NCBI GenBank assembly: GCA_016868255.1
Contig: VGHN01000007.1
Location: forward strand, 1 to 64,000
Length of the DNA: 64,000 bases
From: Betaproteobacteria bacterium
GTDB taxonomy: Bacteria > Pseudomonadota > Gammaproteobacteria > Burkholderiales > Burkholderiaceae_A
Direction: 5' to 3'
The notes below the pieces were generated by a model. It saw nothing but the letters and a program-made list of their open reading frames with translations. It searched no databases and was not told the DNA's origin. Every line of letters begins with the position of its first letter. Positions within the stretch are counted from its first letter, which is position 1. Of the stretch, positions 1 to 64,000 are shown piece by piece. The position numbers and the translations under genes were made by a program.

Positions 1-33
1 GGGGCGGCCTTGGGGCGGCCTTGGGGCGGCCTT
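1..33. repeat. 11-bp tandem repeat, three copies
   Basis: Three perfect head-to-tail copies of GGGGCGGCCTT fill the first 33 bases. The array may continue to the left of the window. It lies about 30 bases beyond the stop codon of the fur gene. Bases 34-64 hold nothing recognisable. The function is unknown; slippage of a GC-rich unit would explain it. Confidence 0.85.
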
Positions 34-64
34 CGGGGCCTGCCGAGAGAGAGTTCTTGTTCAT

Positions 65-520
65 CTAGCCCGCCTTGCCCTGGGTTCGACGATGGGGGCA
101 GGGTTTTCTTGAGCAATGGCCATAGAGCGCAAGCGAATGGTCTTGCAGCACAAACCCACGCTCTTCGGCGATCTTGTGCTGGCGCTCCTCGATCTTTGCA
201 TCGAAAAACTCCTCGACGCGGCCGCAATCGAGACAGACCAAATGGTCGTGGTGGGAGCCTTCGTTGAGCTCGAAGACGGCCTTGCCCGACTCGAAATTCG
301 ATCGCAGAAGAAGGCCGGCCTGCTCGAACTGGGTGAGCACTCGATAGACCGTGGCCAGACCAATGTCCATCTTCTCCGCAAGCAGAATGCGATAGACATC
401 TTCCGCGGTGAGGTGCCGCACTTTCGATTGCTCGAAGATCGAGAGGACTCGTAGTCTCGGGAGCGTGACCTTCAGGCCAGTGCTCTTGAGTCCAGCGGCA
501 AGTTCGTCGGTGGAAGCCAT
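65..520 (-). CDS. fur: Ferric uptake regulator Fur
   Basis: Iron-responsive, metal-binding transcriptional repressor of the Fur family, acting in the cytoplasm as a dimer. The 151 residues match the usual length. The N-terminal winged helix (about residues 10-85) contains the recognition segment GLATVYRVL (54-62). The metal-binding region carries the [11 protein letters not shown] signature (H90, H91, D92, H93, C96, C99), and a second cysteine pair lies at C136 and C141. The gene is divergent from bamE, and only 17 bases separate the two start codons, so the promoters must overlap coding sequence. No good Shine-Dalgarno sequence precedes the ATG. The family call is firm; the exact start is slightly less so. 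Confidence 0.96.
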
Positions 521-537
521 GCCCGTATGATAGCGAG

Positions 538-1008
538 ATGCGACAAACCTCCCGAATTTCTGAGGCGCCCGCCCTGGGGTCTAACCAGGCGCGCGAGAGC
601 CGTCGGTCCGCCCGACCCATCCTGTCACTCTCTGCGGCAATTGCCCTCTCGTTTACGTTGATCGGTTGTGCCAAGGTGAGCCAGGTCCGAGAAAACCCAC
701 CGAGTTGGCTCACGCCTTATCGCAGTGATATCGGCCAAGGAAATTTCATCACCAAGTCCCAGGCCGACCGCCTCAAGAAAGGCATGCGCAAGGAAGAGGT
801 CCGTCTTCTTCTCGGGACACCACTTCTTATTGACCCCTTCCGAGAGAATCGCTGGGACTATGTCTTTGATATTCGCAAGGGCGATGGCAGTCGGGAACGT
901 CGCCGGTTCTTTGTTGAATTCAAAGGCGATGCCCTCGAACAATGGGGTGGCGATGAGTTGCCGACCGAGTCGGGCGATGCCCTTCTTCCGATGAGACCCG
1001 CCCGATAG
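538..1008 (+). CDS. bamE: Outer membrane assembly lipoprotein BamE (SmpA/OmlA)
   Basis: Small lipoprotein subunit of the BAM complex, which inserts beta-barrel proteins into the outer membrane. The 156-residue product has a basic N-terminus, a hydrophobic stretch and a lipobox ending at C44 (LIGC), followed by the typical SmpA/OmlA domain with [12 protein letters not shown] and the [16 protein letters not shown] helix-turn region. The first 24 or so residues are longer than usual for a signal peptide, so translation may begin at a non-ATG codon further in; no internal ATG precedes the lipobox. It is followed after 2 bases by dapB and is probably co-transcribed with it. Confidence 0.92.
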
Positions 1009-1010
1009 CA

Positions 1011-1826
1011 ATGAGCGGTCGCATTCGAATCGCAATCGCCGGGGCCAGCGGCAAGATGGGTCAGATGCTCATTGCGGCGGTGGCCAGTGATGCGGATACG
1101 CAACTTGCGGTCGCGCTCGACCGTGCCGATAGCCCGATGATCGGCAGGGATGCGGGCCAAGCCATGGGTCTTCAATTGAATGTGCCAGTGACCAGCAATC
1201 TTGATGCACTGGCCGGCGCAGATGTCCTGATCGATTTCACCCGGCCCGAGGCGAGTCTTCTTCATCTCAAAGCCTGCCTGCAAAGCAAAACCAGAGTGGT
1301 GCTTGGAACCACGGGTTTTGATGCGGCCGAACTCGCCGCCATTGATGACTTCTCCAAGAAAGCATCGATCGTCTTTGCTCCCAACATGAGCGTGGGTGTC
1401 AATATCACCTTGAAGATTTTGGAAGCGGCCGGACGTTACCTGAGCGAGGGCTTTGATATTGAGGTGATTGAGGCCCATCACCGCCAAAAGGTCGACGCGC
1501 CCTCGGGCACGGCTTTGAAAATGGCCGAGGTCGTCGCCAAGGCCGCAAGCCGCGATCTTCAGAAAGATGCAGTCTATTCACGCCACGGCCACACCGGCGT
1601 GCGAAGCGACAAGGAGATTGGGTTTTCGGTGATTCGTGGCGGGGACATCGTGGGCGACCACACCGTGCTCTTTGCTGGAACCGGTGAGCGCATCGAGATC
1701 ACCCACAAGAGTTCATCACGCGCCACCTATGCACAAGGTGCGCTGCGGGCCGCTAAATTTCTCCAGGGCCGGCCGAGCGGACGCTTTGATATGCAGGACG
1801 TACTAGGACTGCGCGAGCCGCAATAA
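1011..1826 (+). CDS. dapB: 4-hydroxy-tetrahydrodipicolinate reductase DapB
   Basis: Reduces 4-hydroxy-tetrahydrodipicolinate with NAD(P)H in the diaminopimelate/lysine pathway, feeding peptidoglycan and lysine synthesis. The 271 residues are standard. The N-terminal nucleotide-binding loop GASGKMG is at residues 11-17. The catalytic signature [17 protein letters not shown] carries the active-site histidines H156 and H157 and K160. The gene starts 2 bases after bamE. Its last 24 bases overlap the 3' end of the convergent recN gene, so the two reading frames share sequence at their C-termini. Confidence 0.98.
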
Positions 1827-3473
1827 CTCCTCGGCCAGTTCCAAGGCACGATCGCCGGTGCCCTCGTCGCCCAGCATTCTCGCAACTTCGTCTCGACGCT
1901 CTTCCTGGGCCAGTGGCCGAATGGTGCTGGATGGTTGGTCGTTGAGGACCCGCTTGCTGACCTGAAGGTGCTGGTGACCTCGCGCTGCGACCTGCGGGAG
2001 GTGGGTCACCGCCAGAACCTGATGAGAGGCGCCCAGGTCGCGCAGCAGTCGGCCCACCACATGGCCCGTGTTCCCGCCAATTCCTGCGTCCACCTCGTCG
2101 AAAATAAGGGTCGGTGTCTGTGTGGCCTGCGCAGCCACCGCGGCAATGGCAAGGCCCACACGCGAGAGTTCACCGCCTGAAGCCACCTTAGCGAGCGAGT
2201 GACCCTCCCCGCTTTTCTGGTGTTTCAAGAGAAATGAGATGTCCTCCAGGCCATGGTCAGAGGGGGTCTCGCGGGCGTCGAGCTGAACCTGAAAGACCGA
2301 CCCTGGCATGGCCAACTGAGCCAGCCACTGAGTGACCGCCTCGCCCAGCGATGCCGCCGCGGCCTTGCGACCTTTCGAGAGTTGCTTGGCGTCCTTCTCG
2401 TACTTCTCAAAGAGCGCCTTGGCCTGGGATTCGAGCCACTCTGAATCGGCCGACTGCGAGAGCGCCTCGCGAGAGGCCTGCAGCCGCTCCAATTCATCGA
2501 CCAACTCCTCGGGACGAAGCTTGAGTTTGCGCGCCACCTCGAAGATGGCCGAGACGCGGGCCTCGACTTCCTCAAGTCGCCGGGGGTCTAAATCTGCCCG
2601 ATCGAGATAACGGGACAACTCGCTGCCCGCCTCTTCCAATGAGATGGCAGCGGCCTCGAGCACCTGGGCCACGGCATCGAGGCGTGGGTCTTTGTCGACC
2701 AGTCCGCGAAAGCGAAGCGCCCAACGCTGCGATGCGCTCAAGAGGGATTGGTCGGCTTCTTCGATTTCATTGAGAGCCTGCTGGGCGGCCTCGACGAGCT
2801 CGGCCCCATGGGCGAGTCGGCGTTGCTCCTCCGAGAGCGACTCCCACTCCCCCCACTCGAGTTTCAGCGCTGCGATTTCGTCAATGCGCCAATTGATCTG
2901 CTCGAGTTGTGTAGCAATGCCGCTGGCCTCGGTCTGTGCGCGCTTGAGCGCTGTAATGGCCTTTTGCCAAGACTGGTGGTGTTGGCGAACACTGCCGGCC
3001 AGTTCGGTTAAACGCGCATGTCGATCGAGCAACTCTCGCTGGGCGCCCGAACGAAGCAACGACTGATGGGCGTGTTGTCCGTGGACGTTGACCAGAAACT
3101 CACCCAACTCTTTGAGTTGTGCAAGTGTGGCCGGCTGGCCATTGATCCAGGCGCGAGAGCGGCCACCGCGTTCAATATTGCGTCGAATCAAGACCGAGCC
3201 TTCGATGGAATCCAGGCCTGCCTCTTCCAGGAAGGCGGCCATCAGGCCGGCCTGCTCACCCGAAGGAATGAACTCCGCAGACAACTCGGCCCGCTCGGCC
3301 TGGCCGCGAATCTGAATGACATCGGCACGATCGCCTAGCAGCAGGCCAATGGCGTCGATGAGAATGGATTTGCCCGCACCGGTCTCGCCGGTGAGAACCG
3401 TGAAGCCCGCAGACAAGTCGAGTTCAAGGGACTCAACGGTCACAAAGTCACGAACTGTGAGCGTGCGAAGCAT
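1803..3473 (-). CDS. recN: DNA repair protein RecN
   Basis: SMC-like ATPase involved in double-strand break repair. The 556 residues match the family. The Walker A motif GETGAGKS is at residues 29-36. A long, charged coiled-coil-rich middle follows (roughly 160-390). The C-terminal half carries the ABC signature region ([13 protein letters not shown]) and a Walker B motif in [12 protein letters not shown], then the [12 protein letters not shown] switch region. It lies 12 bases downstream of nadK on the same strand and probably forms an operon with it. The 3' end overlaps dapB. Confidence 0.97.
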
Positions 3474-3485
3474 GCAGAGAGATGA

Positions 3486-4436
3486 TTAGTTGGACTCGGA
3501 GGGAAAGAGTGGGTCGGGTCGGTTGACCAGGACCGGATTGGAACTCCAATGGAGCTTGCGACGCAACATGGAGAAATAGTCGTAGTCCTTTGGATGAAGC
3601 AGGCGAATCGAATGACTGGAGTTGTGAATCACAATTCGATCGCCGTCGCGAAGCGCCGTCATCGCCTGCATATCGCAGTGAAGCTCCGTTCCACTGCCGT
3701 CGTTGACCATCACCGTGACCTGTGAATCCGCCGGCAACACAATGGGCCGATTCGAGAGGGCCTGGGCCGCAACGGGCACCAGGATTACCCCCGCCAGCCT
3801 GGGGTGAAGAATCGACCCCCAGGCCGAGAGCGCATAGGCCGTCGAGCCCGTGGGGGTTGCAACAATGAGTCCATCGGCGCGAAGACTCTGCATGTAGTGG
3901 CCATCGACAAAGACATCGAGCTCGACCATCCGGCTCACCGAGCCGCGACTGATCACCGCATCATTGAGCGCAGGCGCATTGAATACCGACTGCCAAGGCT
4001 CGGACTCGGAGGGCCGGCGCATAACAGCCACATCGAGCATGGCGCGGTCTTCGACCACACCCCCACCTTGCAGAAGTGGCGGCAACTGCTCACAGACGCG
4101 GCTGAGTTCGAGATCGGTTGTGAAGCCCAATCGGCCCTGGTTGACCCCAATCATGGGAATCGTACTCGGAGCGATTTGACGCGCAATGCCGAGCAGGGTG
4201 CCATCGCCTCCGAGAACGATCGCCAGATCGATGCTGCTCGCGAGTGCGTCCACAGAGCCCACCCGCAAGGATGGCGATGGCGAAAACCCGTTGGCTTGGG
4301 CGGTCTTTTCCTCCATCGCCATTGAGACGCCCGGGGTGGCCGACTCCGCACAACTGAGGATGGCGCGCAATGCGTCGGCGAGACCCGTGGTCTCGGGACG
4401 ACCAAACAAGCCGATCCGTGGATAGAGCAGCGCCAT
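3486..4436 (-). CDS. nadK: NAD kinase NadK (PpnK)
   Basis: Phosphorylates NAD to NADP using ATP or polyphosphate. The 316-residue product has the diagnostic GGDG motif at 76-79 within [12 protein letters not shown], the conserved NDAVISRG segment, and the glycine-rich [19 protein letters not shown] motif of the C-terminal domain. The ATG lies in the sequence CATG, which also supplies a possible ATG for hrcA on the other strand. recN follows 12 bases downstream, an arrangement common in proteobacteria. Confidence 0.97.
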
Positions 4437-4473
4437 GAAGGGATTAGATCACAGCGCCTCTACAATTCAGGAA

Positions 4474-5529
4474 ATGGACAACCGTTCGCGCCAGCTTCTA
4501 AAAACACTGATTGAGCGCTACATCGCCGAGGGCCAGCCCGTCGGATCCCGCTCACTATCGAAGTTCTCCGGACTCGACTTGTCACCGGCCACGATTCGAA
4601 ATGTGATGTCGGACCTTGAAGAGATGGGCCTGGTGGCCAGTCCGCACACATCGGCGGGCCGCATCCCCACCCCAAAGGGCTATCGACTTTTTGTGGACTC
4701 ACTGCTCACTGTTCAGCCGCTCATGCCTGAGCAGACCGCCCTTCTGGAATCGGGCCTACCCGCAGATGCGCCCAGCCGGATCATGGTCCATGCGGCGAAC
4801 CTGCTGTCGAGTCTCTCGCATTTTGCGGGGGTGGTCACGGCCCCCAAGCGGCCCATGCAGTTTCGTCACCTCGAGTTTCTTCGCCTCGGCGAGCGTCGGC
4901 TGCTCCTCATTGTGGTGACGCCCGATGGCGAAGTCCACAACAAGATCCTCCAAGTCGACCAAGACTACGAAACCTCCACCCTCATCGAGGCCAGCAACTT
5001 CCTCACCAGTCACTACGCGGGCATGGGATTCGATGAGGTTCGCAGCCGCTTGCACAGCGAAATCAAGGCCCTTCGGGCCGATGTGGCCAAACTCATGCTC
5101 AAGGCCGTCGATGAGAGCAGCGCAGCCATGGGCCAGCCCGAGGAGCACATTCTTATCTCGGGTGAGCGCCGACTGCTTGATGTCTCGGAACTCTCCAATG
5201 ATGTGGTTCGCCTGCGGCAGTTGTTTGAACTCTTCGAGCAACGCACCACCCTGGCCCGCCTGCTCGACTCCGCCATTGGCGCCCAGGGGGTACAGATTTT
5301 TATTGGAGGCGACTCCGAACTGGTCCCCGTGGAAGACCTCTCGGTGGTCACAGCCCCCTACGAAATCAACGGCCGAATCGTGGGGACCCTTGGCGTCATT
5401 GGACCCACGCGAATGGCGTACGATCGAATGATTCCGATTGTTGATATCACCGCGCGCCTGGTGTCCACCGCCATGGCCCAGATCGGAAACACCGACGACC
5501 ACTCCAGCCCACACCTGAGAGAGATATGA
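4474..5529 (+). CDS. hrcA: Heat-inducible transcription repressor HrcA
   Basis: Repressor that binds CIRCE operators upstream of chaperone genes; its activity is known to depend on GroE. The N-terminal winged helix contains the strongly conserved segments [19 protein letters not shown] and [15 protein letters not shown], followed by [20 protein letters not shown] choose the ATG at 4474 because homologues begin at this MDNRSRQLL-like segment; this gives 351 residues. An in-frame ATG at 4435 would add 13 residues and overlap nadK. The stop overlaps the hemH start (ATGA). A perfect CIRCE element lies upstream of groES at 53253-53279, a plausible target in this same window. Confidence 0.96.
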
Positions 5530-6644
5530 GCCTTCCACTGCCCGCCGGCAAAATACAAGACGAGCCGCACTATTCACATGGCAGCCGTCTGCGCGTGGGC
5601 GTATTGCTCGTCAACCTGGGCACGCCCGATGCCCCAGACGGCCCCTCACTCAAACGCTACCTAAAAGAGTTTTTGTCCGATCCCCGTGTAGTGGAGATCC
5701 CAAGTCTGGTCTGGTGGCCCATCCTCAACCTGATCATTCTCCAGACTCGTCCGAAAAAGTCTGCCGCCAAGTACGCCTCGGTCTGGATGCCCGAGGGCTC
5801 TCCCCTTCGAGTCTATTCCGAACGCCAACTCGAGAAGACGAGGGAGCGACTCGCTCAAAAGGGGTTCGATATTGAGATGGCGCTGGCCATGCGCTATGGC
5901 CAGCCCAGCATTGCCACGGCCATGGCCGATCTCAAGTCAAGGGGCGTCAATCGGTTATTGGTTCTGCCCCTCTATCCACAGTTCTCTGCGAGCACCACCG
6001 CCACGGTCTTCGATCGGGTCTATGCCTGCCTCGGCGAGATGCGAAGCCCACCGGCACTGCGCACCATTCGCCACTACCACGACCATCCTGCCTACATCAA
6101 AGCCCTGGCCGATTCGATCGCTGCGCATTGGGCCCGCGAGGGTCGAGGTGACATGCTCTTGTTTAGTTTTCACGGCGTCCCCAAACGCAGCCTACTCAAG
6201 GGCGACCCCTACCACTGCGAATGCCACAAAACCGCGCGACTCGTGGCCAAGCAATTGGGCCTTGCCGACACGCAGTGGCGACTCTCTTTCCAGTCGCGTT
6301 TTGGGCGTGCCGAGTGGCTCAAGCCCTACACCTCACAGACCCTTGAAGAACTCCCCGCACAAGGCATCAAGCGACTCGATGTGGCCTGTCCCGGTTTTAT
6401 CTCCGACTGCCTGGAGACACTCGAGGAAATCAATATGGAGGGTCGAGAGGAGTTTCTCGAGGCGGGTGGCGAGAGTTACAACTACATTTCCTGCTTGAAC
6501 GACAGCGAGCCCGCCATTGACCTATTGGCGGGGCTCATCGAAGAAGAGACCGCGGGCTGGCCCACTCGAGAGGAATCCAGAGACGCAATTGAAGACCGCC
6601 GTGTTGCAAGAGATCGGGCCCTGGCCATCGGGGCAGCCGACTAA
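5526..6644 (+). CDS. hemH: Ferrochelatase HemH
   Basis: Inserts ferrous iron into protoporphyrin IX, the last step of haem synthesis. The 372 residues include the N-terminal [13 protein letters not shown], the central [13 protein letters not shown], the catalytic [10 protein letters not shown] with H216, and the C-terminal [16 protein letters not shown] segment. About 25 acidic and basic residues at the very C-terminus look like a non-conserved tail. The start codon overlaps the hrcA stop, so the two genes are likely translationally coupled. The convergent neighbour is the MatB-like gene, 29 bases away. Confidence 0.97.
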
Positions 6645-6673
6645 AAAGTCAACGAGGCATCCAACCGAGTGGG

Positions 6674-8287
6674 CTAGACCAGGCCCATCGAATAGCGATT
6701 GCGCAGTTCGTTTTTCTGGACCTTGCCCATGACATTGCGAGGGAGTTGGTCGGCTACATAAATGCGCTTGGGCACCTTGAAGCCTGCGATGGTGCCCTTA
6801 ATCGCCACCAACAAAACAGCCTCCTCGAGCCTTGCACCCGATTTAGGAACCACAACCGCTGTGACGGCCTCACCAAAATCTGGATGGGGCACCCCAAAGA
6901 CCGCCGACTCATCCACACCCGGTAGATCATCGAGCAACTGCTCAATCTCTTTGGGATAGACGTTGTATCCGCCGGTGATGATAAGATCTTTGCTGCGGCC
7001 AACCAAGGCCAAGTAACCACGCTCATCCCATCGGCCCACATCGCCGGTCTTGAACCAGCCATCGGCGGTGAATTCCTCCTTGGTCTTCTCGGGCATGCGC
7101 CAGTAGCCAGAGAAGACATTGGGGCCGCGAACCTCCACGCCACCAATTTCAGAGGCCGTGCCAAGAGCAGGCTGCGCAATGACCGCCCGCGTCTCAGCAT
7201 GGGTGAGTCGAAGACCGACGCCTTCCAAGGGGTGACCGACCGTGCCGGGTCGGCGCTCACCTTCGTAGGGATTGGAGGTGAGCATGATGGTCTCGGACAT
7301 TCCGTAGCGCTCGAGAATGAAGTGGCCCGTGCGCTCTGTAAAGGCCTGGTGGGTCTCGGCCAACATCGGTGCCGAGCCCGACACAAAGAGCCGCATTTGG
7401 GCCGTCGACAACCGATTCAAGCGAGCATCTTCAAGCATGCGCACATAAAAGGTGGGCACGCCCATCAAGACCGAGGCCTTGGGCATGGCACGAAAAACCT
7501 GATCGGGATCGAACTTCGCCAGCCAGAGCATGTTGCTTGCATTCAAGAGCGCACCATGCAGAGCAACGAAAAGCCCATGGACATGAAAAATAGGCAGGGC
7601 ATGCAGCAGAACATCAGTCGAACACCACTGCCATGCGCGATGCAGCACCAAGGCATTGGATGCAAGGTTGCGGTGGCTGAGCATGGCACCCTTGCTTCTT
7701 CCAGTGGTACCCGAGGTATAGAGAATGGCCGCCAGCGAGTCCGGTGAGGTGGCCACGGTTTTGAAGTCGTTGCCATGGGGCGCAGCCTTCTGCAGAAGGC
7801 TGCCGTCGCGGTGGACGCCCAAGGTCTCGACGTGTTGGCATCCTGCGTCGGCCGCCAATGGGGCCACCCACTCCAAGTTCTCGGGACTGCAGACGACCAC
7901 CCCAGGCTCGGCATCCTCGATGAAATAGGAGATCTCGGAGGATCGATAGGCAGTATTCAGTGGCAGGAAGACCAGTCCTGCCCGAACCGTTGCGAGGTAG
8001 AGCATGACGGCCTCGGGCGACTTCTCCACCTGCGCCGCCACTCGACTGCCCTTCGGCAAGTGGAGTGATGCCAACCAGTTTGCAATTCGAGCGCTGCCCT
8101 GGTGCAGATCGGAGTAGCGGTAGAAAAGGCCCTCTGGGGTCTCAAATGCCACCCGATCGAGTCCCGCCTTCGAGGACCAGAGTTGACTTAAAAATTCGTA
8201 GAGGTTGCCAAGTCGATCGAGCGATTCAAGGCTGGAGAAACGAGGCAAAGCAGTGTTGGGCGCAAGCGTTTTTTCTTTGTTAGTCAT
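6674..8287 (-). CDS. matB: Malonyl-CoA synthetase-like AMP-dependent acyl-CoA ligase
   Basis: ATP-dependent acid:CoA ligase of the ANL superfamily, 537 residues from the ATG at 8287. Visible motifs are the P-loop YTSGTTGRSKG, the adenine-binding ERYGMSETIM, the TGDVGRWDERGY hinge region and the C-terminal catalytic lysine in LPRNVMGKVQKNEL. Malonate is the favoured substrate because malonyl-CoA decarboxylase lies in the same operon and the sequence resembles MatB; that assignment is inference. The start overlaps the upstream crotonase stop by 8 bases, which argues for this start over longer forms that would run far into the crotonase gene. Together the enzymes would turn malonate into acetyl-CoA and CO2. 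Confidence 0.85.
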   Translation of the reverse strand: MTNKEKTLAPNTALPRFSSLESLDRLGNLYEFLSQLWSSKAGLDRVAFETPEGLFYRYSDLHQGSARIANWLASLHLPKGSRVAAQVEKSPEAVMLYLATVRAGLVFLPLNTAYRSSEISYFIEDAEPGVVVCSPENLEWVAPLAADAGCQHVETLGVHRDGSLLQKAAPHGNDFKTVATSPDSLAAILYTSGTTGRSKGAMLSHRNLASNALVLHRAWQWCSTDVLLHALPIFHVHGLFVALHGALLNASNMLWLAKFDPDQVFRAMPKASVLMGVPTFYVRMLEDARLNRLSTAQMRLFVSGSAPMLAETHQAFTERTGHFILERYGMSETIMLTSNPYEGERRPGTVGHPLEGVGLRLTHAETRAVIAQPALGTASEIGGVEVRGPNVFSGYWRMPEKTKEEFTADGWFKTGDVGRWDERGYLALVGRSKDLIITGGYNVYPKEIEQLLDDLPGVDESAVFGVPHPDFGEAVTAVVVPKSGARLEEAVLLVAIKGTIAGFKVPKRIYVADQLPRNVMGKVQKNELRNRYSMGLV

Positions 8288-9131
8288 GACTGAAGTTGGG
8301 CCGGGTCTTATTGAGGAATGCATCGAGCCCCCGAGCATAGTCCCTCGTCTCGACAAAATCCCAGCAGGCATCTCGCTGCGTCTGCGAGAGCAGATTCTGG
8401 TCATCGAGCCGAGTGAGCAGTTGGACAATCCATTTATTGCGCCGTGCCGCATGCGGTGCGCCCGAGGCAATTCTTGCCACAGTGGCCTGCAGTTCCGACT
8501 CCCAGTCGTCATTCAAAACCGTTCTCTGAATGAGCCCCTTGGCAAGCGCCTCTCGAGCAGACCAGATGCGGCCCTCGAGAAGCAACTCGAGCGCATTGGC
8601 TCTCCCAACAGCACCCACCACACAGGCGGCCTCGATGGGAGCCAGGGGGAAGCCCAGGCGTCCGACGGGCACACCAAAGGTGGAGCGATCGCTCGCAAGC
8701 CGAAGGTCGCAGACACTGGCGATCTCAAGCCCTCCACCCACGCAGGGGCCATCGATGGCCGCAACCACCGGAACGGGGCACTGGAGTATCGCCTTGAGCG
8801 CAGGGCCAATGACTTCGTCATGATAATGGCGGACCTGCTCGCGCGTGGATCGCTGGGTGGGGAATTCGGAGATGTCTGCACCCGAAGCAAAGGCCTCGCC
8901 TTCCCCACGAATCACAATCACCCGCAGATCGTGCTCGGCCGCAAATCGCTGAAAACAGCTGGTGAGATCCTTCCACATGCTCGTGCTCAATGCATTGAGC
9001 TTGCCCGGATGAGAGAGCCAGACCGTTGCCACGGTGTCGCTCATGCCTGAGCGCGAGCACCAGACGCGCCCCTTGCCAAGGGCCGAGGCGGAGACCTCAG
9101 AGGATGAATTCGCTGGAAGTCGATCGTTCAT
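8280..9131 (-). CDS. Enoyl-CoA hydratase/isomerase family protein (crotonase)
   Basis: Crotonase-fold protein of 283 residues. It shows the oxyanion-hole segments RGEGEAFASGADISEF and VAAIDGPCVGGGLEIASVCDLRLAS, and a FGVPVGRLGFPL loop. The exact reaction cannot be read from the sequence. It sits between the malonyl-CoA decarboxylase gene (2 bases upstream) and the acyl-CoA ligase gene (8-base overlap), so it belongs to the malonate-type operon. Classical rhizobial mat operons do not carry a crotonase. It may act on an unsaturated or hydroxylated acyl-CoA made by the ligase. Confidence 0.85.
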   Translation of the reverse strand: MNDRLPANSSSEVSASALGKGRVWCSRSGMSDTVATVWLSHPGKLNALSTSMWKDLTSCFQRFAAEHDLRVIVIRGEGEAFASGADISEFPTQRSTREQVRHYHDEVIGPALKAILQCPVPVVAAIDGPCVGGGLEIASVCDLRLASDRSTFGVPVGRLGFPLAPIEAACVVGAVGRANALELLLEGRIWSAREALAKGLIQRTVLNDDWESELQATVARIASGAPHAARRNKWIVQLLTRLDDQNLLSQTQRDACWDFVETRDYARGLDAFLNKTRPNFSHD

Positions 9132-9133
9132 AG

Positions 9134-10459
9134 CTAAACCGCCCTCAGAACACCGCGGGAGGCCGTGGCCTCACCACGCACGAAACGCTCATGGTTCTCC
9201 TCGACCTCATCGAGGTCGTAGAGGTAATTCACCATGAGGCCCAGGGACTGACGAACGCCCTTGGCCGTGAGATTGGCCAGGAGATTGATTCGCTCGAGTC
9301 GAGCACCGTTGTTTAAGTGAAAACGTGCAACGGGGTCGCTGTGCCGCTCATCGGCTGCAGCAGTGGAACTCAGATAGGCCGCACAGAGGCTCTTGAGCCG
9401 CGGCCCCAAAGCAGGGTCCTCGGCCATGCTCAGCAGACCCGCCGCGCTCGACTGCCGCTGATTCATTTGAAACCGCAGTTCTGCGCGCTCCATCTCCAAG
9501 GCTTTCAAACGAGCCGGTGTGAGCGCCCCTGCCGGAAGGGGCCTCTCGGCAAGCAGCCACTGAGCAAAAGAGGGCACGGGCGAGAGCGTGCAGAAGGTCT
9601 TGATCTTGGGGAACTCCGACTGCAACTTCTCGGCCACACGCTTAATAAGAAAGTTGCCCAGGTGCACGCCCTTGAGGCCCGGTTGGCAGTTCGATATGGA
9701 GTAGAAGGTGGCCACACGGAACTTGCCGGGGTCTGTCTCGGCGACTCGCTTGCGATCGAGCAGCGGGGCAATGGCATCGGGCAGCTCCTCGGAGAAGGCC
9801 ACCTCGACAAAAATCAGCGGCTCTCTTGGAAGCGCGGGATGAAAGTAGGTAAAGAGACGCCGATCGGGCTGCAGCCGTCGCTGAAGGTCGGTCCAGCCCT
9901 CGATCTCGTGGACTGCCTCGTGGGCAATGATCTGCTCAAGCAGACCCGCGGGTGAATCCCAGCTGAGTTGCTCGAGCCGAAGAAAACCCGGGTTGAACCA
10001 TGACGAGAGCAGATGATAGAGATCGGCATCCACCGCCTGGAGTTCAGGAGACTTGCGCAGTTGCCCCAGCAGCTTCTCGCGAAGCCCCACCAAAACAGCA
10101 CAGCCCTGGGGCACCCGATTAAGGCGGCGGAAGAGCTCTTGTCGCGGTGGCTCGGCCGCGCGGACCAAGGCCACCAGGTCCTCGGCACGAACCGACTGGG
10201 CGTAACGGGCAGCGAGTTCCCGAACGGTGGCAGGATCGGGGTTGAATTGCGCTGCCAGGGCTTGAAAAAATTGAAGCTGGCCCTCGGCCGAGAGCGCCTG
10301 GTATTGGTCGAGCGCCCGCTGAGCAAGGCTCTGGCTAATAGACTCCCCCGCCTCTCCAAGGAGGCGATGGCAGTCCTCGAGCAGGCGCTTGAGTTGCCGC
10401 TGCTCGTCGGATTTTTCTTTGGCTTGGCGTAGTCGATCGAACATGACAGTTGGTGTCAA
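9134..10459 (-). CDS. Malonyl-CoA decarboxylase
   Basis: Converts malonyl-CoA to acetyl-CoA and CO2. The 441 residues cover the helical N-terminal domain and the C-terminal GNAT-like catalytic domain, with the family segments IIAHEAVHEIEGW, FYSISNCQPGLKGVHLGN, FCTLSPVPSFAQWL (catalytic serine region) and ARFHLNNGARLERIN (catalytic histidine region). It is the first gene of a three-gene minus-strand operon with the crotonase and MatB-like ligase. A second in-frame ATG at 10444 is an equally possible start. No dedicated malonate transporter or GntR-type regulator lies next to it. Confidence 0.93.
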   Translation of the reverse strand: MTPTVMFDRLRQAKEKSDEQRQLKRLLEDCHRLLGEAGESISQSLAQRALDQYQALSAEGQLQFFQALAAQFNPDPATVRELAARYAQSVRAEDLVALVRAAEPPRQELFRRLNRVPQGCAVLVGLREKLLGQLRKSPELQAVDADLYHLLSSWFNPGFLRLEQLSWDSPAGLLEQIIAHEAVHEIEGWTDLQRRLQPDRRLFTYFHPALPREPLIFVEVAFSEELPDAIAPLLDRKRVAETDPGKFRVATFYSISNCQPGLKGVHLGNFLIKRVAEKLQSEFPKIKTFCTLSPVPSFAQWLLAERPLPAGALTPARLKALEMERAELRFQMNQRQSSAAGLLSMAEDPALGPRLKSLCAAYLSSTAAADERHSDPVARFHLNNGARLERINLLANLTAKGVRQSLGLMVNYLYDLDEVEENHERFVRGEATASRGVLRAV

Positions 10460-10536
10460 TGGAGACCGACAGATTAGAGAGGCCCTATATATTCGTCATT
10501 CGGGATATTCCCTGCCCACGGGGCTGTCGCGGTCAA

Positions 10537-11403
10537 TTAAGGGCGTCGGGACGCCAAAATCAGGATTAACCCTAGCCCCATCATGGGCAGGCTCAGCCAC
10601 TGGCCCATGGTCAAGCCAATCGCGAGAAGCCCAAGAAATGCATCCGGCTCCCGGGCGAACTCCACCAGAAAACGAGCCAGGCCATAGCCCAGAAGGAAGG
10701 CCCCCGAGATGAAACCAGTGGGCCGCGGCCGCCGGGCCAAAAACTGGAGCACAACAAAAAGGAGCAGGCCCTCGAGGACCATCTGATAAAGCTGAGAGGG
10801 ATGGCGGGGCAGGTCCGAGCCCGACCCAGGAAAGACCATGGCCCAGGGCCAGCTGTCCGCATCGGCGAACCGACCCCAGAGTTCGCCATTGATGAAGTTG
10901 CCAAGCCGCCCGAATGCAAGGCCGATGGGCACGAGCGGCGCAACAAAATCCCCCACCATGAGAAAACGCTGCAGGAGCGGTCGACCGGAGGCAGGTGGTT
11001 CGTCTTCAAGATTCGTAGGAATCGGCGCCCCGAGGTGCGGGCGTCGGAGCGCCAGAAAAAACATGGCGAGAATCACCCCGAGGAGTCCACCATGGAAGGA
11101 CATGCCCCCCTCCCAGACAGCCAGTATTTCTAAGGGATGGGCCAGGTAATGCAGCGGCTTGTAGAACAAGACATAGCCCAGCCGCCCGCCCAGAATGACT
11201 CCGAGCACACCCCAGAAAAGCAGGTCATCCAGATCGATGGGGCGCATGCCCAGCCCCTGTCGATCGAGAGGAATCGCACGGCGGCCCAATAGAAAGAATG
11301 CAGCAAAGGCCGCCAAGTACATCAGGCCATACCAGTGCAGTTGAATGGGGCCCAGGGCGATGGCCACGGGGTCGAAGCCTGGGTGCATCAGGGGTGTGCT
11401 CAT
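10537..11403 (-). CDS. lgt: Prolipoprotein diacylglyceryl transferase Lgt
   Basis: Inner-membrane enzyme that transfers diacylglycerol from phosphatidylglycerol to the lipobox cysteine of prolipoproteins such as BamE. The 288-residue product is rich in membrane segments and carries the Lgt signature [14 protein letters not shown], the essential histidine in MSFHGGLLG, and the N-terminal [11 protein letters not shown]. It is divergent from ilvD, with 67 bases between the two chosen start codons. The length and all family blocks are normal. Confidence 0.97.
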
Positions 11404-11470
11404 TCAATTGAGTGTGCCAGATGAGCGACAATTGGATTCAACGCTGATCAACCACAAACACCAAAACGAC

Positions 11471-13150
11471 ATGGCCCACAACAACCGCTCCAAAAACGTC
11501 ACTGAGGGCATCGCCCGCGCGCCCAATCGCTCGATGTATTACGCCATGGGCTACAAGGAATCCGACTTCAAGAACCCAATGGTCGGCGTGGCCAACGGCC
11601 ACTCCACCATTACGCCCTGCAACAGCGGGCTGCAACCACTGGCAGATGCCGCGGTGGTGGCCCTCAAAGAGAGTGGCGCAAACCCGCAGCTATTCGGAAC
11701 GCCAACCATCTCCGATGGCATTGGCATGGGCACCGAGGGAATGAAGTACTCCCTGGTCTCTCGTGAAGTCATCGCCGACAGCATTGAGACCTGTGTCAAT
11801 GGCCAGTGGATGGATGGCGTGGTGGTGATTGGTGGCTGCGACAAGAACATGCCGGGCGGAATGATGGCCATTGCACGAACGAATGTGCCCGCTATTTACG
11901 TCTATGGCGGCACGATCAAGCCAGGTCACCACAAGGGCAAGGACCTCACCATTGTCTCGGCCTTCGAGGCCGTGGGTGAATTCATCGCCGGCCGCCTCTC
12001 GGAAGAGGACTTCAAGGCCATTGAGCAGAAGAGTTGCCCGGGCTCCGGCTCCTGCGGTGGCATGTACACGGCCAACACCATGAGCTCGGCCTTCGAGGCC
12101 ATGGGCATGAGCCTGCCCTACTCATCGACGATGGCCAACGAAGACGGCGAGAAGATTCAGAGCGCTGCGGAATCGGCGCGCGTTCTTGTTGAAGCCGTGA
12201 AGAAGGGAATCAAGCCGCGCGACATCATCACCCGCGAATCCATCGAGAACGCGGTCTCGGTCATCATGGCCACGGGTGGCTCCACCAATGCGGTGCTCCA
12301 CTTCCTGGCCATTGCACATGCCGCGGAAGTGCCCTGGACCATCGATGACTTCGAGCGCATTCGACGCCGCGTGCCGGTCTTCTGTGATCTCAAGCCCTCG
12401 GGCCGCTATGTGATCACTGAGTTGCACCGGGTGGGTGGCATTCCCCAGGTCATGAAGATGCTCCTCAAGGCCGGACTCCTTCATGGCCAGTGCATGACTA
12501 TCACCGGAAAGACCATTGCCGAGACCCTCAAGGACATTCCCGACGCGCCTCCTGCGGGACAAGATGTGATTCGCCCCTTCAGCGAGCCCCTCTACAAAGA
12601 GGGTCACCTGGCCATCCTCAAGGGCAATCTCTCCCCCGAGGGTTGTGTGGCGAAGATCTCGGGCCTCAAGAATCCTGTCATTACGGGGCCGGCCCGGGTA
12701 TTCAATTCGGAAGACGAGGCCATGGCCGCCATCATGGCGCGCAAGATTCAGGCCGGCGATGTCTTGGTGATTCGCTACGAAGGCCCCAAGGGCGGACCCG
12801 GCATGCGCGAAATGCTCGCTCCCACCTCGGCCCTGGTGGGCCAGGGCCTGGGCGAGTCGGTGGGCCTCATTACCGATGGGCGTTTCTCGGGCGGCACCTG
12901 GGGCATGGTGGTGGGCCACGTCTCGCCCGAGGCCTTCGTAGGGGGGCCGATCGCGCTGGTCGAGGAGGGCGATTCGGTGACCATCGATGCCCACCGCCAG
13001 CTCATCGAAGTGAACCTGCCCGAGGCCACCCTGGCCTCGCGTCGAGCCCAGTGGAGGGCGCCCAAGCCCCGCTATACCCGGGGCGTGTTGGCGAAGTTCG
13101 CGGCACTGGCCGGAACCGCCAGCAAGGGCGCAGTCACGGACCCCCAGTAA
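11471..13150 (+). CDS. ilvD: Dihydroxy-acid dehydratase IlvD
   Basis: Iron-sulfur enzyme of branched-chain amino acid synthesis that dehydrates 2,3-dihydroxy-3-methylbutanoate and its isoleucine homologue. From the ATG at 11471 the protein has 559 residues, the family length; upstream ATGs would overlap lgt and lack homology. Cluster-ligand cysteines are visible at C50 ([12 protein letters not shown]), C123 ([10 protein letters not shown]) and C195 ([12 protein letters not shown]). The C-terminal [19 protein letters not shown] motif is intact. A small cytochrome c gene follows 62 bases downstream, apparently with its own signals. Confidence 0.98.
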
Positions 13151-13177
13151 AGCCCCCTATTTATGTCACGTTGCGCA

Positions 13178-13183
13178 TATACT
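13178..13183 (+). promoter_or_regulatory. Possible -10 box for the cytochrome c gene
   Basis: TATACT is one mismatch from the sigma-70 consensus and lies 30 bases before the cytochrome c start. No convincing -35 box sits 16-18 bases upstream, so this is tentative. A good Shine-Dalgarno sequence (AGGAGA) follows at 13202-13207. Confidence 0.3.
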
Positions 13184-13212
13184 TACCCGTCTGTTTTCAA
13201 TAGGAGACTTTC

Positions 13213-13515
13213 ATGCGTGGTTTAGTTCTGGCCGCCTCTCTTCTGGCCATCGGTGGTGTTGCCCAAGCGGACAACGATCTCACCAAGAAGTACAACTGTG
13301 TGGCCTGCCACGCAGAGGGTGCAAAAAAAGTGGGCCCCGCCTACAAGGACGTTGCCAAGAAGTACGCTGGCAGAGCCGATGCAGTTGACTACCTCACCAA
13401 GAAGATCAAAACCGGTGGTGCCGGCGTATGGGGCCCGGTTCCCATGCCCCCGCACCCCCAAGTGTCCGACGCAGACTCGAAGAAGATGGCCGAGTACGTC
13501 ATGGCTCTGAAGTAA
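13213..13515 (+). CDS. Small class I cytochrome c (c551/c552 type)
   Basis: Exported monohaem electron carrier of 100 residues. Residues 1-19 form a signal peptide ending AQA. The haem attachment motif CVACH is at 29-33. The second half contains the PMPPHPQVSDADSK loop expected to supply the axial methionine, and a closing helix MAEYVMAL. It resembles cytochrome c551/c552 of the periplasm. A strong terminator follows directly, so it is probably monocistronic or the end of a transcript from ilvD. Its redox partner cannot be inferred from the neighbours. Confidence 0.93.
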   Translation: MRGLVLAASLLAIGGVAQADNDLTKKYNCVACHAEGAKKVGPAYKDVAKKYAGRADAVDYLTKKIKTGGAGVWGPVPMPPHPQVSDADSKKMAEYVMALK

Positions 13516-13542
13516 GCAAAAAGGTTTCTCTGTGTTAAAAAA

Positions 13543-13574
13543 GCCCTTGTCGCAAGACAAGGGCTTTTTCTTTT
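13543..13574 (+). terminator. Rho-independent terminator after cytochrome c gene
   Basis: A perfect 9-base stem GCCCTTGTC (13543-13551) and GACAAGGGC (13556-13564) encloses the stable GNRA tetraloop GCAA and is followed by a T-rich tract TTTTTCTTTT. The A-tract upstream makes it potentially bidirectional. It ends only a few bases before the livH start. Confidence 0.93.
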
Positions 13575-13579
13575 AGCGC

Positions 13580-14509
13580 GTGGACATTTTCCTTCAGCAG
13601 ATCCTCAATGGCCTGGTCCTGGGCAGCGTCTATGCCTTGATTGCGCTCGGCTACACCATGGTCTACGGCATTCTGCAGCTCATCAACTTCACCCACGGCG
13701 AGGTTCTGATGGTGGGCGCCATGGTCTCGCTCTCGGTGGTCATGGCCATGGGCCATGCATTCCCCAATGCGCCGGCCGTGGTCTTACTCATCGCAGCGCT
13801 CTCCATCGCAATTCCAAGTTGCATGTTCTTGTCGGCCTTTATTGAGCGGGTGGCCTACCGACCCCTGCGCAACGCACCGCGACTCGCGCCGCTCATTACT
13901 GCCATTGGACTCTCGATTGTCCTGCAGACCCTGGCCATGCTGATCTGGTCACCCAACCCCCGAGTGTTCCCCGACCTATTGCCCACCCAGCCCATTGCCA
14001 TTGGGGGCGCCTATCTAGCGCCCAAGCAATTGCTGATTCTGGTGGTGGCCGCACTTCTCATGGCTGGGCTCATGCTCATCGTCAACACCACCCGCCTTGG
14101 CAGGGCCATGCGGGCCGTCTCCGAGAATCCGCGCATGGCCACTCTCATGGGGGTGAATCCCGATCGAATCATTTCAATCACCTTCATGCTCGGTGCGGCA
14201 CTGGCCGCCGTGGCTGGTCTGTTGGTGGCCATGAACTACAACATCGCGCACTTCACCATGGGTTTCCTTCCCGGATTGAAGGCCTTCACAGCCGCAGTGC
14301 TGGGCGGAATTGGCAACATCCCCGGCGCGGTGGTGGGCGGTCTCTTGCTCGGCATCATCGAGAGCCTGGGTGCGGGCTACATTGGCGACATCACCGGCGG
14401 CTTCCTGGGCAGCCACTACCAGGATGTCTTTGCATTCGCGGTGTTGATTCTCGTTTTGGTCTTTCGACCATCGGGCCTTCTCGGTGAGCGGGTCGCCGAC
14501 CGAGCCTGA
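13580..14509 (+). CDS. livH: Branched-chain amino acid ABC transporter permease LivH
   Basis: Inner-membrane permease of the LIV-type high-affinity ABC importer, 309 residues with about eight membrane segments. The N-terminus DIFLQQILNGLVLGSVYALIALGYTMVYG is the hallmark beginning of LivH (quoted here only to fix the start). The start codon is GTG at 13580. It follows a strong terminator by a few bases and has no visible Shine-Dalgarno sequence, so how expression begins is unclear. livM, livG and livF follow in the usual order. No gene for a periplasmic binding protein (LivK/LivJ) is nearby. Confidence 0.92.
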   Translation: MDIFLQQILNGLVLGSVYALIALGYTMVYGILQLINFTHGEVLMVGAMVSLSVVMAMGHAFPNAPAVVLLIAALSIAIPSCMFLSAFIERVAYRPLRNAPRLAPLITAIGLSIVLQTLAMLIWSPNPRVFPDLLPTQPIAIGGAYLAPKQLLILVVAALLMAGLMLIVNTTRLGRAMRAVSENPRMATLMGVNPDRIISITFMLGAALAAVAGLLVAMNYNIAHFTMGFLPGLKAFTAAVLGGIGNIPGAVVGGLLLGIIESLGAGYIGDITGGFLGSHYQDVFAFAVLILVLVFRPSGLLGERVADRA

Positions 14510-14514
14510 GTCCC

Positions 14515-15594
14515 ATGCGCTCGACCCTCTCCCCCAAACAAAAAGCCCTCTGGGCCACCTTGGCCATTGGGCTTGCCCTGGTGCTGCTGCCCTTCGCGGC
14601 TGGAGCCATTGGCAATGCATGGATACGGATACTGGCCTTCGCCCTTCTCTACGTGATGCTCGCACTTGGCCTGAATATTGTGGTGGGCTACGCGGGCCTG
14701 CTCGATCTGGGCTATGTGGCCTTCTATGCGGTGGGTGCCTATCTCTATGCGCTGCTGGCCTCGCCCCATCTCACCGAGCATCTGCCATGGCTCGCCACCC
14801 TCTTCCCCTCGGGCCTGCATGGCTCCATCTGGCTGCTCATTCCGCTGGCTGCGGCGGTCGCCGCACTCTTCGGCGTGCTGCTGGGATTCCCCGTGCTGCG
14901 GCTTCGCGGTGACTACCTCGCCATCGTCACCCTTGGGTTTGGGGAAATCATTCGAATCTTTCTCAACAACCTCAATGCACCGGTCAATCTCACCAACGGG
15001 CCGCAGGGCATCGATCGAATCGACCCCATCTCGATCGCCGGTGTGAGCCTCTCCAAGCCATTGGAAATCGGGGGCATCCATATTCCTTCGGTGCAGTTGT
15101 ATTACTACCTGTTTCTCACCCTCACCATTCTTGTGATTGTGATCTGCCTGAGGCTCCAAGACTCACGCGTCGGGCGCGCATGGATGGCCGTTCGCGAAGA
15201 CGAGATTGCCGCCAAGGCCATGGGCATTCACACACGCAACGTCAAACTAATGGCCTTTGCCATGGGCGCATCGTTCGGTGGGGTCTCGGGTGCCATGTTC
15301 TCTGCATTTCAAGGCTTTGTCTCTCCAGAGAGTTTTGTGCTCATGGAGAGCATTGTCATTGTCGCTATGGTGGTACTCGGCGGCATGGGCAATGTCTGGG
15401 GCGTGGTCTTGGGGGCCGTGCTGCTCTATGCCATTCCAGAAGCATTGCGGCATTTGGCCCGGCCGGTGCAGATGCAGTTGTTTGGCGAGGAACTCATTGC
15501 CCCCGAGGCCCTTCGCATGTTGCTCTTTGGATTGTCGATGGTGCTCATCATGCTCTACCGTCCGCAAGGCCTTCTGCCGAGGCAAAAGGCATGA
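14515..15594 (+). CDS. livM: Branched-chain amino acid ABC transporter permease LivM
   Basis: Second membrane subunit of the LIV-type importer, 359 residues. It shows the LivM signature stretches LALGLNIVVGYAGLLDLGYVAFYAVGAY, GDYLAIVTLGFGEIIRI, GRAWMAVREDEIAAKAMGI and SFGGVSGAMFSAFQGFVSPESF, each short segment typical of this subunit. It starts 5 bases after livH and its stop overlaps the livG start (ATGA), consistent with coupled translation of the transporter subunits. Confidence 0.95.
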   Translation: MRSTLSPKQKALWATLAIGLALVLLPFAAGAIGNAWIRILAFALLYVMLALGLNIVVGYAGLLDLGYVAFYAVGAYLYALLASPHLTEHLPWLATLFPSGLHGSIWLLIPLAAAVAALFGVLLGFPVLRLRGDYLAIVTLGFGEIIRIFLNNLNAPVNLTNGPQGIDRIDPISIAGVSLSKPLEIGGIHIPSVQLYYYLFLTLTILVIVICLRLQDSRVGRAWMAVREDEIAAKAMGIHTRNVKLMAFAMGASFGGVSGAMFSAFQGFVSPESFVLMESIVIVAMVVLGGMGNVWGVVLGAVLLYAIPEALRHLARPVQMQLFGEELIAPEALRMLLFGLSMVLIMLYRPQGLLPRQKA

Positions 15595-16382
15595 CTGTCA
15601 CCACTGCCTTGCTTCGCATCAACGCGGTCAGCAAGCGTTTTGGCGGGCTTCAGGCGGTCAACAATGTGTCGCTTGAAATTGGGCCGGGCAGTATCTATGG
15701 ACTCATTGGTCCCAACGGCGCCGGCAAGACCACGCTTTTTAATCTCATCACCGGCCTCTACCCGGCCGATCGCGGAGAGTTTCTTCTCGACGGCGTGGCC
15801 TATGAGCCGAGCTCGGTCCATCGCGTGACCGAGGCCGGTATTGCCCGCACCTTTCAAAACATTCGCCTCTTTCCCGACCTCAGTGCAATAGAGAATGTGA
15901 TGGTGGGCCGGCATGTTCGCACCCATGGTCTCCACAGCGGAATTATCGGAGCGGTTCTGCGCACGCCTGCATTCAAACGCATCGAGCAGGACATTCGCGA
16001 CCACGCACAGCAACTGCTCGAATATGTGGGCTTGGGTTCGCGCAGCGTTCAGATTGCGCGAACCCTCTCGTATGGAGACCAACGGCGACTCGAAATCGCC
16101 CGCGCACTGGCCACCGAGCCCAAACTGCTTGCCCTTGATGAGCCGGCCGCGGGTATGAATGCCACCGAGAAGAACACTCTTCGCGGCCTGCTCGAGCGCA
16201 TTCAGTCCGATGGCAAGACCATCCTCTTGATCGAGCACGATGTCCGGCTGGTCATGGGGCTCTGCGGCCAAGTCACGGTCTTGGACCACGGCGAGGTGAT
16301 TGCATGTGGCAGTCCAACCGAGGTGCAGCGCAATCCCGCCGTGATCGAGGCCTATCTGGGCACGGGGGCCACCCATGGTTGA
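15591..16382 (+). CDS. livG: Branched-chain amino acid ABC transporter ATPase LivG
   Basis: Cytoplasmic ATP-binding subunit, 263 residues. It has Walker A GPNGAGKTT, the Q-loop region TFQNIRLF, the ABC signature LSYGDQRRLEIARAL, Walker B LLALDEPAAGMN and the H-loop IEHDVRLVMGLC. The NxTE/MNATEKNTL segment after Walker B is typical of LivG rather than LivF. The ATG at 15591 is chosen because it overlaps the livM stop. A longer frame upstream lies within livM and has no family support. Confidence 0.95.
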   Translation: MTVTTALLRINAVSKRFGGLQAVNNVSLEIGPGSIYGLIGPNGAGKTTLFNLITGLYPADRGEFLLDGVAYEPSSVHRVTEAGIARTFQNIRLFPDLSAIENVMVGRHVRTHGLHSGIIGAVLRTPAFKRIEQDIRDHAQQLLEYVGLGSRSVQIARTLSYGDQRRLEIARALATEPKLLALDEPAAGMNATEKNTLRGLLERIQSDGKTILLIEHDVRLVMGLCGQVTVLDHGEVIACGSPTEVQRNPAVIEAYLGTGATHG

Positions 16383-17127
16383 TTCAGCGCGCAACGGCAA
16401 GGCGCTCCCAGACACGCTTCTGCAGGTAAGTGGTCTGTCTGTGTCCTATGGCGGCATTCAGGCGGTTCGCTCGGTCTGCTTCGAAGTCAGGCGCGGCGAA
16501 TTGCTCGCCATGATTGGCGCCAATGGAGCAGGAAAGTCATCTTGCCTGCGGGCCATCACAGGGCTGCTCCCAAGCAGTCAGGGATCGGTGCATTACAAGG
16601 GCGAGTTGGTTCGGCCCACCAACGGCCATGCACTTCCTGGCAATGGATTGGTGATGGTGCCCGAGGGTCGAGGCATCTTTGCTCGCATGACCATCGAAGA
16701 GAACCTGCTCATGGGGGCCTACTGCCGGGCAAGCGCAAGCAAGTCGGAAATTGAAGAGGATCTCAATGCCCAGTACCAGCGTTTCCCTCGCCTCAGAGAG
16801 CGGTCCACCCAGTTGGCCGGCACCCTCTCGGGTGGTGAGCAGCAGATGCTCGCCATAGGCCGAGCGCTGATGGCACATCCCGAACTCCTGCTTCTCGATG
16901 AGCCTTCCATGGGCCTCTCCCCCGTGATGGTCGAGACAATCTTCCAAGTCATTGCCGAGGTGAAGGCAAGGGGCACCACCATCTTGCTGGTTGAGCAAAA
17001 TGCGCGGCTTGCGCTGCAGATGGCCGACCGCGCCTTGGTCTTGGAGTCGGGTGAAGTGACCCTCGAGGGAAGCGGCCAGGACCTGCTCGCAAGCCCGGCC
17101 GTGCGAGCTGCCTATCTTGGTGAGTAA
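16375..17127 (+). CDS. livF: Branched-chain amino acid ABC transporter ATPase LivF
   Basis: Second ATPase of the LIV-type importer, 250 residues. It has Walker A GANGAGKSS, PEGRGIFARMTIEENL typical of LivF, the signature LSGGEQQMLAIGRAL, Walker B LLLLDEPSMGLSPVM and VEQNARLAL as the H-loop equivalent with Q in the usual LivF place. It overlaps livG by 8 bases. The following SDR-like gene begins at its very end. Confidence 0.95.
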   Translation: MVDSARNGKALPDTLLQVSGLSVSYGGIQAVRSVCFEVRRGELLAMIGANGAGKSSCLRAITGLLPSSQGSVHYKGELVRPTNGHALPGNGLVMVPEGRGIFARMTIEENLLMGAYCRASASKSEIEEDLNAQYQRFPRLRERSTQLAGTLSGGEQQMLAIGRALMAHPELLLLDEPSMGLSPVMVETIFQVIAEVKARGTTILLVEQNARLALQMADRALVLESGEVTLEGSGQDLLASPAVRAAYLGE

Positions 17128-17128
17128 C

Positions 17129-18139
17129 GTGGCAAAGCACTCCGCCGCCACTGCCAGCACAGGCGCACTTCCCGCGCAGTTCCGCCGCCGACGTGTCGGA
17201 ATCATTGGCCATGGTGATGTCGGCGCACGCATTGTGAATCAGCAGGCGGCTCCAGGCGGCGCTCGGCTCATTGCGGTAGCACGAAGCCTTGGATGGAACC
17301 TGGATGCGCCGATCGACTGTCGACGACTTGCCCGCAGCATTCAGGAATGGATTGTCTTGGTTCCCCCCGCCGAACAAGGTGGCAAGCTCGATTCCCGCAG
17401 CCGATTGCTCGTGCGGGCCATTGCCTGGGCCAAGGCCCAACGCAGACGTTGCTCTTATGCCAACGCCGTGATGCCCAAAGGCTCTGCGGCGTCCACCGGC
17501 CCTGCGGCGTCCATTCGCCCCGTGATGTCTGCAGATCAATTCAATCGATTTCGTGGGGTCTACATCAGCACCACTGGCGTCTATGGAGACCACCGCGGTG
17601 CCTTGGTCCACGAGACCAGTGCCTGCAAGACCACTCAACCGCGTTCATTGCGCAGACTCGATGCAGAGCGCCATTGGAGAGGGCTCGGCGCCCATGTCTT
17701 GCGCGTGCCCGGCATTACCGCCCGTGACCGACTGCCCATTCAGCGAATTCGCGATGGCCTACCGGCCTTGCGATCCGAGGACGATGTCTACACCAACCAT
17801 ATCGAGGCCAACGACCTGGCGCGTATCTGCTGGGTGGCCCTATGGCGGGGCAGGCCCAGCCGAGTCACGAACACGGTGATGAAATCGCAATTGAAGATGG
17901 GTGACTATATGGATGCGGTGGCCGATGCAGCGGGGCTCGAGCGGGTTCCCCGCATCGACCCGGCCGGCTTCGAGGCGCTGGTGAAAGAGGGGCGCATCAG
18001 CCCCATGATGGCGAGCTTTATGCGGGACTCACGCCGCGTCACAAGCAATCGACTGCGCAAGGAACTCAGATTTCAGCTGCGCTTTGAATCGATTGAAGAC
18101 CTGATCGCCCCGCTTCGCGAGACCAAAGAAAAAAACTAG
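17129..18139 (+). CDS. NAD-dependent epimerase/dehydratase-like (SDR) protein
   Basis: Predicted Rossmann-fold oxidoreductase related to the YeeZ-like extended SDR group, about 336 residues. The cofactor loop GIIGHGDVGARIV is near the N-terminus, and the segment YISTTGVYGDHRGALV carries the S/T and YG residues seen where the SDR active site lies. The region TRPRSLRRLDAERHWRG is followed by a substrate domain with DDVYTNHIEANDLARICW. I choose GTG at 17129, which is preceded by GGTGAG; TTG 17117 or GTG 17120 would overlap livF. The substrate is unknown. It overlaps the 3' end of the convergent selD by 4 bases. Confidence 0.75.
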   Translation: MAKHSAATASTGALPAQFRRRRVGIIGHGDVGARIVNQQAAPGGARLIAVARSLGWNLDAPIDCRRLARSIQEWIVLVPPAEQGGKLDSRSRLLVRAIAWAKAQRRRCSYANAVMPKGSAASTGPAASIRPVMSADQFNRFRGVYISTTGVYGDHRGALVHETSACKTTQPRSLRRLDAERHWRGLGAHVLRVPGITARDRLPIQRIRDGLPALRSEDDVYTNHIEANDLARICWVALWRGRPSRVTNTVMKSQLKMGDYMDAVADAAGLERVPRIDPAGFEALVKEGRISPMMASFMRDSRRVTSNRLRKELRFQLRFESIEDLIAPLRETKEKN

Positions 18140-19221
18140 GCAACAGTCAGTGCGTGGGCCGAGTCGCCCACCGCCTGCATCTCTCCAATGACTCGGGCCT
18201 GGTTGAATCCATGCTTGTGCAGAATGGCCATGACCTCGGCCTCGGCTTTGGGGTCACAAGAGACCAGAAGACCACCACTGGTCTGTGGGTCGGTGAGCAG
18301 GGCCCGATCAATCGCATTGCGCACTGTCGAGAGAGCGACTTCATGGCCATAGGCCGCCCAGTTGCGCCCCGAGGCACCGGTAATTGCGCCCTGGGTGGCG
18401 AGTTCCACGACACCGGGAATGAGTGGGACCTGTGACCAGTTCAGCTTGGCGACCAAACCCGACCCACGGGCGAGCTCGATGCAGTGGCCTGCAAGACCAA
18501 AGCCAGTGACATCGGTCATGGCGTGGACACCAGCGAGATTGGCAAGATCTGCTCCAGCCGTGTTGAGCTGTGTGGTCGTGGAGAGCATGAGTGCATAGCC
18601 TTGCTCCGAGAGGAGTTCTTTCTTGAGGGCCGCAGAGAGAATGCCCACACCCAGTGGCTTGCCCAGAATGAGTCGGTCGCCCGCCTTTGCGTCTTTATTT
18701 CGTTTTACGCGATCGGGATGCACAAGGCCGAGCGCCACGAGTCCATAGATGGGCTCGACCGAGTCGATGGTGTGACCACCGGCGATGGGAATGCCGGCTG
18801 CGCGACAGACCGACTGGCCTCCCTCGAGAATCTGCCCAATGGTCTTGGGGCTCAGCATGTTGACTGGCATGCCAACAATGGCCAGGGCCATGATCGGCCG
18901 CCCCCCCATGGCATAGACATCGCTGATCGCATTGGTGGCCGCGATGCGACCAAAGTCATAGGGGTCATCGACCACCGGCATGAAGAAATCGGTGGTGGCA
19001 ATCAGGGCCTGTTCATCGTTGAGTCGATACACCGCGGCATCGTCGGCGGTCTCGATTCCAACCATGAGCTCGGGCGGAATGACACCGCTGCCCACACCCT
19101 GAAGAATCTCTGCCAGGACATTGGGTGCAATCTTGCAACCGCAACCACCCCCGTGCGAGAGCGAAGTGAGCCGCGGCTCGTTGGCGCTGGGTGCCGAGGT
19201 CGGCTGGGGTTTGGCATTCAC
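18136..19221 (-). CDS. selD: Selenide, water dikinase SelD
   Basis: Makes selenophosphate from selenide and ATP, the selenium donor for selenocysteine and for 2-selenouridine in tRNA. The 361 residues start with a family-specific loop GGGCGCK in which C27, C29 and K30 correspond to the catalytic Cys/Sec region; here cysteine, not selenocysteine, is encoded. The segments TTDFFMPVVDDPYDFGRIAA, AMGGRPIMAL and AGGHTIDSVEP are also typical. The start overlaps the greB stop by 4 bases. No selA, selB, selC or selU is seen in the window, so which selenium pathway it serves cannot be told here. Confidence 0.95.
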   Translation of the reverse strand: MNAKPQPTSAPSANEPRLTSLSHGGGCGCKIAPNVLAEILQGVGSGVIPPELMVGIETADDAAVYRLNDEQALIATTDFFMPVVDDPYDFGRIAATNAISDVYAMGGRPIMALAIVGMPVNMLSPKTIGQILEGGQSVCRAAGIPIAGGHTIDSVEPIYGLVALGLVHPDRVKRNKDAKAGDRLILGKPLGVGILSAALKKELLSEQGYALMLSTTTQLNTAGADLANLAGVHAMTDVTGFGLAGHCIELARGSGLVAKLNWSQVPLIPGVVELATQGAITGASGRNWAAYGHEVALSTVRNAIDRALLTDPQTSGGLLVSCDPKAEAEVMAILHKHGFNQARVIGEMQAVGDSAHALTVA

Positions 19222-19730
19222 GGTTCGAGCTCCTCGTAGACCACTTCAAGTATGAGCAGACGGTCTTCACCCTGCGGGGTTCGCAGACGCACCTCATCGC
19301 CTTCACGCGCGCGAATCAGTGCCTTGGCCACGGGTGATATCCAGCTGACACGCCGCCGCATGGGATCGACTTCATCTCTTCCCACTATGGTGACCCACTC
19401 TTGGGGGCCGTCGTTGCGTGAAAACCCCACGCGGGCCCCGAAAAAGATCTGTTCATTCCCGCACTGGCTCGTGGGGTCCACCACCACGGCATCTTCGAGC
19501 TGCTTGGTAAGAAAACGGATGCGACGATCAATCTCACGCAATCGGCGCTTGCCGTAGATGTAATCGCCGTTCTCTGAGCGATCGCCGTTGGAGGCCGCCC
19601 ACGAGACCACCTGGGTCACCTCGGGCCGCTCCTTGTTCACCAGCTGCTGAAGCTCGTCGCGAAGCCGGCGATAGCCCGTGGTGGTGATGTAGTTAGCGCT
19701 CGACGAAGGCTCGCTCAATGACGTAGTCAC
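19218..19730 (-). CDS. greB: Transcription elongation factor GreB
   Basis: Binds RNA polymerase and stimulates cleavage of backtracked transcripts. An N-terminal coiled coil (ITTTGYRRLRDELQQL, then NGDRSENGDYIYGKRRLREIDRRI) bears the acidic tip residues, and a C-terminal FKBP-like domain ends with GDEVRLRTPQGEDRL. The product resembles GreB rather than GreA (YIYGKRRLREIDRR is a GreB mark). The start is uncertain: GTG 19730 gives 170 residues and a 38-base overlap with the ferredoxin reductase gene; ATG 19772 would overlap it by 80 bases and TTG 19718 is also possible. Confidence 0.9.
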   Translation of the reverse strand: MTTSLSEPSSSANYITTTGYRRLRDELQQLVNKERPEVTQVVSWAASNGDRSENGDYIYGKRRLREIDRRIRFLTKQLEDAVVVDPTSQCGNEQIFFGARVGFSRNDGPQEWVTIVGRDEVDPMRRRVSWISPVAKALIRAREGDEVRLRTPQGEDRLLILEVVYEELEP

Positions 19731-20469
19731 CCGGCTGCCCGAGTCCCGGCGAGACCGCAAACCCCCGGGCATTGAGCATCTCGGCGGTTTCTTTCAGCAT
19801 GGCCGGACTGCCGCAGATCATACCGCGGTCGGTGGCGGGGTCGAGGGGGGGCAGCCCAATATCGGTGAAGAGCCGGCCCGTCTCAATGGCCGTGGTCAGT
19901 CGTCCCGTGTGGGTGGATGCCTCGCGAGTCACCGTGGGGTAGTAGATGAGTTGATTGCGAACCATCTCACCCAGAAATTCGTGGTTGGGCAACTCATTGC
20001 GCAGGTAATCGCCGTAGGCCAACTCACTGACCAGACGCACACCATGAATGAGCACCACCTTCTCGAAGCGCTCGTAGGTTTCTGGGTCCCGAACAATGCT
20101 CATGAAAGGGGCAAGCCCCGTTCCTGTCGAGAAGAGGTAGAGGTGCCGACCCGGCTTGAGGTCATCGATCACCAGCGTGCCGGTGGCCTTCTCACCCACC
20201 AGAATGGTCTGACCGACTTCAATGTGTTGAAGTCGTGAGGTGAGGGGCCCATTGGGAACCTTGATCGAGAGAAACTCCAGGTGCTCTTCGTAATTGGGGC
20301 TCACCACGCTGTAGGCCCTTACAAGGGGACGCCCATCGACCTCGAGCCCAATCATTACGAAATGGCCATTGCGGAAACGAAATGCCTGGTCTCGGGTGGT
20401 GGTGAATGAGAACAGGGTCTCATTCCAGTGGGTCACGCTGGTGACCGTCTCGTTCTGATAGGTGGCCAT
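19693..20469 (-). CDS. fpr: Ferredoxin-NADP reductase
   Basis: FAD flavoprotein of 258 residues that exchanges electrons between NADPH and ferredoxin or flavodoxin. The FAD-binding signature RAYSVVSPNYEEHLEFLSIKV, with the RxYS motif, lies at about 50-75. The NADP-binding half has FSTGTGLAPFMSIVRDPE and GSPAMLKETAEML. The protein ends in AFVER, close to the C-terminus typical of the subclass I bacterial FPR family. It lies 5 bases after the YcbL-like gene and overlaps greB. Confidence 0.94.
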   Translation of the reverse strand: MATYQNETVTSVTHWNETLFSFTTTRDQAFRFRNGHFVMIGLEVDGRPLVRAYSVVSPNYEEHLEFLSIKVPNGPLTSRLQHIEVGQTILVGEKATGTLVIDDLKPGRHLYLFSTGTGLAPFMSIVRDPETYERFEKVVLIHGVRLVSELAYGDYLRNELPNHEFLGEMVRNQLIYYPTVTREASTHTGRLTTAIETGRLFTDIGLPPLDPATDRGMICGSPAMLKETAEMLNARGFAVSPGLGQPGDYVIERAFVER

Positions 20470-20474
20470 AAAAC

Positions 20475-21110
20475 TTACTCGTCGCGAACAAAGGGATTGT
20501 TGAGTCGCTCTTCACCGAATCGACTCGTGGGGCCGTGGCCGGGAACAAATTCAATGTCATCACCCAGAGGGAAGAGTCGCTCACGAATGGAGCGGATGAG
20601 GTCGGCGTGATTGCCGCGTGGGAAATCGGTGCGCCCAATCGACCCTGCAAACAGGACATCACCCACAAAGGCAATGCGGTCGGCCAGGTGAAGGAATACG
20701 ACATGGCCCGGCGTGTGGCCGGGACAGTGAATCACTTCGAGGACCTGCTCCCCCACCGTGACTGTGTCGCCGTCTTCCAACCAGCGATCGGGGGCGAAGG
20801 CCTCGAGTGGGGGGAAGCCAAACATCTTCCCCTGGACTGGCAGTTGCGAGATCCAGAACTCGTCGTCGCGGTGGGGCCCCTCGATGGGAACGCCCAGGCG
20901 CTTGGCGAGAATCGATGCCTCGCCACAATGGTCAATGTGGCCATGGGTGAGGAGGATCTTCTCGATCTCCACACCAGCCTCTTGGGCCACGGCCTCGAGG
21001 TGGTCGATATCGCCACCGGGGTCAATGAAGGCCGCCCGGCGAGTGGCGGGGCAGACAACCAGCGAACAATTTTGGGCAAACGGCGTAACCGGGTGAATCT
21101 CGTAATCCAT
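20475..21110 (-). CDS. YcbL-like metallo-beta-lactamase fold hydrolase (glyoxalase II type)
   Basis: Zinc-dependent hydrolase with the metallo-beta-lactamase fold, 211 residues, very similar in layout to E. coli YcbL. The metal-binding signature THGHIDHCG, followed by HCPGHTPGHVVF, GDVLFAGSIGRTDFPRGNH and PGHGPTSRFGEERLNNPF, is complete. A role as a type II glyoxalase is known for some members; the physiological substrate here is not certain. The ATG at 21110 aligns with family starts; a GTG at 21128 would add six residues. Confidence 0.9.
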   Translation of the reverse strand: MDYEIHPVTPFAQNCSLVVCPATRRAAFIDPGGDIDHLEAVAQEAGVEIEKILLTHGHIDHCGEASILAKRLGVPIEGPHRDDEFWISQLPVQGKMFGFPPLEAFAPDRWLEDGDTVTVGEQVLEVIHCPGHTPGHVVFLHLADRIAFVGDVLFAGSIGRTDFPRGNHADLIRSIRERLFPLGDDIEFVPGHGPTSRFGEERLNNPFVRDE

Positions 21111-21170
21111 GTTGAGATTATCGCCCACATTGAATGTCAGCCCGAGATGACGGGCGTGGAGGACGCCTCG

Positions 21171-21551
21171 CTAGGCGACTTGGAAGGCGTGGTACTGGAG
21201 GTCGGCCAGGGCGAGAATCTCAAGGGCCTTTTCGTGAGTGGACTCGAGCACCACTGGCGGGGCCACGCCCGCATCGGCCGCCTCTCGCCAACGGCCTGCA
21301 CAGACGCACCAACGGTCGCCGGCCTTGAGTCCGGGGAAACGAAACTCCGGCCGCGGTGTGCTCAGATCGTTTCCGCGATGGGCCGAGAAAACCAAGAAGG
21401 CATCGGTCATGACGGCACAGACTGTGTGACGACCAAAGTCTTCCTCGCTGGTGTTGCAGCAGCCGTCTCTGAAAAAGCCAGTCAGCGGATCAAGCCCGCA
21501 GGGCTGCAACTCCGTGCCGAGAACATTTTTGGCCTGAATAACGGGCTTCAT
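21171..21551 (-). CDS. DUF2237 family protein
   Basis: Conserved uncharacterised protein of 126 residues. The family pattern is clear: NVLGTELQPCGLDPLTGFFRDG near the start, GRHTVCAVMTDAFL, RGNDLSTPRPEFRFPGLKAGDRWC and VAPPVVLESTHEKALE. Several conserved cysteines (in LQPCG, DGCCN, TVCAV, WCVCAG) suggest metal binding or a redox role, but none is established. It lies between the YcbL-like hydrolase (same strand, 60 bases away) and the divergent pdxH. Confidence 0.85.
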   Translation of the reverse strand: MKPVIQAKNVLGTELQPCGLDPLTGFFRDGCCNTSEEDFGRHTVCAVMTDAFLVFSAHRGNDLSTPRPEFRFPGLKAGDRWCVCAGRWREAADAGVAPPVVLESTHEKALEILALADLQYHAFQVA

Positions 21552-21617
21552 GTGGGGAAGTTTAAGCCAGGGAGTCCTTTACACTGCTGGGGTCTTCTCA
21601 ACACCTCCCCAGCAGAC

Positions 21618-22259
21618 ATGACCGATATCCGATCCCTTCGAAGTGACTACGCCTTAGCGAGTCTCGACACCCCCGACCTCGCCCACGACCCCACCGAGCA
21701 GCTACAGAAGTGGCTCAATGAGGCCATTCAATCGGAGGTGCCAGAGCCCAATGCCATGACACTCTGCACCGTGGCCCCCGATGGCCGACCCACTGGCCGG
21801 ATTGTTCTGCTGCGCAATGTCTCCAAGCAGGGGCTGAGTTTTTTCACCAACTACGACTCGGCCAAGGGCCAGGCACTCATGGCCCAGCCCTATGCCAGCC
21901 TGGTCTTCTTCTGGCCCGACCTCGAGCGACAGATTCGCATCGACGGCAAGGTGGGCCGGCTCTCGGCCGAGGAGTCCGAGCGCTACTACGCCGAGCGGCC
22001 GTTGGGTAGCAAGCTCGGTGCCTGGGCCTCACCGCAGTCACAAGTCATTGAGAGTCGGCAGTGGTTGGAGTCGGCCCACGAGTCCATGAAGGCCACGCTC
22101 GGTGAGCATCCGCCGCGGCCTGCCAACTGGGGAGGCTACCAGTTGGTGCCCGAGCGCTTTGAGTTTTGGCAGGGCCGCCGCTCGCGACTTCACGACCGGC
22201 TGCAGTACCGGTTCAGCCAGCTTGCGAAGGCCTGGGAGGTGGTGCGGTTGGCACCTTAG
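21618..22259 (+). CDS. pdxH: Pyridoxamine 5'-phosphate oxidase PdxH
   Basis: FMN enzyme that oxidises pyridoxamine or pyridoxine phosphate to pyridoxal phosphate. From the ATG at 21618 the protein has 213 residues, as in the family. Key stretches are AMTLCTVAPDGRPTGRIVLLR, SFFTNYDSAKGQAL, LVFFWPDLERQIRIDG, SKLGAWASPQS, and the C-terminal WQGRRSRLHDRLQYR ending in RLAP. The last 20 bases are the first of three tandem 21-base copies that run past the stop codon. A much longer open frame upstream is antisense to the hydrolase genes and is not coding. Confidence 0.97.
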   Translation: MTDIRSLRSDYALASLDTPDLAHDPTEQLQKWLNEAIQSEVPEPNAMTLCTVAPDGRPTGRIVLLRNVSKQGLSFFTNYDSAKGQALMAQPYASLVFFWPDLERQIRIDGKVGRLSAEESERYYAERPLGSKLGAWASPQSQVIESRQWLESAHESMKATLGEHPPRPANWGGYQLVPERFEFWQGRRSRLHDRLQYRFSQLAKAWEVVRLAP

Positions 22260-22302
22260 TGGGTGCGGCCGGCACCTGAGTTGTTGCGGCTTGCGCCTTA
22301 GT
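22240..22302. repeat. 21-bp tandem repeat, three degenerate copies, covering the pdxH stop
   Basis: Three consecutive 21-base units begin at 22240, 22261 and 22282. Each reads roughly TGGTGCGGTTGGCACCTTAG plus T, with 4-6 differences between units. The first unit codes for the conserved VRLAP end of PdxH and its TAG stop. In the second unit the TAG has become GAG; in the third the TAG returns. The third unit contains the stop of the convergent msrA. It looks like an old tandem triplication of the pdxH 3' end. Confidence 0.8.
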
Positions 22303-22885
22303 CCTGCTGCGCCAGCATCCCCGGAAATGCCTGTTCGGCGTGAATGACCTTGGGGGCAACCACAAACAGGCAGTAACGCTCGGCGGGATGTCGGTTGAAG
22401 TAATTTTGGTGGTAACTCTCGGCGGGCCAGAACTTCACGCGGGTCAGCGCACCCGCGCCGAAGCACTCTTCCTCCGCTAACTCATGTAACTCAGTCACCA
22501 CTCGGCCGGCCGTGGGGTTGTCCTTCGCATACTGTGTCATGGCCTTCTTGGCCGCCTGCATCTGCGCATCCTTGAGCGCCACAATCACCGACCGATACTG
22601 AGTGCCCGTGTCGTTTCCCTGCCGGTTCAGTGTGGTGGGGTCATGGATGGAAAAAAAGACATTGAGTAGGTCGGCATAGTCGATCTTGTTGCGATCAAAA
22701 CGCAGGCGAACCACCTCGGCATGGCCCGTGCGGCCAGAGCAGACTTGCTCATAACTGGGACTGGCGACAATGCCGCCCCAGTAGCCCGACTCCACCTCTT
22801 CCACGCCTGCAATTCGCTGGAACACAGCCTCTAGGCACCAGAAACAGCCGCCACCAAAGATGGCGGATTCAAGCTCGGTCTTCAT
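22298..22885 (-). CDS. msrA: Peptide methionine sulfoxide reductase MsrA
   Basis: Repairs methionine-S-sulfoxide in proteins. The 195 residues carry the catalytic GCFWCLEAVF motif with C14 at the start, then EVESGYWGG, the YEQVCSGRTGHAEVV block, FFSIHDPTTLNRQGNDTGTQYRS and the C-terminal FWPAESYHQNYF region. All are hallmarks of MsrA. No msrB is adjacent. It is convergent with pdxH and its stop codon lies in the third unit of the 21-base repeat. Confidence 0.97.
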   Translation of the reverse strand: MKTELESAIFGGGCFWCLEAVFQRIAGVEEVESGYWGGIVASPSYEQVCSGRTGHAEVVRLRFDRNKIDYADLLNVFFSIHDPTTLNRQGNDTGTQYRSVIVALKDAQMQAAKKAMTQYAKDNPTAGRVVTELHELAEEECFGAGALTRVKFWPAESYHQNYFNRHPAERYCLFVVAPKVIHAEQAFPGMLAQQD

Positions 22886-23020
22886 CGATTCACCTTCATC
22901 ACGGATCCCCCATGGTAGGGCTGCCGAGGGAAAGTCATAAGCTTATTCCCAGGGCCACGAGCGGAAATTGGCAGAGATCGCTAGAGTACGCAGTCTCCGA
23001 AAATACCAAAGGTTGTCGGC
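22886..23020. other. Divergent intergenic region between msrA and the sulfur operon
   Basis: This 135-base gap contains a perfect 10-base palindrome ATAAGCTTAT at 22937-22946, flanked asymmetrically by GGGAA (22928) and TTCCC (22946-22950). An AAAGG sequence at 23008-23012 may serve as ribosome binding site for the rhodanese gene. I see no convincing -35/-10 pair. Confidence 0.35.
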
Positions 23021-23992
23021 ATGCGCGCCCTTCTCGCCGTCTCGTCTCTCTTGATCCTTTTTGGCAATGGCATCTCCAGCGCCGTTGCCTCGGTCCTGCC
23101 CGGCCCGGTGGTTACCGTGGCGCAACTCAAGCCCCTGGTGGAGCAAAAGAGGGTCACCGTGCTCGACACCCGCGAGTTGCTCCAGACCGATCAGAAGACA
23201 CCCAACTACGCCGCCGGTCATATTCCGGGGGCCTTGCCCTTCCCCTACTCCAATCTTCGTGGCCCCAAAGAAGCGCCGGGTGCGGTTCTGCCCATTGCGC
23301 AATTAGAGAAACTGGTCAACCAATTGGGGCTCAAGCGTTCCACGCCCGTGGTCTTGGCGGGCTCTGGGGCAGACCCCACCGAGTTCGGTGGCCCGGCTCG
23401 CATCTATTGGACGCTCAAGGCGGCAGGCTTTAAAGAGATTGCCGTTCTCAATGGTGGCCTCGGTGCATGGATGGCAGCCAAGTTGCCGCTGGAGAGAGAC
23501 CAGCCCAAGGTCAGCCCATCCCAAGAGAAGCTTCAGTACCAGGCCGAGATGGTGCTCTCCACGGCCAAGGCCAAGGAGTTGCATGCGGCATCTGCCAAGC
23601 CTGTATTTGTGGATGCGCGGCCCGAAGACTCTCACCTTGGGCAGATGCGCCATGCGGCTGCAGCCCGTTGGGGGACCATCCCCGATTCCAAGTGGCTCGA
23701 TAGCGAGGAATGGTTCGTGGCCAATACCGGCCGACTCCTTGAAAAGGACCAGCTGCTGGCGGTAGCCAAGCGCGAGGGGGTGCTTGGAAAGCCCACGGTC
23801 TCCTTCTGCAATGCGGGGCATTGGGCCGCCACCAGTTGGTTCATTCTCTCTGAGGTGCTTGGACAGACCAATGCACAGATGTATGCCGACTCTGTTGTGG
23901 GCTGGAGCCAGGCGGGTCTGCCCATGCAGAACGAGCCAAGCCGTGCAACTGCACTGATGTGGCAGGCGAAGGGCACGGGCATTCAGAAGTAG
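23021..23992 (+). CDS. Exported tandem-domain rhodanese (thiosulfate sulfurtransferase)
   Basis: Predicted periplasmic sulfurtransferase of 323 residues. Residues 1-24 form a signal peptide ending in AVAS. Two rhodanese domains follow: the first (about 30-155) has no catalytic cysteine in its loop (LAGSGADPTEF) and is probably inactive; the second (about 175-300) has the active loop beginning C263 in FCNAGHWAA. Substrate is likely thiosulfate or another sulfane sulfur donor, by family. The YeeE/YedE transporter gene starts 2 bases after its stop, so an extracytoplasmic sulfur capture and import function is the natural reading. Confidence 0.85.
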   Translation: MRALLAVSSLLILFGNGISSAVASVLPGPVVTVAQLKPLVEQKRVTVLDTRELLQTDQKTPNYAAGHIPGALPFPYSNLRGPKEAPGAVLPIAQLEKLVNQLGLKRSTPVVLAGSGADPTEFGGPARIYWTLKAAGFKEIAVLNGGLGAWMAAKLPLERDQPKVSPSQEKLQYQAEMVLSTAKAKELHAASAKPVFVDARPEDSHLGQMRHAAAARWGTIPDSKWLDSEEWFVANTGRLLEKDQLLAVAKREGVLGKPTVSFCNAGHWAATSWFILSEVLGQTNAQMYADSVVGWSQAGLPMQNEPSRATALMWQAKGTGIQK

Positions 23993-23994
23993 AC

Positions 23995-25161
23995 ATGCTC
24001 GCCTCGCTTGGCAATCGAATCGGCCTGGTTCTGCTGGGCTTTTTGGGTTGGCTGTTGGTCACGTTCTTTGCGGGCCTGCAGGCCGGCCTGCTCGTGGTGA
24101 TTGGCATTGGATTTGGGGCAGTATTGCAAGGCTGCCGATTTGGCTTCACTTCAGCCTGGCGGGCCTTCATGCTGCAGAAGCAGACCGCGGGTATCACGGG
24201 CCAGATGCTGCTCATGGCCCTGGCTTCATTGATTGCCATCCCCATGATCGCCGGCAATCCCAAAGAGATCTACGGTGCAGTGGCCCCCATTGGCTGGAGC
24301 CTGCTAATCGGTGCTTTTGCGTTTGGCATTGCCATGCAACTGGCCGATGGCTGCGGCTCGGGAAGCCTTAACCGTGCCGGCGAGGGGGCGCCCTTGTCGT
24401 GGGTGGTCTTGCCCACCTTCATTTTTGGAAGTTTTGTGGGGGCCTCTCACCAGCCCGCCTGGATTGCCTTGGGAGGGCCACTCGACTTTCTCGCGGCCGA
24501 TGCGAGCCAGGGATTGCGCGTCGATCTCTTGCAGATCTTCGGACTCTGGCCTGCCATGCTCATTACCTTGGGTGCCTGCCTTGCTGTGACCTGGGGATTT
24601 GTTGCCTATTCAAAACGCACCGAGCCCTCTGCCCATGTTCACAAGGGGCCTCAGCAGGGGCCTTTCGTGCGTCACTGGCTCATTGGCGGGGCGCTCTTGG
24701 CCCTGCTCTATGGCCTGCACCTGGCGGTGGCCGGTCAGCCCTGGGGAATTGTCTACGGGCTTGGTCTGTGGGGCGCGAAGATTGCGGTGGGCCTCGGAGC
24801 GGATCTCTCTGCCGACCCCTTCTGGTCGGACCCAAGCCATGCCCAACGTGTCATTAACCCGGTGCTGTGGGATATCACCACTCTCACCAATATTGGCCTC
24901 TTGTTCGGCGCCATGGCCGCATCGCGCTGGCGGGTGAAGGCCGACGCCAGCAAGCGGCCCATCCTGCCCAAGCACTGGGTTGCTGGTGCCCTGGCTGGCT
25001 TGGTACTCGGCTACACATCGCGCCTCGCCTTTGGCTGCAACATTGGTGGCTTTCTAGGAGGAGTGGCCTCGGCGAGCCTGCATGGCTGGGTCTGGTTTCT
25101 TGCCGCCTACTTGGGTTCGATGATCGGTGTTCGGCTGCGCCTTCGACTGCAGATGCCATGA
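23995..25161 (+). CDS. YeeE/YedE family (TsuA-like) sulfur compound transporter
   Basis: Inner-membrane protein of 388 residues with about ten to twelve membrane segments. Conserved cysteine motifs of the YeeE/YedE family are visible: LQGCRFGF, QLADGCGSGSL and LAFGCNIGGFLGG. In the characterised member TsuA such cysteines pass thiosulfate through the membrane. Coupling to an exported rhodanese two bases upstream supports import of thiosulfate or a related sulfur species; that is inference. The start at 23995 follows the rhodanese stop directly. Its own stop overlaps the next small gene (ATGA). Confidence 0.85.
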   Translation: MLASLGNRIGLVLLGFLGWLLVTFFAGLQAGLLVVIGIGFGAVLQGCRFGFTSAWRAFMLQKQTAGITGQMLLMALASLIAIPMIAGNPKEIYGAVAPIGWSLLIGAFAFGIAMQLADGCGSGSLNRAGEGAPLSWVVLPTFIFGSFVGASHQPAWIALGGPLDFLAADASQGLRVDLLQIFGLWPAMLITLGACLAVTWGFVAYSKRTEPSAHVHKGPQQGPFVRHWLIGGALLALLYGLHLAVAGQPWGIVYGLGLWGAKIAVGLGADLSADPFWSDPSHAQRVINPVLWDITTLTNIGLLFGAMAASRWRVKADASKRPILPKHWVAGALAGLVLGYTSRLAFGCNIGGFLGGVASASLHGWVWFLAAYLGSMIGVRLRLRLQMP

Positions 25162-25310
25162 GAACCAAATCCACACTTCTATTCTGGGCGATTGCCATTG
25201 CCCTGCTGGCTCTCGACCACGCAGCAACGGACCGTCCCCGCGCCGAACCCCCACTGGTTGTTTTGGGAAGTGGGCAGGCATCGGCAGGCGGCCACTGTTC
25301 GGGCCGTTGA
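25158..25310 (+). CDS. Small 50-residue membrane-anchored or exported peptide
   Basis: A short frame that starts in the ATGA overlap with the YeeE/YedE transporter and ends 8 bases before the HIT-GNAT gene. The product begins MRTKSTLLFWAIAIALLALD, a basic tip plus one hydrophobic helix like a signal peptide or anchor. The rest is short and polar, ends in GSGQASAGGHCSGR and has a single cysteine. Its position inside an otherwise gapless operon and its translational coupling argue that it is real. I do not recognise a named family, and no function can be given beyond a link to the sulfur operon. Confidence 0.55.
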   Translation: MRTKSTLLFWAIAIALLALDHAATDRPRAEPPLVVLGSGQASAGGHCSGR

Positions 25311-25318
25311 GACTCGAG

Positions 25319-26173
25319 ATGGACTGCCCACTCTGTCGTGCAGAGGGCGAGCAGCTCCTCGAGGCCGATGATCGACTCCGCGTGATTGAGGTTCTGGAGC
25401 CTCGGCTGCCAGGTTATCGACGAATCATCTGGCAACAACACCGAAGAGAGCTCACTGAGTTAAACGAAGCCGAGCGAATCCATTGGTTTACAAAAGTGGC
25501 GCAGCAAGAAGATGCACTCAGAGCGCTTTGGGCTTGCGACAAAATCAACCATGCCAGCTTTGGCAATGTGGTGCCCCATCTGCATTGGCATGTCATGCCC
25601 CGCTGGCGAACCGACCCATGGTGGCCCTCACCGGTCTGGGGGAGCAAGCAGCCGAGCACCCGCATGGCGGTGACTCAGAGCGCTCAGGGCCAGTTTCTCT
25701 TGGGCCCCAACGAGAAGTCATCGAACCCCGCACCGTCGATGTCTCTTCAGATCGATGAGTGGCTCTCACTGAAAGAGGCCTGCGCAGCGATTCGTCAGAA
25801 GGTATTCGTTGAAGAACAGAATGTGGCCGCCGAGGAGGAGTGGGATGAACTCGACTGGGCCTGCCGCCATCTGCTGATCGCCAATACGGATGAACCCATG
25901 GCCACGGGTCGACTGCTGTCTCTGGGCGATGGGCGCGCACGAATTGGGCGAATGGCCGTGCTCAGAGAATTTCGTGGGCATGGCCTGGGCCGCATGGTTC
26001 TGCAGGGCCTGATTGCAGAGGCCAGGCGCTTGGGCTTTTCAGAAATTGTTCTTCATGCCCAGACCCATGCCTTGGGTTTCTATGCAAGGTCTGGCTTTGC
26101 GGCGCAAGGACCCGAGTTCGACGAGTGCCGCATACCGCATCGGGAGATGGTGCTGCGGTTGGAGACGGGTTAG
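25319..26173 (+). CDS. HIT-domain protein fused to a GNAT acetyltransferase
   Basis: A 284-residue protein with two domains in one frame. Residues 1-105 are a HIT-family nucleotide hydrolase/transferase: MDCPLCRAEG at the start and the catalytic histidine triad H87-x-H89-x-H91 in PHLHWHVMP. A linker of about 35 residues follows. Residues 141-284 are an ElaA-like GNAT domain with acetyl-CoA binding RIGRMAVLREFRGHGLG and the C-terminal LHAQTHALGFYARSGF. An internal ATG at 25739 could start a separate GNAT protein, but it has no Shine-Dalgarno sequence and no stop separates the parts. Substrates are unknown. It is the last gene of the rhodanese operon. Confidence 0.8.
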   Translation: MDCPLCRAEGEQLLEADDRLRVIEVLEPRLPGYRRIIWQQHRRELTELNEAERIHWFTKVAQQEDALRALWACDKINHASFGNVVPHLHWHVMPRWRTDPWWPSPVWGSKQPSTRMAVTQSAQGQFLLGPNEKSSNPAPSMSLQIDEWLSLKEACAAIRQKVFVEEQNVAAEEEWDELDWACRHLLIANTDEPMATGRLLSLGDGRARIGRMAVLREFRGHGLGRMVLQGLIAEARRLGFSEIVLHAQTHALGFYARSGFAAQGPEFDECRIPHREMVLRLETG

Positions 26174-26257
26174 GCGCGCAGTTTGTGGGCCTTGCGCGGA
26201 GTGGCTTGGGCCACAGAGGCAGCATTCCAACGGTGCGGTCGCAACCCCCGAGGTCAC

Positions 26258-27463
26258 CTAGTTCGAGCCGTATTGGGCAATCACCTTTTCTTCCAGCAAC
26301 GCCTGAACCTCCGCCGCTGAAAAACCAAACTCATTGAGAACCTCGAACGAGTGTTGACCGAACTCCGGCGCCGGTTCTCCCGCGGGGCGTCCAGAACCGC
26401 TGAACTTGATCGGATGCCCAATTCCTTTCACTCGGCCCGCGTTGACATGGTTGGTCTCAACGACCATGTCTCGCGACAAAACCTGTGGATGATTCAATGC
26501 CTCCTCGATACTGTGGACCGGCCCCACGGGAACCCCCACCGATTCGAAGCGCTCCATCCAGACCGCGGTGGTCTCGTGCGCCAAGACCTCTTCTATCTGG
26601 TCAGTCAGTGCAGCGCTGTGTTTCATGCGCTCGGAGTTTGTCTCGAATCGAGGGTCGGCAATCCACTCAGGATGCCCGAGGCACTCCGCGATTCGCCTCC
26701 AGTTGGCCTGGTTGGCTCCTCCAATGTTTAGATAGCCATCTTTGGTGCGAAACGCTTGGTAGGGTGCCGTCAGCGGGTGTGCCGACCCCAGGGGACCAGG
26801 GGATCGGCCGGTGGCGAAAAAGACCGCCGCCTGCCAGTAGGTCTGTTGAATGGCCGCCTCCATGAGTGAGGTCTCAATGAGTTGACCCCGGCCTGTTCGA
26901 GCCCGCTCAACCAGTGCCGCGAGAATTCCTGTGCAGGCCAAAATACCGGCGTTGATGTCGGCGACGGAGTTGCCCGTCTTCGCAGGAGGTTTGTCCTCAA
27001 AACCCGTGATGCCCATAAGGCCAGCAAAACCTTGGGCAATCAGGTCAAAACCCGGCTTTTCAGCAAACGGCCCACTGCGCCCATAACCGGAGACAGCGGC
27101 ATAAATGAGTCTGGGGTTGATGGCCTGCAGCGCCTCAAAGCCAACCCCAAGTTTCTCCATTGTGCCGGGGCGATAGTTCTCTGTGAGCACGTCCGCCCTC
27201 GCCACCAGTCGTTTAAGAACCTCGACACCCTTGGAGTTCTTTAGATCCAAAGCAAGGCCACGTTTGTTTCGATTGAGAATAAGGAAGGGAGCGGAGATCC
27301 CGTTGATTCGTGGGTCCTGATAGCCACGTGAGTCATCACCGGCGGGAATCTTCTCGACCTTGATTACATTGGCACCCATGTCCGCGAGCATCATTCCGCA
27401 GGTTGGGCCCGCCATAATTTGTGCGAGCTCCAGCACCGTGATGCCAGTCAGAGGACCACTCAT
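26258..27463 (-). CDS. CaiB/BaiF family CoA-transferase
   Basis: Class III CoA-transferase of 401 residues. The start GPLTGITVLELAQIMAGPTCGMMLADMGANVIKVE is the standard beginning (first residues given to fix the frame), followed by the catalytic-aspartate region ENYRPGTMEKLG and YAAVSGYGRSGPFAEKPGFD. The C-terminal part has KDGYLNIGGANQANW and VPVGPVHSIEEALNHPQV. It would move CoA between a donor and a carboxylic acid. It is the last gene of a six-gene minus-strand operon with a crotonase, a TRAP transporter and an aminotransferase. The substrate is not known. Confidence 0.92.
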   Translation of the reverse strand: MSGPLTGITVLELAQIMAGPTCGMMLADMGANVIKVEKIPAGDDSRGYQDPRINGISAPFLILNRNKRGLALDLKNSKGVEVLKRLVARADVLTENYRPGTMEKLGVGFEALQAINPRLIYAAVSGYGRSGPFAEKPGFDLIAQGFAGLMGITGFEDKPPAKTGNSVADINAGILACTGILAALVERARTGRGQLIETSLMEAAIQQTYWQAAVFFATGRSPGPLGSAHPLTAPYQAFRTKDGYLNIGGANQANWRRIAECLGHPEWIADPRFETNSERMKHSAALTDQIEEVLAHETTAVWMERFESVGVPVGPVHSIEEALNHPQVLSRDMVVETNHVNAGRVKGIGHPIKFSGSGRPAGEPAPEFGQHSFEVLNEFGFSAAEVQALLEEKVIAQYGSN

Positions 27464-27475
27464 TGCCGAATTCGC

Positions 27476-28267
27476 CTATTTCCCAATGAAAATGGGCTTT
27501 TGCTTGGCAAGGAACGCCTTGTAGCCGATTTGAAAATCCTCGGTATCGAAACAATCGAAGCACTCGTCATTCTCTTGCTCAGAAATCGCCTCGGGCCGCA
27601 TCAAACGTTTTCCAAACTTCTTATGCCATCGGGCAACCAAAGGAGCGCCTTCTGCAATGCGTTTGGCCGTCTCGATCGATTCCTTGGCAACCGCTTCGTC
27701 GGCCACCACGCGAGATACCAAACCAATCTGTAGGGCCTCGGTGGCATCAAAAATTCGTCCCTCAAGGAGAATCTCGACTGCCTTCGATCGACCGAGGAGG
27801 TGAACGAGTGGTCCCATTTCTCCGTACGCCATCACCAAGCCGAGTCGGTTAATGGGTGCACCAAAACGACTGGATTGGCCGCAAATTCGCACGTCTGCCA
27901 GTGAGGCAATCTCCATACCACCCCCAACACAGATGCCGTGGATCTGGGCAACGGTGGGGTGCGGACAGTTCGCGATCAAGTTCACAGTGCGATGCATGAT
28001 CCGACCGTAGTCAATTGCCTGGGCCTTGTTAGAGCGCTCGGTCTGGAATTCACTGATGTCGTTGCCCGGGGAGAAAGCCTTCTCACCGGCTCCACGGAGT
28101 ACGACGCATCTCACAGACGTGTCTTTAGAGAGTCTCTCAAATGCGTCGCCCAACATCTGCCAGAGCGGCTTGGTGAGGGCATTGAGTTTCTCGGGCCGGT
28201 TAATGGTGAGAGTGACAATCTCTTGCTCTCTTGACTCAAGGAGTATGTCTGCCATTGGGTGTTGCAT
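27476..28267 (-). CDS. Enoyl-CoA hydratase/isomerase family protein (crotonase)
   Basis: Crotonase-fold protein of 263 residues from the ATG at 28267, 2 bases after the dctM stop; an ATG at 28255 would drop four residues. Oxyanion-hole segments are AFSPGNDISEFQTERS and VAQIHGICVGGGMEIASLADVRI, with the following FGAPINRLGLVMAYGEM loop. It lies between the TRAP transporter large subunit and the CaiB-type CoA-transferase. A CoA-transferase plus hydratase pair resembles the CaiB/CaiD logic of carnitine metabolism, so the operon may activate and hydrate an unsaturated acid. The exact reaction is inference. Confidence 0.85.
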   Translation of the reverse strand: MQHPMADILLESREQEIVTLTINRPEKLNALTKPLWQMLGDAFERLSKDTSVRCVVLRGAGEKAFSPGNDISEFQTERSNKAQAIDYGRIMHRTVNLIANCPHPTVAQIHGICVGGGMEIASLADVRICGQSSRFGAPINRLGLVMAYGEMGPLVHLLGRSKAVEILLEGRIFDATEALQIGLVSRVVADEAVAKESIETAKRIAEGAPLVARWHKKFGKRLMRPEAISEQENDECFDCFDTEDFQIGYKAFLAKQKPIFIGK

Positions 28268-28269
28268 GC

Positions 28270-29556
28270 CTATCGGTAGAAGTACTCGACGAGTCCCATG
28301 CCCGTGATTGGAACGTAGGTCACCAACATCAGAAGGGCAAACAGGACGCCGATAAAGTAAATGTTGACTCGAGTGGTTTCCCAGACGCTGCACTTGGCGA
28401 TGGAACTTGAGATCATCAAGACGCTTGCAACAGGCGGGGTCTGCTGACCAATACCGAGATTGATGGTGACGATGAGCCCGAAATGAACCGGATCAATCCC
28501 CACAGCGTTGACCAAGGGCATGACGACTGGCACAACAAGAATGATTGCTGCAGCAGAATGCAAGAAAATGCCAAGGAATAAAAAGACGATATTGAGCAAC
28601 GCAAGCACTGCGTACTTGTTCGATGTGAACTCCGATACCTGAGTCGCCAGTTGCTGAGGGGCCGAGATTTCGGTGAGGTAATTTCCAAGCAAGCCACTTG
28701 TCGCAACCAACAGCATAACGACCGCGGTTTGTTGTCCACCCTCGATGATTGAAGACTTGAGATGAACCCAGTCGAGGTCCCTGTAGATGAAAAGTCCGAT
28801 AACCAAGGAGGCCAGCACCGCGAGGGCAGCCCCCTCGGTGGCGGTCACAACACCACCAAATATTCCACCAAGAATGATCGCTGGAAGAAGCAGGGCCCAA
28901 CTGGAATCGCGCATAGCGACCCAGACCTTGCGGCCTGAGAACCGATCTTCAACAGGAAGGTTGTAGCGACGGGCAAAGTAATAGGCCATTCCCATCAGCC
29001 CCAGACCACCAATGATCCCAGGAATAATCCCCGCAACAAACAGTTGAACCACGGATGTCTCTGCCATGACGGCATAGAGAATCATGGGAATGGAGGGTGG
29101 AATGATGATCGCAAGCGTTGCGGACGATGAGGTGACCGCCGCCGACAATGCCGGGGAATAGCCCTTGCGTTTCATCTCGGGAATAAGCACTGAACCGAGG
29201 GCTGCAACATCGGCCACGGCCGATCCCGAGATCTCGGCAAAGAAAAGTGAGACGCCAATGTTGACGTGGGCGAGTCCACCACGAATCCATCCAAACAAGG
29301 CAGTGGCCAAAGCAATAAGCCGCTGTGAAATCCCGGAGGAATTCATGATTGCGCCAGCCAAAATAAAGAGAGGGATTGCCAGCAGTGGGAAATTGGTGGC
29401 GCTCTGGTAGAGCACGATGGGAAGGTTGGGCAGACCATCGATACCCTGAGTGAGAATCATCGCCGTAGTGGCCACTACCCCCAGCGCAACGGCAATCGGC
29501 ACATTAAGCAAAACAAGAATAAGAACTGTGCCGAACAGCAACACCATTGTCTGCAT
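28270..29556 (-). CDS. dctM: TRAP transporter large permease subunit (DctM)
   Basis: Inner-membrane subunit of a tripartite ATP-independent periplasmic transporter, 428 residues with about twelve membrane segments. Recognisable blocks are VPIAVALGVVA near the start, PLFILAGAIMNSSGISQRLI, FFAEISGSAVADVAALGSVLIPEMKRKGY and IIPPSIPMILYAVMAETSV. It follows the small subunit by 14 bases. TRAP systems import organic acids, including sulfonates and hydroxy acids, driven by an ion gradient. Confidence 0.95.
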   Translation of the reverse strand: MQTMVLLFGTVLILVLLNVPIAVALGVVATTAMILTQGIDGLPNLPIVLYQSATNFPLLAIPLFILAGAIMNSSGISQRLIALATALFGWIRGGLAHVNIGVSLFFAEISGSAVADVAALGSVLIPEMKRKGYSPALSAAVTSSSATLAIIIPPSIPMILYAVMAETSVVQLFVAGIIPGIIGGLGLMGMAYYFARRYNLPVEDRFSGRKVWVAMRDSSWALLLPAIILGGIFGGVVTATEGAALAVLASLVIGLFIYRDLDWVHLKSSIIEGGQQTAVVMLLVATSGLLGNYLTEISAPQQLATQVSEFTSNKYAVLALLNIVFLFLGIFLHSAAAIILVVPVVMPLVNAVGIDPVHFGLIVTINLGIGQQTPPVASVLMISSSIAKCSVWETTRVNIYFIGVLFALLMLVTYVPITGMGLVEYFYR

Positions 29557-29570
29557 ATCGTTGATTCTTC

Positions 29571-30071
29571 CTAGGTTCGTTGCCGAAGAATGTCAGACAA
29601 GGTCATGGATTCCGCAACAATGATGAGAAAGGCGGAGATCGGAATGACGGATTGGGGAATATCCATCGTCACTTTCGGAAGGCTTGACATGGAGTCGGTT
29701 GCAAGAACTGGCAAAATTGCTGCGCCCATCCAGCCAACCAAGGCAAAGAAGCCGATCACGATGAGTTGGCCGACCACTGAAAACCACTTCTTCGGCACGG
29801 GCGGAAGCAGATCCACCAGCTCGGGGCACCCAATGTGACCCCGCTTGAATGAGGCAAGGGCCGAGCCATAGAAAGTCAGCCAGGCCAGGAGCATGGAGGC
29901 CACTTCGTCGTACCAGACCAGCGGATTTCCGATGGTTCTAAAGACAACGCCCGCCGTGACCTCCAAGAAGAGAACGACCATCAGAATGCCGACCAACCAT
30001 TCCAGAAAACGCCCGTAAGCCTTCCTGAAGCCTCCGATAGAAGCGTTGTTATCCGGAATGGTCTGCGACAT
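29571..30071 (-). CDS. dctQ: TRAP transporter small permease subunit (DctQ)
   Basis: Four-helix membrane subunit of the TRAP transporter, 166 residues. The N-terminal helix ends in LEVTAGVVFRTIGNPLVWYDEVASMLLAWLTFYGSA, a typical DctQ pattern of which the WYDE and LLAWLTF parts are the most conserved. It is between the binding protein gene (37 bases upstream) and dctM (14 bases downstream), the usual order. Confidence 0.93.
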   Translation of the reverse strand: MSQTIPDNNASIGGFRKAYGRFLEWLVGILMVVLFLEVTAGVVFRTIGNPLVWYDEVASMLLAWLTFYGSALASFKRGHIGCPELVDLLPPVPKKWFSVVGQLIVIGFFALVGWMGAAILPVLATDSMSSLPKVTMDIPQSVIPISAFLIIVAESMTLSDILRQRT

Positions 30072-30108
30072 GTTGAGGACTCTCTCCTTGCTCTCGATCT
30101 AGCGCGAA

Positions 30109-31116
30109 CTATCGGAGGCTGTTGGCCTTGTCGATCAGGGCCTGTGCCCCGGCCACCTCTTTGCCAAAGTCGGCATAGATGTCTTTGCTGGCCGCCACAA
30201 AGGCTTTCTTATCGACTTCATTGGCCTTGGTTCCCCCTGCAGTGATCTTGGTCAGCAAATCTTTGTCCTCTTTTGCGGCAACGTCGTAGACGAAGGCCTG
30301 GGTCTCTTTGGCGGTGTCTTCAAGAATCTTGCGGACGTCGGCCGGCAAGGTGGCCCACTTCTTCGAGCCTGCTGTGAGGTAAGCGGGCGTATAAACGTGC
30401 CCCGATAGACTGATGAACTTCTGTACCTCTTGGAGCTTCGCGGAGTAAATCTGCGTCAACGGATTCTCCTGGCCATCCATCACACCGGTCTGCAGCGCTG
30501 TGAATACCTCTTTAAAACTCATGGGTGAGGGATTTGCGCCGTACTCCTGGAACATCCGCACCCGCCATTTGCCCTCGGGCACTCGGAGTTTGATTCCCTT
30601 GAGGTCAGCCGGCACCACGACAGGCTTCTTATTGTTGGTGATGTGTCGGTAGCCGTTCTCCCAGACACCAATAATTTTCAACCCCTTCTTCTCGGCCTCG
30701 GGTGCAAGCACTGGCCAGAAAATCTCTTTCTCGATTCGCCGCATGTGGTTGCGGTCTTGGACGAGATATGGGAGTTCGAAAATTCCAAAGAGATCCGATT
30801 GGGACGTCATGACCGACGATGGCAGAGCGAGGTCGATGGTGCCCAGCTTTAGTTTCTGCACCATTTCCGTGTCGCCGCCCAGTTGGCTTGAACCGAATAC
30901 CGTCACTTTGGCTTTGCCACCCAACTTTGCGTTGGCCCGCTTCGCGAACTCCTCGGATGAAAAGGCGAACAGAGATCCCGGCGCACCCACGTGGCCAAGC
31001 TTGATCTCAAGTTCTTGTGCGGCCAGTCCGCTCATGCCCCCAAAACCAAGGCCAACGGCCACCGCCGAGGCAATGATGGAGCGACGCGTCGAGAACTTCT
31101 GATTGATATATTTCAT
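30109..31116 (-). CDS. dctP: TRAP transporter substrate-binding protein (DctP)
   Basis: Periplasmic solute receptor of 335 residues. The signal peptide (about 1-33) contains TRRSIIASA and ends in GLAAQ; the paired arginines hint at the Tat route but are not decisive. Mature family features are VTVFGSSQLGGDTEMVQKLKLGT, ADLKGIKLRVPEG (the conserved arginine that binds substrate carboxylate) and VMDGQENPLTQI. It is preceded by the aminotransferase gene and followed by dctQ and dctM. A carboxylate ligand is expected; its identity is unknown. Confidence 0.95.
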   Translation of the reverse strand: MKYINQKFSTRRSIIASAVAVGLGFGGMSGLAAQELEIKLGHVGAPGSLFAFSSEEFAKRANAKLGGKAKVTVFGSSQLGGDTEMVQKLKLGTIDLALPSSVMTSQSDLFGIFELPYLVQDRNHMRRIEKEIFWPVLAPEAEKKGLKIIGVWENGYRHITNNKKPVVVPADLKGIKLRVPEGKWRVRMFQEYGANPSPMSFKEVFTALQTGVMDGQENPLTQIYSAKLQEVQKFISLSGHVYTPAYLTAGSKKWATLPADVRKILEDTAKETQAFVYDVAAKEDKDLLTKITAGGTKANEVDKKAFVAASKDIYADFGKEVAGAQALIDKANSLR

Positions 31117-31152
31117 TGATGTCTCCTTGCTTTGAGTTGAAATAAAGCCAGC

Positions 31153-32385
31153 CTACTTCTCTAGTTGATCGAGTGCCGCCTGCACACCTCCACGCCGATG
31201 AGGCACCTGAGAGAGTGCAAGACCCATCTCAACGCCACCGAGGGTTCCAATCAGGGCGAGGTCGTTGAAGTCACCCAGGTGACCAATCCGAAAGACCCAA
31301 CCCTGGAGTTTTGCAAGGCCCGTGCCCAGGGACATATTGAATCGCTCAAGGACCAATCGTCGAAAGGCATCCGCGTCGTGTCGACCACCACCGGATTTCT
31401 CCGGCATGACAACAGCAGTGAGGACGGGACTGTATTCAGCCGGATTTTCACAGAGGATCTCTAGGCCCCACGCCTCGACGGCCGCTCGGGTGGCCATTGC
31501 ATGCCGCTTGTGGCGAGAAAAGACATTCTCAAGGCCCTCTTCGTAGAGCATGTCGAGCGCTTCGGCCAGGCCATAAAGGAGATTGGTCGCTGGAGTCGAT
31601 GGCCAGAATCCGTTTCGATTCGCGGCCAAGATTTCCTCCCAACCCCAGTAAGCCTTTGGAAGTTTTGATTGCTTGCTGGTCTCAATCGCCTTGTCGCTGA
31701 GCGCGTTGAAGGAGAGTCCCGGCGGGAGCATGAGGCCCTTTTGAGAGCCTGCCACTGTTACATCTACCCCCCAGGCGTCGTGCTGAAAGGCAACACTGCC
31801 AAGCGATGAGATGGTGTCAACCATCAGCAATGCCGGGTGCTTGGCGGCATCAATGGCCTTTCGGACCGACTCGATATTGGAGGTCACGCCAGTTGAGGTC
31901 TCGTTGTGCACAACGCACACCGCCTTGATTTCCCCGCTCGTGTCGGAGCGAAGAAGGTCTTCAATGGCATTGGCATCGACCCCCCGACGCCAGTTGCCGG
32001 GAATGAACTCGGGCCGCAACCCCATCTTCTCTGCAAGCTTTTTCCAGAGGCTCGCGAAATGGCCGGTTTCCGCCATGATCACTCGGTCGCCCGGGCTCAG
32101 GGTATTGACCAGCGCCGCTTCCCAGGCCCCTGTGCCAGAGGCGGGATAAATAATGACGGGGTTGCTCGTTCCAAAAACGGGACGAATCTGTTCAAGAATC
32201 TGCAATCCCAGCCGCTGAAACTCGGGCCCCCGATGATCAATCGTCGGGAAGTCGATGGCCCTCAGGATCCGATCGGGAACATTGCTTGGGCCGGGAATCT
32301 GAAGGAAATGTCGACCCTGGCCAATTCGATTGAGGTGGGCCGTTGGGCGTATTGGAGCCTTGGGTTGAAACTGGTCTTTGTGCAT
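31153..32385 (-). CDS. Class V aminotransferase (serine/alanine-glyoxylate type), copy 1
   Basis: Pyridoxal phosphate enzyme of 410 residues from the ATG at 32385; an ATG at 32427 would add 14 residues without homology. The N-terminal HFLQIPGPSNVPDRILRA and the lysine in VAGSQKGLMLPPG (Schiff base with PLP) are clear, as are VCVVHNETSTGV and LMVDTISSLGS. It is a close paralogue of the gene at 49341-50570. As first gene of the operon with the TRAP transporter, crotonase and CoA-transferase, it may remove the amino group of an imported amino acid or supply one from serine, using glyoxylate. That use is inference. Confidence 0.88.
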   Translation of the reverse strand: MHKDQFQPKAPIRPTAHLNRIGQGRHFLQIPGPSNVPDRILRAIDFPTIDHRGPEFQRLGLQILEQIRPVFGTSNPVIIYPASGTGAWEAALVNTLSPGDRVIMAETGHFASLWKKLAEKMGLRPEFIPGNWRRGVDANAIEDLLRSDTSGEIKAVCVVHNETSTGVTSNIESVRKAIDAAKHPALLMVDTISSLGSVAFQHDAWGVDVTVAGSQKGLMLPPGLSFNALSDKAIETSKQSKLPKAYWGWEEILAANRNGFWPSTPATNLLYGLAEALDMLYEEGLENVFSRHKRHAMATRAAVEAWGLEILCENPAEYSPVLTAVVMPEKSGGGRHDADAFRRLVLERFNMSLGTGLAKLQGWVFRIGHLGDFNDLALIGTLGGVEMGLALSQVPHRRGGVQAALDQLEK

Positions 32386-32630
32386 CTGCCCTCGCGCCGG
32401 TCTAAACGTTCGCCGAAGGGCAAACAAGCAGAAATCATCGCTGGGAGTGCAGCCCCGTTGTCAGAGGACAAACCCTGAGGAATCCATCCTCAAAGACAGT
32501 TGGCAAGACCTACTCTGAGTTCAAGTTTGGCTGAACACGGCTCCTGCAGAACTACATCGATTTAAGTTGCAGACAGTGCTTACGCGGTGTTTGACTCCCA
32601 AATGCGGCGAATACCTCCTATAATCACCGC
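32386..32630. other. Divergent intergenic region upstream of fic
   Basis: About 245 bases between the aminotransferase and fic starts. The right end holds GCGGTG-like words at 32584 and 32604, the TATAAT box at 32619 and the left arm of an inverted repeat (ATCACCGC, 32623-32630). The left half shows no promoter or hairpin that I can support for the minus-strand operon. Confidence 0.4.
32619..32624 (+). promoter_or_regulatory. Consensus -10 box upstream of fic
   Basis: TATAAT matches the sigma-70 consensus exactly. A TTGACT lies upstream at 32591-32596, but the 22-base spacer is too long for a normal promoter. Transcription from this box would begin at about 32631, right at the first possible fic ATG, giving a nearly leaderless message. 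An inverted repeat and an 18-base tandem repeat overlap this point. Confidence 0.45.
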
Positions 32631-32672
32631 ATGAAAAGCGGTGATAAATCCTATAGCGGTGATAAATTCTAT
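32623..32672. repeat. Inverted plus 18-bp tandem repeat over the fic start
   Basis: ATCACCGC (32623-32630) is inverted relative to GCGGTGAT at 32637-32644 and again at 32655-32662. The latter two are part of an 18-base direct repeat AGCGGTGATAAATCCTAT / AGCGGTGATAAATTCTAT (32637-32672, one mismatch, counting from A at 32636). The layout directly over a -10 box suggests an operator for autoregulation by the C-terminal winged helix of Fic. In the protein the direct repeat reads SGDKSY-SGDKFY. Confidence 0.6.
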
Positions 32673-33794
32673 ATGTGGCAGCAAAGCGACTGGCCCCATT
32701 GGAGTTACGACCACGTTCGAATGGCTCCGCTGCTCGCCCACGCCCACTCAGCCCAGGGTCATCTTCTGGGTCGAATGCACGACTTGGGGTTTGAACTGCG
32801 TGATCAAGCGACCCTGCGTATCTTGACCGAGGAAGTACTGAAGACGAGCGAGATTGAGGGAGAAAAACTTAATGCGGACTCGGTCCGCTCTTCTATCGCC
32901 CGACGACTTGGTGTCGACATAGGCGCCCTGGCACCGGTCGACCGTTATGTTGATGGTGTGGTCGATATGGTTCTAGATGCCACCCAAGGCTACAACACGC
33001 CCCTTACGCGAGAGCGGCTATTTGGCTGGCATGCAGCAATGTTTCCCACAGGGCACAGCGGCCTTAACAAAATCCTTATCGGCCAATGGCGCGACGATTC
33101 ACGTGGGCCCATGCAGGTTGTCTCGGGCCCCATCCATCGGCAAAAGGTTCACTTCGAAGCACCCCCTGCGAATCAAGTCGAGGCCGAAATGAGCGCCTTC
33201 CTGACTTGGTTCAATTCGAATAACCAACACGACCCGCTCATCAAAGCCGGTCTGGCACACCTATGGGCTGTGACCATCCACCCCTTTGAGGACGGCAATG
33301 GCCGGATTGCACGTGCGGTGGGTGATATGGCGCTGGCCCGCGCTGAAAACTCAGTGCAGCGCTTCTACAGCCTATCTGCTCAGATACAGCGAGAACGCGC
33401 TGAGTATTACGACCGCCTCGAGGCCACTCAAAGGGGCGGACTTGATGTGACAGTTTGGTTGGAATGGTTTGTCTCGTGCCTACCGCGAGCCATTAACGGT
33501 GCAGAGGCGACGCTAACGCAGGTATTAATCAAGGCACGCTTTTGGCAATACTGGGCAGGGATGCCACTCAATCAACGTCAGATTAAGCTGCTCAACCAGT
33601 TGCTTGACGGCTTCGACGGAAAACTAACGAGCAGCAAGTGGGCGACGATCGGGAAGTGCTCGCAGGACACCGCGCTTCGAGACATCACCGAACTTCTGGA
33701 TCGTGGGGTACTAAAAAAATCTGAGGCCAGCGGCCGCAGCACGAGCTATGAGCTTCAATCGTTCGGCAGCGAATCCCTAAAAGACAACCAATGA
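32631..33794 (+). CDS. Fic family protein (predicted AMP transferase) with winged-helix tail
   Basis: A 387-residue Fic protein. The N-terminal helical domain carries the inhibitory motif TSEIEG (residues 72-77), class II type, with glutamate E76 expected to block ATP binding until displaced. The Fic core motif HPFEDGNGR is at 217-225 and is intact, so the enzyme should transfer AMP to a protein. The C-terminus (about 320-380) looks like a winged helix (ALRDITELLDRGVLKKS). Start is 32631; the alternative ATG 32673 (MWQQSDWP) would remove a duplicated SGDK segment, but homologues extend a few residues before this WQQ. No partner toxin-antitoxin gene is nearby. Confidence 0.93.
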   Translation: MKSGDKSYSGDKFYMWQQSDWPHWSYDHVRMAPLLAHAHSAQGHLLGRMHDLGFELRDQATLRILTEEVLKTSEIEGEKLNADSVRSSIARRLGVDIGALAPVDRYVDGVVDMVLDATQGYNTPLTRERLFGWHAAMFPTGHSGLNKILIGQWRDDSRGPMQVVSGPIHRQKVHFEAPPANQVEAEMSAFLTWFNSNNQHDPLIKAGLAHLWAVTIHPFEDGNGRIARAVGDMALARAENSVQRFYSLSAQIQRERAEYYDRLEATQRGGLDVTVWLEWFVSCLPRAINGAEATLTQVLIKARFWQYWAGMPLNQRQIKLLNQLLDGFDGKLTSSKWATIGKCSQDTALRDITELLDRGVLKKSEASGRSTSYELQSFGSESLKDNQ

Positions 33795-33868
33795 CTCTTG
33801 GAAGGCAGTCACAGCAAGTTGAGTGATCTGGGCAGAAAATAGCTCCGTACGAGACGTCTAACGACCCA

Positions 33869-34897
33869 CTAACCCCCAGAAGCCCGCCCCAAGCGGTCCA
33901 GGACCGCCTCCCAGGCCAGGCCCTCGGGTGGGCGCTCGAGCCAAATCTCATCAAAGCCGGCCTGGTCCCAGTCGTTCAGACGCGCATACAACTGCTGCCC
34001 ATAGGCATCGGGCTGAGCGGGCGCGAGCAGCAGCTCGCAATTCGCACTTGCATTGAGTTGCGCAATAAGTGCCCTGCCCTGCGGATCGGTCTCATCGCCC
34101 AGACACCAGACGGCAATGCGCTTGGGGGCACTCTGCAGTTGGGCCAAGCACTTGTGCATCTCTTCTTGTGACATTAGCTTGAGTGGAGTTCGCGGGGCAT
34201 AGTGCGAGGCGAGACTCCCCGAGACACGCGGCGCAGATTGGCGCTTGGCTACCTCTGAGTCCGCCAAGCGCACCACGGCATCAATGGCTTCACGCGGAAT
34301 CCCGCCGGGCCGCAGCACTCGGGGTGGGCTCACGGTGCAATCCACAATCGTGCTCTCGAGGCCCACGCTCGATGCGCCCCCATCGATCACTGCATCGCCC
34401 TCGCCCATTCGGCCGCCGAGGCTTCGCACGACATCCTGCGCCCGTGTAGGGCTCACAGCGCCAAAGACATTCGCAGAGGGCGCTGCCAACCAACCACTGC
34501 CCCCCACCTTCGCAAAGGCCTGCAGAAGGCCGAGCGCCACCGGGTGACCTGGCACACGAATTCCCACACTGCGCTGACCCCCAGTGACTTCATCGAGGGC
34601 CAATGGTGACGCCGGAAGAATGAGTGTGAGTGGGCCGGGCCAGAACGCGGCCGCTAATTCTCTGGCGGTCTCACTCCACTCGCTGGCCAGCGGCATCGCG
34701 GATTCGAGAGAGGCCGCGTGAACAATCAGTGGATGGCCCTTGGGCCGGCCCTTGACTTCGAAAATGCGCGAAACAGCAGATGCGCTACTGGCATCGGCGC
34801 CCAAGCCATAGACGGTCTCGGTGGGAAATGCCACCAACCCCCCATTCAATAAAAGCGCCGCTGCTCGGTCCAACTCCGTGGCCGAGAAGGATTGCAT
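33869..34897 (-). CDS. Threonylcarbamoyl-AMP synthase, Sua5 long form
   Basis: Makes threonylcarbamoyl-AMP from threonine, bicarbonate and ATP for the t6A modification of tRNAs. The 342-residue product has the YrdC core (GGLVAFPTETVYGLGADA, KGRPKGHPLIVH, SVGIRVPGHPVAL, AAPSANVFGAVSPT) and the extra C-terminal Sua5 domain (from about 220, SGSLASHYAPRTPLKL). The ATG at 34897 overlaps the purK stop by one base; longer starts would lie inside purK. It is the last gene of the glycolysis/purine block. Confidence 0.94.
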   Translation of the reverse strand: MQSFSATELDRAAALLLNGGLVAFPTETVYGLGADASSASAVSRIFEVKGRPKGHPLIVHAASLESAMPLASEWSETARELAAAFWPGPLTLILPASPLALDEVTGGQRSVGIRVPGHPVALGLLQAFAKVGGSGWLAAPSANVFGAVSPTRAQDVVRSLGGRMGEGDAVIDGGASSVGLESTIVDCTVSPPRVLRPGGIPREAIDAVVRLADSEVAKRQSAPRVSGSLASHYAPRTPLKLMSQEEMHKCLAQLQSAPKRIAVWCLGDETDPQGRALIAQLNASANCELLLAPAQPDAYGQQLYARLNDWDQAGFDEIWLERPPEGLAWEAVLDRLGRASGG

Positions 34898-35973
34898 CAG
34901 TCGAGCCTCTCGGTGATGTGGCCCATCTTGCGACCGGGCCGGGGCTCGGACTTGCCGTAGAGATGCAAGACCGCCTTGCCCTCCTTCACCATGCGCTTCC
35001 AATCGGGTTCTACCGCTGCGCCATCCGGGCCCTTGGGGAACCAATGGTCGCCCAAGAGATTGGTCATGCGCACCGGGAAACGCAGTGCCGTGGGCCCCAG
35101 AGAATCGCCCACACAGATGCGAACCTGCTGCTCAAACTGGCTCGTCTCACAAGCCTCGATGGTGTAGTGGCCACTGTTGTGCGGACGCGGGGCCATCTCA
35201 TTGGCCACCAACTCACCCGAGTCCAATACAAAAAATTCCAGACACATCACGCCCATATAGTTCATGGCCTCTGCCACCCCGCGGGCCCAAGACTGGGCCC
35301 TCTCGGCCACGGCGGGTGAAACCGAGGCGGGCACAGTGGTGGTATGCAGAGTGCCTTGGCGGTGGATGTTCTCGGCCAGGGGGAAGACCGCAACCTCGCC
35401 CTTTGCCGAGCGGGCAAGAATCACCGAGACTTCACTGGCGAGCATGAGGCGTCGCTCGAGCACGCAGACCACCGAGCCCATCTCGACGAAGGCACGCTCG
35501 GCTTCTTGCGCCGACAAGACCGTCTGTTGGCCCTTGCCGTCATAACCCAAACGCGCGGTTTTGAGAATGCCCGGGAAGGCCTGGGCCGGAAGTGCAAGGG
35601 CCTCTTCTGAACTGCGCACGGGCCAGTGGGGGGCCACCGGCACGCCGGCCGAGGCGATGAAGGCCTTCTCGACCAAGCGATCTTGGGCGCGCTCGACGCA
35701 GTCGGCCGATGGATAGGTGGCACCGTGGGCCGAGAGAAAACGCAGGGATTCAGCAGGCACATTCTCAAACTCGGTGGTGAAGACGCGGGCCTTGCTCGCA
35801 AAAACCGCAAGCGCCTGGGCGTCGCGGTAATCGCCCACCACATGGTCATCGGCAAGTTGCCCAGCAGGGCCAAGTGGGTCGGGGTCGAGCACCACCACGG
35901 TGTGGCCCATGCGATGGGCCGCCTGAATCATCATGCGGCCGAGTTGGCCGCCGCCCAGCAATCCGATTTGCAT
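34897..35973 (-). CDS. purK: N5-carboxyaminoimidazole ribonucleotide synthase PurK
   Basis: ATP-grasp enzyme that carboxylates aminoimidazole ribonucleotide using bicarbonate, giving the substrate for class I PurE. The 358 residues start at ATG 35973 with MQIGLLGGGQLGRMM; a TTG one codon upstream is less likely. FPGILKTARLGYDGKGQ and LEFFVLDSGELVANEMAPRPHNSGHYTIEAC are typical. It lies 7 bases after the PurC-PurE fusion, consistent with sequential steps of one pathway. Confidence 0.96.
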   Translation of the reverse strand: MQIGLLGGGQLGRMMIQAAHRMGHTVVVLDPDPLGPAGQLADDHVVGDYRDAQALAVFASKARVFTTEFENVPAESLRFLSAHGATYPSADCVERAQDRLVEKAFIASAGVPVAPHWPVRSSEEALALPAQAFPGILKTARLGYDGKGQQTVLSAQEAERAFVEMGSVVCVLERRLMLASEVSVILARSAKGEVAVFPLAENIHRQGTLHTTTVPASVSPAVAERAQSWARGVAEAMNYMGVMCLEFFVLDSGELVANEMAPRPHNSGHYTIEACETSQFEQQVRICVGDSLGPTALRFPVRMTNLLGDHWFPKGPDGAAVEPDWKRMVKEGKAVLHLYGKSEPRPGRKMGHITERLD

Positions 35974-35980
35974 CAATGCC

Positions 35981-37351
35981 TCAGCGGCCGAGTGTCGCGT
36001 TCATGGAGTGGGCCGCCTCGGTCTGTTGCATCCGAAACGCCTCGAGGCGTTCACGCAGCACATCGTCTTGAGTCGCCAGGGTGGCAATCACATGCAAGGC
36101 GGCATTGGCGGCACCTGCCTCACCGATGGCGAAGGTGGCCACTGGAATGCCCTTGGGCATCTGAACAATTGAATAGAGCGAATCCTCGCCCCGCAGGTAT
36201 TTGGATGGCACTGGGACACCCAAAACCGGCACCGTGGTCTTCGATGCCAACATGCCCGGCAGATGGGCGGCACCACCCGCCCCGGCAATAATTGCGCGAA
36301 AGCCGCGGGCATGGGCAGACTCGGCATAGCCATAGAGCGCATCGGGCATGCGGTGGGCCGAGACCACGCGGGCCTCGTGCGGGATGCCGAATCGATCGAG
36401 AATCTCCACCGCGTGTCGCATCACCTCCCAGTCGGACTGAGAGCCCATCACCACACCGACGACCGGCATGCGAACACCTGCAATGCGATACAAGGCCTCG
36501 CGGTATTTATCGGCTGTCTGCGCAATTACGCGTGCAGGCAACTCGGGGGCAGGCGCTGTCTTGTCCCAATCCAGGGTCTCCAAGTAGTCGCGAACAAACT
36601 GCTTGTCGAAACTCGGTGGGCTGATGCCTTCTGCATAACCATCGGCCGGCCAATAGCGCGATGAGTCGGCGGTGAGCACTTCGTCCATGAGATGAATCAC
36701 ACCCTTGTCATCCAGACCAAATTCAAACTTTGTGTCGGCCACGATAATGCCCTGCTCCAAGGCATAGGCGGCGGCCTCGTTGTAGAGGGCCAGGCTGATG
36801 CGACGAATCTCATTGGCATGTTTCTCGCCGATTAACTTCACGACCTCTTCAAAGGAAATGTTCTCGTCGTGTTGCCCCGCCTCGGCCTTGTGGGCCGGGG
36901 TAAAAATAGGCTCGGGCAGCCGCGAGGCCATGGAGAGCCCCTTGGGCAAGGCAATGCCACAGACCGAGCCCGTGGCCTGGTAATCCTTCCAGCCACCACC
37001 AATTAGGTAGCCCCGCACCACGGCCTCTATAGGAAGCGGCTTGAGTCGCTTGGCCACCACAGCACGGCCACGCACCTGCTCCACTTCGGCCTCGGTCACC
37101 ACGGTTTCGGGGTCGATGCCGGTGAGGTGATTGGGAACAATATGGGCGAGCTTGGCAAACCAGAACTCGCTCATGCGATTGAGGATCACACCCTTCTCGG
37201 GGATGGGTTCGGACATCACCACATCGAAGGCCGAGAGCCGATCGCTGGCGATCATCAGTAGCTTGTCATCGCCCACCGCATAGAGGTCACGAACCTTGCC
37301 GCGACCAATCAGCGGCAGTGAACGAATCGATGTCTGATAGAGAGCGGTCAT
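35981..37351 (-). CDS. purCE: PurC-PurE fusion: SAICAR synthase with N5-CAIR mutase
   Basis: One uninterrupted frame of 456 residues joins two purine enzymes. Residues 1-294 are PurC ([28 protein letters not shown] at the start, [26 protein letters not shown]), ending in [14 protein letters not shown]. From M295 PurE begins at once with [17 protein letters not shown], then [18 protein letters not shown] and [15 protein letters not shown]. The PurE part is of the bacterial class I type that uses N5-CAIR, fitting the adjacent purK. The old PurE ATG survives at 36469, but there is no stop or linker before it. Animal PAICS is a similar fusion, but with class II PurE. The start overlaps the fbaA stop (ATGA). 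Confidence 0.92.
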
Positions 37352-38412
37352 TGAACAACCTGGGCCAGCGCGCCCGTGTGGTAGCGACTGGCCATGGCCT
37401 CGAGGGCCACAGGCTTGATCTTGCTGGCCTGGCCAGCGCAGCCAAACTGCTCATAGCGGGCCTTGCAGATGGCCTTGGCTGCCTCGCGGGCAGGCTTGAG
37501 GTAATCGCGGGGATCGAACTTCTCGTGGTTCTCTGCCATGAATCGACGAATGGCCGCGGTCATTGCCAGGCGAATGTCGGTATCGATGTTGATCTTGCGC
37601 ACACCATGCCCAATGGCCTTCTGAATCTCCTCCACCGGCACGCCATAGGTCTCTTTCATATCGCCACCGAACTGGCGAATCTCATCGAGCAGCTCCTGGG
37701 GAACGGAGGACGAGCCATGCATGACCAGGTGGGTATTGGGAATGCGGCGATGAATCTCTTGAATGCGACCAATCGCAAGAATGTCGCCCGTGGGCTTGCG
37801 TGTGAATTTGTATGCACCGTGGCTGGTGCCGATGGCAATGGCCAAGGCATCGAGCTGGGTCTGGCGAACAAAATCGGCAGCCTGCTCCGGGTCAGTCAGT
37901 AGTTGGTCCATGGTCATGGTGGAGTCGGTGCCATGGCCATCTTCTTTGTCACCGCGCATGGTCTCGAGCGACCCCAGACAACCCAACTCGCCCTCGACCG
38001 AGATGCCCTTCTGGTGGGCCATCTGCACCACCTCTTTGGTCACTGAGACGTTGTAGTCGTAACTGGCGATGGTTTTCCCATCGGCCTCGAGCGAGCCGTC
38101 CATCATGACGCTGGAGAAGCCCAGGCCAATGGCGCCACTGCAGACTGCGGGGCTCTGGCCATGGTCTTGGTGCATCACCACCGGCAACTTCGGATAGCTC
38201 TCCACTGCTGCCGCAATCAGGTGGCGAAGGAAATCCTCACCCGCATACTTTCTTGCACCCGCACTGGCCTGCATGATCACCGGGGCATCGACCTCGGCCG
38301 CAGCCGACATAATCGCCTGCACCTGCTCGAGATTGTTCACATTAAATGCAGGGATGCCGTAGCCGTTTTCGGCAGCATGGTCGAGCAGTTGTCGCATCGA
38401 GACCAGGGCCAT
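37348..38412 (-). CDS. fbaA: Fructose-bisphosphate aldolase, class II
   Basis: Zinc-dependent aldolase of glycolysis and gluconeogenesis (also the Calvin cycle where present), 354 residues. The N-terminus [27 protein letters not shown] and the zinc region [12 protein letters not shown] with DHG, then [13 protein letters not shown], and [11 protein letters not shown] are family marks. The ATG at 38412 has a strong Shine-Dalgarno sequence AAGGAGA. It belongs to the tkt-gap-pgk-fba run. Pyruvate kinase, usually between pgk and fba in related genomes, is missing. Confidence 0.97.
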
Positions 38413-38485
38413 GGGGTTCTCCTTGGGGTGAAATTCGAGAAAACCTCGATTTTCACCCACCAAGGCAGGTCAAGACAAACGGCGC

Positions 38486-39664
38486 CTACGCCCGGGCCAG
38501 CAGGGCCGAGACAGCGGGAAGTGTTTTTCCTTCAAGGAACTCCAAGAAGGCACCACCCCCGGTGGAGATGTAGTCGATCTGATTGGCGATGTTGTACTTG
38601 GCAATGGCCGCCAGGGTGTCGCCACCGCCCGCGATGGAGAAGGCCGGTGAGTGGGCAATGGCCGCGGCCAGGGTGCGTGTGCCGCCCGAGAACTGCTCAA
38701 TCTCAAACACACCGAGTGGCCCATTCCAGACCACGGTGCCCGCCATGGCAATGAGCCCTGCCAACTTCGCTGCCGTGCGAGGACCAATATCGAGAATCAT
38801 GTCGTCATCGGCACACTTATGGGCAAGCACTTTGTTTGCGCGGGCCTGCGATGAGAACTCATTGGCAGTGACAATATCCTCGGGCAGAGGAACCTCGGCA
38901 CCGCGGGCCCGCATGGTGGCCATGATGGCGCGGGCCTCATCGAGCAGATCGAGTTCGGCCAGCGAGCGGCCAATGGGCAGGCCCGCCGCGGCCATAAAGG
39001 TATTGGCAATGCCACCGCCCACAATCAACTGGTCCACCTTCTCGGCCAAGGAGCGAAGGATGGTGAGTTTGGTGGAGACCTTTGAGCCCGCAACAATCGC
39101 AACCAAGGGCCGCCGTGGGCTCTCGAATGCGCGACCCAGTGCATCGAGTTCCGCGGCCATCAGAGGCCCCGCGCACGCCACCGGCGCAGCCAAGGCCAGT
39201 CCATGGGTGGTGGCCTCGGCCCGGTGGGCGGTGCCAAAGGCATCGTTCACATAAATGTCGCAGAGCGAGGCCATCTTCTTTGCGAGATCCTGATTGTCTT
39301 TCTTTTCGCCCGCATTCACGCGGCAATTCTCGAGCACCACAAGATCACCCGGTGCGAGCGGAAACTTCCCATCGAGCCAGTCATGAATCACCGGCACCTT
39401 GCGATCGAGCAACTCCGCGAGACGCAGCGCAATGGGGCCCAAGGAGTCCTCGGGTCGAAACTCGCCCTCGGTGGGGCGCCCCAGGTGAGAGGTCACCATG
39501 ACCGCAGCACCGGCATCGAGCGCCATCTGAATGGCAGGCACCGAGGCGCGAATCCGCGTGTCATCGGTGATGCGGCCGGTGTCGTCTTGCGGCACGTTGA
39601 GATCGGCGCGGATGAAGACGCGTTTGCCCTTGAGCGCCAGATCGCTCATGCGCTTGAACTTCAT
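38486..39664 (-). CDS. pgk: Phosphoglycerate kinase
   Basis: Reversible transfer of phosphate from 1,3-bisphosphoglycerate to ADP. The 392 residues start at ATG 39664 with [25 protein letters not shown], the family beginning, and contain [25 protein letters not shown], and the C-terminal [18 protein letters not shown] and [12 protein letters not shown] nucleotide-binding loops. It lies 5 bases after gap. Longer upstream starts would run into gap. Confidence 0.97.
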
Positions 39665-39669
39665 GGTCT

Positions 39670-40686
39670 CTACCTCGCCGAGAGCATGGCCACCGCGGTG
39701 TCGAGCATGCGGTTGGAAAAGCCCCACTCGTTGTCATACCAGGAGAGCACCTTCACCAATCGTCCGTCGGGAGAGACGCGGGTCTGGGTGGAATCAAAAA
39801 TACTCGAGCGCGGGTCGTGGTTGAAATCGATCGACACCAGGGGATCGGTGTTGTAACCCAATACCCCAGCCAATGCGCCTTCGCTGGCGGCCTTGAGCAA
39901 TGCATTGACCTCATCGACCGAAGTCGCCTTCTTGGCCTGGAAACTCAAATCCACCACCGAGACATTAATGGTGGGCACGCGCATGGCAAAGCCATCGAGC
40001 TTGCCATTGAGGTCGGGCAGAACCAGGCCCACGGCTGCGGCGGCGCCGGTCTTGGTGGGAATCATTGACATGGTGGCCGATCTCGCCCGGCGCAGGTCCT
40101 CGTGGTAGACGTCGGTGAGCACCTGGTCATTGGTGTAGGCATGAATGGTGGTCATTAGGCCCGACTCAATGCCCAAGGCCTGATTGAGAACCATGGCCAC
40201 CGGCGCCAAGCAGTTGGTCGTGCAGGAGGCATTGGAGACCACCGTGTGAGTGGCCTTCAACACCGAGTGGTTCACACCATAGACCACCGTGGCATCGACA
40301 TCCTTTCCGCCCGGTGCAGAGATCAATACCTTCTTGGCTCCCCCGGAGAGGTGCGAAGAGGCCTTCTCTTTGGATGTAAAGAAGCCGGTGCACTCCATGA
40401 CCAGATCGACCCCAAGGTCTGCCCAGGGCAGGTCGGCCGGATTGCGATTGGCAAGCACACGAATACGGTCGCCATTGACCACCATGTGCTCGCCCTCCAC
40501 CTTTACATCGCCCGGAAAACGGCCATGCGCAGTGTCATAGCGGGTGAGGTGTGCATTGGTCTCTGAATTGCCGAGGTCGTTGATTGCAACGATCTCAAGA
40601 TCGTGACGCTTGCCGCCTTCGTAGTGAGCACGCAAGACATTGCGGCCAATGCGGCCGTAACCATTGATTGCTACACGAAAAGCCAT
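39670..40686 (-). CDS. gap: Glyceraldehyde-3-phosphate dehydrogenase
   Basis: Oxidises glyceraldehyde-3-phosphate with NAD and phosphate. The 338-residue product starts [18 protein letters not shown], the Rossmann nucleotide loop, and has the catalytic [10 protein letters not shown] motif and the [15 protein letters not shown]-terminal segment. It is 26 bases downstream of tkt. The arrangement tkt-gap-pgk is found widely in Burkholderiales and supports central carbon flow. Confidence 0.98.
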
Positions 40687-40712
40687 GAACCGCTCCTTGC
40701 CAATGAATGAAT

Positions 40713-42770
40713 TTATGAGTGACTGAGCACGATCTTAGCTGTCTCCACCACGGCCTCGGCAGTCAGGCCAAAGAGCTTGAAGAGTTCACCGGCCGGGGCG
40801 GACTCACCGAAACGATCCAGGCCCATCACCGCATCGGGCTGGTACTTCCACCAGCCATCGGTGACACCCGCCTCGATCACCACCCGTGGCACACCGTGGG
40901 GCAGCACCGATTCTTTGTAGCTGCTGGGCTGTTGATCAAAAACAGTGGTCGAAGGCAGGGAGACCACCCGCACTGCAACCTTCTGCGAACGCAATTGGCC
41001 GGCTGCCGCCATGGCCAGGGAGACCTCGGAACCAGTGGCCATCAAGACAATATCTGGCTGGGCGTCCGACGAGAGCACATAGCCCCCCTTGCTCACATTC
41101 TTGGCCTGCTCCGGAGAACAGATCTGCGGTGGCAGGGCCTGGCGAGAAAGAAGCAGCGCCGTGGGACCCGACTTGTATGAGAGTGCAGCCTGCCATGCCA
41201 CAGCAGTCTCCACCGCATCGGCTGGGCGCCAGACATGAAGGCCTGGAATGAGCCGAAGGCTCGCCGGATGCTCCACCGGCTGATGGGTGGGCCCATCCTC
41301 GCCCAGGCCAATCGAATCGTGGGTAAAGACATGAATCACCTGGCGCTTCATGAGCGCGGCCATGCGAATGGCATTGCGGCTGTAGTCAGAGAAGGTGAGG
41401 AAGGTGCCGCAATAGGGAACAAAGCCCCCGTGCAAGGCAATGCCGTTGCAGATGGCAGCCATGCCAAATTCCCGAACTCCATAGGAGACATGTCGACCCG
41501 CAGTCAGGGTGCCCTGTCGATCCACTGAGAGCGACGCCACGCCCTTCCAATTGGTGAGGTTGCTGCCCGTGAGATCGGCCGAGCCACCCAAGAAGGCGGG
41601 CAGACGAGGGCCCAAGTCATCCAAAACCATCTGCGAGGCCTTGCGTGTAGCGACATTGGGCATTTGCTTACAGAACTCTGCAATAAGTGCCTGGTTGCGC
41701 GACTCCAAGTCCTTGGGGAAGCGGCCGGAGAGTCGATCATCGAGTTGCTTGGCCAGTTCGGGATGGGCCAACGCATAGCGCTGCCAGAGGGACTTCCATT
41801 CGGACTCCATCTGGGCGCCACGCGACTTGGCACTCCAGGCCTGGGCCACATCGGATGGAATTTCAAAGGGGGCATGGGGCCAGTCGATGGCGCCTCGGGT
41901 CAAGGCAATCTCTGCATCGCCGAGCGCTTCCCCATGGGCCTTTGCAGTGCCAACTCGGTTGGGAGAACCCTTGCCAATTTCTGTCTTGCAGATGATGAGT
42001 GTCGGGGCCAGTCGGCCGTTGCATCCATTGCGTGCCCAGCCCTTGGCCCGCTCAATGGCCTGGCTCACCGCTGAATCGTCGTGCCCATCAATCGGCCCAA
42101 TCACATTCCATCCATAGGCCTCAAAGCGCTTGCGTGTGTCGTCTCGAAACCATCCGTCGATCTTTCCATCAATCGAGATGCCGTTGTCGTCGTAGAGCGC
42201 GATGAGTTTGGAGAGGCCCCAGACGCCAGCCAGCGAGCAGGCCTCGTGGCTAATGCCCTCCATCAGACAGCCATCGCCCAGAAACGCATAGGTGTGGTGA
42301 TCCACGACCTCCATGCCCGGCCGATTGAACTCGGCCGCCAGAAGTCGCTCGGCCAGTGCCATGCCCACGGCATTGGTGATGCCCTGCCCCAAGGGGCCCG
42401 TGGTGGTCTCCACACCGGGGGTCACGTCGACCTCGGGGTGGCCTGGGGTCTTGGAATGCAGCTGCCGAAACCGCTTGATCTCGCCAATGGGAAGGTCGTA
42501 TCCGCTGAGGTGTAAAAGGGAATACAAAAGCATGGAGCCGTGGCCGTTGGAGACCACGAAGCGATCTCGGTTGGCCCAGGCGGGGTTGCTGGGGTTGTGC
42601 TGCAGGTGGTCTGCCCAGAGCGCCACAGCAATCTCGGCCATGCCCATGGGCATGCCCGGGTGACCTGAGTTGGCGGCCTGAACCGCGTCCATCGACAGGG
42701 CCCGAATGGCATTGGCCATCTGACGGCGCATGGGAGCGGAGTGGCTGGCTTGGGTAGACTGGCTTGACAT
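40713..42770 (-). CDS. tkt: Transketolase
   Basis: Thiamine diphosphate enzyme of the pentose phosphate pathway, 685 residues. Typical segments are [26 protein letters not shown] (start region), [18 protein letters not shown] with the ThDP motif, [33 protein letters not shown], and the pyrimidine-domain motif [16 protein letters not shown]. It heads the block tkt-gap-pgk-fba-purCE-purK-sua5 and is divergent from rsmE with a 117-base gap. Confidence 0.98.
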
Positions 42771-42887
42771 GATTAGAGAGTCCGGCGGGCAAAGAGGAAT
42801 AGGGATTCTACTGAGACCACCACCCCTAAGACCAATTGATGTTCCTGACCATTATTTCAAAGAAAAACTGATCAATGAGCCCGACCC

Positions 42888-43739
42888 ATGCAGATTCGAC
42901 TCTTCCATAGCCCGCTGGCCCAGGGGCCCTGCAGACTCTCCGAGGAGGCCTCCCACCACCTGGTTCGCGTGCTTCGCGCCGAACAAGGCCATGCCGTTAT
43001 TCTTTTCGATGGGCTGGGCAACGAGGCGGGGGCTCGGGTTGTAGAGGCCAATGCAAAGGCCTGCATGGTGGAGGTTGGTGCCGTGAAGACCGTCTCTCGC
43101 GAGTCGCCCCTGCAGATCACTGTGGCCCAGGCCCTCTGCCTGGGCGACAAAATGGATTGGGTGGTACAGAAGGCCAGTGAGTTAGGCGCCACCTTGATTC
43201 AGCCGCTTGCGGCGCAACGCAGCCAGTTGAAACTCAAAGGGCCACGGCTCGAGAAGCGACTCGCCCACTGGCGAGCAATCGCCGAGGCTGCGGCCGCCCA
43301 ATGTGGGCGCAATGCCGTGCCAATCGTTGCACCTCTGCAGCGTTCCGCCGAATACTTCGCGTCGATCGAGAACAGCGAGGACAGCAAGGGCGGCGAACGC
43401 AGTGAACAATTTGGTCAAAGGAAGCAGAACGAGCAGAACGAGCAGAACGAGCAGAACGAGCAGAACGAGCAGAACGAGCAGAACGAGCAGAGAAAAAAGG
43501 GGTTGGAGCAGACCCGCTGGATCTTGGACCCCTTCGCATCGGAGTCCCTGGGCCAGGCCCCACTCTCTAACTTCCTCACCATCGCGATTGGGCCCGAAGC
43601 GGGCTGGACAGACGAGGAGGAGGAGCAGGCCCAACGCGCTGGGTTCGTTGGCATTCGATGCGGCCCACGCATTCTTCGCACCGAGACGGCCGCAGCAGCC
43701 GTGCTCGCCGCCGTGGCCGTTCGCATTGGAGAGTTTTAG
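42888..43739 (+). CDS. rsmE: 16S rRNA (uracil-1498-N3)-methyltransferase RsmE with repeat insertion
   Basis: SPOUT-class methyltransferase that modifies U1498 of 16S rRNA. The N-terminal HHLVRVLRAEQGHAVILFDGLG and the C-terminal knot ILTIAIGPEAGWTDEEEEQA with CGPRILRTETAAAAVLAAVAV are normal. At 283 residues it is about 40 longer than usual. The extra length is a low-complexity insert at about 158-205 ending in seven perfect QNE repeats (residues 180-200), encoded by the 9-base repeat at 43425-43487. The insert lies in the surface region before the knot and may be harmless. Confidence 0.93.
   Translation: MQIRLFHSPLAQGPCRLSEEASHHLVRVLRAEQGHAVILFDGLGNEAGARVVEANAKACMVEVGAVKTVSRESPLQITVAQALCLGDKMDWVVQKASELGATLIQPLAAQRSQLKLKGPRLEKRLAHWRAIAEAAAAQCGRNAVPIVAPLQRSAEYFASIENSEDSKGGERSEQFGQRKQNEQNEQNEQNEQNEQNEQNEQRKKGLEQTRWILDPFASESLGQAPLSNFLTIAIGPEAGWTDEEEEQAQRAGFVGIRCGPRILRTETAAAAVLAAVAVRIGEF
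43425..43490. repeat. 9-bp tandem repeat inside rsmE, seven copies
   Basis: Seven perfect head-to-tail copies of CAGAACGAG (43425-43487) plus a partial CAG. Since the unit is 9 bases, copy changes keep the reading frame and add or remove QNE tripeptides. The perfection of the units points to recent expansion. Confidence 0.97.
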
Positions 43740-43783
43740 TTGAGCGAGCCCTCGCGCACGGTGAGACCGAGCTTGCTTCCCTA

Positions 43784-46081
43784 CTAGACCGGGCTCACTG
43801 CCCAGCTCGCTGAGTTGGCATGCTTCACAGTCAGCGCGGTCATGTTGACCACGCGCCGAACCGTGGCGGATGCGGTGAGGATATGCACCGGTGCGCGGCA
43901 TCCCAGCAAGATGGGACCAATGGCCACGTTGTTGCCGGCGGCCCGCTTGAGCAGGTTGTAGGCAATATTGGCCGACTCGAGGCTTGGCAAGACCAACAAA
44001 TTCGCATCGCCCTGAAGCGTGGAATGCGGCATCATCGCTCGGCGCAACTCGGCATCAATCGCTACGTCGGCATGCATCTCGCCATCGATGTTCATCTCGG
44101 GTTCGCGCGCGCGCACCATCGAGAGCACCGCACGCATTTTTCGGGCGGAGTCGGCATTAACGGAACCAAAATTGCTGTGTGAGAGAAGCGCCACTCGGGG
44201 CTCGAGTCCGAGCGAGCGCATGACATGCGCGGCCGAGAGCGTAATTTCTGCGAGGTGCTCGGCCGAGGGATTCTCGTTGACATGGGTGTCGACCAGCGCA
44301 AGCACGCGAGACGGCAGTATGAGAATGTTCATGGCCCCGTAGACCGACCATCCCTTGGCGCGCCCCAGAACTTGGTCCACATAATGCAAGTGAAGGTCAT
44401 GCGTGCCGAAGGTTCCGCAAATCATTCCGTCGGCCTGGCCCTTGTGAATCATCATGGCGCCAATCAGCGTGTGTCGGCGGCGCATCTCGATCTGTGCGTA
44501 TTGGGCCGTCACACCCTTGCGATCGGTCATTGAATGGTAGGTCTCCCAATATTCACGGAAGCGATCATCGAACTCTGGGTTGACCACCTCGAAGTCCTCG
44601 CCGATGCGAATTCGAAGACCGAATCGCTTGATGCGTCGCTCGATCACCGCAGGGCGCCCAATCAGAATCGGGTCGGCCAGTCGCTCATCAATCACCACCT
44701 GAACCGCGCGAAGAATGCGTTCCTCTTCGCCCTCGGCAAAAACAATGCGCCGCTTCTCGGCCATGCGAGCGGCGGTGATGATCGGCGTCATGAAGTTGCC
44801 AGAGTGATAGACAAACTCTTGCAGTCGGTCCATGTAGGCATTCATGTCTGCAATAGGGCGAACGGCCACGCCATCGTTCATGGCCGCTTGCGCCACCGCA
44901 GGGGCGATTCGCAAAATAAGACGCGGATCGAAAGGCTTGGGAATGAGGTAGTCCGGCCCAAATGAAATCCCCTCGGTGCCGTAGGCGCGGGTAACCACCT
45001 CGGACTGCTCGGCCCGGGCCAACTCGGCCATCGCCTTCACGGCAGCGAGTTCCATTCCACGCGTGATCGTGGTCGCACCAACGTCCAATGCCCCCCGGAA
45101 GATGAACGGGAAACAGAGCACGTTGTTGACCTGGTTCGGATAGTCGGTTCGGCCCGTGGCAATGATCACATCGGGGCGAACCTTGCGCGCATCTTCGGGA
45201 AGAATCTCTGGCTCGGGATTGGCCAGCGCAAAAATAATGGGGCGCTCGGCCATCTGCTTGACCATCTCGGGCTTGAGAACCCCACCAGCCGAGAGTCCAA
45301 GAAAAACGTCTGCACCAGCAATCACATCGGCCAGCGTGCGCGCCGAGGTGGGCTGCGCGAATCGCTCCTTCTCTGGGTCCATCAACTCCTTGCGGCCCTC
45401 ATAGACCACGCCCTTGATGTCCGTCACCCAGATGTTTTCCTTCTTGATTCCAAGATCGAGCAGGAGATCGAGGCAGGCCAGCGCTGCGGCACCGGCACCC
45501 GAGACCACGAGCTTGATCTTCGAAATCTCTTTCTCGACCACTGCCAGGCCATTGACCAAGGCAGCGGACACCACAATGGCCGTTCCATGTTGATCGTCAT
45601 GAAAGACAGGAATCTTCATGCGCTCGCGCAGCTTGCGCTCGATGTAGAAACAATCGGGGGCCTTGATGTCCTCGAGGTTGATTCCCCCAAAGGTGGGCTC
45701 AAGGGCGGCAATCACTTCCACCAGTTTGTCGAGGTCCTCGCGCTCATTGAGTTCAATGTCAAAGACATCAATGCCGGCGAAGTTTTTGAAGAGAACGGCC
45801 TTACCCTCCATCACAGGCTTGGCACCCAGTGGCCCGATGTTGCCCAGGCCCAGCACGGCCGTGCCATTGGTGACCACGCCAACCAGATTCCCTCGCGAGG
45901 TGTATTTCCAGACGTTCATCGGATCGTCGGCGATCTCGAGACAGGCCGCGGCCACACCAGGCGAATAGGCCAGTGCGAGGTCTCGCTGATTCACCACCTG
46001 TTTGGTGGGCGCGATGGCGATTTTTCCGGGGGTGGGCAGTGCGTGGTAATCGAGCGCTTGCTTGCGAAGGGTGGGATCCAT
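43784..46081 (-). CDS. maeB: NADP-dependent malic enzyme MaeB with phosphotransacetylase-like domain
   Basis: Oxidative decarboxylation of malate to pyruvate, 765 residues from ATG 46081. The N-terminal malic domain has [20 protein letters not shown] and [34 protein letters not shown]; the NAD-binding part has [19 protein letters not shown]. From about residue 440 a phosphate acetyltransferase-like domain follows ([42 protein letters not shown]), known to act in regulation rather than catalysis. An ATG at 46255 would add 58 residues without homology. It is convergent with rsmE. Confidence 0.95.
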
Positions 46082-46143
46082 AACGGGCCTATTTAACTGA
46101 AGTAGAGAGAATGACTGAAGTTGCGATAAATGAAATTGTGCGC

Positions 46144-49100
46144 CTAAGCGTGGGCGGGGATGGGCCTGGCAAGAATTCGTGCCAGCGCAACCGCCGCATG
46201 CATGGGTTGACGCTCTGCTCCCAGGCCCGAGAGGTCGGTAATTTGATGTCGACAAGAAAAGCCATCGGCAACAATCCAGGCCGATGCAGGTGCCTTGCGA
46301 AGAGTCGGCAGCAGGCTCAGTTCTGCCATGGCCTTCGAAACCTCCTGGTGTCGCTCTTCATAGCCAAAGCTGCCGGCCATGCCACAACAACTCGACTCAA
46401 TGAGTGACACTTCGGCACCCACTGCACGCAGCGCCTCGAGCGTCGGGTTGATCGCCGCCTGCGCCTTCTGATGACAGTGGCCGTGGACCAAAATCTCCAG
46501 CCCGCTGCCGTGTGCGGTTGGCTTGATTCGTCCCGACTTTAGTTGGGCGACCCACCACTCTTCAAACAAGAAGGTCTGTTTTGCCAGTTGCTGTGCGGCC
46601 CCACCCAGCCCGTAGGAGCGCCATTCATCACGAATGCTCAATAGGCACGAAGGCTCGAATCCGACTATTGGAACCCCCCGCTCGAGAGCGGGCCCAAGCG
46701 CCTCAAGACAGCCCACGGCCTGGGCCTTGGCCTCATCGATCATGCCCACCGAGAGCGCTGTTCTTCCGCAACAGAGGGGTTGGTGGCCTGCCGCACCCGA
46801 CCATGCCACCGCGAAGCCCATGCCGTGCAGCATTCGATGGACTTCCACCAATTCCGCGGGTGAGAACGATTCAGAGAAGGTGTCGGCCCAGAGAATGAGA
46901 TCGCACTCATCGAAGGAGGTCTCGGGCAATTGCGCCTGCCTGCGCAGTTGCGCGAAACCTTTTGCATGCCAATTTGGTAGGGGTCGCTCGGCCGCGATGC
47001 CCACGAGTCGCTGCATGAGTCGGGCCACCAAGGGCAGACGGTTGCGAAGATTAAAGATGGTGGCCAACACAGGCCAGTCTCGAACCGCCTGACGAATCCG
47101 CGGCAGACCGGCCACGGCTCGGTCTTTGAGTGAGAAGCCTCGAGACTTGCCGCGCTGATAGGCGGCCTCGATCTTCATTCGCGCCATATCGACGCCAGTG
47201 GGGCACTCGCGCTGGCAGCCCTTGCAGCCCACACAGAGATCGAGTGCCTCTTCAACCTCGCTCCCCACAATGCCGGATGGCAGTTGACCACTGACAGCAA
47301 GTCGCAGGGTATTGGCTCGGCCACGAACCGAGTGGATCTCTTGGCGCGTCACTCGGTAACTTGGGCACATGGTGCCGGCATCGAACTTTCGGCAGTGGCC
47401 ATTGTTGTTGCACATCTCGACGGCCTTGGCCAGACCACCCGTGGGATCCGCGCCCGACCCGGGTTCCGTGATTCGAATGCCCATGGTGCCGGGGTCGCCC
47501 TTCTCGGAGGGATCGTTCTTCACATTCCAGACAGACCAATCAAGACCGGTTGCCATTGGCAAGGCCGCATAGCCCGGCGAGTAGCGAAAAAGGCTTCGGT
47601 CATCCATGCGGGAGGGGCGCACGATCTTGCCCGGATTGAGGCGATTGGACGGATCGAAGAGGTCCTTCACCTGCTCAAAGGCCTGGGTGATTCGTGGTCC
47701 GAACTGCCACGAGACCCATTCACTTCGCACAAGACCATCGCCATGCTCACCCGAGAAGGCCCCTTTGAATCGGCGCACCAGGGTACTGGCCTCTTGCGCA
47801 ATCGATCGCATCTTCTCGGCGCCGTCGCGGCGCATATCGAGAATGGGACGAACATGAAGCGTACCCACCGAGGCATGGGCATACCAGGTGCCTTGCGTGC
47901 CGTGACGGGCGAAGACCTCGGTGAGCGCGTCGGTGTAGTCGGCCAGGTGCTCGAGGGGCACCGCGCAGTCCTCGATAAAAGACACCGGTTTTCCATCGCC
48001 CTTCAACGACATCATGATGTTGAGGCCCGCCTTGCGAACCTCCCAGAGTGCCGACTGGCGTTTGGCATCGGTCATGGCCACCACAGACTGGGGTTGGCCC
48101 AGGTCCGCCATGAGCGTCTCCAACTCTCGCAGTCGCCGCTCGAGTGATGCCAAATCCTCGCCCGCAAACTCCACGAGCAAGAGTGCGTCTGTGGGCGCGC
48201 CATTCACAGGCACCACCGCATCCTGAATCACTGGCGCGAAGACCGGGTTGACCCGACAGAGTTCGATCATCGTTCGGTCCACCAACTCAACCGCCACGGG
48301 GCCGAGTTCAACAATGCGAGCCGAGCTCAACATGGCCTTCTGAAAGGATGCGAAATTCACCACGCCCAACACCTTGTGCTTGGGAATGGGAGCGAGCCTT
48401 AGGGTAAGAGACTCGAATGTGGCCAAGGTGCCCTCGGAGCCAACCAAGAGTTGCGCGAGATTCAGGCTGCCATCGGCGTTGTAGGGGCGCTCGCTCTGCG
48501 GAAAAAAGACATCGAGGTTGTAGCCACCAACGCGGCGCATGACCTTGGGCCAGATCGCCTCGACTTCCGATCGCACCGACTCGGCCACCTGGAATAGCCC
48601 AGAGACCAGATCACGCATCCGCTGGTTGGAGAGGGCCATCGGGCCGCCATCACCAAAGCGAGCGAACCGGGCCCGGGTGCCGTCGTCGAGAATGGCATCA
48701 ATGGCCTCGACGTTATGAACCATGTTGCCGTAGAAGAGCGATCGGGAGCCGCAGGAATTGTTTCCGGCCATCCCACCGATGGTGCACTGGGCCGCCGTGG
48801 AGACATCCACTGGGAACCAGAGCCCATGCGGCTTTAAAAACTGATTGAGGTGGTCCAGAACCACGCCGGGCTCGACGGTGACTGTCCTTGCATCGACATC
48901 CAGGTCGCGGATGCCTCGCAGATAGCGGCTGGTATCCAAGACCAGTGCCTCGCCCACGGTCTGACCACACTGGGAGGTGCCACCACCCCTGGGCAGAATG
49001 GCCACACCCGCATCGCGGGCGATGTCGAGGGCCAGGCCCAGGTCGGCCAGTGACCTGGGCACAGCGACCCCAATGGGCATGACCTGATAGATCGATGCAT

Positions 49101-49260
49101 CGGTGGAATACCGACCCCTGGATGCGGCATCGAAGAGCACCTCGCCCCGCAGTTCGGAACGCAACCGGCTCACCAATGGCTGGCGAGCAATCGCCTGACC
49201 AATTCGGCCCTGGAGCAGTGCCCGTCGGGCCGGCTCGGGGGCGGGTGCGTTTTGAATCAC
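46144..49260 (-). CDS. ydiJ: YdiJ-like FAD/iron-sulfur 2-hydroxyacid dehydrogenase (D-2-hydroxyglutarate type)
   Basis: Large oxidoreductase of 1038 residues. The N-terminal half is an FAD-binding PCMH domain (ILPRGGGTSQCGQ, TIGGMAGNNSCGSRSLFYG) followed by the FAD-linked oxidase C domain. The second half has two 4Fe-4S regions (CNNNGHCRKFDAGTMCPSY and CVGCKGCQRECPTG) and CCG-type cysteine motifs (EPSCLL, GHCHQKAQ, ESSCCGMAGSFGYE). This layout and length match E. coli YdiJ, which oxidises D-2-hydroxyglutarate. It may accept other D-2-hydroxyacids. It is divergent from a serine/alanine-glyoxylate-type aminotransferase gene, which suggests hydroxyacid/glyoxylate metabolism, by inference. Confidence 0.88.
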   Translation of the reverse strand: MIQNAPAPEPARRALLQGRIGQAIARQPLVSRLRSELRGEVLFDAASRGRYSTDASIYQVMPIGVAVPRSLADLGLALDIARDAGVAILPRGGGTSQCGQTVGEALVLDTSRYLRGIRDLDVDARTVTVEPGVVLDHLNQFLKPHGLWFPVDVSTAAQCTIGGMAGNNSCGSRSLFYGNMVHNVEAIDAILDDGTRARFARFGDGGPMALSNQRMRDLVSGLFQVAESVRSEVEAIWPKVMRRVGGYNLDVFFPQSERPYNADGSLNLAQLLVGSEGTLATFESLTLRLAPIPKHKVLGVVNFASFQKAMLSSARIVELGPVAVELVDRTMIELCRVNPVFAPVIQDAVVPVNGAPTDALLLVEFAGEDLASLERRLRELETLMADLGQPQSVVAMTDAKRQSALWEVRKAGLNIMMSLKGDGKPVSFIEDCAVPLEHLADYTDALTEVFARHGTQGTWYAHASVGTLHVRPILDMRRDGAEKMRSIAQEASTLVRRFKGAFSGEHGDGLVRSEWVSWQFGPRITQAFEQVKDLFDPSNRLNPGKIVRPSRMDDRSLFRYSPGYAALPMATGLDWSVWNVKNDPSEKGDPGTMGIRITEPGSGADPTGGLAKAVEMCNNNGHCRKFDAGTMCPSYRVTRQEIHSVRGRANTLRLAVSGQLPSGIVGSEVEEALDLCVGCKGCQRECPTGVDMARMKIEAAYQRGKSRGFSLKDRAVAGLPRIRQAVRDWPVLATIFNLRNRLPLVARLMQRLVGIAAERPLPNWHAKGFAQLRRQAQLPETSFDECDLILWADTFSESFSPAELVEVHRMLHGMGFAVAWSGAAGHQPLCCGRTALSVGMIDEAKAQAVGCLEALGPALERGVPIVGFEPSCLLSIRDEWRSYGLGGAAQQLAKQTFLFEEWWVAQLKSGRIKPTAHGSGLEILVHGHCHQKAQAAINPTLEALRAVGAEVSLIESSCCGMAGSFGYEERHQEVSKAMAELSLLPTLRKAPASAWIVADGFSCRHQITDLSGLGAERQPMHAAVALARILARPIPAHA

Positions 49261-49340
49261 GGTTGTTGACTTTGCAAGACTTGATTTGGCCTAAAGATTA
49301 CAATGGCGGGTTAGTTTCACGATACAGAAAGCCATTGAAT

Positions 49341-50570
49341 ATGCAACGCGATTTTCCCCAGGCAATCAACGCCCGTTCAAGCCTCAATCGAGTCGGCCAG
49401 GGCCGCCATTTCCTGCAGATCCCCGGACCCTCCAATGTGCCCGACCGCATCCTGCGGGCCATTGACTTTCCGACCATCGACCACCGAGGCCCAGAGTTCC
49501 AAGCGCTTGCCCTGCGCGTGCTTGAGTCGGTTCGCCCTCTCTTCGGCACCAGCGGCCCAGTGGTGCTCTACCCGGGTTCGGGAACCGGCGCCTGGGAGGC
49601 CGCACTGGTCAATACGCTCAGCCCCGGCGACGAGGTGCTCATGCTCGAGGCCGGGCACTTCGCGACCCTCTGGGCCCGCATGGCCACACGACTTGGTCTC
49701 AAGCCCGAGATGATGCAGGGCAGCTGGCGCGAAGGCGTGCGCGCCGACGTGATTGCCGAGCGCCTCAAGAAGGATTCGCAACACGCAATCAAGGCCGTCT
49801 GCGTGGTCCACAACGAGACCTCCACCGGAATCACCTCTGACATCGCAGCAGTGCGCAAGGCCATTGATTCGGCCAAGCACCCTGCACTGCTTCTGGTGGA
49901 CACCATCTCGGCCCTGGGCAGCGTTGAATTTAAGTTCGATGAATGGGGCGTGGATGTGGCGGTGGCCAGTTCGCAGAAGGGCCTGATGATGCCCCCCGGA
50001 ATGGGGCTCAATGCTGTCAGTCAGAAGGCGCTTGAAGTCAGCAAGACTGCCAAGTTGCCGCGGGCCTTCTGGGCATGGGATGACATTCTCGAGGCGAACA
50101 AAAAGGGCTTCTGGCCGAGTACGCCGAACACCAACTTGATCTACGGCTTGGCCGAGGCCATCGACATGTTCAACGAGGAGGGCCTGGATCGGGTCTTTGC
50201 ACGCCACAAGCGCCACTCGGCCGCAACGCGTGCCTGCGTGGAGGCATGGGGTCTAGAGATCGTCTGCCAGAACCCGGCCGAACACAGCCCCGTGCTCACT
50301 GCGGTGATGATGCCCGAGGGCACTGGCGGCAAGTCACACGATGCCGATGCCTTCCGAGCAATCGCGCTGGAAAAATTCAACATCTCGCTTGGAATGGGTT
50401 TGTCTAAGCTGGCCGGGAAGGTCTTTCGTATTGGCCACCTCGGCGACTTCAACGACCTGAGCCTTATTGGCGCATTGTCGGGTGTTGAAATGGCGCTTGG
50501 CTTGGCGGGCGTGCCCCACAAGGCAGGCGGCGTTCAGGCCGCCATGCAGTCGCTCGCCAAAACCGCTTAA
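49341..50570 (+). CDS. Class V aminotransferase (serine/alanine-glyoxylate type), copy 2
   Basis: PLP enzyme of 409 residues starting at ATG 49341. N-terminal GRHFLQIPGPSNVPDRIL, VCVVHNETSTGITS, LLVDTISALGS and the PLP lysine in VASSQKGLMMPPG are all present. It is very similar along its length to the protein at 31153-32385; I estimate around two thirds identical by eye. Glyoxylate as amino acceptor is likely from the family. Divergent with the YdiJ-like dehydrogenase (80 bases between starts). Frames extending further upstream overlap that gene and are not supported. Confidence 0.9.
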   Translation: MQRDFPQAINARSSLNRVGQGRHFLQIPGPSNVPDRILRAIDFPTIDHRGPEFQALALRVLESVRPLFGTSGPVVLYPGSGTGAWEAALVNTLSPGDEVLMLEAGHFATLWARMATRLGLKPEMMQGSWREGVRADVIAERLKKDSQHAIKAVCVVHNETSTGITSDIAAVRKAIDSAKHPALLLVDTISALGSVEFKFDEWGVDVAVASSQKGLMMPPGMGLNAVSQKALEVSKTAKLPRAFWAWDDILEANKKGFWPSTPNTNLIYGLAEAIDMFNEEGLDRVFARHKRHSAATRACVEAWGLEIVCQNPAEHSPVLTAVMMPEGTGGKSHDADAFRAIALEKFNISLGMGLSKLAGKVFRIGHLGDFNDLSLIGALSGVEMALGLAGVPHKAGGVQAAMQSLAKTA

Positions 50571-50609
50571 CACTCTGGGGTGCCCCCTGGGGGTGGCCCC
50601 CCTGTCCCA

Positions 50610-51275
50610 CTAAGCGAGGACCCGCCCCTGTGAGGCTGCGCGCATCTGCTCGCGAATGCGCATGACCTTATCGGGATAGCCGCTTACGCCGGTGGGGCCA
50701 ACGCCCACATAGGCGAGCAAGGCGGACTCGATGGTTTTAAAGCGGTCGAGGTATTCACGAATAATTCCAGAGCCAACCTGGATATTGGCCCAGGGGTTGA
50801 GCGCCGCACCCAAGCCGCCATGCTGGGCAAAACGCTCTTTGTGGTATTCCGGGATGACCTGCATGAGCCCTTTGGCGCCCGCCTTGCTCTCTGCAAGCGG
50901 GTTGAACCCCGACTCCACCGAAATGACCGCAAGGATTAGGTAAGGGTCGAGCCGGAAGATGGCCGCGCTCTCGAAGGCCACCGAGACAATTTGCTCGACC
51001 GCTGGAAGGGAGACCCGGTGCTTTCGGGCGATCCAGCGGGCCGTTCGGGACTGCTCGACTGTGAGATTCGTGGCCCGCGCATGGAAGACGGAGTTTGCGG
51101 GTTCGGCCGACAAGGCCCCCATGAATGTGGCGCCCCAGCCGATGAGCCTGGCCCGACCTGCTTCAGTGAGCACCGTAGAAAGAGCGAGCACCAACAGCAC
51201 CACCGCAGTCATGCCACGGCGGTAGAGCAATTCCCGATTGAAGACGGGCGCGGTCAGAGTGGGTTTGACGTTCAT
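50610..51275 (-). CDS. Lytic transglycosylase (SLT domain)
   Basis: Predicted peptidoglycan-cleaving enzyme of 221 residues. A single N-terminal hydrophobic segment (about 22-40) acts as membrane anchor or signal peptide. The SLT domain starts near 95; catalytic glutamate is E121 in AVISVESGFNPLA, followed by AGAKGLMQVIPEYH, PWANIQVGSGIIREYL and ALLAYVGVGP. It is 21 bases downstream of dacB on the same strand, so the two murein enzymes may be co-expressed. Confidence 0.92.
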   Translation of the reverse strand: MNVKPTLTAPVFNRELLYRRGMTAVVLLVLALSTVLTEAGRARLIGWGATFMGALSAEPANSVFHARATNLTVEQSRTARWIARKHRVSLPAVEQIVSVAFESAAIFRLDPYLILAVISVESGFNPLAESKAGAKGLMQVIPEYHKERFAQHGGLGAALNPWANIQVGSGIIREYLDRFKTIESALLAYVGVGPTGVSGYPDKVMRIREQMRAASQGRVLA

Positions 51276-51296
51276 TTGAATTCGACTCTAGTCCGC

Positions 51297-52727
51297 CTAT
51301 AGGGTTTCGACCATCCACTTCACGAGGGAGTCCAAAGAGGGGGCCGCCTCGACGGCGCGGGGGTGGTTGATGATCGCTGAAAAGGCGACCCAGTGGCCCG
51401 ACTGGCTGAGAATATATCCAGAGTAAGCCCTAACACCCTCTAAACTCCCCGTCTTAATCCAGGCCCGCCCCGCCACCGACCCATCCTTGAGTCGCCGCCG
51501 GATGGTGCCCTCGACCCCCGCGGCCGGAAGGGTGCCAATCCACTCCATGGCCTGGGGTGCGAGCATTGCGTCAACCAGCAGTTCAGTGAGGCTTCTTGGC
51601 GATATGCGCTCGTTCCGACTCAGGCCCGATCCGTTGTCCATCACCAATTCTGAAAAGCTCATACCCCGCTCGGCCAACCATGCTCGAACCCGCTTCTCGG
51701 CATCGTCTCGGCTTCCCGGCCCACCTGTTTCCGCCGAGAGATTTAAGAAGACAGTCCTCGCCATCGGATTGTTCGACAGCTTGTTAATGTCTGCGAGCAC
51801 ATCGATGAGAGGCCGGGGCGAGACCCAGTCCACCAGCAGCACGGCGTTGCCCGGTGTCTTGCCCTCGCGGGCCTTGCCTCGAAATATCCCGCCCGCGTTT
51901 TTCCAACTCGCCGCAAAGAGTCGCTGGGCATACTGCAGGTGGCTATAGACACTGATGTAGTTCTCTTGCCAAGGGCAGTTGCGTCCCATGCGCCCACTCA
52001 CATCAATAAGGTTGGCACGCTGGATCCACTCCAGAGAGTTCGCGCCACATCCCCCTTGAACCAAACGAATCGAGGTGTTGACTCGCAGTCCGTGCAGGTT
52101 GGGCATGGTCTCAACGGTCACGCGCCCCCGATCTGGACGAAGGCCAACCCGCACCGACTTGAAATTGAACATGGCCGCATGCGGCTCCACGTTGTATGGC
52201 TTGTAACCGCGCCCATCGAAGGCATTGGGGTCACCGGGCGCCTCAGCGAAGCGACTTCCGTCAAGAACAAAGTCGCCCTCAATCACACGAATGCCCTTGG
52301 CCCGGAGTTGGTCGACGATTTGCTCAATGTCCTCGAGAACCAGCTTGGGATCGCCCCCACCCTGGATGTAGATGGGGCCCTTGAGCACCCCGGCCTTCAC
52401 CCGACTCGTTGTCCAGACCCGCGTGCGAGACCGATAGTCGAGGCCCAGAATCGACCAGGCCGCTCGGGTCGTCACCAGCTTGATGGTCGAGGCGGGGTTC
52501 ATCGGCTGCCGGGCCCGATGCTCGAGCCAGGTCGGCGGCCCCCGTAATTCCCCTGATTTAAGAACCGCTAGTGAGATTCCCACGGCATCGGCCGGGACCC
52601 CACGAGACTCGAAGAACTGCAGGGGGAGCGTGCCCCAGGCCGTCATATCCTGGGCAGCCGATTGGTAGTGGGCGCCAACACCCAGAAGGAGTAGGCATGC
52701 GCCAAGAATCTTTTTGGAACCTCTCAT
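51297..52727 (-). CDS. dacB: D-alanyl-D-alanine carboxypeptidase/endopeptidase DacB (PBP4)
   Basis: Periplasmic low-molecular-mass penicillin-binding protein of peptidase family S13, 476 residues. A signal peptide covers about 1-25. Active-site motifs are S80-T-I-K83 in NPASTIKLVTT, the SxN type motif in DNGSGLSRNERI, and KTG in IKTGSLEGVRAYSGY. A large insert between the first two motifs is typical of PBP4. It is divergent from the DksA/TraR-type gene, with 76 bases between the starts. Confidence 0.95.
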   Translation of the reverse strand: MRGSKKILGACLLLLGVGAHYQSAAQDMTAWGTLPLQFFESRGVPADAVGISLAVLKSGELRGPPTWLEHRARQPMNPASTIKLVTTRAAWSILGLDYRSRTRVWTTSRVKAGVLKGPIYIQGGGDPKLVLEDIEQIVDQLRAKGIRVIEGDFVLDGSRFAEAPGDPNAFDGRGYKPYNVEPHAAMFNFKSVRVGLRPDRGRVTVETMPNLHGLRVNTSIRLVQGGCGANSLEWIQRANLIDVSGRMGRNCPWQENYISVYSHLQYAQRLFAASWKNAGGIFRGKAREGKTPGNAVLLVDWVSPRPLIDVLADINKLSNNPMARTVFLNLSAETGGPGSRDDAEKRVRAWLAERGMSFSELVMDNGSGLSRNERISPRSLTELLVDAMLAPQAMEWIGTLPAAGVEGTIRRRLKDGSVAGRAWIKTGSLEGVRAYSGYILSQSGHWVAFSAIINHPRAVEAAPSLDSLVKWMVETL

Positions 52728-52793
52728 TGGATCTGGGGTCGACTCTCTCTCGATGTTATTGTGGCGCCCGAGCGTCCATTATGAGCGACGCCC

Positions 52794-52799
52794 AGGAGG
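52794..52799 (+). promoter_or_regulatory. Strong ribosome binding site of the zinc-finger gene
   Basis: AGGAGG-like sequence in CCAGGAGGAATC, about 6 bases before the ATG at 52804. It decides the start, because the open frame extends 90 bases further upstream without any family similarity. Confidence 0.8.
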
Positions 52800-52803
52800 A
52801 ATC

Positions 52804-53064
52804 ATGGCACTAGAAAAAAACGAAAACTACTTTGAGCTATCCGACGAGAACGATCGGGCATCGGCCATCGAGGCCCAGTTCAACGAAGATGCATTGGAAG
52901 TGGCCCGACGCAAGATCGCCCCCGAGACCAGCCCCGACTTCGACGGCGTCCACTGCATCGATTGCGCCGAGAAAATCGTCTCGGCTCGGTTGAAGCTCGG
53001 AAAGATCCGCTGCATTGATTGCCAGACCCTCTTAGAGAAGCAGTCCCGCTTCGTCGCAGGCTAA
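52804..53064 (+). CDS. DksA/TraR-type C4 zinc finger protein
   Basis: Small cytoplasmic protein of 86 residues with a C-terminal zinc finger HCIDCAEKIVSARLKLGKIRC-IDC, in which two CxxC pairs are separated by about 16 residues. An acidic, helical N-terminus (ALEKNENYFELSDENDRASAIEAQFNED) precedes it. Short TraR-like proteins bind in the RNA polymerase secondary channel; whether this one does is an inference. It stands alone between dacB and groES. Confidence 0.82.
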   Translation: MALEKNENYFELSDENDRASAIEAQFNEDALEVARRKIAPETSPDFDGVHCIDCAEKIVSARLKLGKIRCIDCQTLLEKQSRFVAG

Positions 53065-53223
53065 GTCTCCCGGCGCTCGGGCCAGAACTTGAGTTCGGCC
53101 CGATCCGCCAAGTCCCTTCCGCACCACTTGCTCAAATCCGCTCCTTCAAAGGGGCGACGCCGAGCGTGTGGGGCCTCAAAACCCCAAATTGAATGGTTTT
53201 TTTTCATGGGCGAGACCCAAGCC

Positions 53224-53253
53224 CTTGAAAAACCTCTATCGAGCCCCTACCAT
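53224..53253 (+). promoter_or_regulatory. groESL promoter (sigma-32-like, overlapping sigma-70-like)
   Basis: CTTGAAA (53224-53230), 13 bases, then CCCCTAC (53244) resembles the heat-shock sigma-32 consensus. The same DNA also reads TTGAAA - 17 bases - TACCAT, a fair sigma-70 promoter. Its right end touches the CIRCE operator, so HrcA bound there would block either form. Confidence 0.65.
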
Positions 53254-53279
53254 TAGCACTCAATAGCGATGAGTGCTAA
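53253..53279. promoter_or_regulatory. CIRCE operator of groESL (HrcA binding site)
   Basis: TTAGCACTC (53253-53261), nine bases, then GAGTGCTAA (53271-53279): a perfect match to the CIRCE consensus. It lies 63 bases before the groES start and overlaps the predicted promoter end, the usual place for HrcA repression. hrcA is present in the window at 4474-5529. Confidence 0.98.
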
Positions 53280-53341
53280 TAAGGCGTCCTCGCCGCTGGA
53301 AGACCCTATTTCTGCAACCTTTTTTGATGGAGCGAATACGT

Positions 53342-53629
53342 ATGAAACTGCGTCCCCTGCACGACCGCCTGGTGGTCAAGCGTCTTGACCAGGAGCGAAC
53401 CACCGCCTCGGGCATCGTCATCCCGGACAACGCCGCCGAGAAGCCCGACCAGGGTGAGGTGATCGCCGTAGGCAACGGCAAGATCCAGGAAGACGGCAAA
53501 CAGCGCCCCCTCGATGTGAAGGTGGGCAACCGCATCCTGTTCGGCAAGTACGCCGGTCAGACCGTGAAAGTCGATGGCGAAGAGCTTCTTGTTCTCCGCG
53601 AAGACGACGTCATGGCCGTGATTGAGTAA
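53342..53629 (+). CDS. groES: Co-chaperonin GroES
   Basis: Lid of the GroEL folding chamber, 95 residues. It starts [18 protein letters not shown] at ATG 53342 and has [23 protein letters not shown] (mobile loop region) and the C-terminal [14 protein letters not shown]. Upstream in-frame codons between CIRCE and this ATG do not match any family sequence. groEL follows 52 bases downstream. Expression is predicted to be under HrcA and sigma-32-like control. Confidence 0.98.
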
Positions 53630-53681
53630 GACCACGCGTCGGCGAACTCCCTCTCAACCCAATTTGTTCAGGAGAATTTAA

Positions 53682-55328
<1,647 letters not shown>

Positions 55329-55404
55329 TCCCCCACCGGCCCGCCCCTCGGGGTGGGCCGTTATAACGACTCCCTGCAGGAGGGTCTCCCTCCTGACCTC
55401 CCAG

Positions 55405-55433
55405 CCCGGGTCATTGGACCCGGGTTTTTTTTT
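55405..55433 (+). terminator. Rho-independent terminator of groESL
   Basis: Perfect 8-base stem CCCGGGTC (55405-55412) and GACCCGGG (55417-55424), loop ATTG, then nine T. Two further hairpins without T-tracts lie just upstream: GGCCCGCCC / GGGTGGGCC (55338-55359) and CAGGAGGG / CCCTCCTG (55377-55395), perhaps message-end stabilisers. Confidence 0.95.
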
Positions 55434-55444
55434 ACAATGCGACG

Positions 55445-56272
55445 ATGACCTTCAGAGAGCGCTGCCAGCGGGCCTGGCAAACAAATCAGAGCCTGCTCTG
55501 CGTTGGTCTTGATCCCGAGCCGGGTCGGCTTCCCCACTCCCTCGCGAGCCGTCCGCTCAATGAGGCGGTTGAACGTTTCTGCACGGGTATCGTGAACGCC
55601 ACGGCCCCCTATTGCTGCGCCTTCAAGCCCCAGATTGCCCACTTCGCTGCACTCGGACTCGAATCCACACTGGAGTCGATCTGCCGCCACATCAAGGCGG
55701 CCCATCCCAATCACCTTCTCATCTTGGACGCCAAGCGCGGGGACATCGGCTCGACCGCAAGCAATTACGCCAAAGAGGCCTTCGAGCGGTATTGCGCAGA
55801 CGCTGTGACTCTCAGCCCCTATATGGGTGGCGACAGCCTCACCCCATTTCTCGAATTCCGGGACAAGGGCATTTTCCTGCTCTGCCGCACCAGCAACCCC
55901 GGGGGCGACGACCTTCAAATGCTGGCCCTCGAGGGAGGCGAACGCCTCTTCGAGCGCGTGGCCCGCCTGGCCACCGAACGTTGGAGCGGCAGCGAGCAGG
56001 TGGGCTTGGTGGTTGGCGCCACCTATCCAGCCGAAGTCCAGAAGGTGCGAGAGATCGCACCGAAGCTGCCGCTACTTGTGCCCGGTATCGGTGCGCAGGG
56101 CGGCGATTTAAAGGCCGCAGTCTGCGCTGGAGTCGATGCGAATCGCCAGGGACTCTTTATCAATTCCTCCCGCGCCATCCTCTACGCCAGCCCTCAAGAC
56201 GATTGGGCGCAACAGGCCGCTGAAGTCGCTCGGCAGACACATCACGCCATCGCGGTTTCACTGCGCACTTGA
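55445..56272 (+). CDS. pyrF: Orotidine 5'-phosphate decarboxylase PyrF (type 2)
   Basis: Last step of UMP synthesis. The 275 residues belong to the longer type 2 family: LLCVGLDPEPGRLP, CAFKPQIAHFAALG, the catalytic LLILDAKRGDIGSTASNYA with the DxKRGDI motif, and GLVVGATYPAEVQKVREI. The terminator of groESL ends 11 bases before the start, so it needs a separate promoter, which I cannot identify. The GTG-started ABC permease gene follows after 17 bases. Confidence 0.96.
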   Translation: MTFRERCQRAWQTNQSLLCVGLDPEPGRLPHSLASRPLNEAVERFCTGIVNATAPYCCAFKPQIAHFAALGLESTLESICRHIKAAHPNHLLILDAKRGDIGSTASNYAKEAFERYCADAVTLSPYMGGDSLTPFLEFRDKGIFLLCRTSNPGGDDLQMLALEGGERLFERVARLATERWSGSEQVGLVVGATYPAEVQKVREIAPKLPLLVPGIGAQGGDLKAAVCAGVDANRQGLFINSSRAILYASPQDDWAQQAAEVARQTHHAIAVSLRT

Positions 56273-56289
56273 CTTAGCCAACACGGCCA

Positions 56290-57141
56290 GTGAAACAGGA
56301 AGAGAGAGAAACCTCCTTGCAAACGCACGCCGCACAGACGCACGCCGCACAGACGCACGCCGCACAGACGCACGCCACACAGACGCACTACGGTGCATGG
56401 GCTTTGTTGGTCAAAGAGATTCGGCGGTTCGCGAAGGTCTCTGTGCAGACGGTCTTGGCACCACTCGTCTCGGCCATGCTCTTTCTCGTGATCTTCGCCC
56501 TGCTTTTGGAGACCCGGGTGGAGCCCATGCCCGGTGTCAACTACAGCGCCTTTCTAGTGCCCGGGCTCGTGATGATGACCATGCAGCAAAACGCTTTTGC
56601 CAATACCAGTTCCAGCCTCACGCAGAGCAAGATCACAGGGACACTCGTATTTCTTATGCTCTCGCCGCTGCGGCCTTGGGAATGGCTTGTGGGTTACCTT
56701 GGTGGGGCGATCGCGCGAGGCCTCGCGTGCGGGCTGGCGGTTTGGCTGGCCAGCATTCCCTTTGTATCGGTGCCCATAGCCAGCCCACTCTGGGCGATGT
56801 CATTTGGACTCATGGCCTGTCTGATTTTGGGCGCACTCGGACTCATTGCCGCCCTCTACGCAGAGAAATGGGACCATGTGGCCGCGTTTCAAAACTTCCT
56901 CATCAACCCGCTCACCTTCCTCGCCGGTGTCTTTTACTCCGTTCAGATTCTTCCGGAGCAATGGCAGTTTATTAGTCACCTCAATCCCTTCTTCTACCTG
57001 ATCGATGGGTTTCGATTCGGCGTCTTTGGTCAATCCGATGTCTCCCCTTGGTTCAGCGCATCGATCTGTGGAGGCGCCACACTCTCCCTCTTGATCCTCA
57101 CCCATCAACTGATTGCCTCCGGGTGGCGCATCCGAAACTAG
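56290..57141 (+). CDS. ABC-2 type transporter permease with N-terminal repeats
   Basis: Inner-membrane permease of 283 residues, six membrane segments after about residue 50, and the ABC-2 pattern (LLVKEIRRFAKVSVQTVLAPLVSAMLF; LIVFLMLSPLRPWEWLVGYLG; ACLILGALGLI). Homologous permeases (YadH/NodJ type) work with a separate ATPase, usually the gene just upstream; here none is adjacent, pyrF taking that place. The predicted start GTG 56290 gives a head MKQEERETSL plus four QTHA(A/T) repeats (residues 11-30). Those repeats are in the cytoplasmic part and are of doubtful function; the real start may lie later. Confidence 0.82.
   Translation: MKQEERETSLQTHAAQTHAAQTHAAQTHATQTHYGAWALLVKEIRRFAKVSVQTVLAPLVSAMLFLVIFALLLETRVEPMPGVNYSAFLVPGLVMMTMQQNAFANTSSSLTQSKITGTLVFLMLSPLRPWEWLVGYLGGAIARGLACGLAVWLASIPFVSVPIASPLWAMSFGLMACLILGALGLIAALYAEKWDHVAAFQNFLINPLTFLAGVFYSVQILPEQWQFISHLNPFFYLIDGFRFGVFGQSDVSPWFSASICGGATLSLLILTHQLIASGWRIRN
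56320..56388. repeat. 15-bp tandem repeat at the permease N-terminus
   Basis: Four and a half copies of a unit reading CAGACGCACGCCGCA, beginning 56320 (first base pair CAA variant), 56335, 56350, 56365 and partial at 56380. Being 15 bases, copy number changes keep the frame and alter the number of QTHAA units. Confidence 0.95.
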
Positions 57142-57144
57142 GCG

Positions 57145-57169
57145 AAAAAAAAGCGGCCACGAGGGCCGC
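57145..57169 (-). terminator. Rho-independent terminator of the small exported protein gene
   Basis: Stem GCGGCC (57153-57158) with GGCCGC (57164-57169) and loop ACGAG. Read on the minus strand it is followed by eight T (57145-57152). On the plus strand it is a weaker, C/T-poor hairpin after the permease gene. Confidence 0.88.
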
Positions 57170-57190
57170 CTCTCTTTGAAGCAGTAAGGC

Positions 57191-57343
57191 TTACTTCTTG
57201 GCTTCAGCTTTCTTCTCGTCCTTCTTTGCATCTTTCTTGGCTTCGGCAGCTTTCTTGTCGTCGGCCTTAGGAGCGGGAGCTTGGGCGTAAGCACCAGAAA
57301 CAGCAAACATTGCAGCCATAGTGGCGAGAGCAATTTTCTTCAT
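57191..57343 (-). CDS. Small exported Lys/Ala-rich protein, 50 residues
   Basis: A short gene with full expression signals: Shine-Dalgarno GAGGAAT just before the ATG at 57343, and a terminator after the stop. The product begins MKKIALATMAAMFAVSGAYA, a classic signal peptide cut after AYA. The mature part, about 30 residues, is QAPAPKADDKKAAEAKKDAK followed by more K/D/E/A, thus highly charged and likely unfolded. No family is recognised. It may act in the periplasm as a charged peptide or bind acidic surfaces. Between the start and the ROK gene are 146 bases with an AT-rich patch. Confidence 0.8.
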   Translation of the reverse strand: MKKIALATMAAMFAVSGAYAQAPAPKADDKKAAEAKKDAKKDEKKAEAKK

Positions 57344-57444
57344 ATATTCCTCAATGTGGTTAGTGACAGTTGCAGACTTTGTTTTTTGGAACTCAGCCCA
57401 CAGTGTGAAGTCTACGACAATTCCTTGAATCGTGTGCGGGTTAC

Positions 57445-57471
57445 ATTTTAAAGAATATTGTTTAAAACCAA
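57445..57471 (-). promoter_or_regulatory. Possible promoter of the small exported protein gene
   Basis: On the minus strand TTGGTT (57471-57466), 15 bases, TAAAAT (57450-57445) in an AT-rich stretch (57446-57470) that stands out from the GC-rich surroundings. It would give a leader of about 100 bases. The spacing is short, so confidence is low. Confidence 0.3.
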
Positions 57472-57489
57472 CCCGTTAGAGCCGACTGT

Positions 57490-58446
57490 CTAGCCCTCGG
57501 GTCCACGGTCTCGTCGGGCGCGAAGAACCGCTCCCAAGACCCCAGCAGAGTCTCCCAGCCGATTGACCAAAACCGGGGTTCGGCAATCCTTTGCGCCGAA
57601 TAAGGTGCCTGCCAGTCCCCTACCAATCGCCTCGGCCAGTCCCGGGTGGTTGGACAAGCCGCCTCCCAGCACGATCGCATCGGGGTCGATGGTCTGAACG
57701 ACACCTTTGAGCCCCCTACAGAGGTGCCCAATCCAGCGATCGGTAAACCTTCGATTCTCCTCACCCTCATTACTCAAAATAGATTTGGCCGAGACGCGCT
57801 CCCCAGTCTGCTCCAGCCAACGGGCAGCGAGTCCACCACCCGAGACCAAGGTCTCGAGGCAGCCCCGTTGACCGCACCAGCAGAGCGGCCCGGCAGGATC
57901 GATTGACAGGTGGCCCCATTCGCCGGCCAAACGGTTGGGCCCAACATGAAGTTGGCCATCGACCACCAGGCCTGCACCGCAACCCGTTCCAAGAATCACC
58001 CCGAAAACCACACGAGAACCTCGCCCCGCACCCAGGGTGGCCTCGGCCAGGGCAAAGCAATTCGCATCGTTCTCCACCACCACGGCCCGGCCAATGGCTG
58101 TCGAAATCCACTCCTCTAGTCGCAGACCATTGAGACACAGGGTGTTGGAATTGCGCAGGAGGCCTGAATCGAGATCGATGGATCCGGGCGTCCCCATCCC
58201 CACAAGCAGTGGCCCCTGGGCCTCACTGCCCAGACTGGCCCTTGCAGCAACGAAGAGCACAACAATTGCCTGGCGAATCGCCTCTGGCCCCTCTTCTGCT
58301 GGGGTGGCACATCGTTCGCGAAAACAGACCCGACCAGTCGAGTCGACTGCGGCCACCTCGGTCTTGGTTCCACCAAGATCAATTCCAATGGCTGGCAGTG
58401 TCGAGGATGGGAAACGAATCGAAGCAACGTTTTGCGGTCCTTCCAT
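57490..58446 (-). CDS. ROK family sugar kinase
   Basis: Predicted sugar kinase of 318 residues from ATG 58446. ATP-binding start IGIDLGGTKTEVAAVD, VVENDANCFALAEA with the catalytic aspartate, EWGHLSIDPAG and the ROK zinc motif CWCGQRGCLETLVSG are present. Members of this type phosphorylate glucose, fructose or N-acetylglucosamine; which one cannot be read here. No sugar transporter is adjacent. It is divergent from the EamA gene with 24 bases between the chosen starts. Confidence 0.9.
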   Translation of the reverse strand: MEGPQNVASIRFPSSTLPAIGIDLGGTKTEVAAVDSTGRVCFRERCATPAEEGPEAIRQAIVVLFVAARASLGSEAQGPLLVGMGTPGSIDLDSGLLRNSNTLCLNGLRLEEWISTAIGRAVVVENDANCFALAEATLGAGRGSRVVFGVILGTGCGAGLVVDGQLHVGPNRLAGEWGHLSIDPAGPLCWCGQRGCLETLVSGGGLAARWLEQTGERVSAKSILSNEGEENRRFTDRWIGHLCRGLKGVVQTIDPDAIVLGGGLSNHPGLAEAIGRGLAGTLFGAKDCRTPVLVNRLGDSAGVLGAVLRARRDRGPEG

Positions 58447-58470
58447 GGCCAAATTGTATGATTCGAACCA

Positions 58471-59352
58471 ATGCCACTTCCCCACATCCTTCTTGCCCTT
58501 CTGGTGATGGGACTCTGGGGCAGCAACTTTGTTGTGCAGTTTTGGGCAGTGCATCTGGTGCCCCCCCTCCTTTTCGCAACACTGCGATTCGCAACCGTCT
58601 GCATCCCCCTGCTTTTGCTCTATCCGAGATGCCCAACACGATGGTCGCTGCTGATTCCCTATGCGCTGGCTTCTTTCACCCTGCAGTTCGCACTTCTATT
58701 TCTGGCCCTTCGTTGGGGAATGCCGCCCGGAATCGCCTCCTTGGTCATGCAGAGCCAGATCTTTTTCACGCTCTTGCTTCTGGTGGCCACGGGCGAGAGT
58801 CGACCGCTTCGGCAGCAGTGGGTCGGCATCTGTCTTGGGGCGGTTGGAATGGCATGGGTGGGTTCCACCTTCGATCTCGGGGTGGGTCTTATTGCATTTC
58901 TCATGACCATTGGCGCGGCCTGCTCATGGGCCATTGGCAATGTGTTTGTGAAACGCATGGGCAGCGAGATTGCCGCCGTTCCACTGGTGGTCTGGGGATC
59001 GGGAATTGGTGCCTTGGGCCTATTGCCCATCTCATTGGCACTCGAGGGCAGTGCGGCCTGGAACCAGTCCATCTCAATGCTCACGTCGGGACACGCTGAG
59101 CTCTGGGCCTACCTGCTCTTTAATGCATTCGGCGCAAGCCTCATTGGATATGGCGGCTGGTCATGGCTATTGAAACGTCATCCCGCAGCCAGCGTGGTCC
59201 CCTTTACCCTGCTTGTTCCATTTTTCGGCATGGGTTCGGCAGCACTCTTTCTCAAGGAGGCATTCTCGCTCGAGATGGTCTCTGGCATTGTCCTCGCACT
59301 CATTGGACTTGCGCTCACTCAGGTCCGGGCGCCGGGGGCGCGAGCGGCTTGA
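58471..59352 (+). CDS. EamA/DMT family exporter (O-acetylserine/cysteine exporter-like)
   Basis: Inner-membrane transporter of 293 residues with about ten helices in two EamA repeats. LALLVMGLWGSNFVVQFWAV, ATLRFATVCIPLLLLYP and GIASLVMQSQIFFTLLLL resemble the EamA/YdeD subgroup, known to export cysteine-pathway metabolites in E. coli. The substrate here is unproven. It ends 3 bases before the convergent MsbA-like gene. Confidence 0.88.
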   Translation: MPLPHILLALLVMGLWGSNFVVQFWAVHLVPPLLFATLRFATVCIPLLLLYPRCPTRWSLLIPYALASFTLQFALLFLALRWGMPPGIASLVMQSQIFFTLLLLVATGESRPLRQQWVGICLGAVGMAWVGSTFDLGVGLIAFLMTIGAACSWAIGNVFVKRMGSEIAAVPLVVWGSGIGALGLLPISLALEGSAAWNQSISMLTSGHAELWAYLLFNAFGASLIGYGGWSWLLKRHPAASVVPFTLLVPFFGMGSAALFLKEAFSLEMVSGIVLALIGLALTQVRAPGARAA

Positions 59353-59355
59353 GTC

Positions 59356-61125
59356 TTAATGGTCGAAGAACTGCTGACGGGCGAGTGCTTGGTACAGCAC
59401 CGACTCGCGCATGAGTTCCTCGTGAGAGCCCACCGCCACCAACCGGCCTGCATCCATCACCACGATGCGACTCGCCCGACGGACTGTCGAGAGTCGATGC
59501 GCAATGACCAGTGCGGTGCGACCGGGAAGAAGCCGCTCGAGCGCACTCTGCACCAGTCGCTCAGAGACGGTGTCGAGCGCCGAGGTCGCCTCATCCAACA
59601 ACAAAAGCGGCGGGTTTCGAAGAATGGCGCGCGCAATCGCGATTCGCTGACGCTGACCACCCGAGAGTCGCACACCCCGCTCCCCCAAGAAGCTGGCATA
59701 GCCCTGCGGTAGATCACCAATGAATTGGTCTGCATGGGCGGCTTGGGCAGCGGCTCGCACCTCATCGTCGGAGGCATTGAGCCGCCCGTAGCGAATGTTG
59801 CCCATCGCATCGTCCGAGAAGACAACGGGGTCCTGCGAGACGACACCAATGAGCCCCCGCAGTCTGGGCAAGTCCCACTGCTCAATAGGCCGGCCGTTGA
59901 TGCGAATTGCCCCCGACTGGGCTTGAAAGAAACCAAGAATCAGCTGAAACACAGTGGACTTGCCCGCCCCCGATGGGCCCACCAGGGCAATCGTCTCACC
60001 CGCCTCGACATTTAAGGTCAAGTCGCGCAAGGCCCAATCATTGGGGCGAGAGGGATAGGCAAAAGAGATGGCATCAAACGCAATTCGCACCGGCTCGGCC
60101 TGCGTGCCTTCAGCATTGAAGTGGTCCTCGAGGAGGCCCTTTGCAGACATCCGACCGACAAATCCACCCGCAGGCCCCATGAGATCAACCAGCCGCTCGG
60201 TGGCGCCAATGGCGCGCTGCAGATCCCCCCATCCCTCGGCAAGCGCCGCAATAGAGCCCGCAGTGAGCGTTGCATAGAGAACAAACTGCGCGAGCTCACC
60301 CGCACTCATCGAGCCTGCAGCGACCTCGCGTGCGCCGAGCCAGAGCACAAACACAATCACCAGGAATGCCAACACGATGGCCACCAGGGTGAGCATCGAG
60401 CGACTCCGAATGCGACGAAGCGACACTTCAAAGGCCCGCTCCACGGTCTGGACGTAGCGCGAGAGTTCAAACGGTTCGCGGCCATAGGCCTGCACGGTTG
60501 AGATGGCATTGAGCACCTCGCCGGCAAGTGCGCTGGTGTCGGCCACGCGGTCTTGGCTGTCCTTCGAGATGCTGCGGACACGCCGACCCAGGGCGAGGAC
60601 CGGCAAGACCACCGCCAGCAACAGGACCACCATCAGCGAAGCCAAAAAGGGGCTGGTGATGAGCATCATGGTGATGCCACCCGAGAGCAAGACCCCACTG
60701 CGCAGCGCCATGGAGACACTGGTGCCAATGAGTGTCTGAATCAGCGTGGTGTCGGCCGTGAGTCGAGAGAGGACCTCGCCGGTCTGCAGGGTCTCGAAAT
60801 AGCGCGGTGGCTGCACAAGGACATGGGCATAGACCGCGCGGCGCAGATCCGCCACCACCCGCTCGCCAAGCCAAGACATGAAGTAGAAACGCAGGGCAGT
60901 GAAGATCCCCAACGCAATGGCAATTAGCACGAGCAGTCCGAAAGGCTCTGCGAGTCCCGAGAGGCCCTGATCAATCAGCCCACGAAATGCCAGAGGCACC
61001 GAGAGTGTCGAGGCCGCAGCGAGTAAGAGAAAAAGAAAGGCCAGAAACCACTGACGTGGATACTGGGCGGCCAAGGCCCAGATAGGTCTGAGTTGATCAA
61101 TGGAGCGGCGGGGTTTGGGATGCAT
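59356..61125 (-). CDS. MsbA-like ABC exporter (fused permease-ATPase)
   Basis: Half-transporter of 589 residues. The N-terminal half has six membrane segments with FLLLAAASTLSVPLAFRGLID, VVADLRRAVYAHVLVQPPRYFE (coupling region), and LTADTTLIQTLIG. The ATPase half has Walker A GPSGAGKST, signature LSGGQRQRIAIARA, Walker B LLLLDEATSALD and the H-loop in ALVIAHRLSTV. Family members export lipids, peptides or drugs. Start is ATG 61125 (MHPKPRRSIDQLRPIWAL); the longer ATG 61176 form is not supported. It is divergent from the vWA gene with 50 bases between starts. Confidence 0.92.
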   Translation of the reverse strand: MHPKPRRSIDQLRPIWALAAQYPRQWFLAFLFLLLAAASTLSVPLAFRGLIDQGLSGLAEPFGLLVLIAIALGIFTALRFYFMSWLGERVVADLRRAVYAHVLVQPPRYFETLQTGEVLSRLTADTTLIQTLIGTSVSMALRSGVLLSGGITMMLITSPFLASLMVVLLLAVVLPVLALGRRVRSISKDSQDRVADTSALAGEVLNAISTVQAYGREPFELSRYVQTVERAFEVSLRRIRSRSMLTLVAIVLAFLVIVFVLWLGAREVAAGSMSAGELAQFVLYATLTAGSIAALAEGWGDLQRAIGATERLVDLMGPAGGFVGRMSAKGLLEDHFNAEGTQAEPVRIAFDAISFAYPSRPNDWALRDLTLNVEAGETIALVGPSGAGKSTVFQLILGFFQAQSGAIRINGRPIEQWDLPRLRGLIGVVSQDPVVFSDDAMGNIRYGRLNASDDEVRAAAQAAHADQFIGDLPQGYASFLGERGVRLSGGQRQRIAIARAILRNPPLLLLDEATSALDTVSERLVQSALERLLPGRTALVIAHRLSTVRRASRIVVMDAGRLVAVGSHEELMRESVLYQALARQQFFDH

Positions 61126-61175
61126 TGCTGTCTCATAATACGGGGTGACCCAAACAACCGCCGAGTGAGCCCGCA

Positions 61176-62024
61176 ATGCCCTACAACGCCGAGATTAGCC
61201 GCTCCAACCCCACCGCATTTTTGTTTCTCATCGATCAATCGGGGTCCATGGGCGAATCGGTCGGCAAAAGCAATTACACGCGTGCAGCCTTCCTCTGCGA
61301 TGCGCTCAATCGTGTGGTGATGAATCTGATTGCCCGCAGTTCCAAGTCCGAGGGGGTCCGCGATTACTTTCACCTCGGCGCCATTGGCTATGGTGGCCAG
61401 GGCGTGCACAACGCCCTTCGGGGGAGTTTTGCCAATCGAATCTTTCACCCCATCTCGGCCTTCGAACGATCACCCCTGGCAATCGAAGACCGCGTCGAGC
61501 AGATTCCAGATGGCAATGGCGCAATGCGATCACACTCGATCAAGTTCCCCGTCTGGTTTCAGCCACTGCATGATGGTGGAACGCCCATGCGCAAAGCACT
61601 TCGAATGGCGGCCGAGGAACTCACGGGCTGGTGCGATGACCATCCCGATTCATATCCACCCACGGTTCTTCACGTCACGGATGGCGAGCCCACCGATGGA
61701 GATCCAGAGCCGATGGCTGGCCAGGTGAGACAGACCGGCACCACCGATGGCCACTCGCTGCTCTTTAACCTCCACACCAGCAATAGCAAGGCCGGCCCCA
61801 TCGAGTTTGGTAGCAACGAGGAGGCCGTTCGTGACCCTTACGGAAAAAGTCTCTTTCGAATGTCGAGTCCCCTGCCCAAGACCGTGGCGGATGCAGCCAG
61901 AGAAAAGGGCTACGAAGTCGAAGCGGGTGCGCGGGGCTTTTTCTATAACGTGGAGCCGGTGGAAATCGTGGAGTTTTTTGACATCGGCACCCGTGCCTCG
62001 TCCCAGTCCATGCTGCTGAGATAA
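61176..62024 (+). CDS. von Willebrand factor A domain protein (TerY-like)
   Basis: Cytoplasmic vWA-domain protein of 282 residues. The MIDAS metal site is complete: D20-x-S22-x-S24 in FLIDQSGSMGES, threonine in HDGGTPMRKAL and aspartate in VLHVTDGEPTDGD. The rest (SLLFNLHTSNSKAGPIEF, GYEVEAGARGFFYNVEPVEIVEFFDIG) is conserved in TerY-type proteins. It is followed after 5 bases by a PP2C-like phosphatase and then a kinase, the gene set called the TerY-P triad in tellurium-resistance-associated systems. Adhesive or substrate-recruiting function is inferred from the domain. Confidence 0.85.
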   Translation: MPYNAEISRSNPTAFLFLIDQSGSMGESVGKSNYTRAAFLCDALNRVVMNLIARSSKSEGVRDYFHLGAIGYGGQGVHNALRGSFANRIFHPISAFERSPLAIEDRVEQIPDGNGAMRSHSIKFPVWFQPLHDGGTPMRKALRMAAEELTGWCDDHPDSYPPTVLHVTDGEPTDGDPEPMAGQVRQTGTTDGHSLLFNLHTSNSKAGPIEFGSNEEAVRDPYGKSLFRMSSPLPKTVADAAREKGYEVEAGARGFFYNVEPVEIVEFFDIGTRASSQSMLLR

Positions 62025-62029
62025 ATCCA

Positions 62030-62791
62030 GTGCGGGTGCTCCGTGCCATCAGCCTCCCCAAGGAGGCCGATTACGCCAGTTCAAACGAGGATTTTTTTCT
62101 TGCCGATCCGGGGGGCCGCATCGCATCGATGAGCGATGGCGCCAGTGAATCTTTTGACTCGCGAAGCTGGGCCCGTTGCCTCTGTCAGACCTTCAACGAG
62201 CGATTTCTGGATATCGGAGATGCGATTCCATCAGACGACGATATCCACGAGATGGTCAACACGGCACGAGGTCGATTCCTTGAACTCTTCTCATCGCGCG
62301 AACTGAGTTGGTCTCAACAGGTGGCCTTCGATCGCGGGAACTTCGCAAGCCTGATTGGCGTGATTGAGAGCAACGATCAAATCACCATGGTGGGAATCGG
62401 CGACTCCATCGCCGTCTGGCAAGAGCCATCGGGTCGGCTCCAGAGCCACCCCATTCCCCTCGACCAGCCCGACAGTTTCAAACGCCACCCGGTGCTGCTC
62501 TCCTCGGATACAAGGGGGGACGAGGATGTCTTTCATCGACAGCGACGTCGGTGGTCGGTGATTCAAGTGAGGAAGGCCCACCTCCTTGGGGCGCGTCTGT
62601 ATCTAATGACCGATGCGCTCGGCCATCAAGTTGTCTCCACAGCCCATGCAGGGCATTGGGATCTGGCAGAGAAGAATCTCTGCCAGAGTGAGACCGACTT
62701 TCGCTATTGGGTGACACAGCAACGCCTGAGCCATCAAATGCGCGTCGACGACACCACCCTTGCTATTCTCTCGTTCAAGGAATCCAGATGA
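62030..62791 (+). CDS. PP2C-like serine/threonine phosphatase (TerY-P triad)
   Basis: Predicted metal-dependent phosphatase of 253 residues with a GTG start. PP2C motifs are seen as SSNEDFFLADP (17-27), MSDGASES (D36-G37, metal-binding aspartate), GVIESNDQITMVGIGDSIAVW, and the last aspartate pair in VDDTTLAILSF. The glycine-rich core DG-x-GG is reduced to DGAS, usual for distant PP2C members. It overlaps the kinase gene start (ATGA) and follows the vWA gene by 5 bases. It probably counteracts the kinase. Confidence 0.8.
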   Translation: MRVLRAISLPKEADYASSNEDFFLADPGGRIASMSDGASESFDSRSWARCLCQTFNERFLDIGDAIPSDDDIHEMVNTARGRFLELFSSRELSWSQQVAFDRGNFASLIGVIESNDQITMVGIGDSIAVWQEPSGRLQSHPIPLDQPDSFKRHPVLLSSDTRGDEDVFHRQRRRWSVIQVRKAHLLGARLYLMTDALGHQVVSTAHAGHWDLAEKNLCQSETDFRYWVTQQRLSHQMRVDDTTLAILSFKESR

Positions 62792-64000
62792 GGCTGCCCA
62801 ACCTTGAGCAGTACCTTCGGGCCTTTCAACTGCCCCCGAGTCGCATTTTTAAGGACCCGGCACTGCGAGTTGCCACCGTCGAGACCAATGCCTTGGGCAT
62901 GCCTCGGGTTCGATCGGGAAACTTTGCGCTCGTCTTTCGACTCGATGCGGGCACCGAGACCTATGCAGCGCGCTGCTTTACCCGAACCTCCAAAGAGGTC
63001 GCCCAACGCTACCAAGCCATCGCGGAGGCAACGCAAGCGTTGCGGGTGAGCACCATGCCGCGCGCCTTTCTTCCTTTCGATTACCAGGCCCAAGGCGTCT
63101 CGGTCGAGGGCGAGTTCTTCCCAATCATCAAGATGAAGTGGGCGACCGGTCGCAGCCTCGGCGACTATCTCAGTGAGCACCACCAAAACCGAACCAAACT
63201 AGCAGCGCTGCGGCAGTCCATGAAATCACTGGCCGGTTTTCTCGAGAGCCACAGCATTGCCCACGGTGATATTCAGCCCGGCAATGTCATGGTCAGTGAG
63301 GATGCCAAGCAACTCCAGTTGGTCGACTACGACGGTATGTATGTTCCTGCGCTGTCGGGTCTGCCCGCGGCCGAACTCGGTCACATCAACTTTCAACACC
63401 CCAAGCGCAGCGAGGCGCATTTTCAACCAGAGCTCGATCGTTTCTCTTTCATCGCAATCGATTTCGCGCTCTCCGTGCTCGAGATCGAGCCCGGCCTCTG
63501 GGAACGCAGCTACAGCGACGAGGAAGGAATTGTTTTTCGGGCCAGTGACTATGCCAATCCCCTGCAATCGCCGGTGCTCGCCCTACTGGCCGAGCGGCCG
63601 GCTCTAAGAGAGCGAGTCGAACAATTCTCGAGAATCTGCCTGGGGCGATTCGAGGACATCCCCACTCTCGAGGAGTTTCAGAACGCGGCCATTCAGACCG
63701 CCCAGCCCGCCAAGGCCCCCACTCTTATCAAGCCCTCGGCTGCGCCGAGTACCGCACCCATTCCCGCGAAGCCCGCTGGAGGTCCCGAGAAGGCGCCAGC
63801 CCCCAAGGAACCCCCACCCATTGCGACATCGGCGCCGCTGGTATTTCGCCCCGTGTTGCGCGTCGAACCCACCGCGAATACCAACCCCCAGGAGACAGTC
63901 GCGGCCTATGTGGGGTCGTATGAAGTGGTGTCGGCCTCGAGTTTTGTGAAGGTCAGCCAGCATGTGGGCAAACGAATCGAGTCGGTGGGAAAGGTTGTTG
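62788..64000 (+). CDS. Protein kinase-like protein of the TerY-P triad (truncated by window end)
   Basis: First 404 residues of a protein that continues past the window. A kinase-like domain covers about 40-230: glycine loop VRSGNFALVF, catalytic loop HGDIQPGN (159-166; D161, N166), and LVDYDG (178-183) in place of DFG. The usual VAIK lysine position reads YAARCF, arginine R62 standing where lysine is expected. After about residue 304 comes a Pro/Ala/Lys linker (PAKAPTLIKPSAAPSTAPIP), then the start of another domain (from about 355, VFRPVLRVEP). Translationally coupled to the phosphatase gene. By context it is the kinase of a vWA-PP2C-kinase triad. Confidence 0.8.
   Translation, partial: MRLPNLEQYLRAFQLPPSRIFKDPALRVATVETNALGMPRVRSGNFALVFRLDAGTETYAARCFTRTSKEVAQRYQAIAEATQALRVSTMPRAFLPFDYQAQGVSVEGEFFPIIKMKWATGRSLGDYLSEHHQNRTKLAALRQSMKSLAGFLESHSIAHGDIQPGNVMVSEDAKQLQLVDYDGMYVPALSGLPAAELGHINFQHPKRSEAHFQPELDRFSFIAIDFALSVLEIEPGLWERSYSDEEGIVFRASDYANPLQSPVLALLAERPALRERVEQFSRICLGRFEDIPTLEEFQNAAIQTAQPAKAPTLIKPSAAPSTAPIPAKPAGGPEKAPAPKEPPPIATSAPLVFRPVLRVEPTANTNPQETVAAYVGSYEVVSASSFVKVSQHVGKRIESVGKVV

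What the first reader, a model, noticed from the sequence alone, without database searches (positions are those of the whole stretch)
61176..64000. TerY-P-type signalling triad: vWA protein, PP2C-like phosphatase and kinase-like protein
Three tightly coupled genes (5-base gap, then ATGA overlap) encode a MIDAS-intact vWA protein, a divergent PP2C phosphatase and a kinase-like protein. This combination was described as the TerY-P triad in the tellurium-resistance-associated gene neighbourhoods. Here it is not next to terC/terD genes within the window and sits beside an MsbA-like exporter. The right side beyond 64000 may hold further system components.
Basis: partly seen in the sequence, partly recalled or inferred. 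Interest (0 to 1): 0.75.

Follow-up and report, generated by a model that had tools for sequence, protein, structure and literature searches.

The report
Phosphorylation defence genes; relatives add motor
The three genes are a phosphorylation-based anti-phage cassette of a known type (TerY-P), and close relatives carry the same cassette in one operon with the membrane motor of another defence system (Zorya), a pairing that I did not find described in the papers I could search.

Summary
The genes are TerY (vWA), PP2C and a kinase ending at contig position 64,419. All three match PADLOC's TerY-P models, including the kinase's C-terminal OB region, so this is the stand-alone anti-phage form. No TerD was found in 11 of 11 genus genomes. 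To the right come tRNA-Met and other genes, not more of the system. A relative shows the empty site.

What is new comes from relatives. TerY is in 11 of 26 genomes of the bacterial family; two more hold triads cut by contig ends. In all 7 genomes with a Zorya II motor, ZorA and ZorB lie directly 3' of the TerY-P kinase, followed by a small protein, here called ZorX. ZorX's start resembles that of two of seven ZorE nucleases tested; in 3 of 6 complete copies its end carries the kinase's own tail motif. I read this as a chimeric system in which ZorX couples motor to kinase.

The window copy lacks ZorA, ZorB, ZorX and the kinase tail, and its kinase ends where the native tRNA flank resumes. It looks like a cut-down version with all frames and catalytic motifs intact. 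Function, coupling and the OB fold are untested.

The parts
61176..62024 (+). TerY, vWA protein, 282 aa, intact MIDAS
   Evidence: PADLOC TerY 2.7e-118, residues 1-275; vWA fold by model and PDB match
61986..62021 (+). C-terminal tail of TerY from GTR to the final LR
   Evidence: Arg is the last residue in 85 of 85 distinct loci and 11 of 12 further loci
62030..62791 (+). PP2C-type phosphatase, 253 aa
   Evidence: PADLOC PP2C 1e-51; Pfam PP2C_2 8.1e-8, over cut-off
62788..64000 (+). Kinase with C-terminal OB-type region; the gene runs on to contig position 64419 (543 aa)
   Evidence: PADLOC STK_OB 3.6e-145; C-terminus alone matches profile 317-456 of 562, 1.3e-28
61126..61175 (.). About 50 bases between the divergent exporter gene and TerY; the exporter start at 61125 is my choice of start codon
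   Evidence: sequence
59356..61125 (-).
   Evidence: In G004 it lies beside tRNA-Met without the triad

Best explanation
The window holds a TerY-P anti-phage triad of the OB-kinase form. On infection the kinase phosphorylates a target; the PP2C phosphatase opposes it in healthy cells; TerY scaffolds the two through its metal site and its C-terminal Arg tail. In the ancestor of this bacterial family the triad was the cytosolic half of a six-gene operon, TerY-PP2C-STK-ZorA-ZorB-ZorX, in which the Zorya II membrane motor would be the infection sensor and ZorX would tether it to the triad. The window copy has lost motor, ZorX and kinase tail and acts, if at all, as a stand-alone TerY-P. Shown here: homology, operon linkage in relatives, empty site, missing parts. 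Inferred: defence function in this organism, sensing by the motor, coupling by ZorX, the role of TerY, and loss rather than absence from the start.
For: PADLOC matches of all three proteins. Catalytic and MIDAS residues kept. Empty site in G004. ZorA2 in 7 of 26 and ZorB2 (E < 1e-80) in the same 7 of 26 family genomes; in 7 of 7 directly 3' of the triad kinase. Outside the family no ZorAB near TerY in 79 further related-loci loci, as far as their contigs reach. ZorAB carriers occur in both genera that carry the triad, and at two matching sites the ZorABX block is absent while the triad stays. ZorX start resembles two ZorE and three ZorX ends carry the kinase-tail motif. The window kinase is the only one of 12 without that tail, and homology to the empty site resumes at its stop codon. 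TerY-P protects against T7-like phages (PMC7699616, passage) and in P. aeruginosa at low and high phage dose with most cells surviving, some death still seen (PMC10889362, passages).
Against: No functional data for this organism. TerY-P acts alone in E. coli and Pseudomonas, so a motor is not needed in general. Kinase tails are also present in TerY-P outside the family and in family members without ZorAB, so the tail is not specific to the motor. Three of six complete ZorX copies lack the tail motif, and five of seven ZorE do not score with the ZorX start. With a model of full-length ZorX the Psychrobacter ZorE did not stand out from shuffles. The beta-3 Lys of the kinase is Arg in this clade, which may mean weak or no phosphotransfer. 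The window TerY has the longest end branch of the ten family rows in its tree. ZorAB could have been gained more than once rather than lost. Genomes are drafts of 70-99% completeness.
Confidence: 0.62

Rival explanations
1. The triad is an ordinary complete stand-alone TerY-P system, and in relatives an independent Zorya-derived cassette merely settled behind it, with no coupling.
For: TerY-P works alone elsewhere; defence genes cluster; ZorABX is cleanly absent at two sites where the triad stays.
Against: 7 of 7 ZorAB in the family are in the same order and strand behind the kinase, in two genera and at several chromosomal sites. No HNH ZorE follows; ZorX stands there instead, and half of its complete copies share a motif with the kinase.
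Confidence: 0.25
2. The window copy is a decaying remnant: the kinase was cut at its 3' end when the motor genes were lost and the triad is no longer functional.
For: The kinase lacks the tail that the other 11 of 12 family kinases have, and ends at the junction with native flank. The TerY end branch is long.
Against: All three frames are open and catalytic and MIDAS residues are kept; kinase and PP2C branches of the window (0.49, 0.71) lie within the range of relatives.
Confidence: 0.15
3. The triad serves metal or tellurite stress signalling rather than phage defence.
For: TerY and the triad were first described in ter neighbourhoods and proposed to sense metal (Anantharaman 2012, as cited in PMC11090510).
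Against: No TerD in 11 of 11 genus genomes; OB-type rather than zinc-ribbon kinase end; linkage to a phage-defence motor in relatives.
Confidence: 0.05

Closest known systems
TerY-P stand-alone anti-phage system (Gao et al. 2020, not held; PADLOC TerY, PP2C, STK_OB)
   Same: Three genes, same order, all three models matched, OB-type C-terminal region of the kinase.
   Different: Kinase stops about where profile position 456 of 562 lies and lacks the C-terminal tail; in family relatives the triad is followed by ZorA-ZorB-ZorX.
TerY-P triad with zinc-ribbon kinase in ter and CoCoNuT (type II, III-A) operons (PMC11090510, passages)
   Same: vWA, PP2C and kinase.
   Different: OB-type instead of zinc-ribbon kinase end; no TerD in the genus. 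CoCoNuT genes were not searched for genome-wide; none were noticed among the ORFs read beside the triad.
Zorya type II (ZorA, ZorB, ZorE)
   Same: Relatives' ZorA and ZorB match the type II models at E below 1e-80; the ZorX start resembles two ZorE.
   Different: No HNH ZorE behind ZorB; the TerY-P triad stands in front. The window genome itself has no ZorA2 match.

Membership tests
TerY-P (stand-alone, OB form) | vWA protein of the TerY family | tested here: met
   PADLOC TerY 2.7e-118, profile 1-274 of 277
TerY-P (stand-alone, OB form) | PP2C phosphatase of the TerY-P model | tested here: met
   PADLOC PP2C 1e-51, profile 1-241 of 242
TerY-P (stand-alone, OB form) | Kinase with C-terminal OB region | tested here: met
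   By profile only: STK_OB 3.6e-145 and C-terminus alone 1.3e-28 at 317-456 of 562. The OB fold itself is not shown: a relative's C-terminus has pLDDT under 50 and a C-terminal profile found nothing credible in the PDB.
TerY-P (stand-alone, OB form) | Three genes adjacent, in the order vWA-PP2C-kinase | tested here: met
TerY-P (stand-alone, OB form) | Protection against phage | not testable with these tools
   needs an experiment
ter (tellurite) operon TerY-P | TerD-family genes in the neighbourhood or genome | tested here: not met
   PF02342: 0 of 11 genus genomes; the control rang in 2 of 14. The own genome is 84% complete.
Zorya type II (window) | ZorA motor protein | tested here: not met
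   No ZorA2 match in G000; its one weak ZorB2 match (3.4e-7, contig 19) lies in a 415-aa ORF beside another ORF that I read as an ordinary stator-like pair
Zorya type II (relatives' operon) | ZorA and ZorB | tested here: met
   7 of 26 family genomes
Zorya type II (relatives' operon) | ZorE HNH nuclease | tested here: not met
   Behind ZorB stands ZorX, 51-182 aa in six complete copies. PADLOC gave only N-terminal ZorE2 matches: 3.8e-3 for one copy with a long start, lost when the start was moved, and 2.4e-4 for one of six. ZorE elsewhere in these genomes was not searched for.

The most novel reading that the evidence does not exclude
In this bacterial family TerY-P and Zorya II have merged into one machine. 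The ZorAB motor senses envelope damage at phage entry, and a bipartite adaptor, ZorX (start of ZorE plus a copy of the kinase tail), passes the signal to the TerY-P kinase in place of a nuclease, so that motor rotation or tension is turned into protein phosphorylation. The window shows the operon after loss of the motor.
Probability: 0.4. Interest if true: 0.85.

Novelty: new variant of a known kind. Interest (0 to 1): 0.66.

Why it matters
None of the passages I read say how TerY-P senses infection. The Zorya types described in the paper I consulted (PMC11890865, abstract and passages) pair the motor with ZorC/ZorD, ZorE or ZorF/ZorG. An operon that pairs a Zorya motor with a kinase-phosphatase triad suggests that the motor is a general sensor able to drive very different outputs, and gives a defined genetic system in which to ask what TerY-P responds to. 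The conserved C-terminal Arg of TerY and the tail shared by kinase and ZorX are concrete contact sites to test.

Tried and rejected
Tellurite context: not supported, no TerD in the genus. Phage or plasmid carriage: no TerY match in 50,697 phage records; two cyanobacterial plasmids among 72,556 at 1e-5, 12 records at E up to 10, the rest weak; in viral contigs 17 and 8 pattern matches, none a relative, for TerY and ZorB. tRNA-Met as an integration site: the tRNA is intact in the window contig and in G004; integrases were not searched for. OB fold: low-confidence C-terminus in the model of a relative's kinase, nothing credible in the PDB by profile. Names in NCBIfam: none for TerY and PP2C, 12 weak ones below cut-off for the kinase. 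Gao 2020 and Anantharaman 2012 are not held; what I say of them rests on passages in other papers. The weak ZorB2 match in the window genome (3.4e-7) was looked at and set aside as a stator-like pair by eye.

Post hoc tests: both ZorX motifs were first seen by eye or by a weak profile hit and only then tested. The kinase-tail model was built from 13 kinases, 9 of them of this family, so kinase scores with it are largely circular; only the ZorX scores are not. A model of full-length ZorX gave the Psychrobacter ZorE 9.0 bits (7.8 for the best domain) while the best of 2,000 shuffled ZorE reached 11.4, so that longer model does not support the link; the 28-residue model does. PADLOC gave ZorE2 at 3.8e-3 for the G022 ZorX with a long start, but nothing when the start was moved downstream.

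I left the odds of the novel reading as they were and set the confidence of the main reading at 0.62.

Full report
1. What is there. The three ORFs are as described: TerY 61176-62024, PP2C 62030-62791, kinase from 62788. The window is G000:C7:1-64000 of a 94,142-base contig in a 1.56-Mb, 84% complete draft genome. The kinase ends at C7:64419, 543 aa. To the right lie tRNA-Met at C7:64440-64516, a permease-like ORF and further ORFs that I read by eye as housekeeping; these were looked at to about C7:74,000 only. One named relative with a matching locus is the Burkholderiaceae MAG RJ.6 (the same stretch as G006; TerY 63% identical, 67%).

2. Families. PADLOC gives TerY 2.7e-118, PP2C 1e-51 and STK_OB 3.6e-145. 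The kinase C-terminus alone matches STK_OB positions 317-456 of 562, 1.3e-28. In Pfam, PP2C_2 is over its cut-off; vWA and protein kinase are matched below cut-off. The TerY model (mean pLDDT 89.9) matches vWA domains in the PDB. The kinase domain of the RJ.6 relative, modelled from 12 sequences, matches eukaryotic-like protein kinases; its C-terminal 200 residues are under pLDDT 50.

3. Residues. MIDAS residues are invariant in 30 TerY sequences. The H, D, N and D of the kinase loops are invariant in 93 of 93. The beta-3 Lys position is K in 70, R in 22 and a gap in 1; the R group is 19 Pseudomonadota loci, the window included, two cyanobacterial plasmids and one Armatimonadetes MAG. K to R is a classic loss-of-activity change in other kinases (recalled), so activity needs testing. 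TerY ends in Arg as its very last residue in 85 of 85 distinct loci, 84 as LR and 1 as MR, with five Arg codons and varied spacing to the next gene (eight duplicate loci dropped). In 12 further loci Arg is last in 11 and (L/M)R in 10; the exceptions are the Calothrix plasmid (DR) and the divergent G530 (EN). The last seven residues are under pLDDT 50 in the monomer model. A free C-terminal Arg kept across phyla suggests a docking contact; this is inference.

4. Distribution. TerY is in 6 of 11 genus genomes and 11 of 26 family genomes. In an order sample 7 of 399 have it, 4 of these 7 in this family. In a phylum sample 3 of 398 have it, the window genome among them. Two more family genomes, G001 and G021, begin a contig inside the triad. 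Among 96 loci then held, duplicates included, TerY was found in 93, the kinase in 88 and PP2C in 62; PP2C is under-counted because one sequence was used as query. Where all three were seen I read the order as TerY-PP2C-kinase.

5. Site. In G004, which has no TerY match, the exporter gene (C1:127966-129675) and the permease gene (129854-130657) are neighbours with tRNA-Met between. DNA homology between the two contigs ends at C7:61042, still inside the exporter gene, and resumes at C7:64416, at the kinase stop. The triad was gained here or lost in G004. In G003, G005 and G006 TerY and the exporter gene are on different contigs.

6. The motor. ZorA2 is in 7 of 26 family genomes. ZorB2 at E below 1e-80 is in the same 7; seven weaker matches (4.7e-8 to 5.8e-6) occur in G000, G001, G003, G005, G008 and G009 and I take them for ordinary OmpA-like proteins. 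In all 7 the motor genes follow the triad kinase on the same strand: G003, G018, G019, G022, G025 (profile matches for G003 and G022) and G001, G021. In G001, kinase stop and ZorA start are 3 bases apart. The window genome has no ZorA2 match. Outside the family, phmmer found no ZorAB in the other 79 related-loci loci nor in L105-L116, as far as those contigs reach. Four genomes outside the family had ZorB2 in the order sample. No triad protein was marked among the ORFs printed around them (part of each 8.7-14 kb stretch). ZorE follows ZorB in G472 by profile and in G690 by eye.

7. History. In the TerY tree the family is one clade (100/100) split by genus. In the kinase and PP2C trees its node is weak (80/66) and the place of the window within the genus is unresolved. 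ZorAB carriers occur in both genera that carry the triad. At two matching sites the ZorABX block is absent while the triad stays: G005 against G003 (next gene 60% identical over 93 aa) and G020 against G019 (next gene 64% over 196 aa). One ancestral linkage with repeated loss is the simplest reading; repeated gain is not excluded. End branches of the window are within the range of relatives for kinase (0.49) and PP2C (0.71), but its TerY branch (0.40) is the longest of the ten family rows.

8. ZorX. A small gene follows ZorB in all 7 genomes; in G018 it is cut by the contig end. A model of its first 28 residues, from 6 members, scores 15.6 bits on the ZorE of Burkholderia multivorans and 7.5 on that of Psychrobacter. 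The best of 8,000 shuffles scores 6.3 and the best ORF other than ZorX, of 19,988 ORFs in all, scores 6.6. The other five ZorE and the G463 protein score 1.9 or less or are not reported. A model of the full-length ZorX did not separate Psychrobacter ZorE from shuffles. PADLOC gives ZorE2 at 2.4e-4 for one of six. A 14-residue model of kinase tails scores 14.2, 12.7 and 8.2 on ZorX of G022, G003 and G025, and 1.8 or less on the other three. The best ORF that is neither kinase nor ZorX scores 7.9; of 6,000 shuffles the best two score 10.3 and 7.9. So half of the complete copies have both a ZorE-like start and a kinase-like end. The window kinase is the only one of 12 family kinases without the tail (most of these were in the training set).

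9. Mechanism. Published: TerY-P acts on T7-like phages (PMC7699616, passage). In P. aeruginosa it protects at low and high phage dose with most cells surviving, some death still seen (PMC10889362, passages). The OB-fused form is stand-alone anti-phage, the zinc-ribbon form joins ter and CoCoNuT operons (PMC11090510, passages). ZorAB is an ion-driven motor needing peptidoglycan binding, ion flow and the ZorA tail, with ZorE a nickase effector (PMC11890865, abstract and passages). I infer that in the six-gene operon the motor senses entry and ZorX brings or activates the kinase, and that the window copy acts alone.

10. Print. Searches in the held open-licence library: 'TerY-P', 7 papers; Zorya with TerY-P, 2 papers, both P. 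aeruginosa surveys (passages read in PMC10889362, listing only for PMC10855318); Zorya with PP2C, 2 plant papers by their titles; Zorya type IV, Zorya IV, Zorya-like and ZorAB kinase, 2 unrelated papers by their titles; Zorya, TerY, kinase, phosphatase with at least three terms, 89 papers of which the 25 listed never hold both Zorya and TerY. PMC11890865 holds neither 'kinase' nor 'TerY' in its main text. I therefore found no report of this linkage; most subscription papers are not held.

Noticed in passing
window 61986-62021: TerY proteins end in a free Arg, nearly always (L/M)R-COOH, in 96 of 97 loci from several phyla, with different codons; the tail is disordered in the monomer model. It may be a docking site.
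   Followed up: partly
window 62788-64000 (kinase): The beta-3 Lys of the kinase is Arg in all 19 Pseudomonadota loci examined, while most other loci have Lys: a natural version of the usual kinase-dead change.
   Followed up: partly
L092 10727-11587, L093 8193-8858, L094, L095, L096: In five genus genomes (G003, G005, G006, G008, G009) an upstream gene starting 'IKPRSLEE', with one apparent transmembrane stretch, lies just before TerY. No PADLOC or Pfam match. Not found beside the window triad.
   Followed up: partly
L013 11563-13236, L014 11580-13325: TerY-P kinases of Pseudomonas entomophila and Chromobacterium end in a strongly hydrophobic stretch that looks like a membrane anchor; kinases of the window family end before it.
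   Followed up: no
L048, L049: Nocardia miyunensis holds two triads in tandem; Yinghuangia seranimata holds two TerY and two kinase genes in opposite directions.
   Followed up: no
L005 (G000:C25) 2-6703: A kinase-like, a PP2C-like and an unassigned gene lie divergent from an FtsW/RodA-like gene and a penicillin-binding-protein-like gene. Pfam matches are all below cut-off and the last name is by eye. It resembles a cell-wall signalling cluster.
   Followed up: partly
family genomes (26) against order sample: TerY is in 11 of 26 genomes of this small-genome family but in 3 of the order sample's 399 genomes outside it: a marked enrichment without explanation.
   Followed up: no
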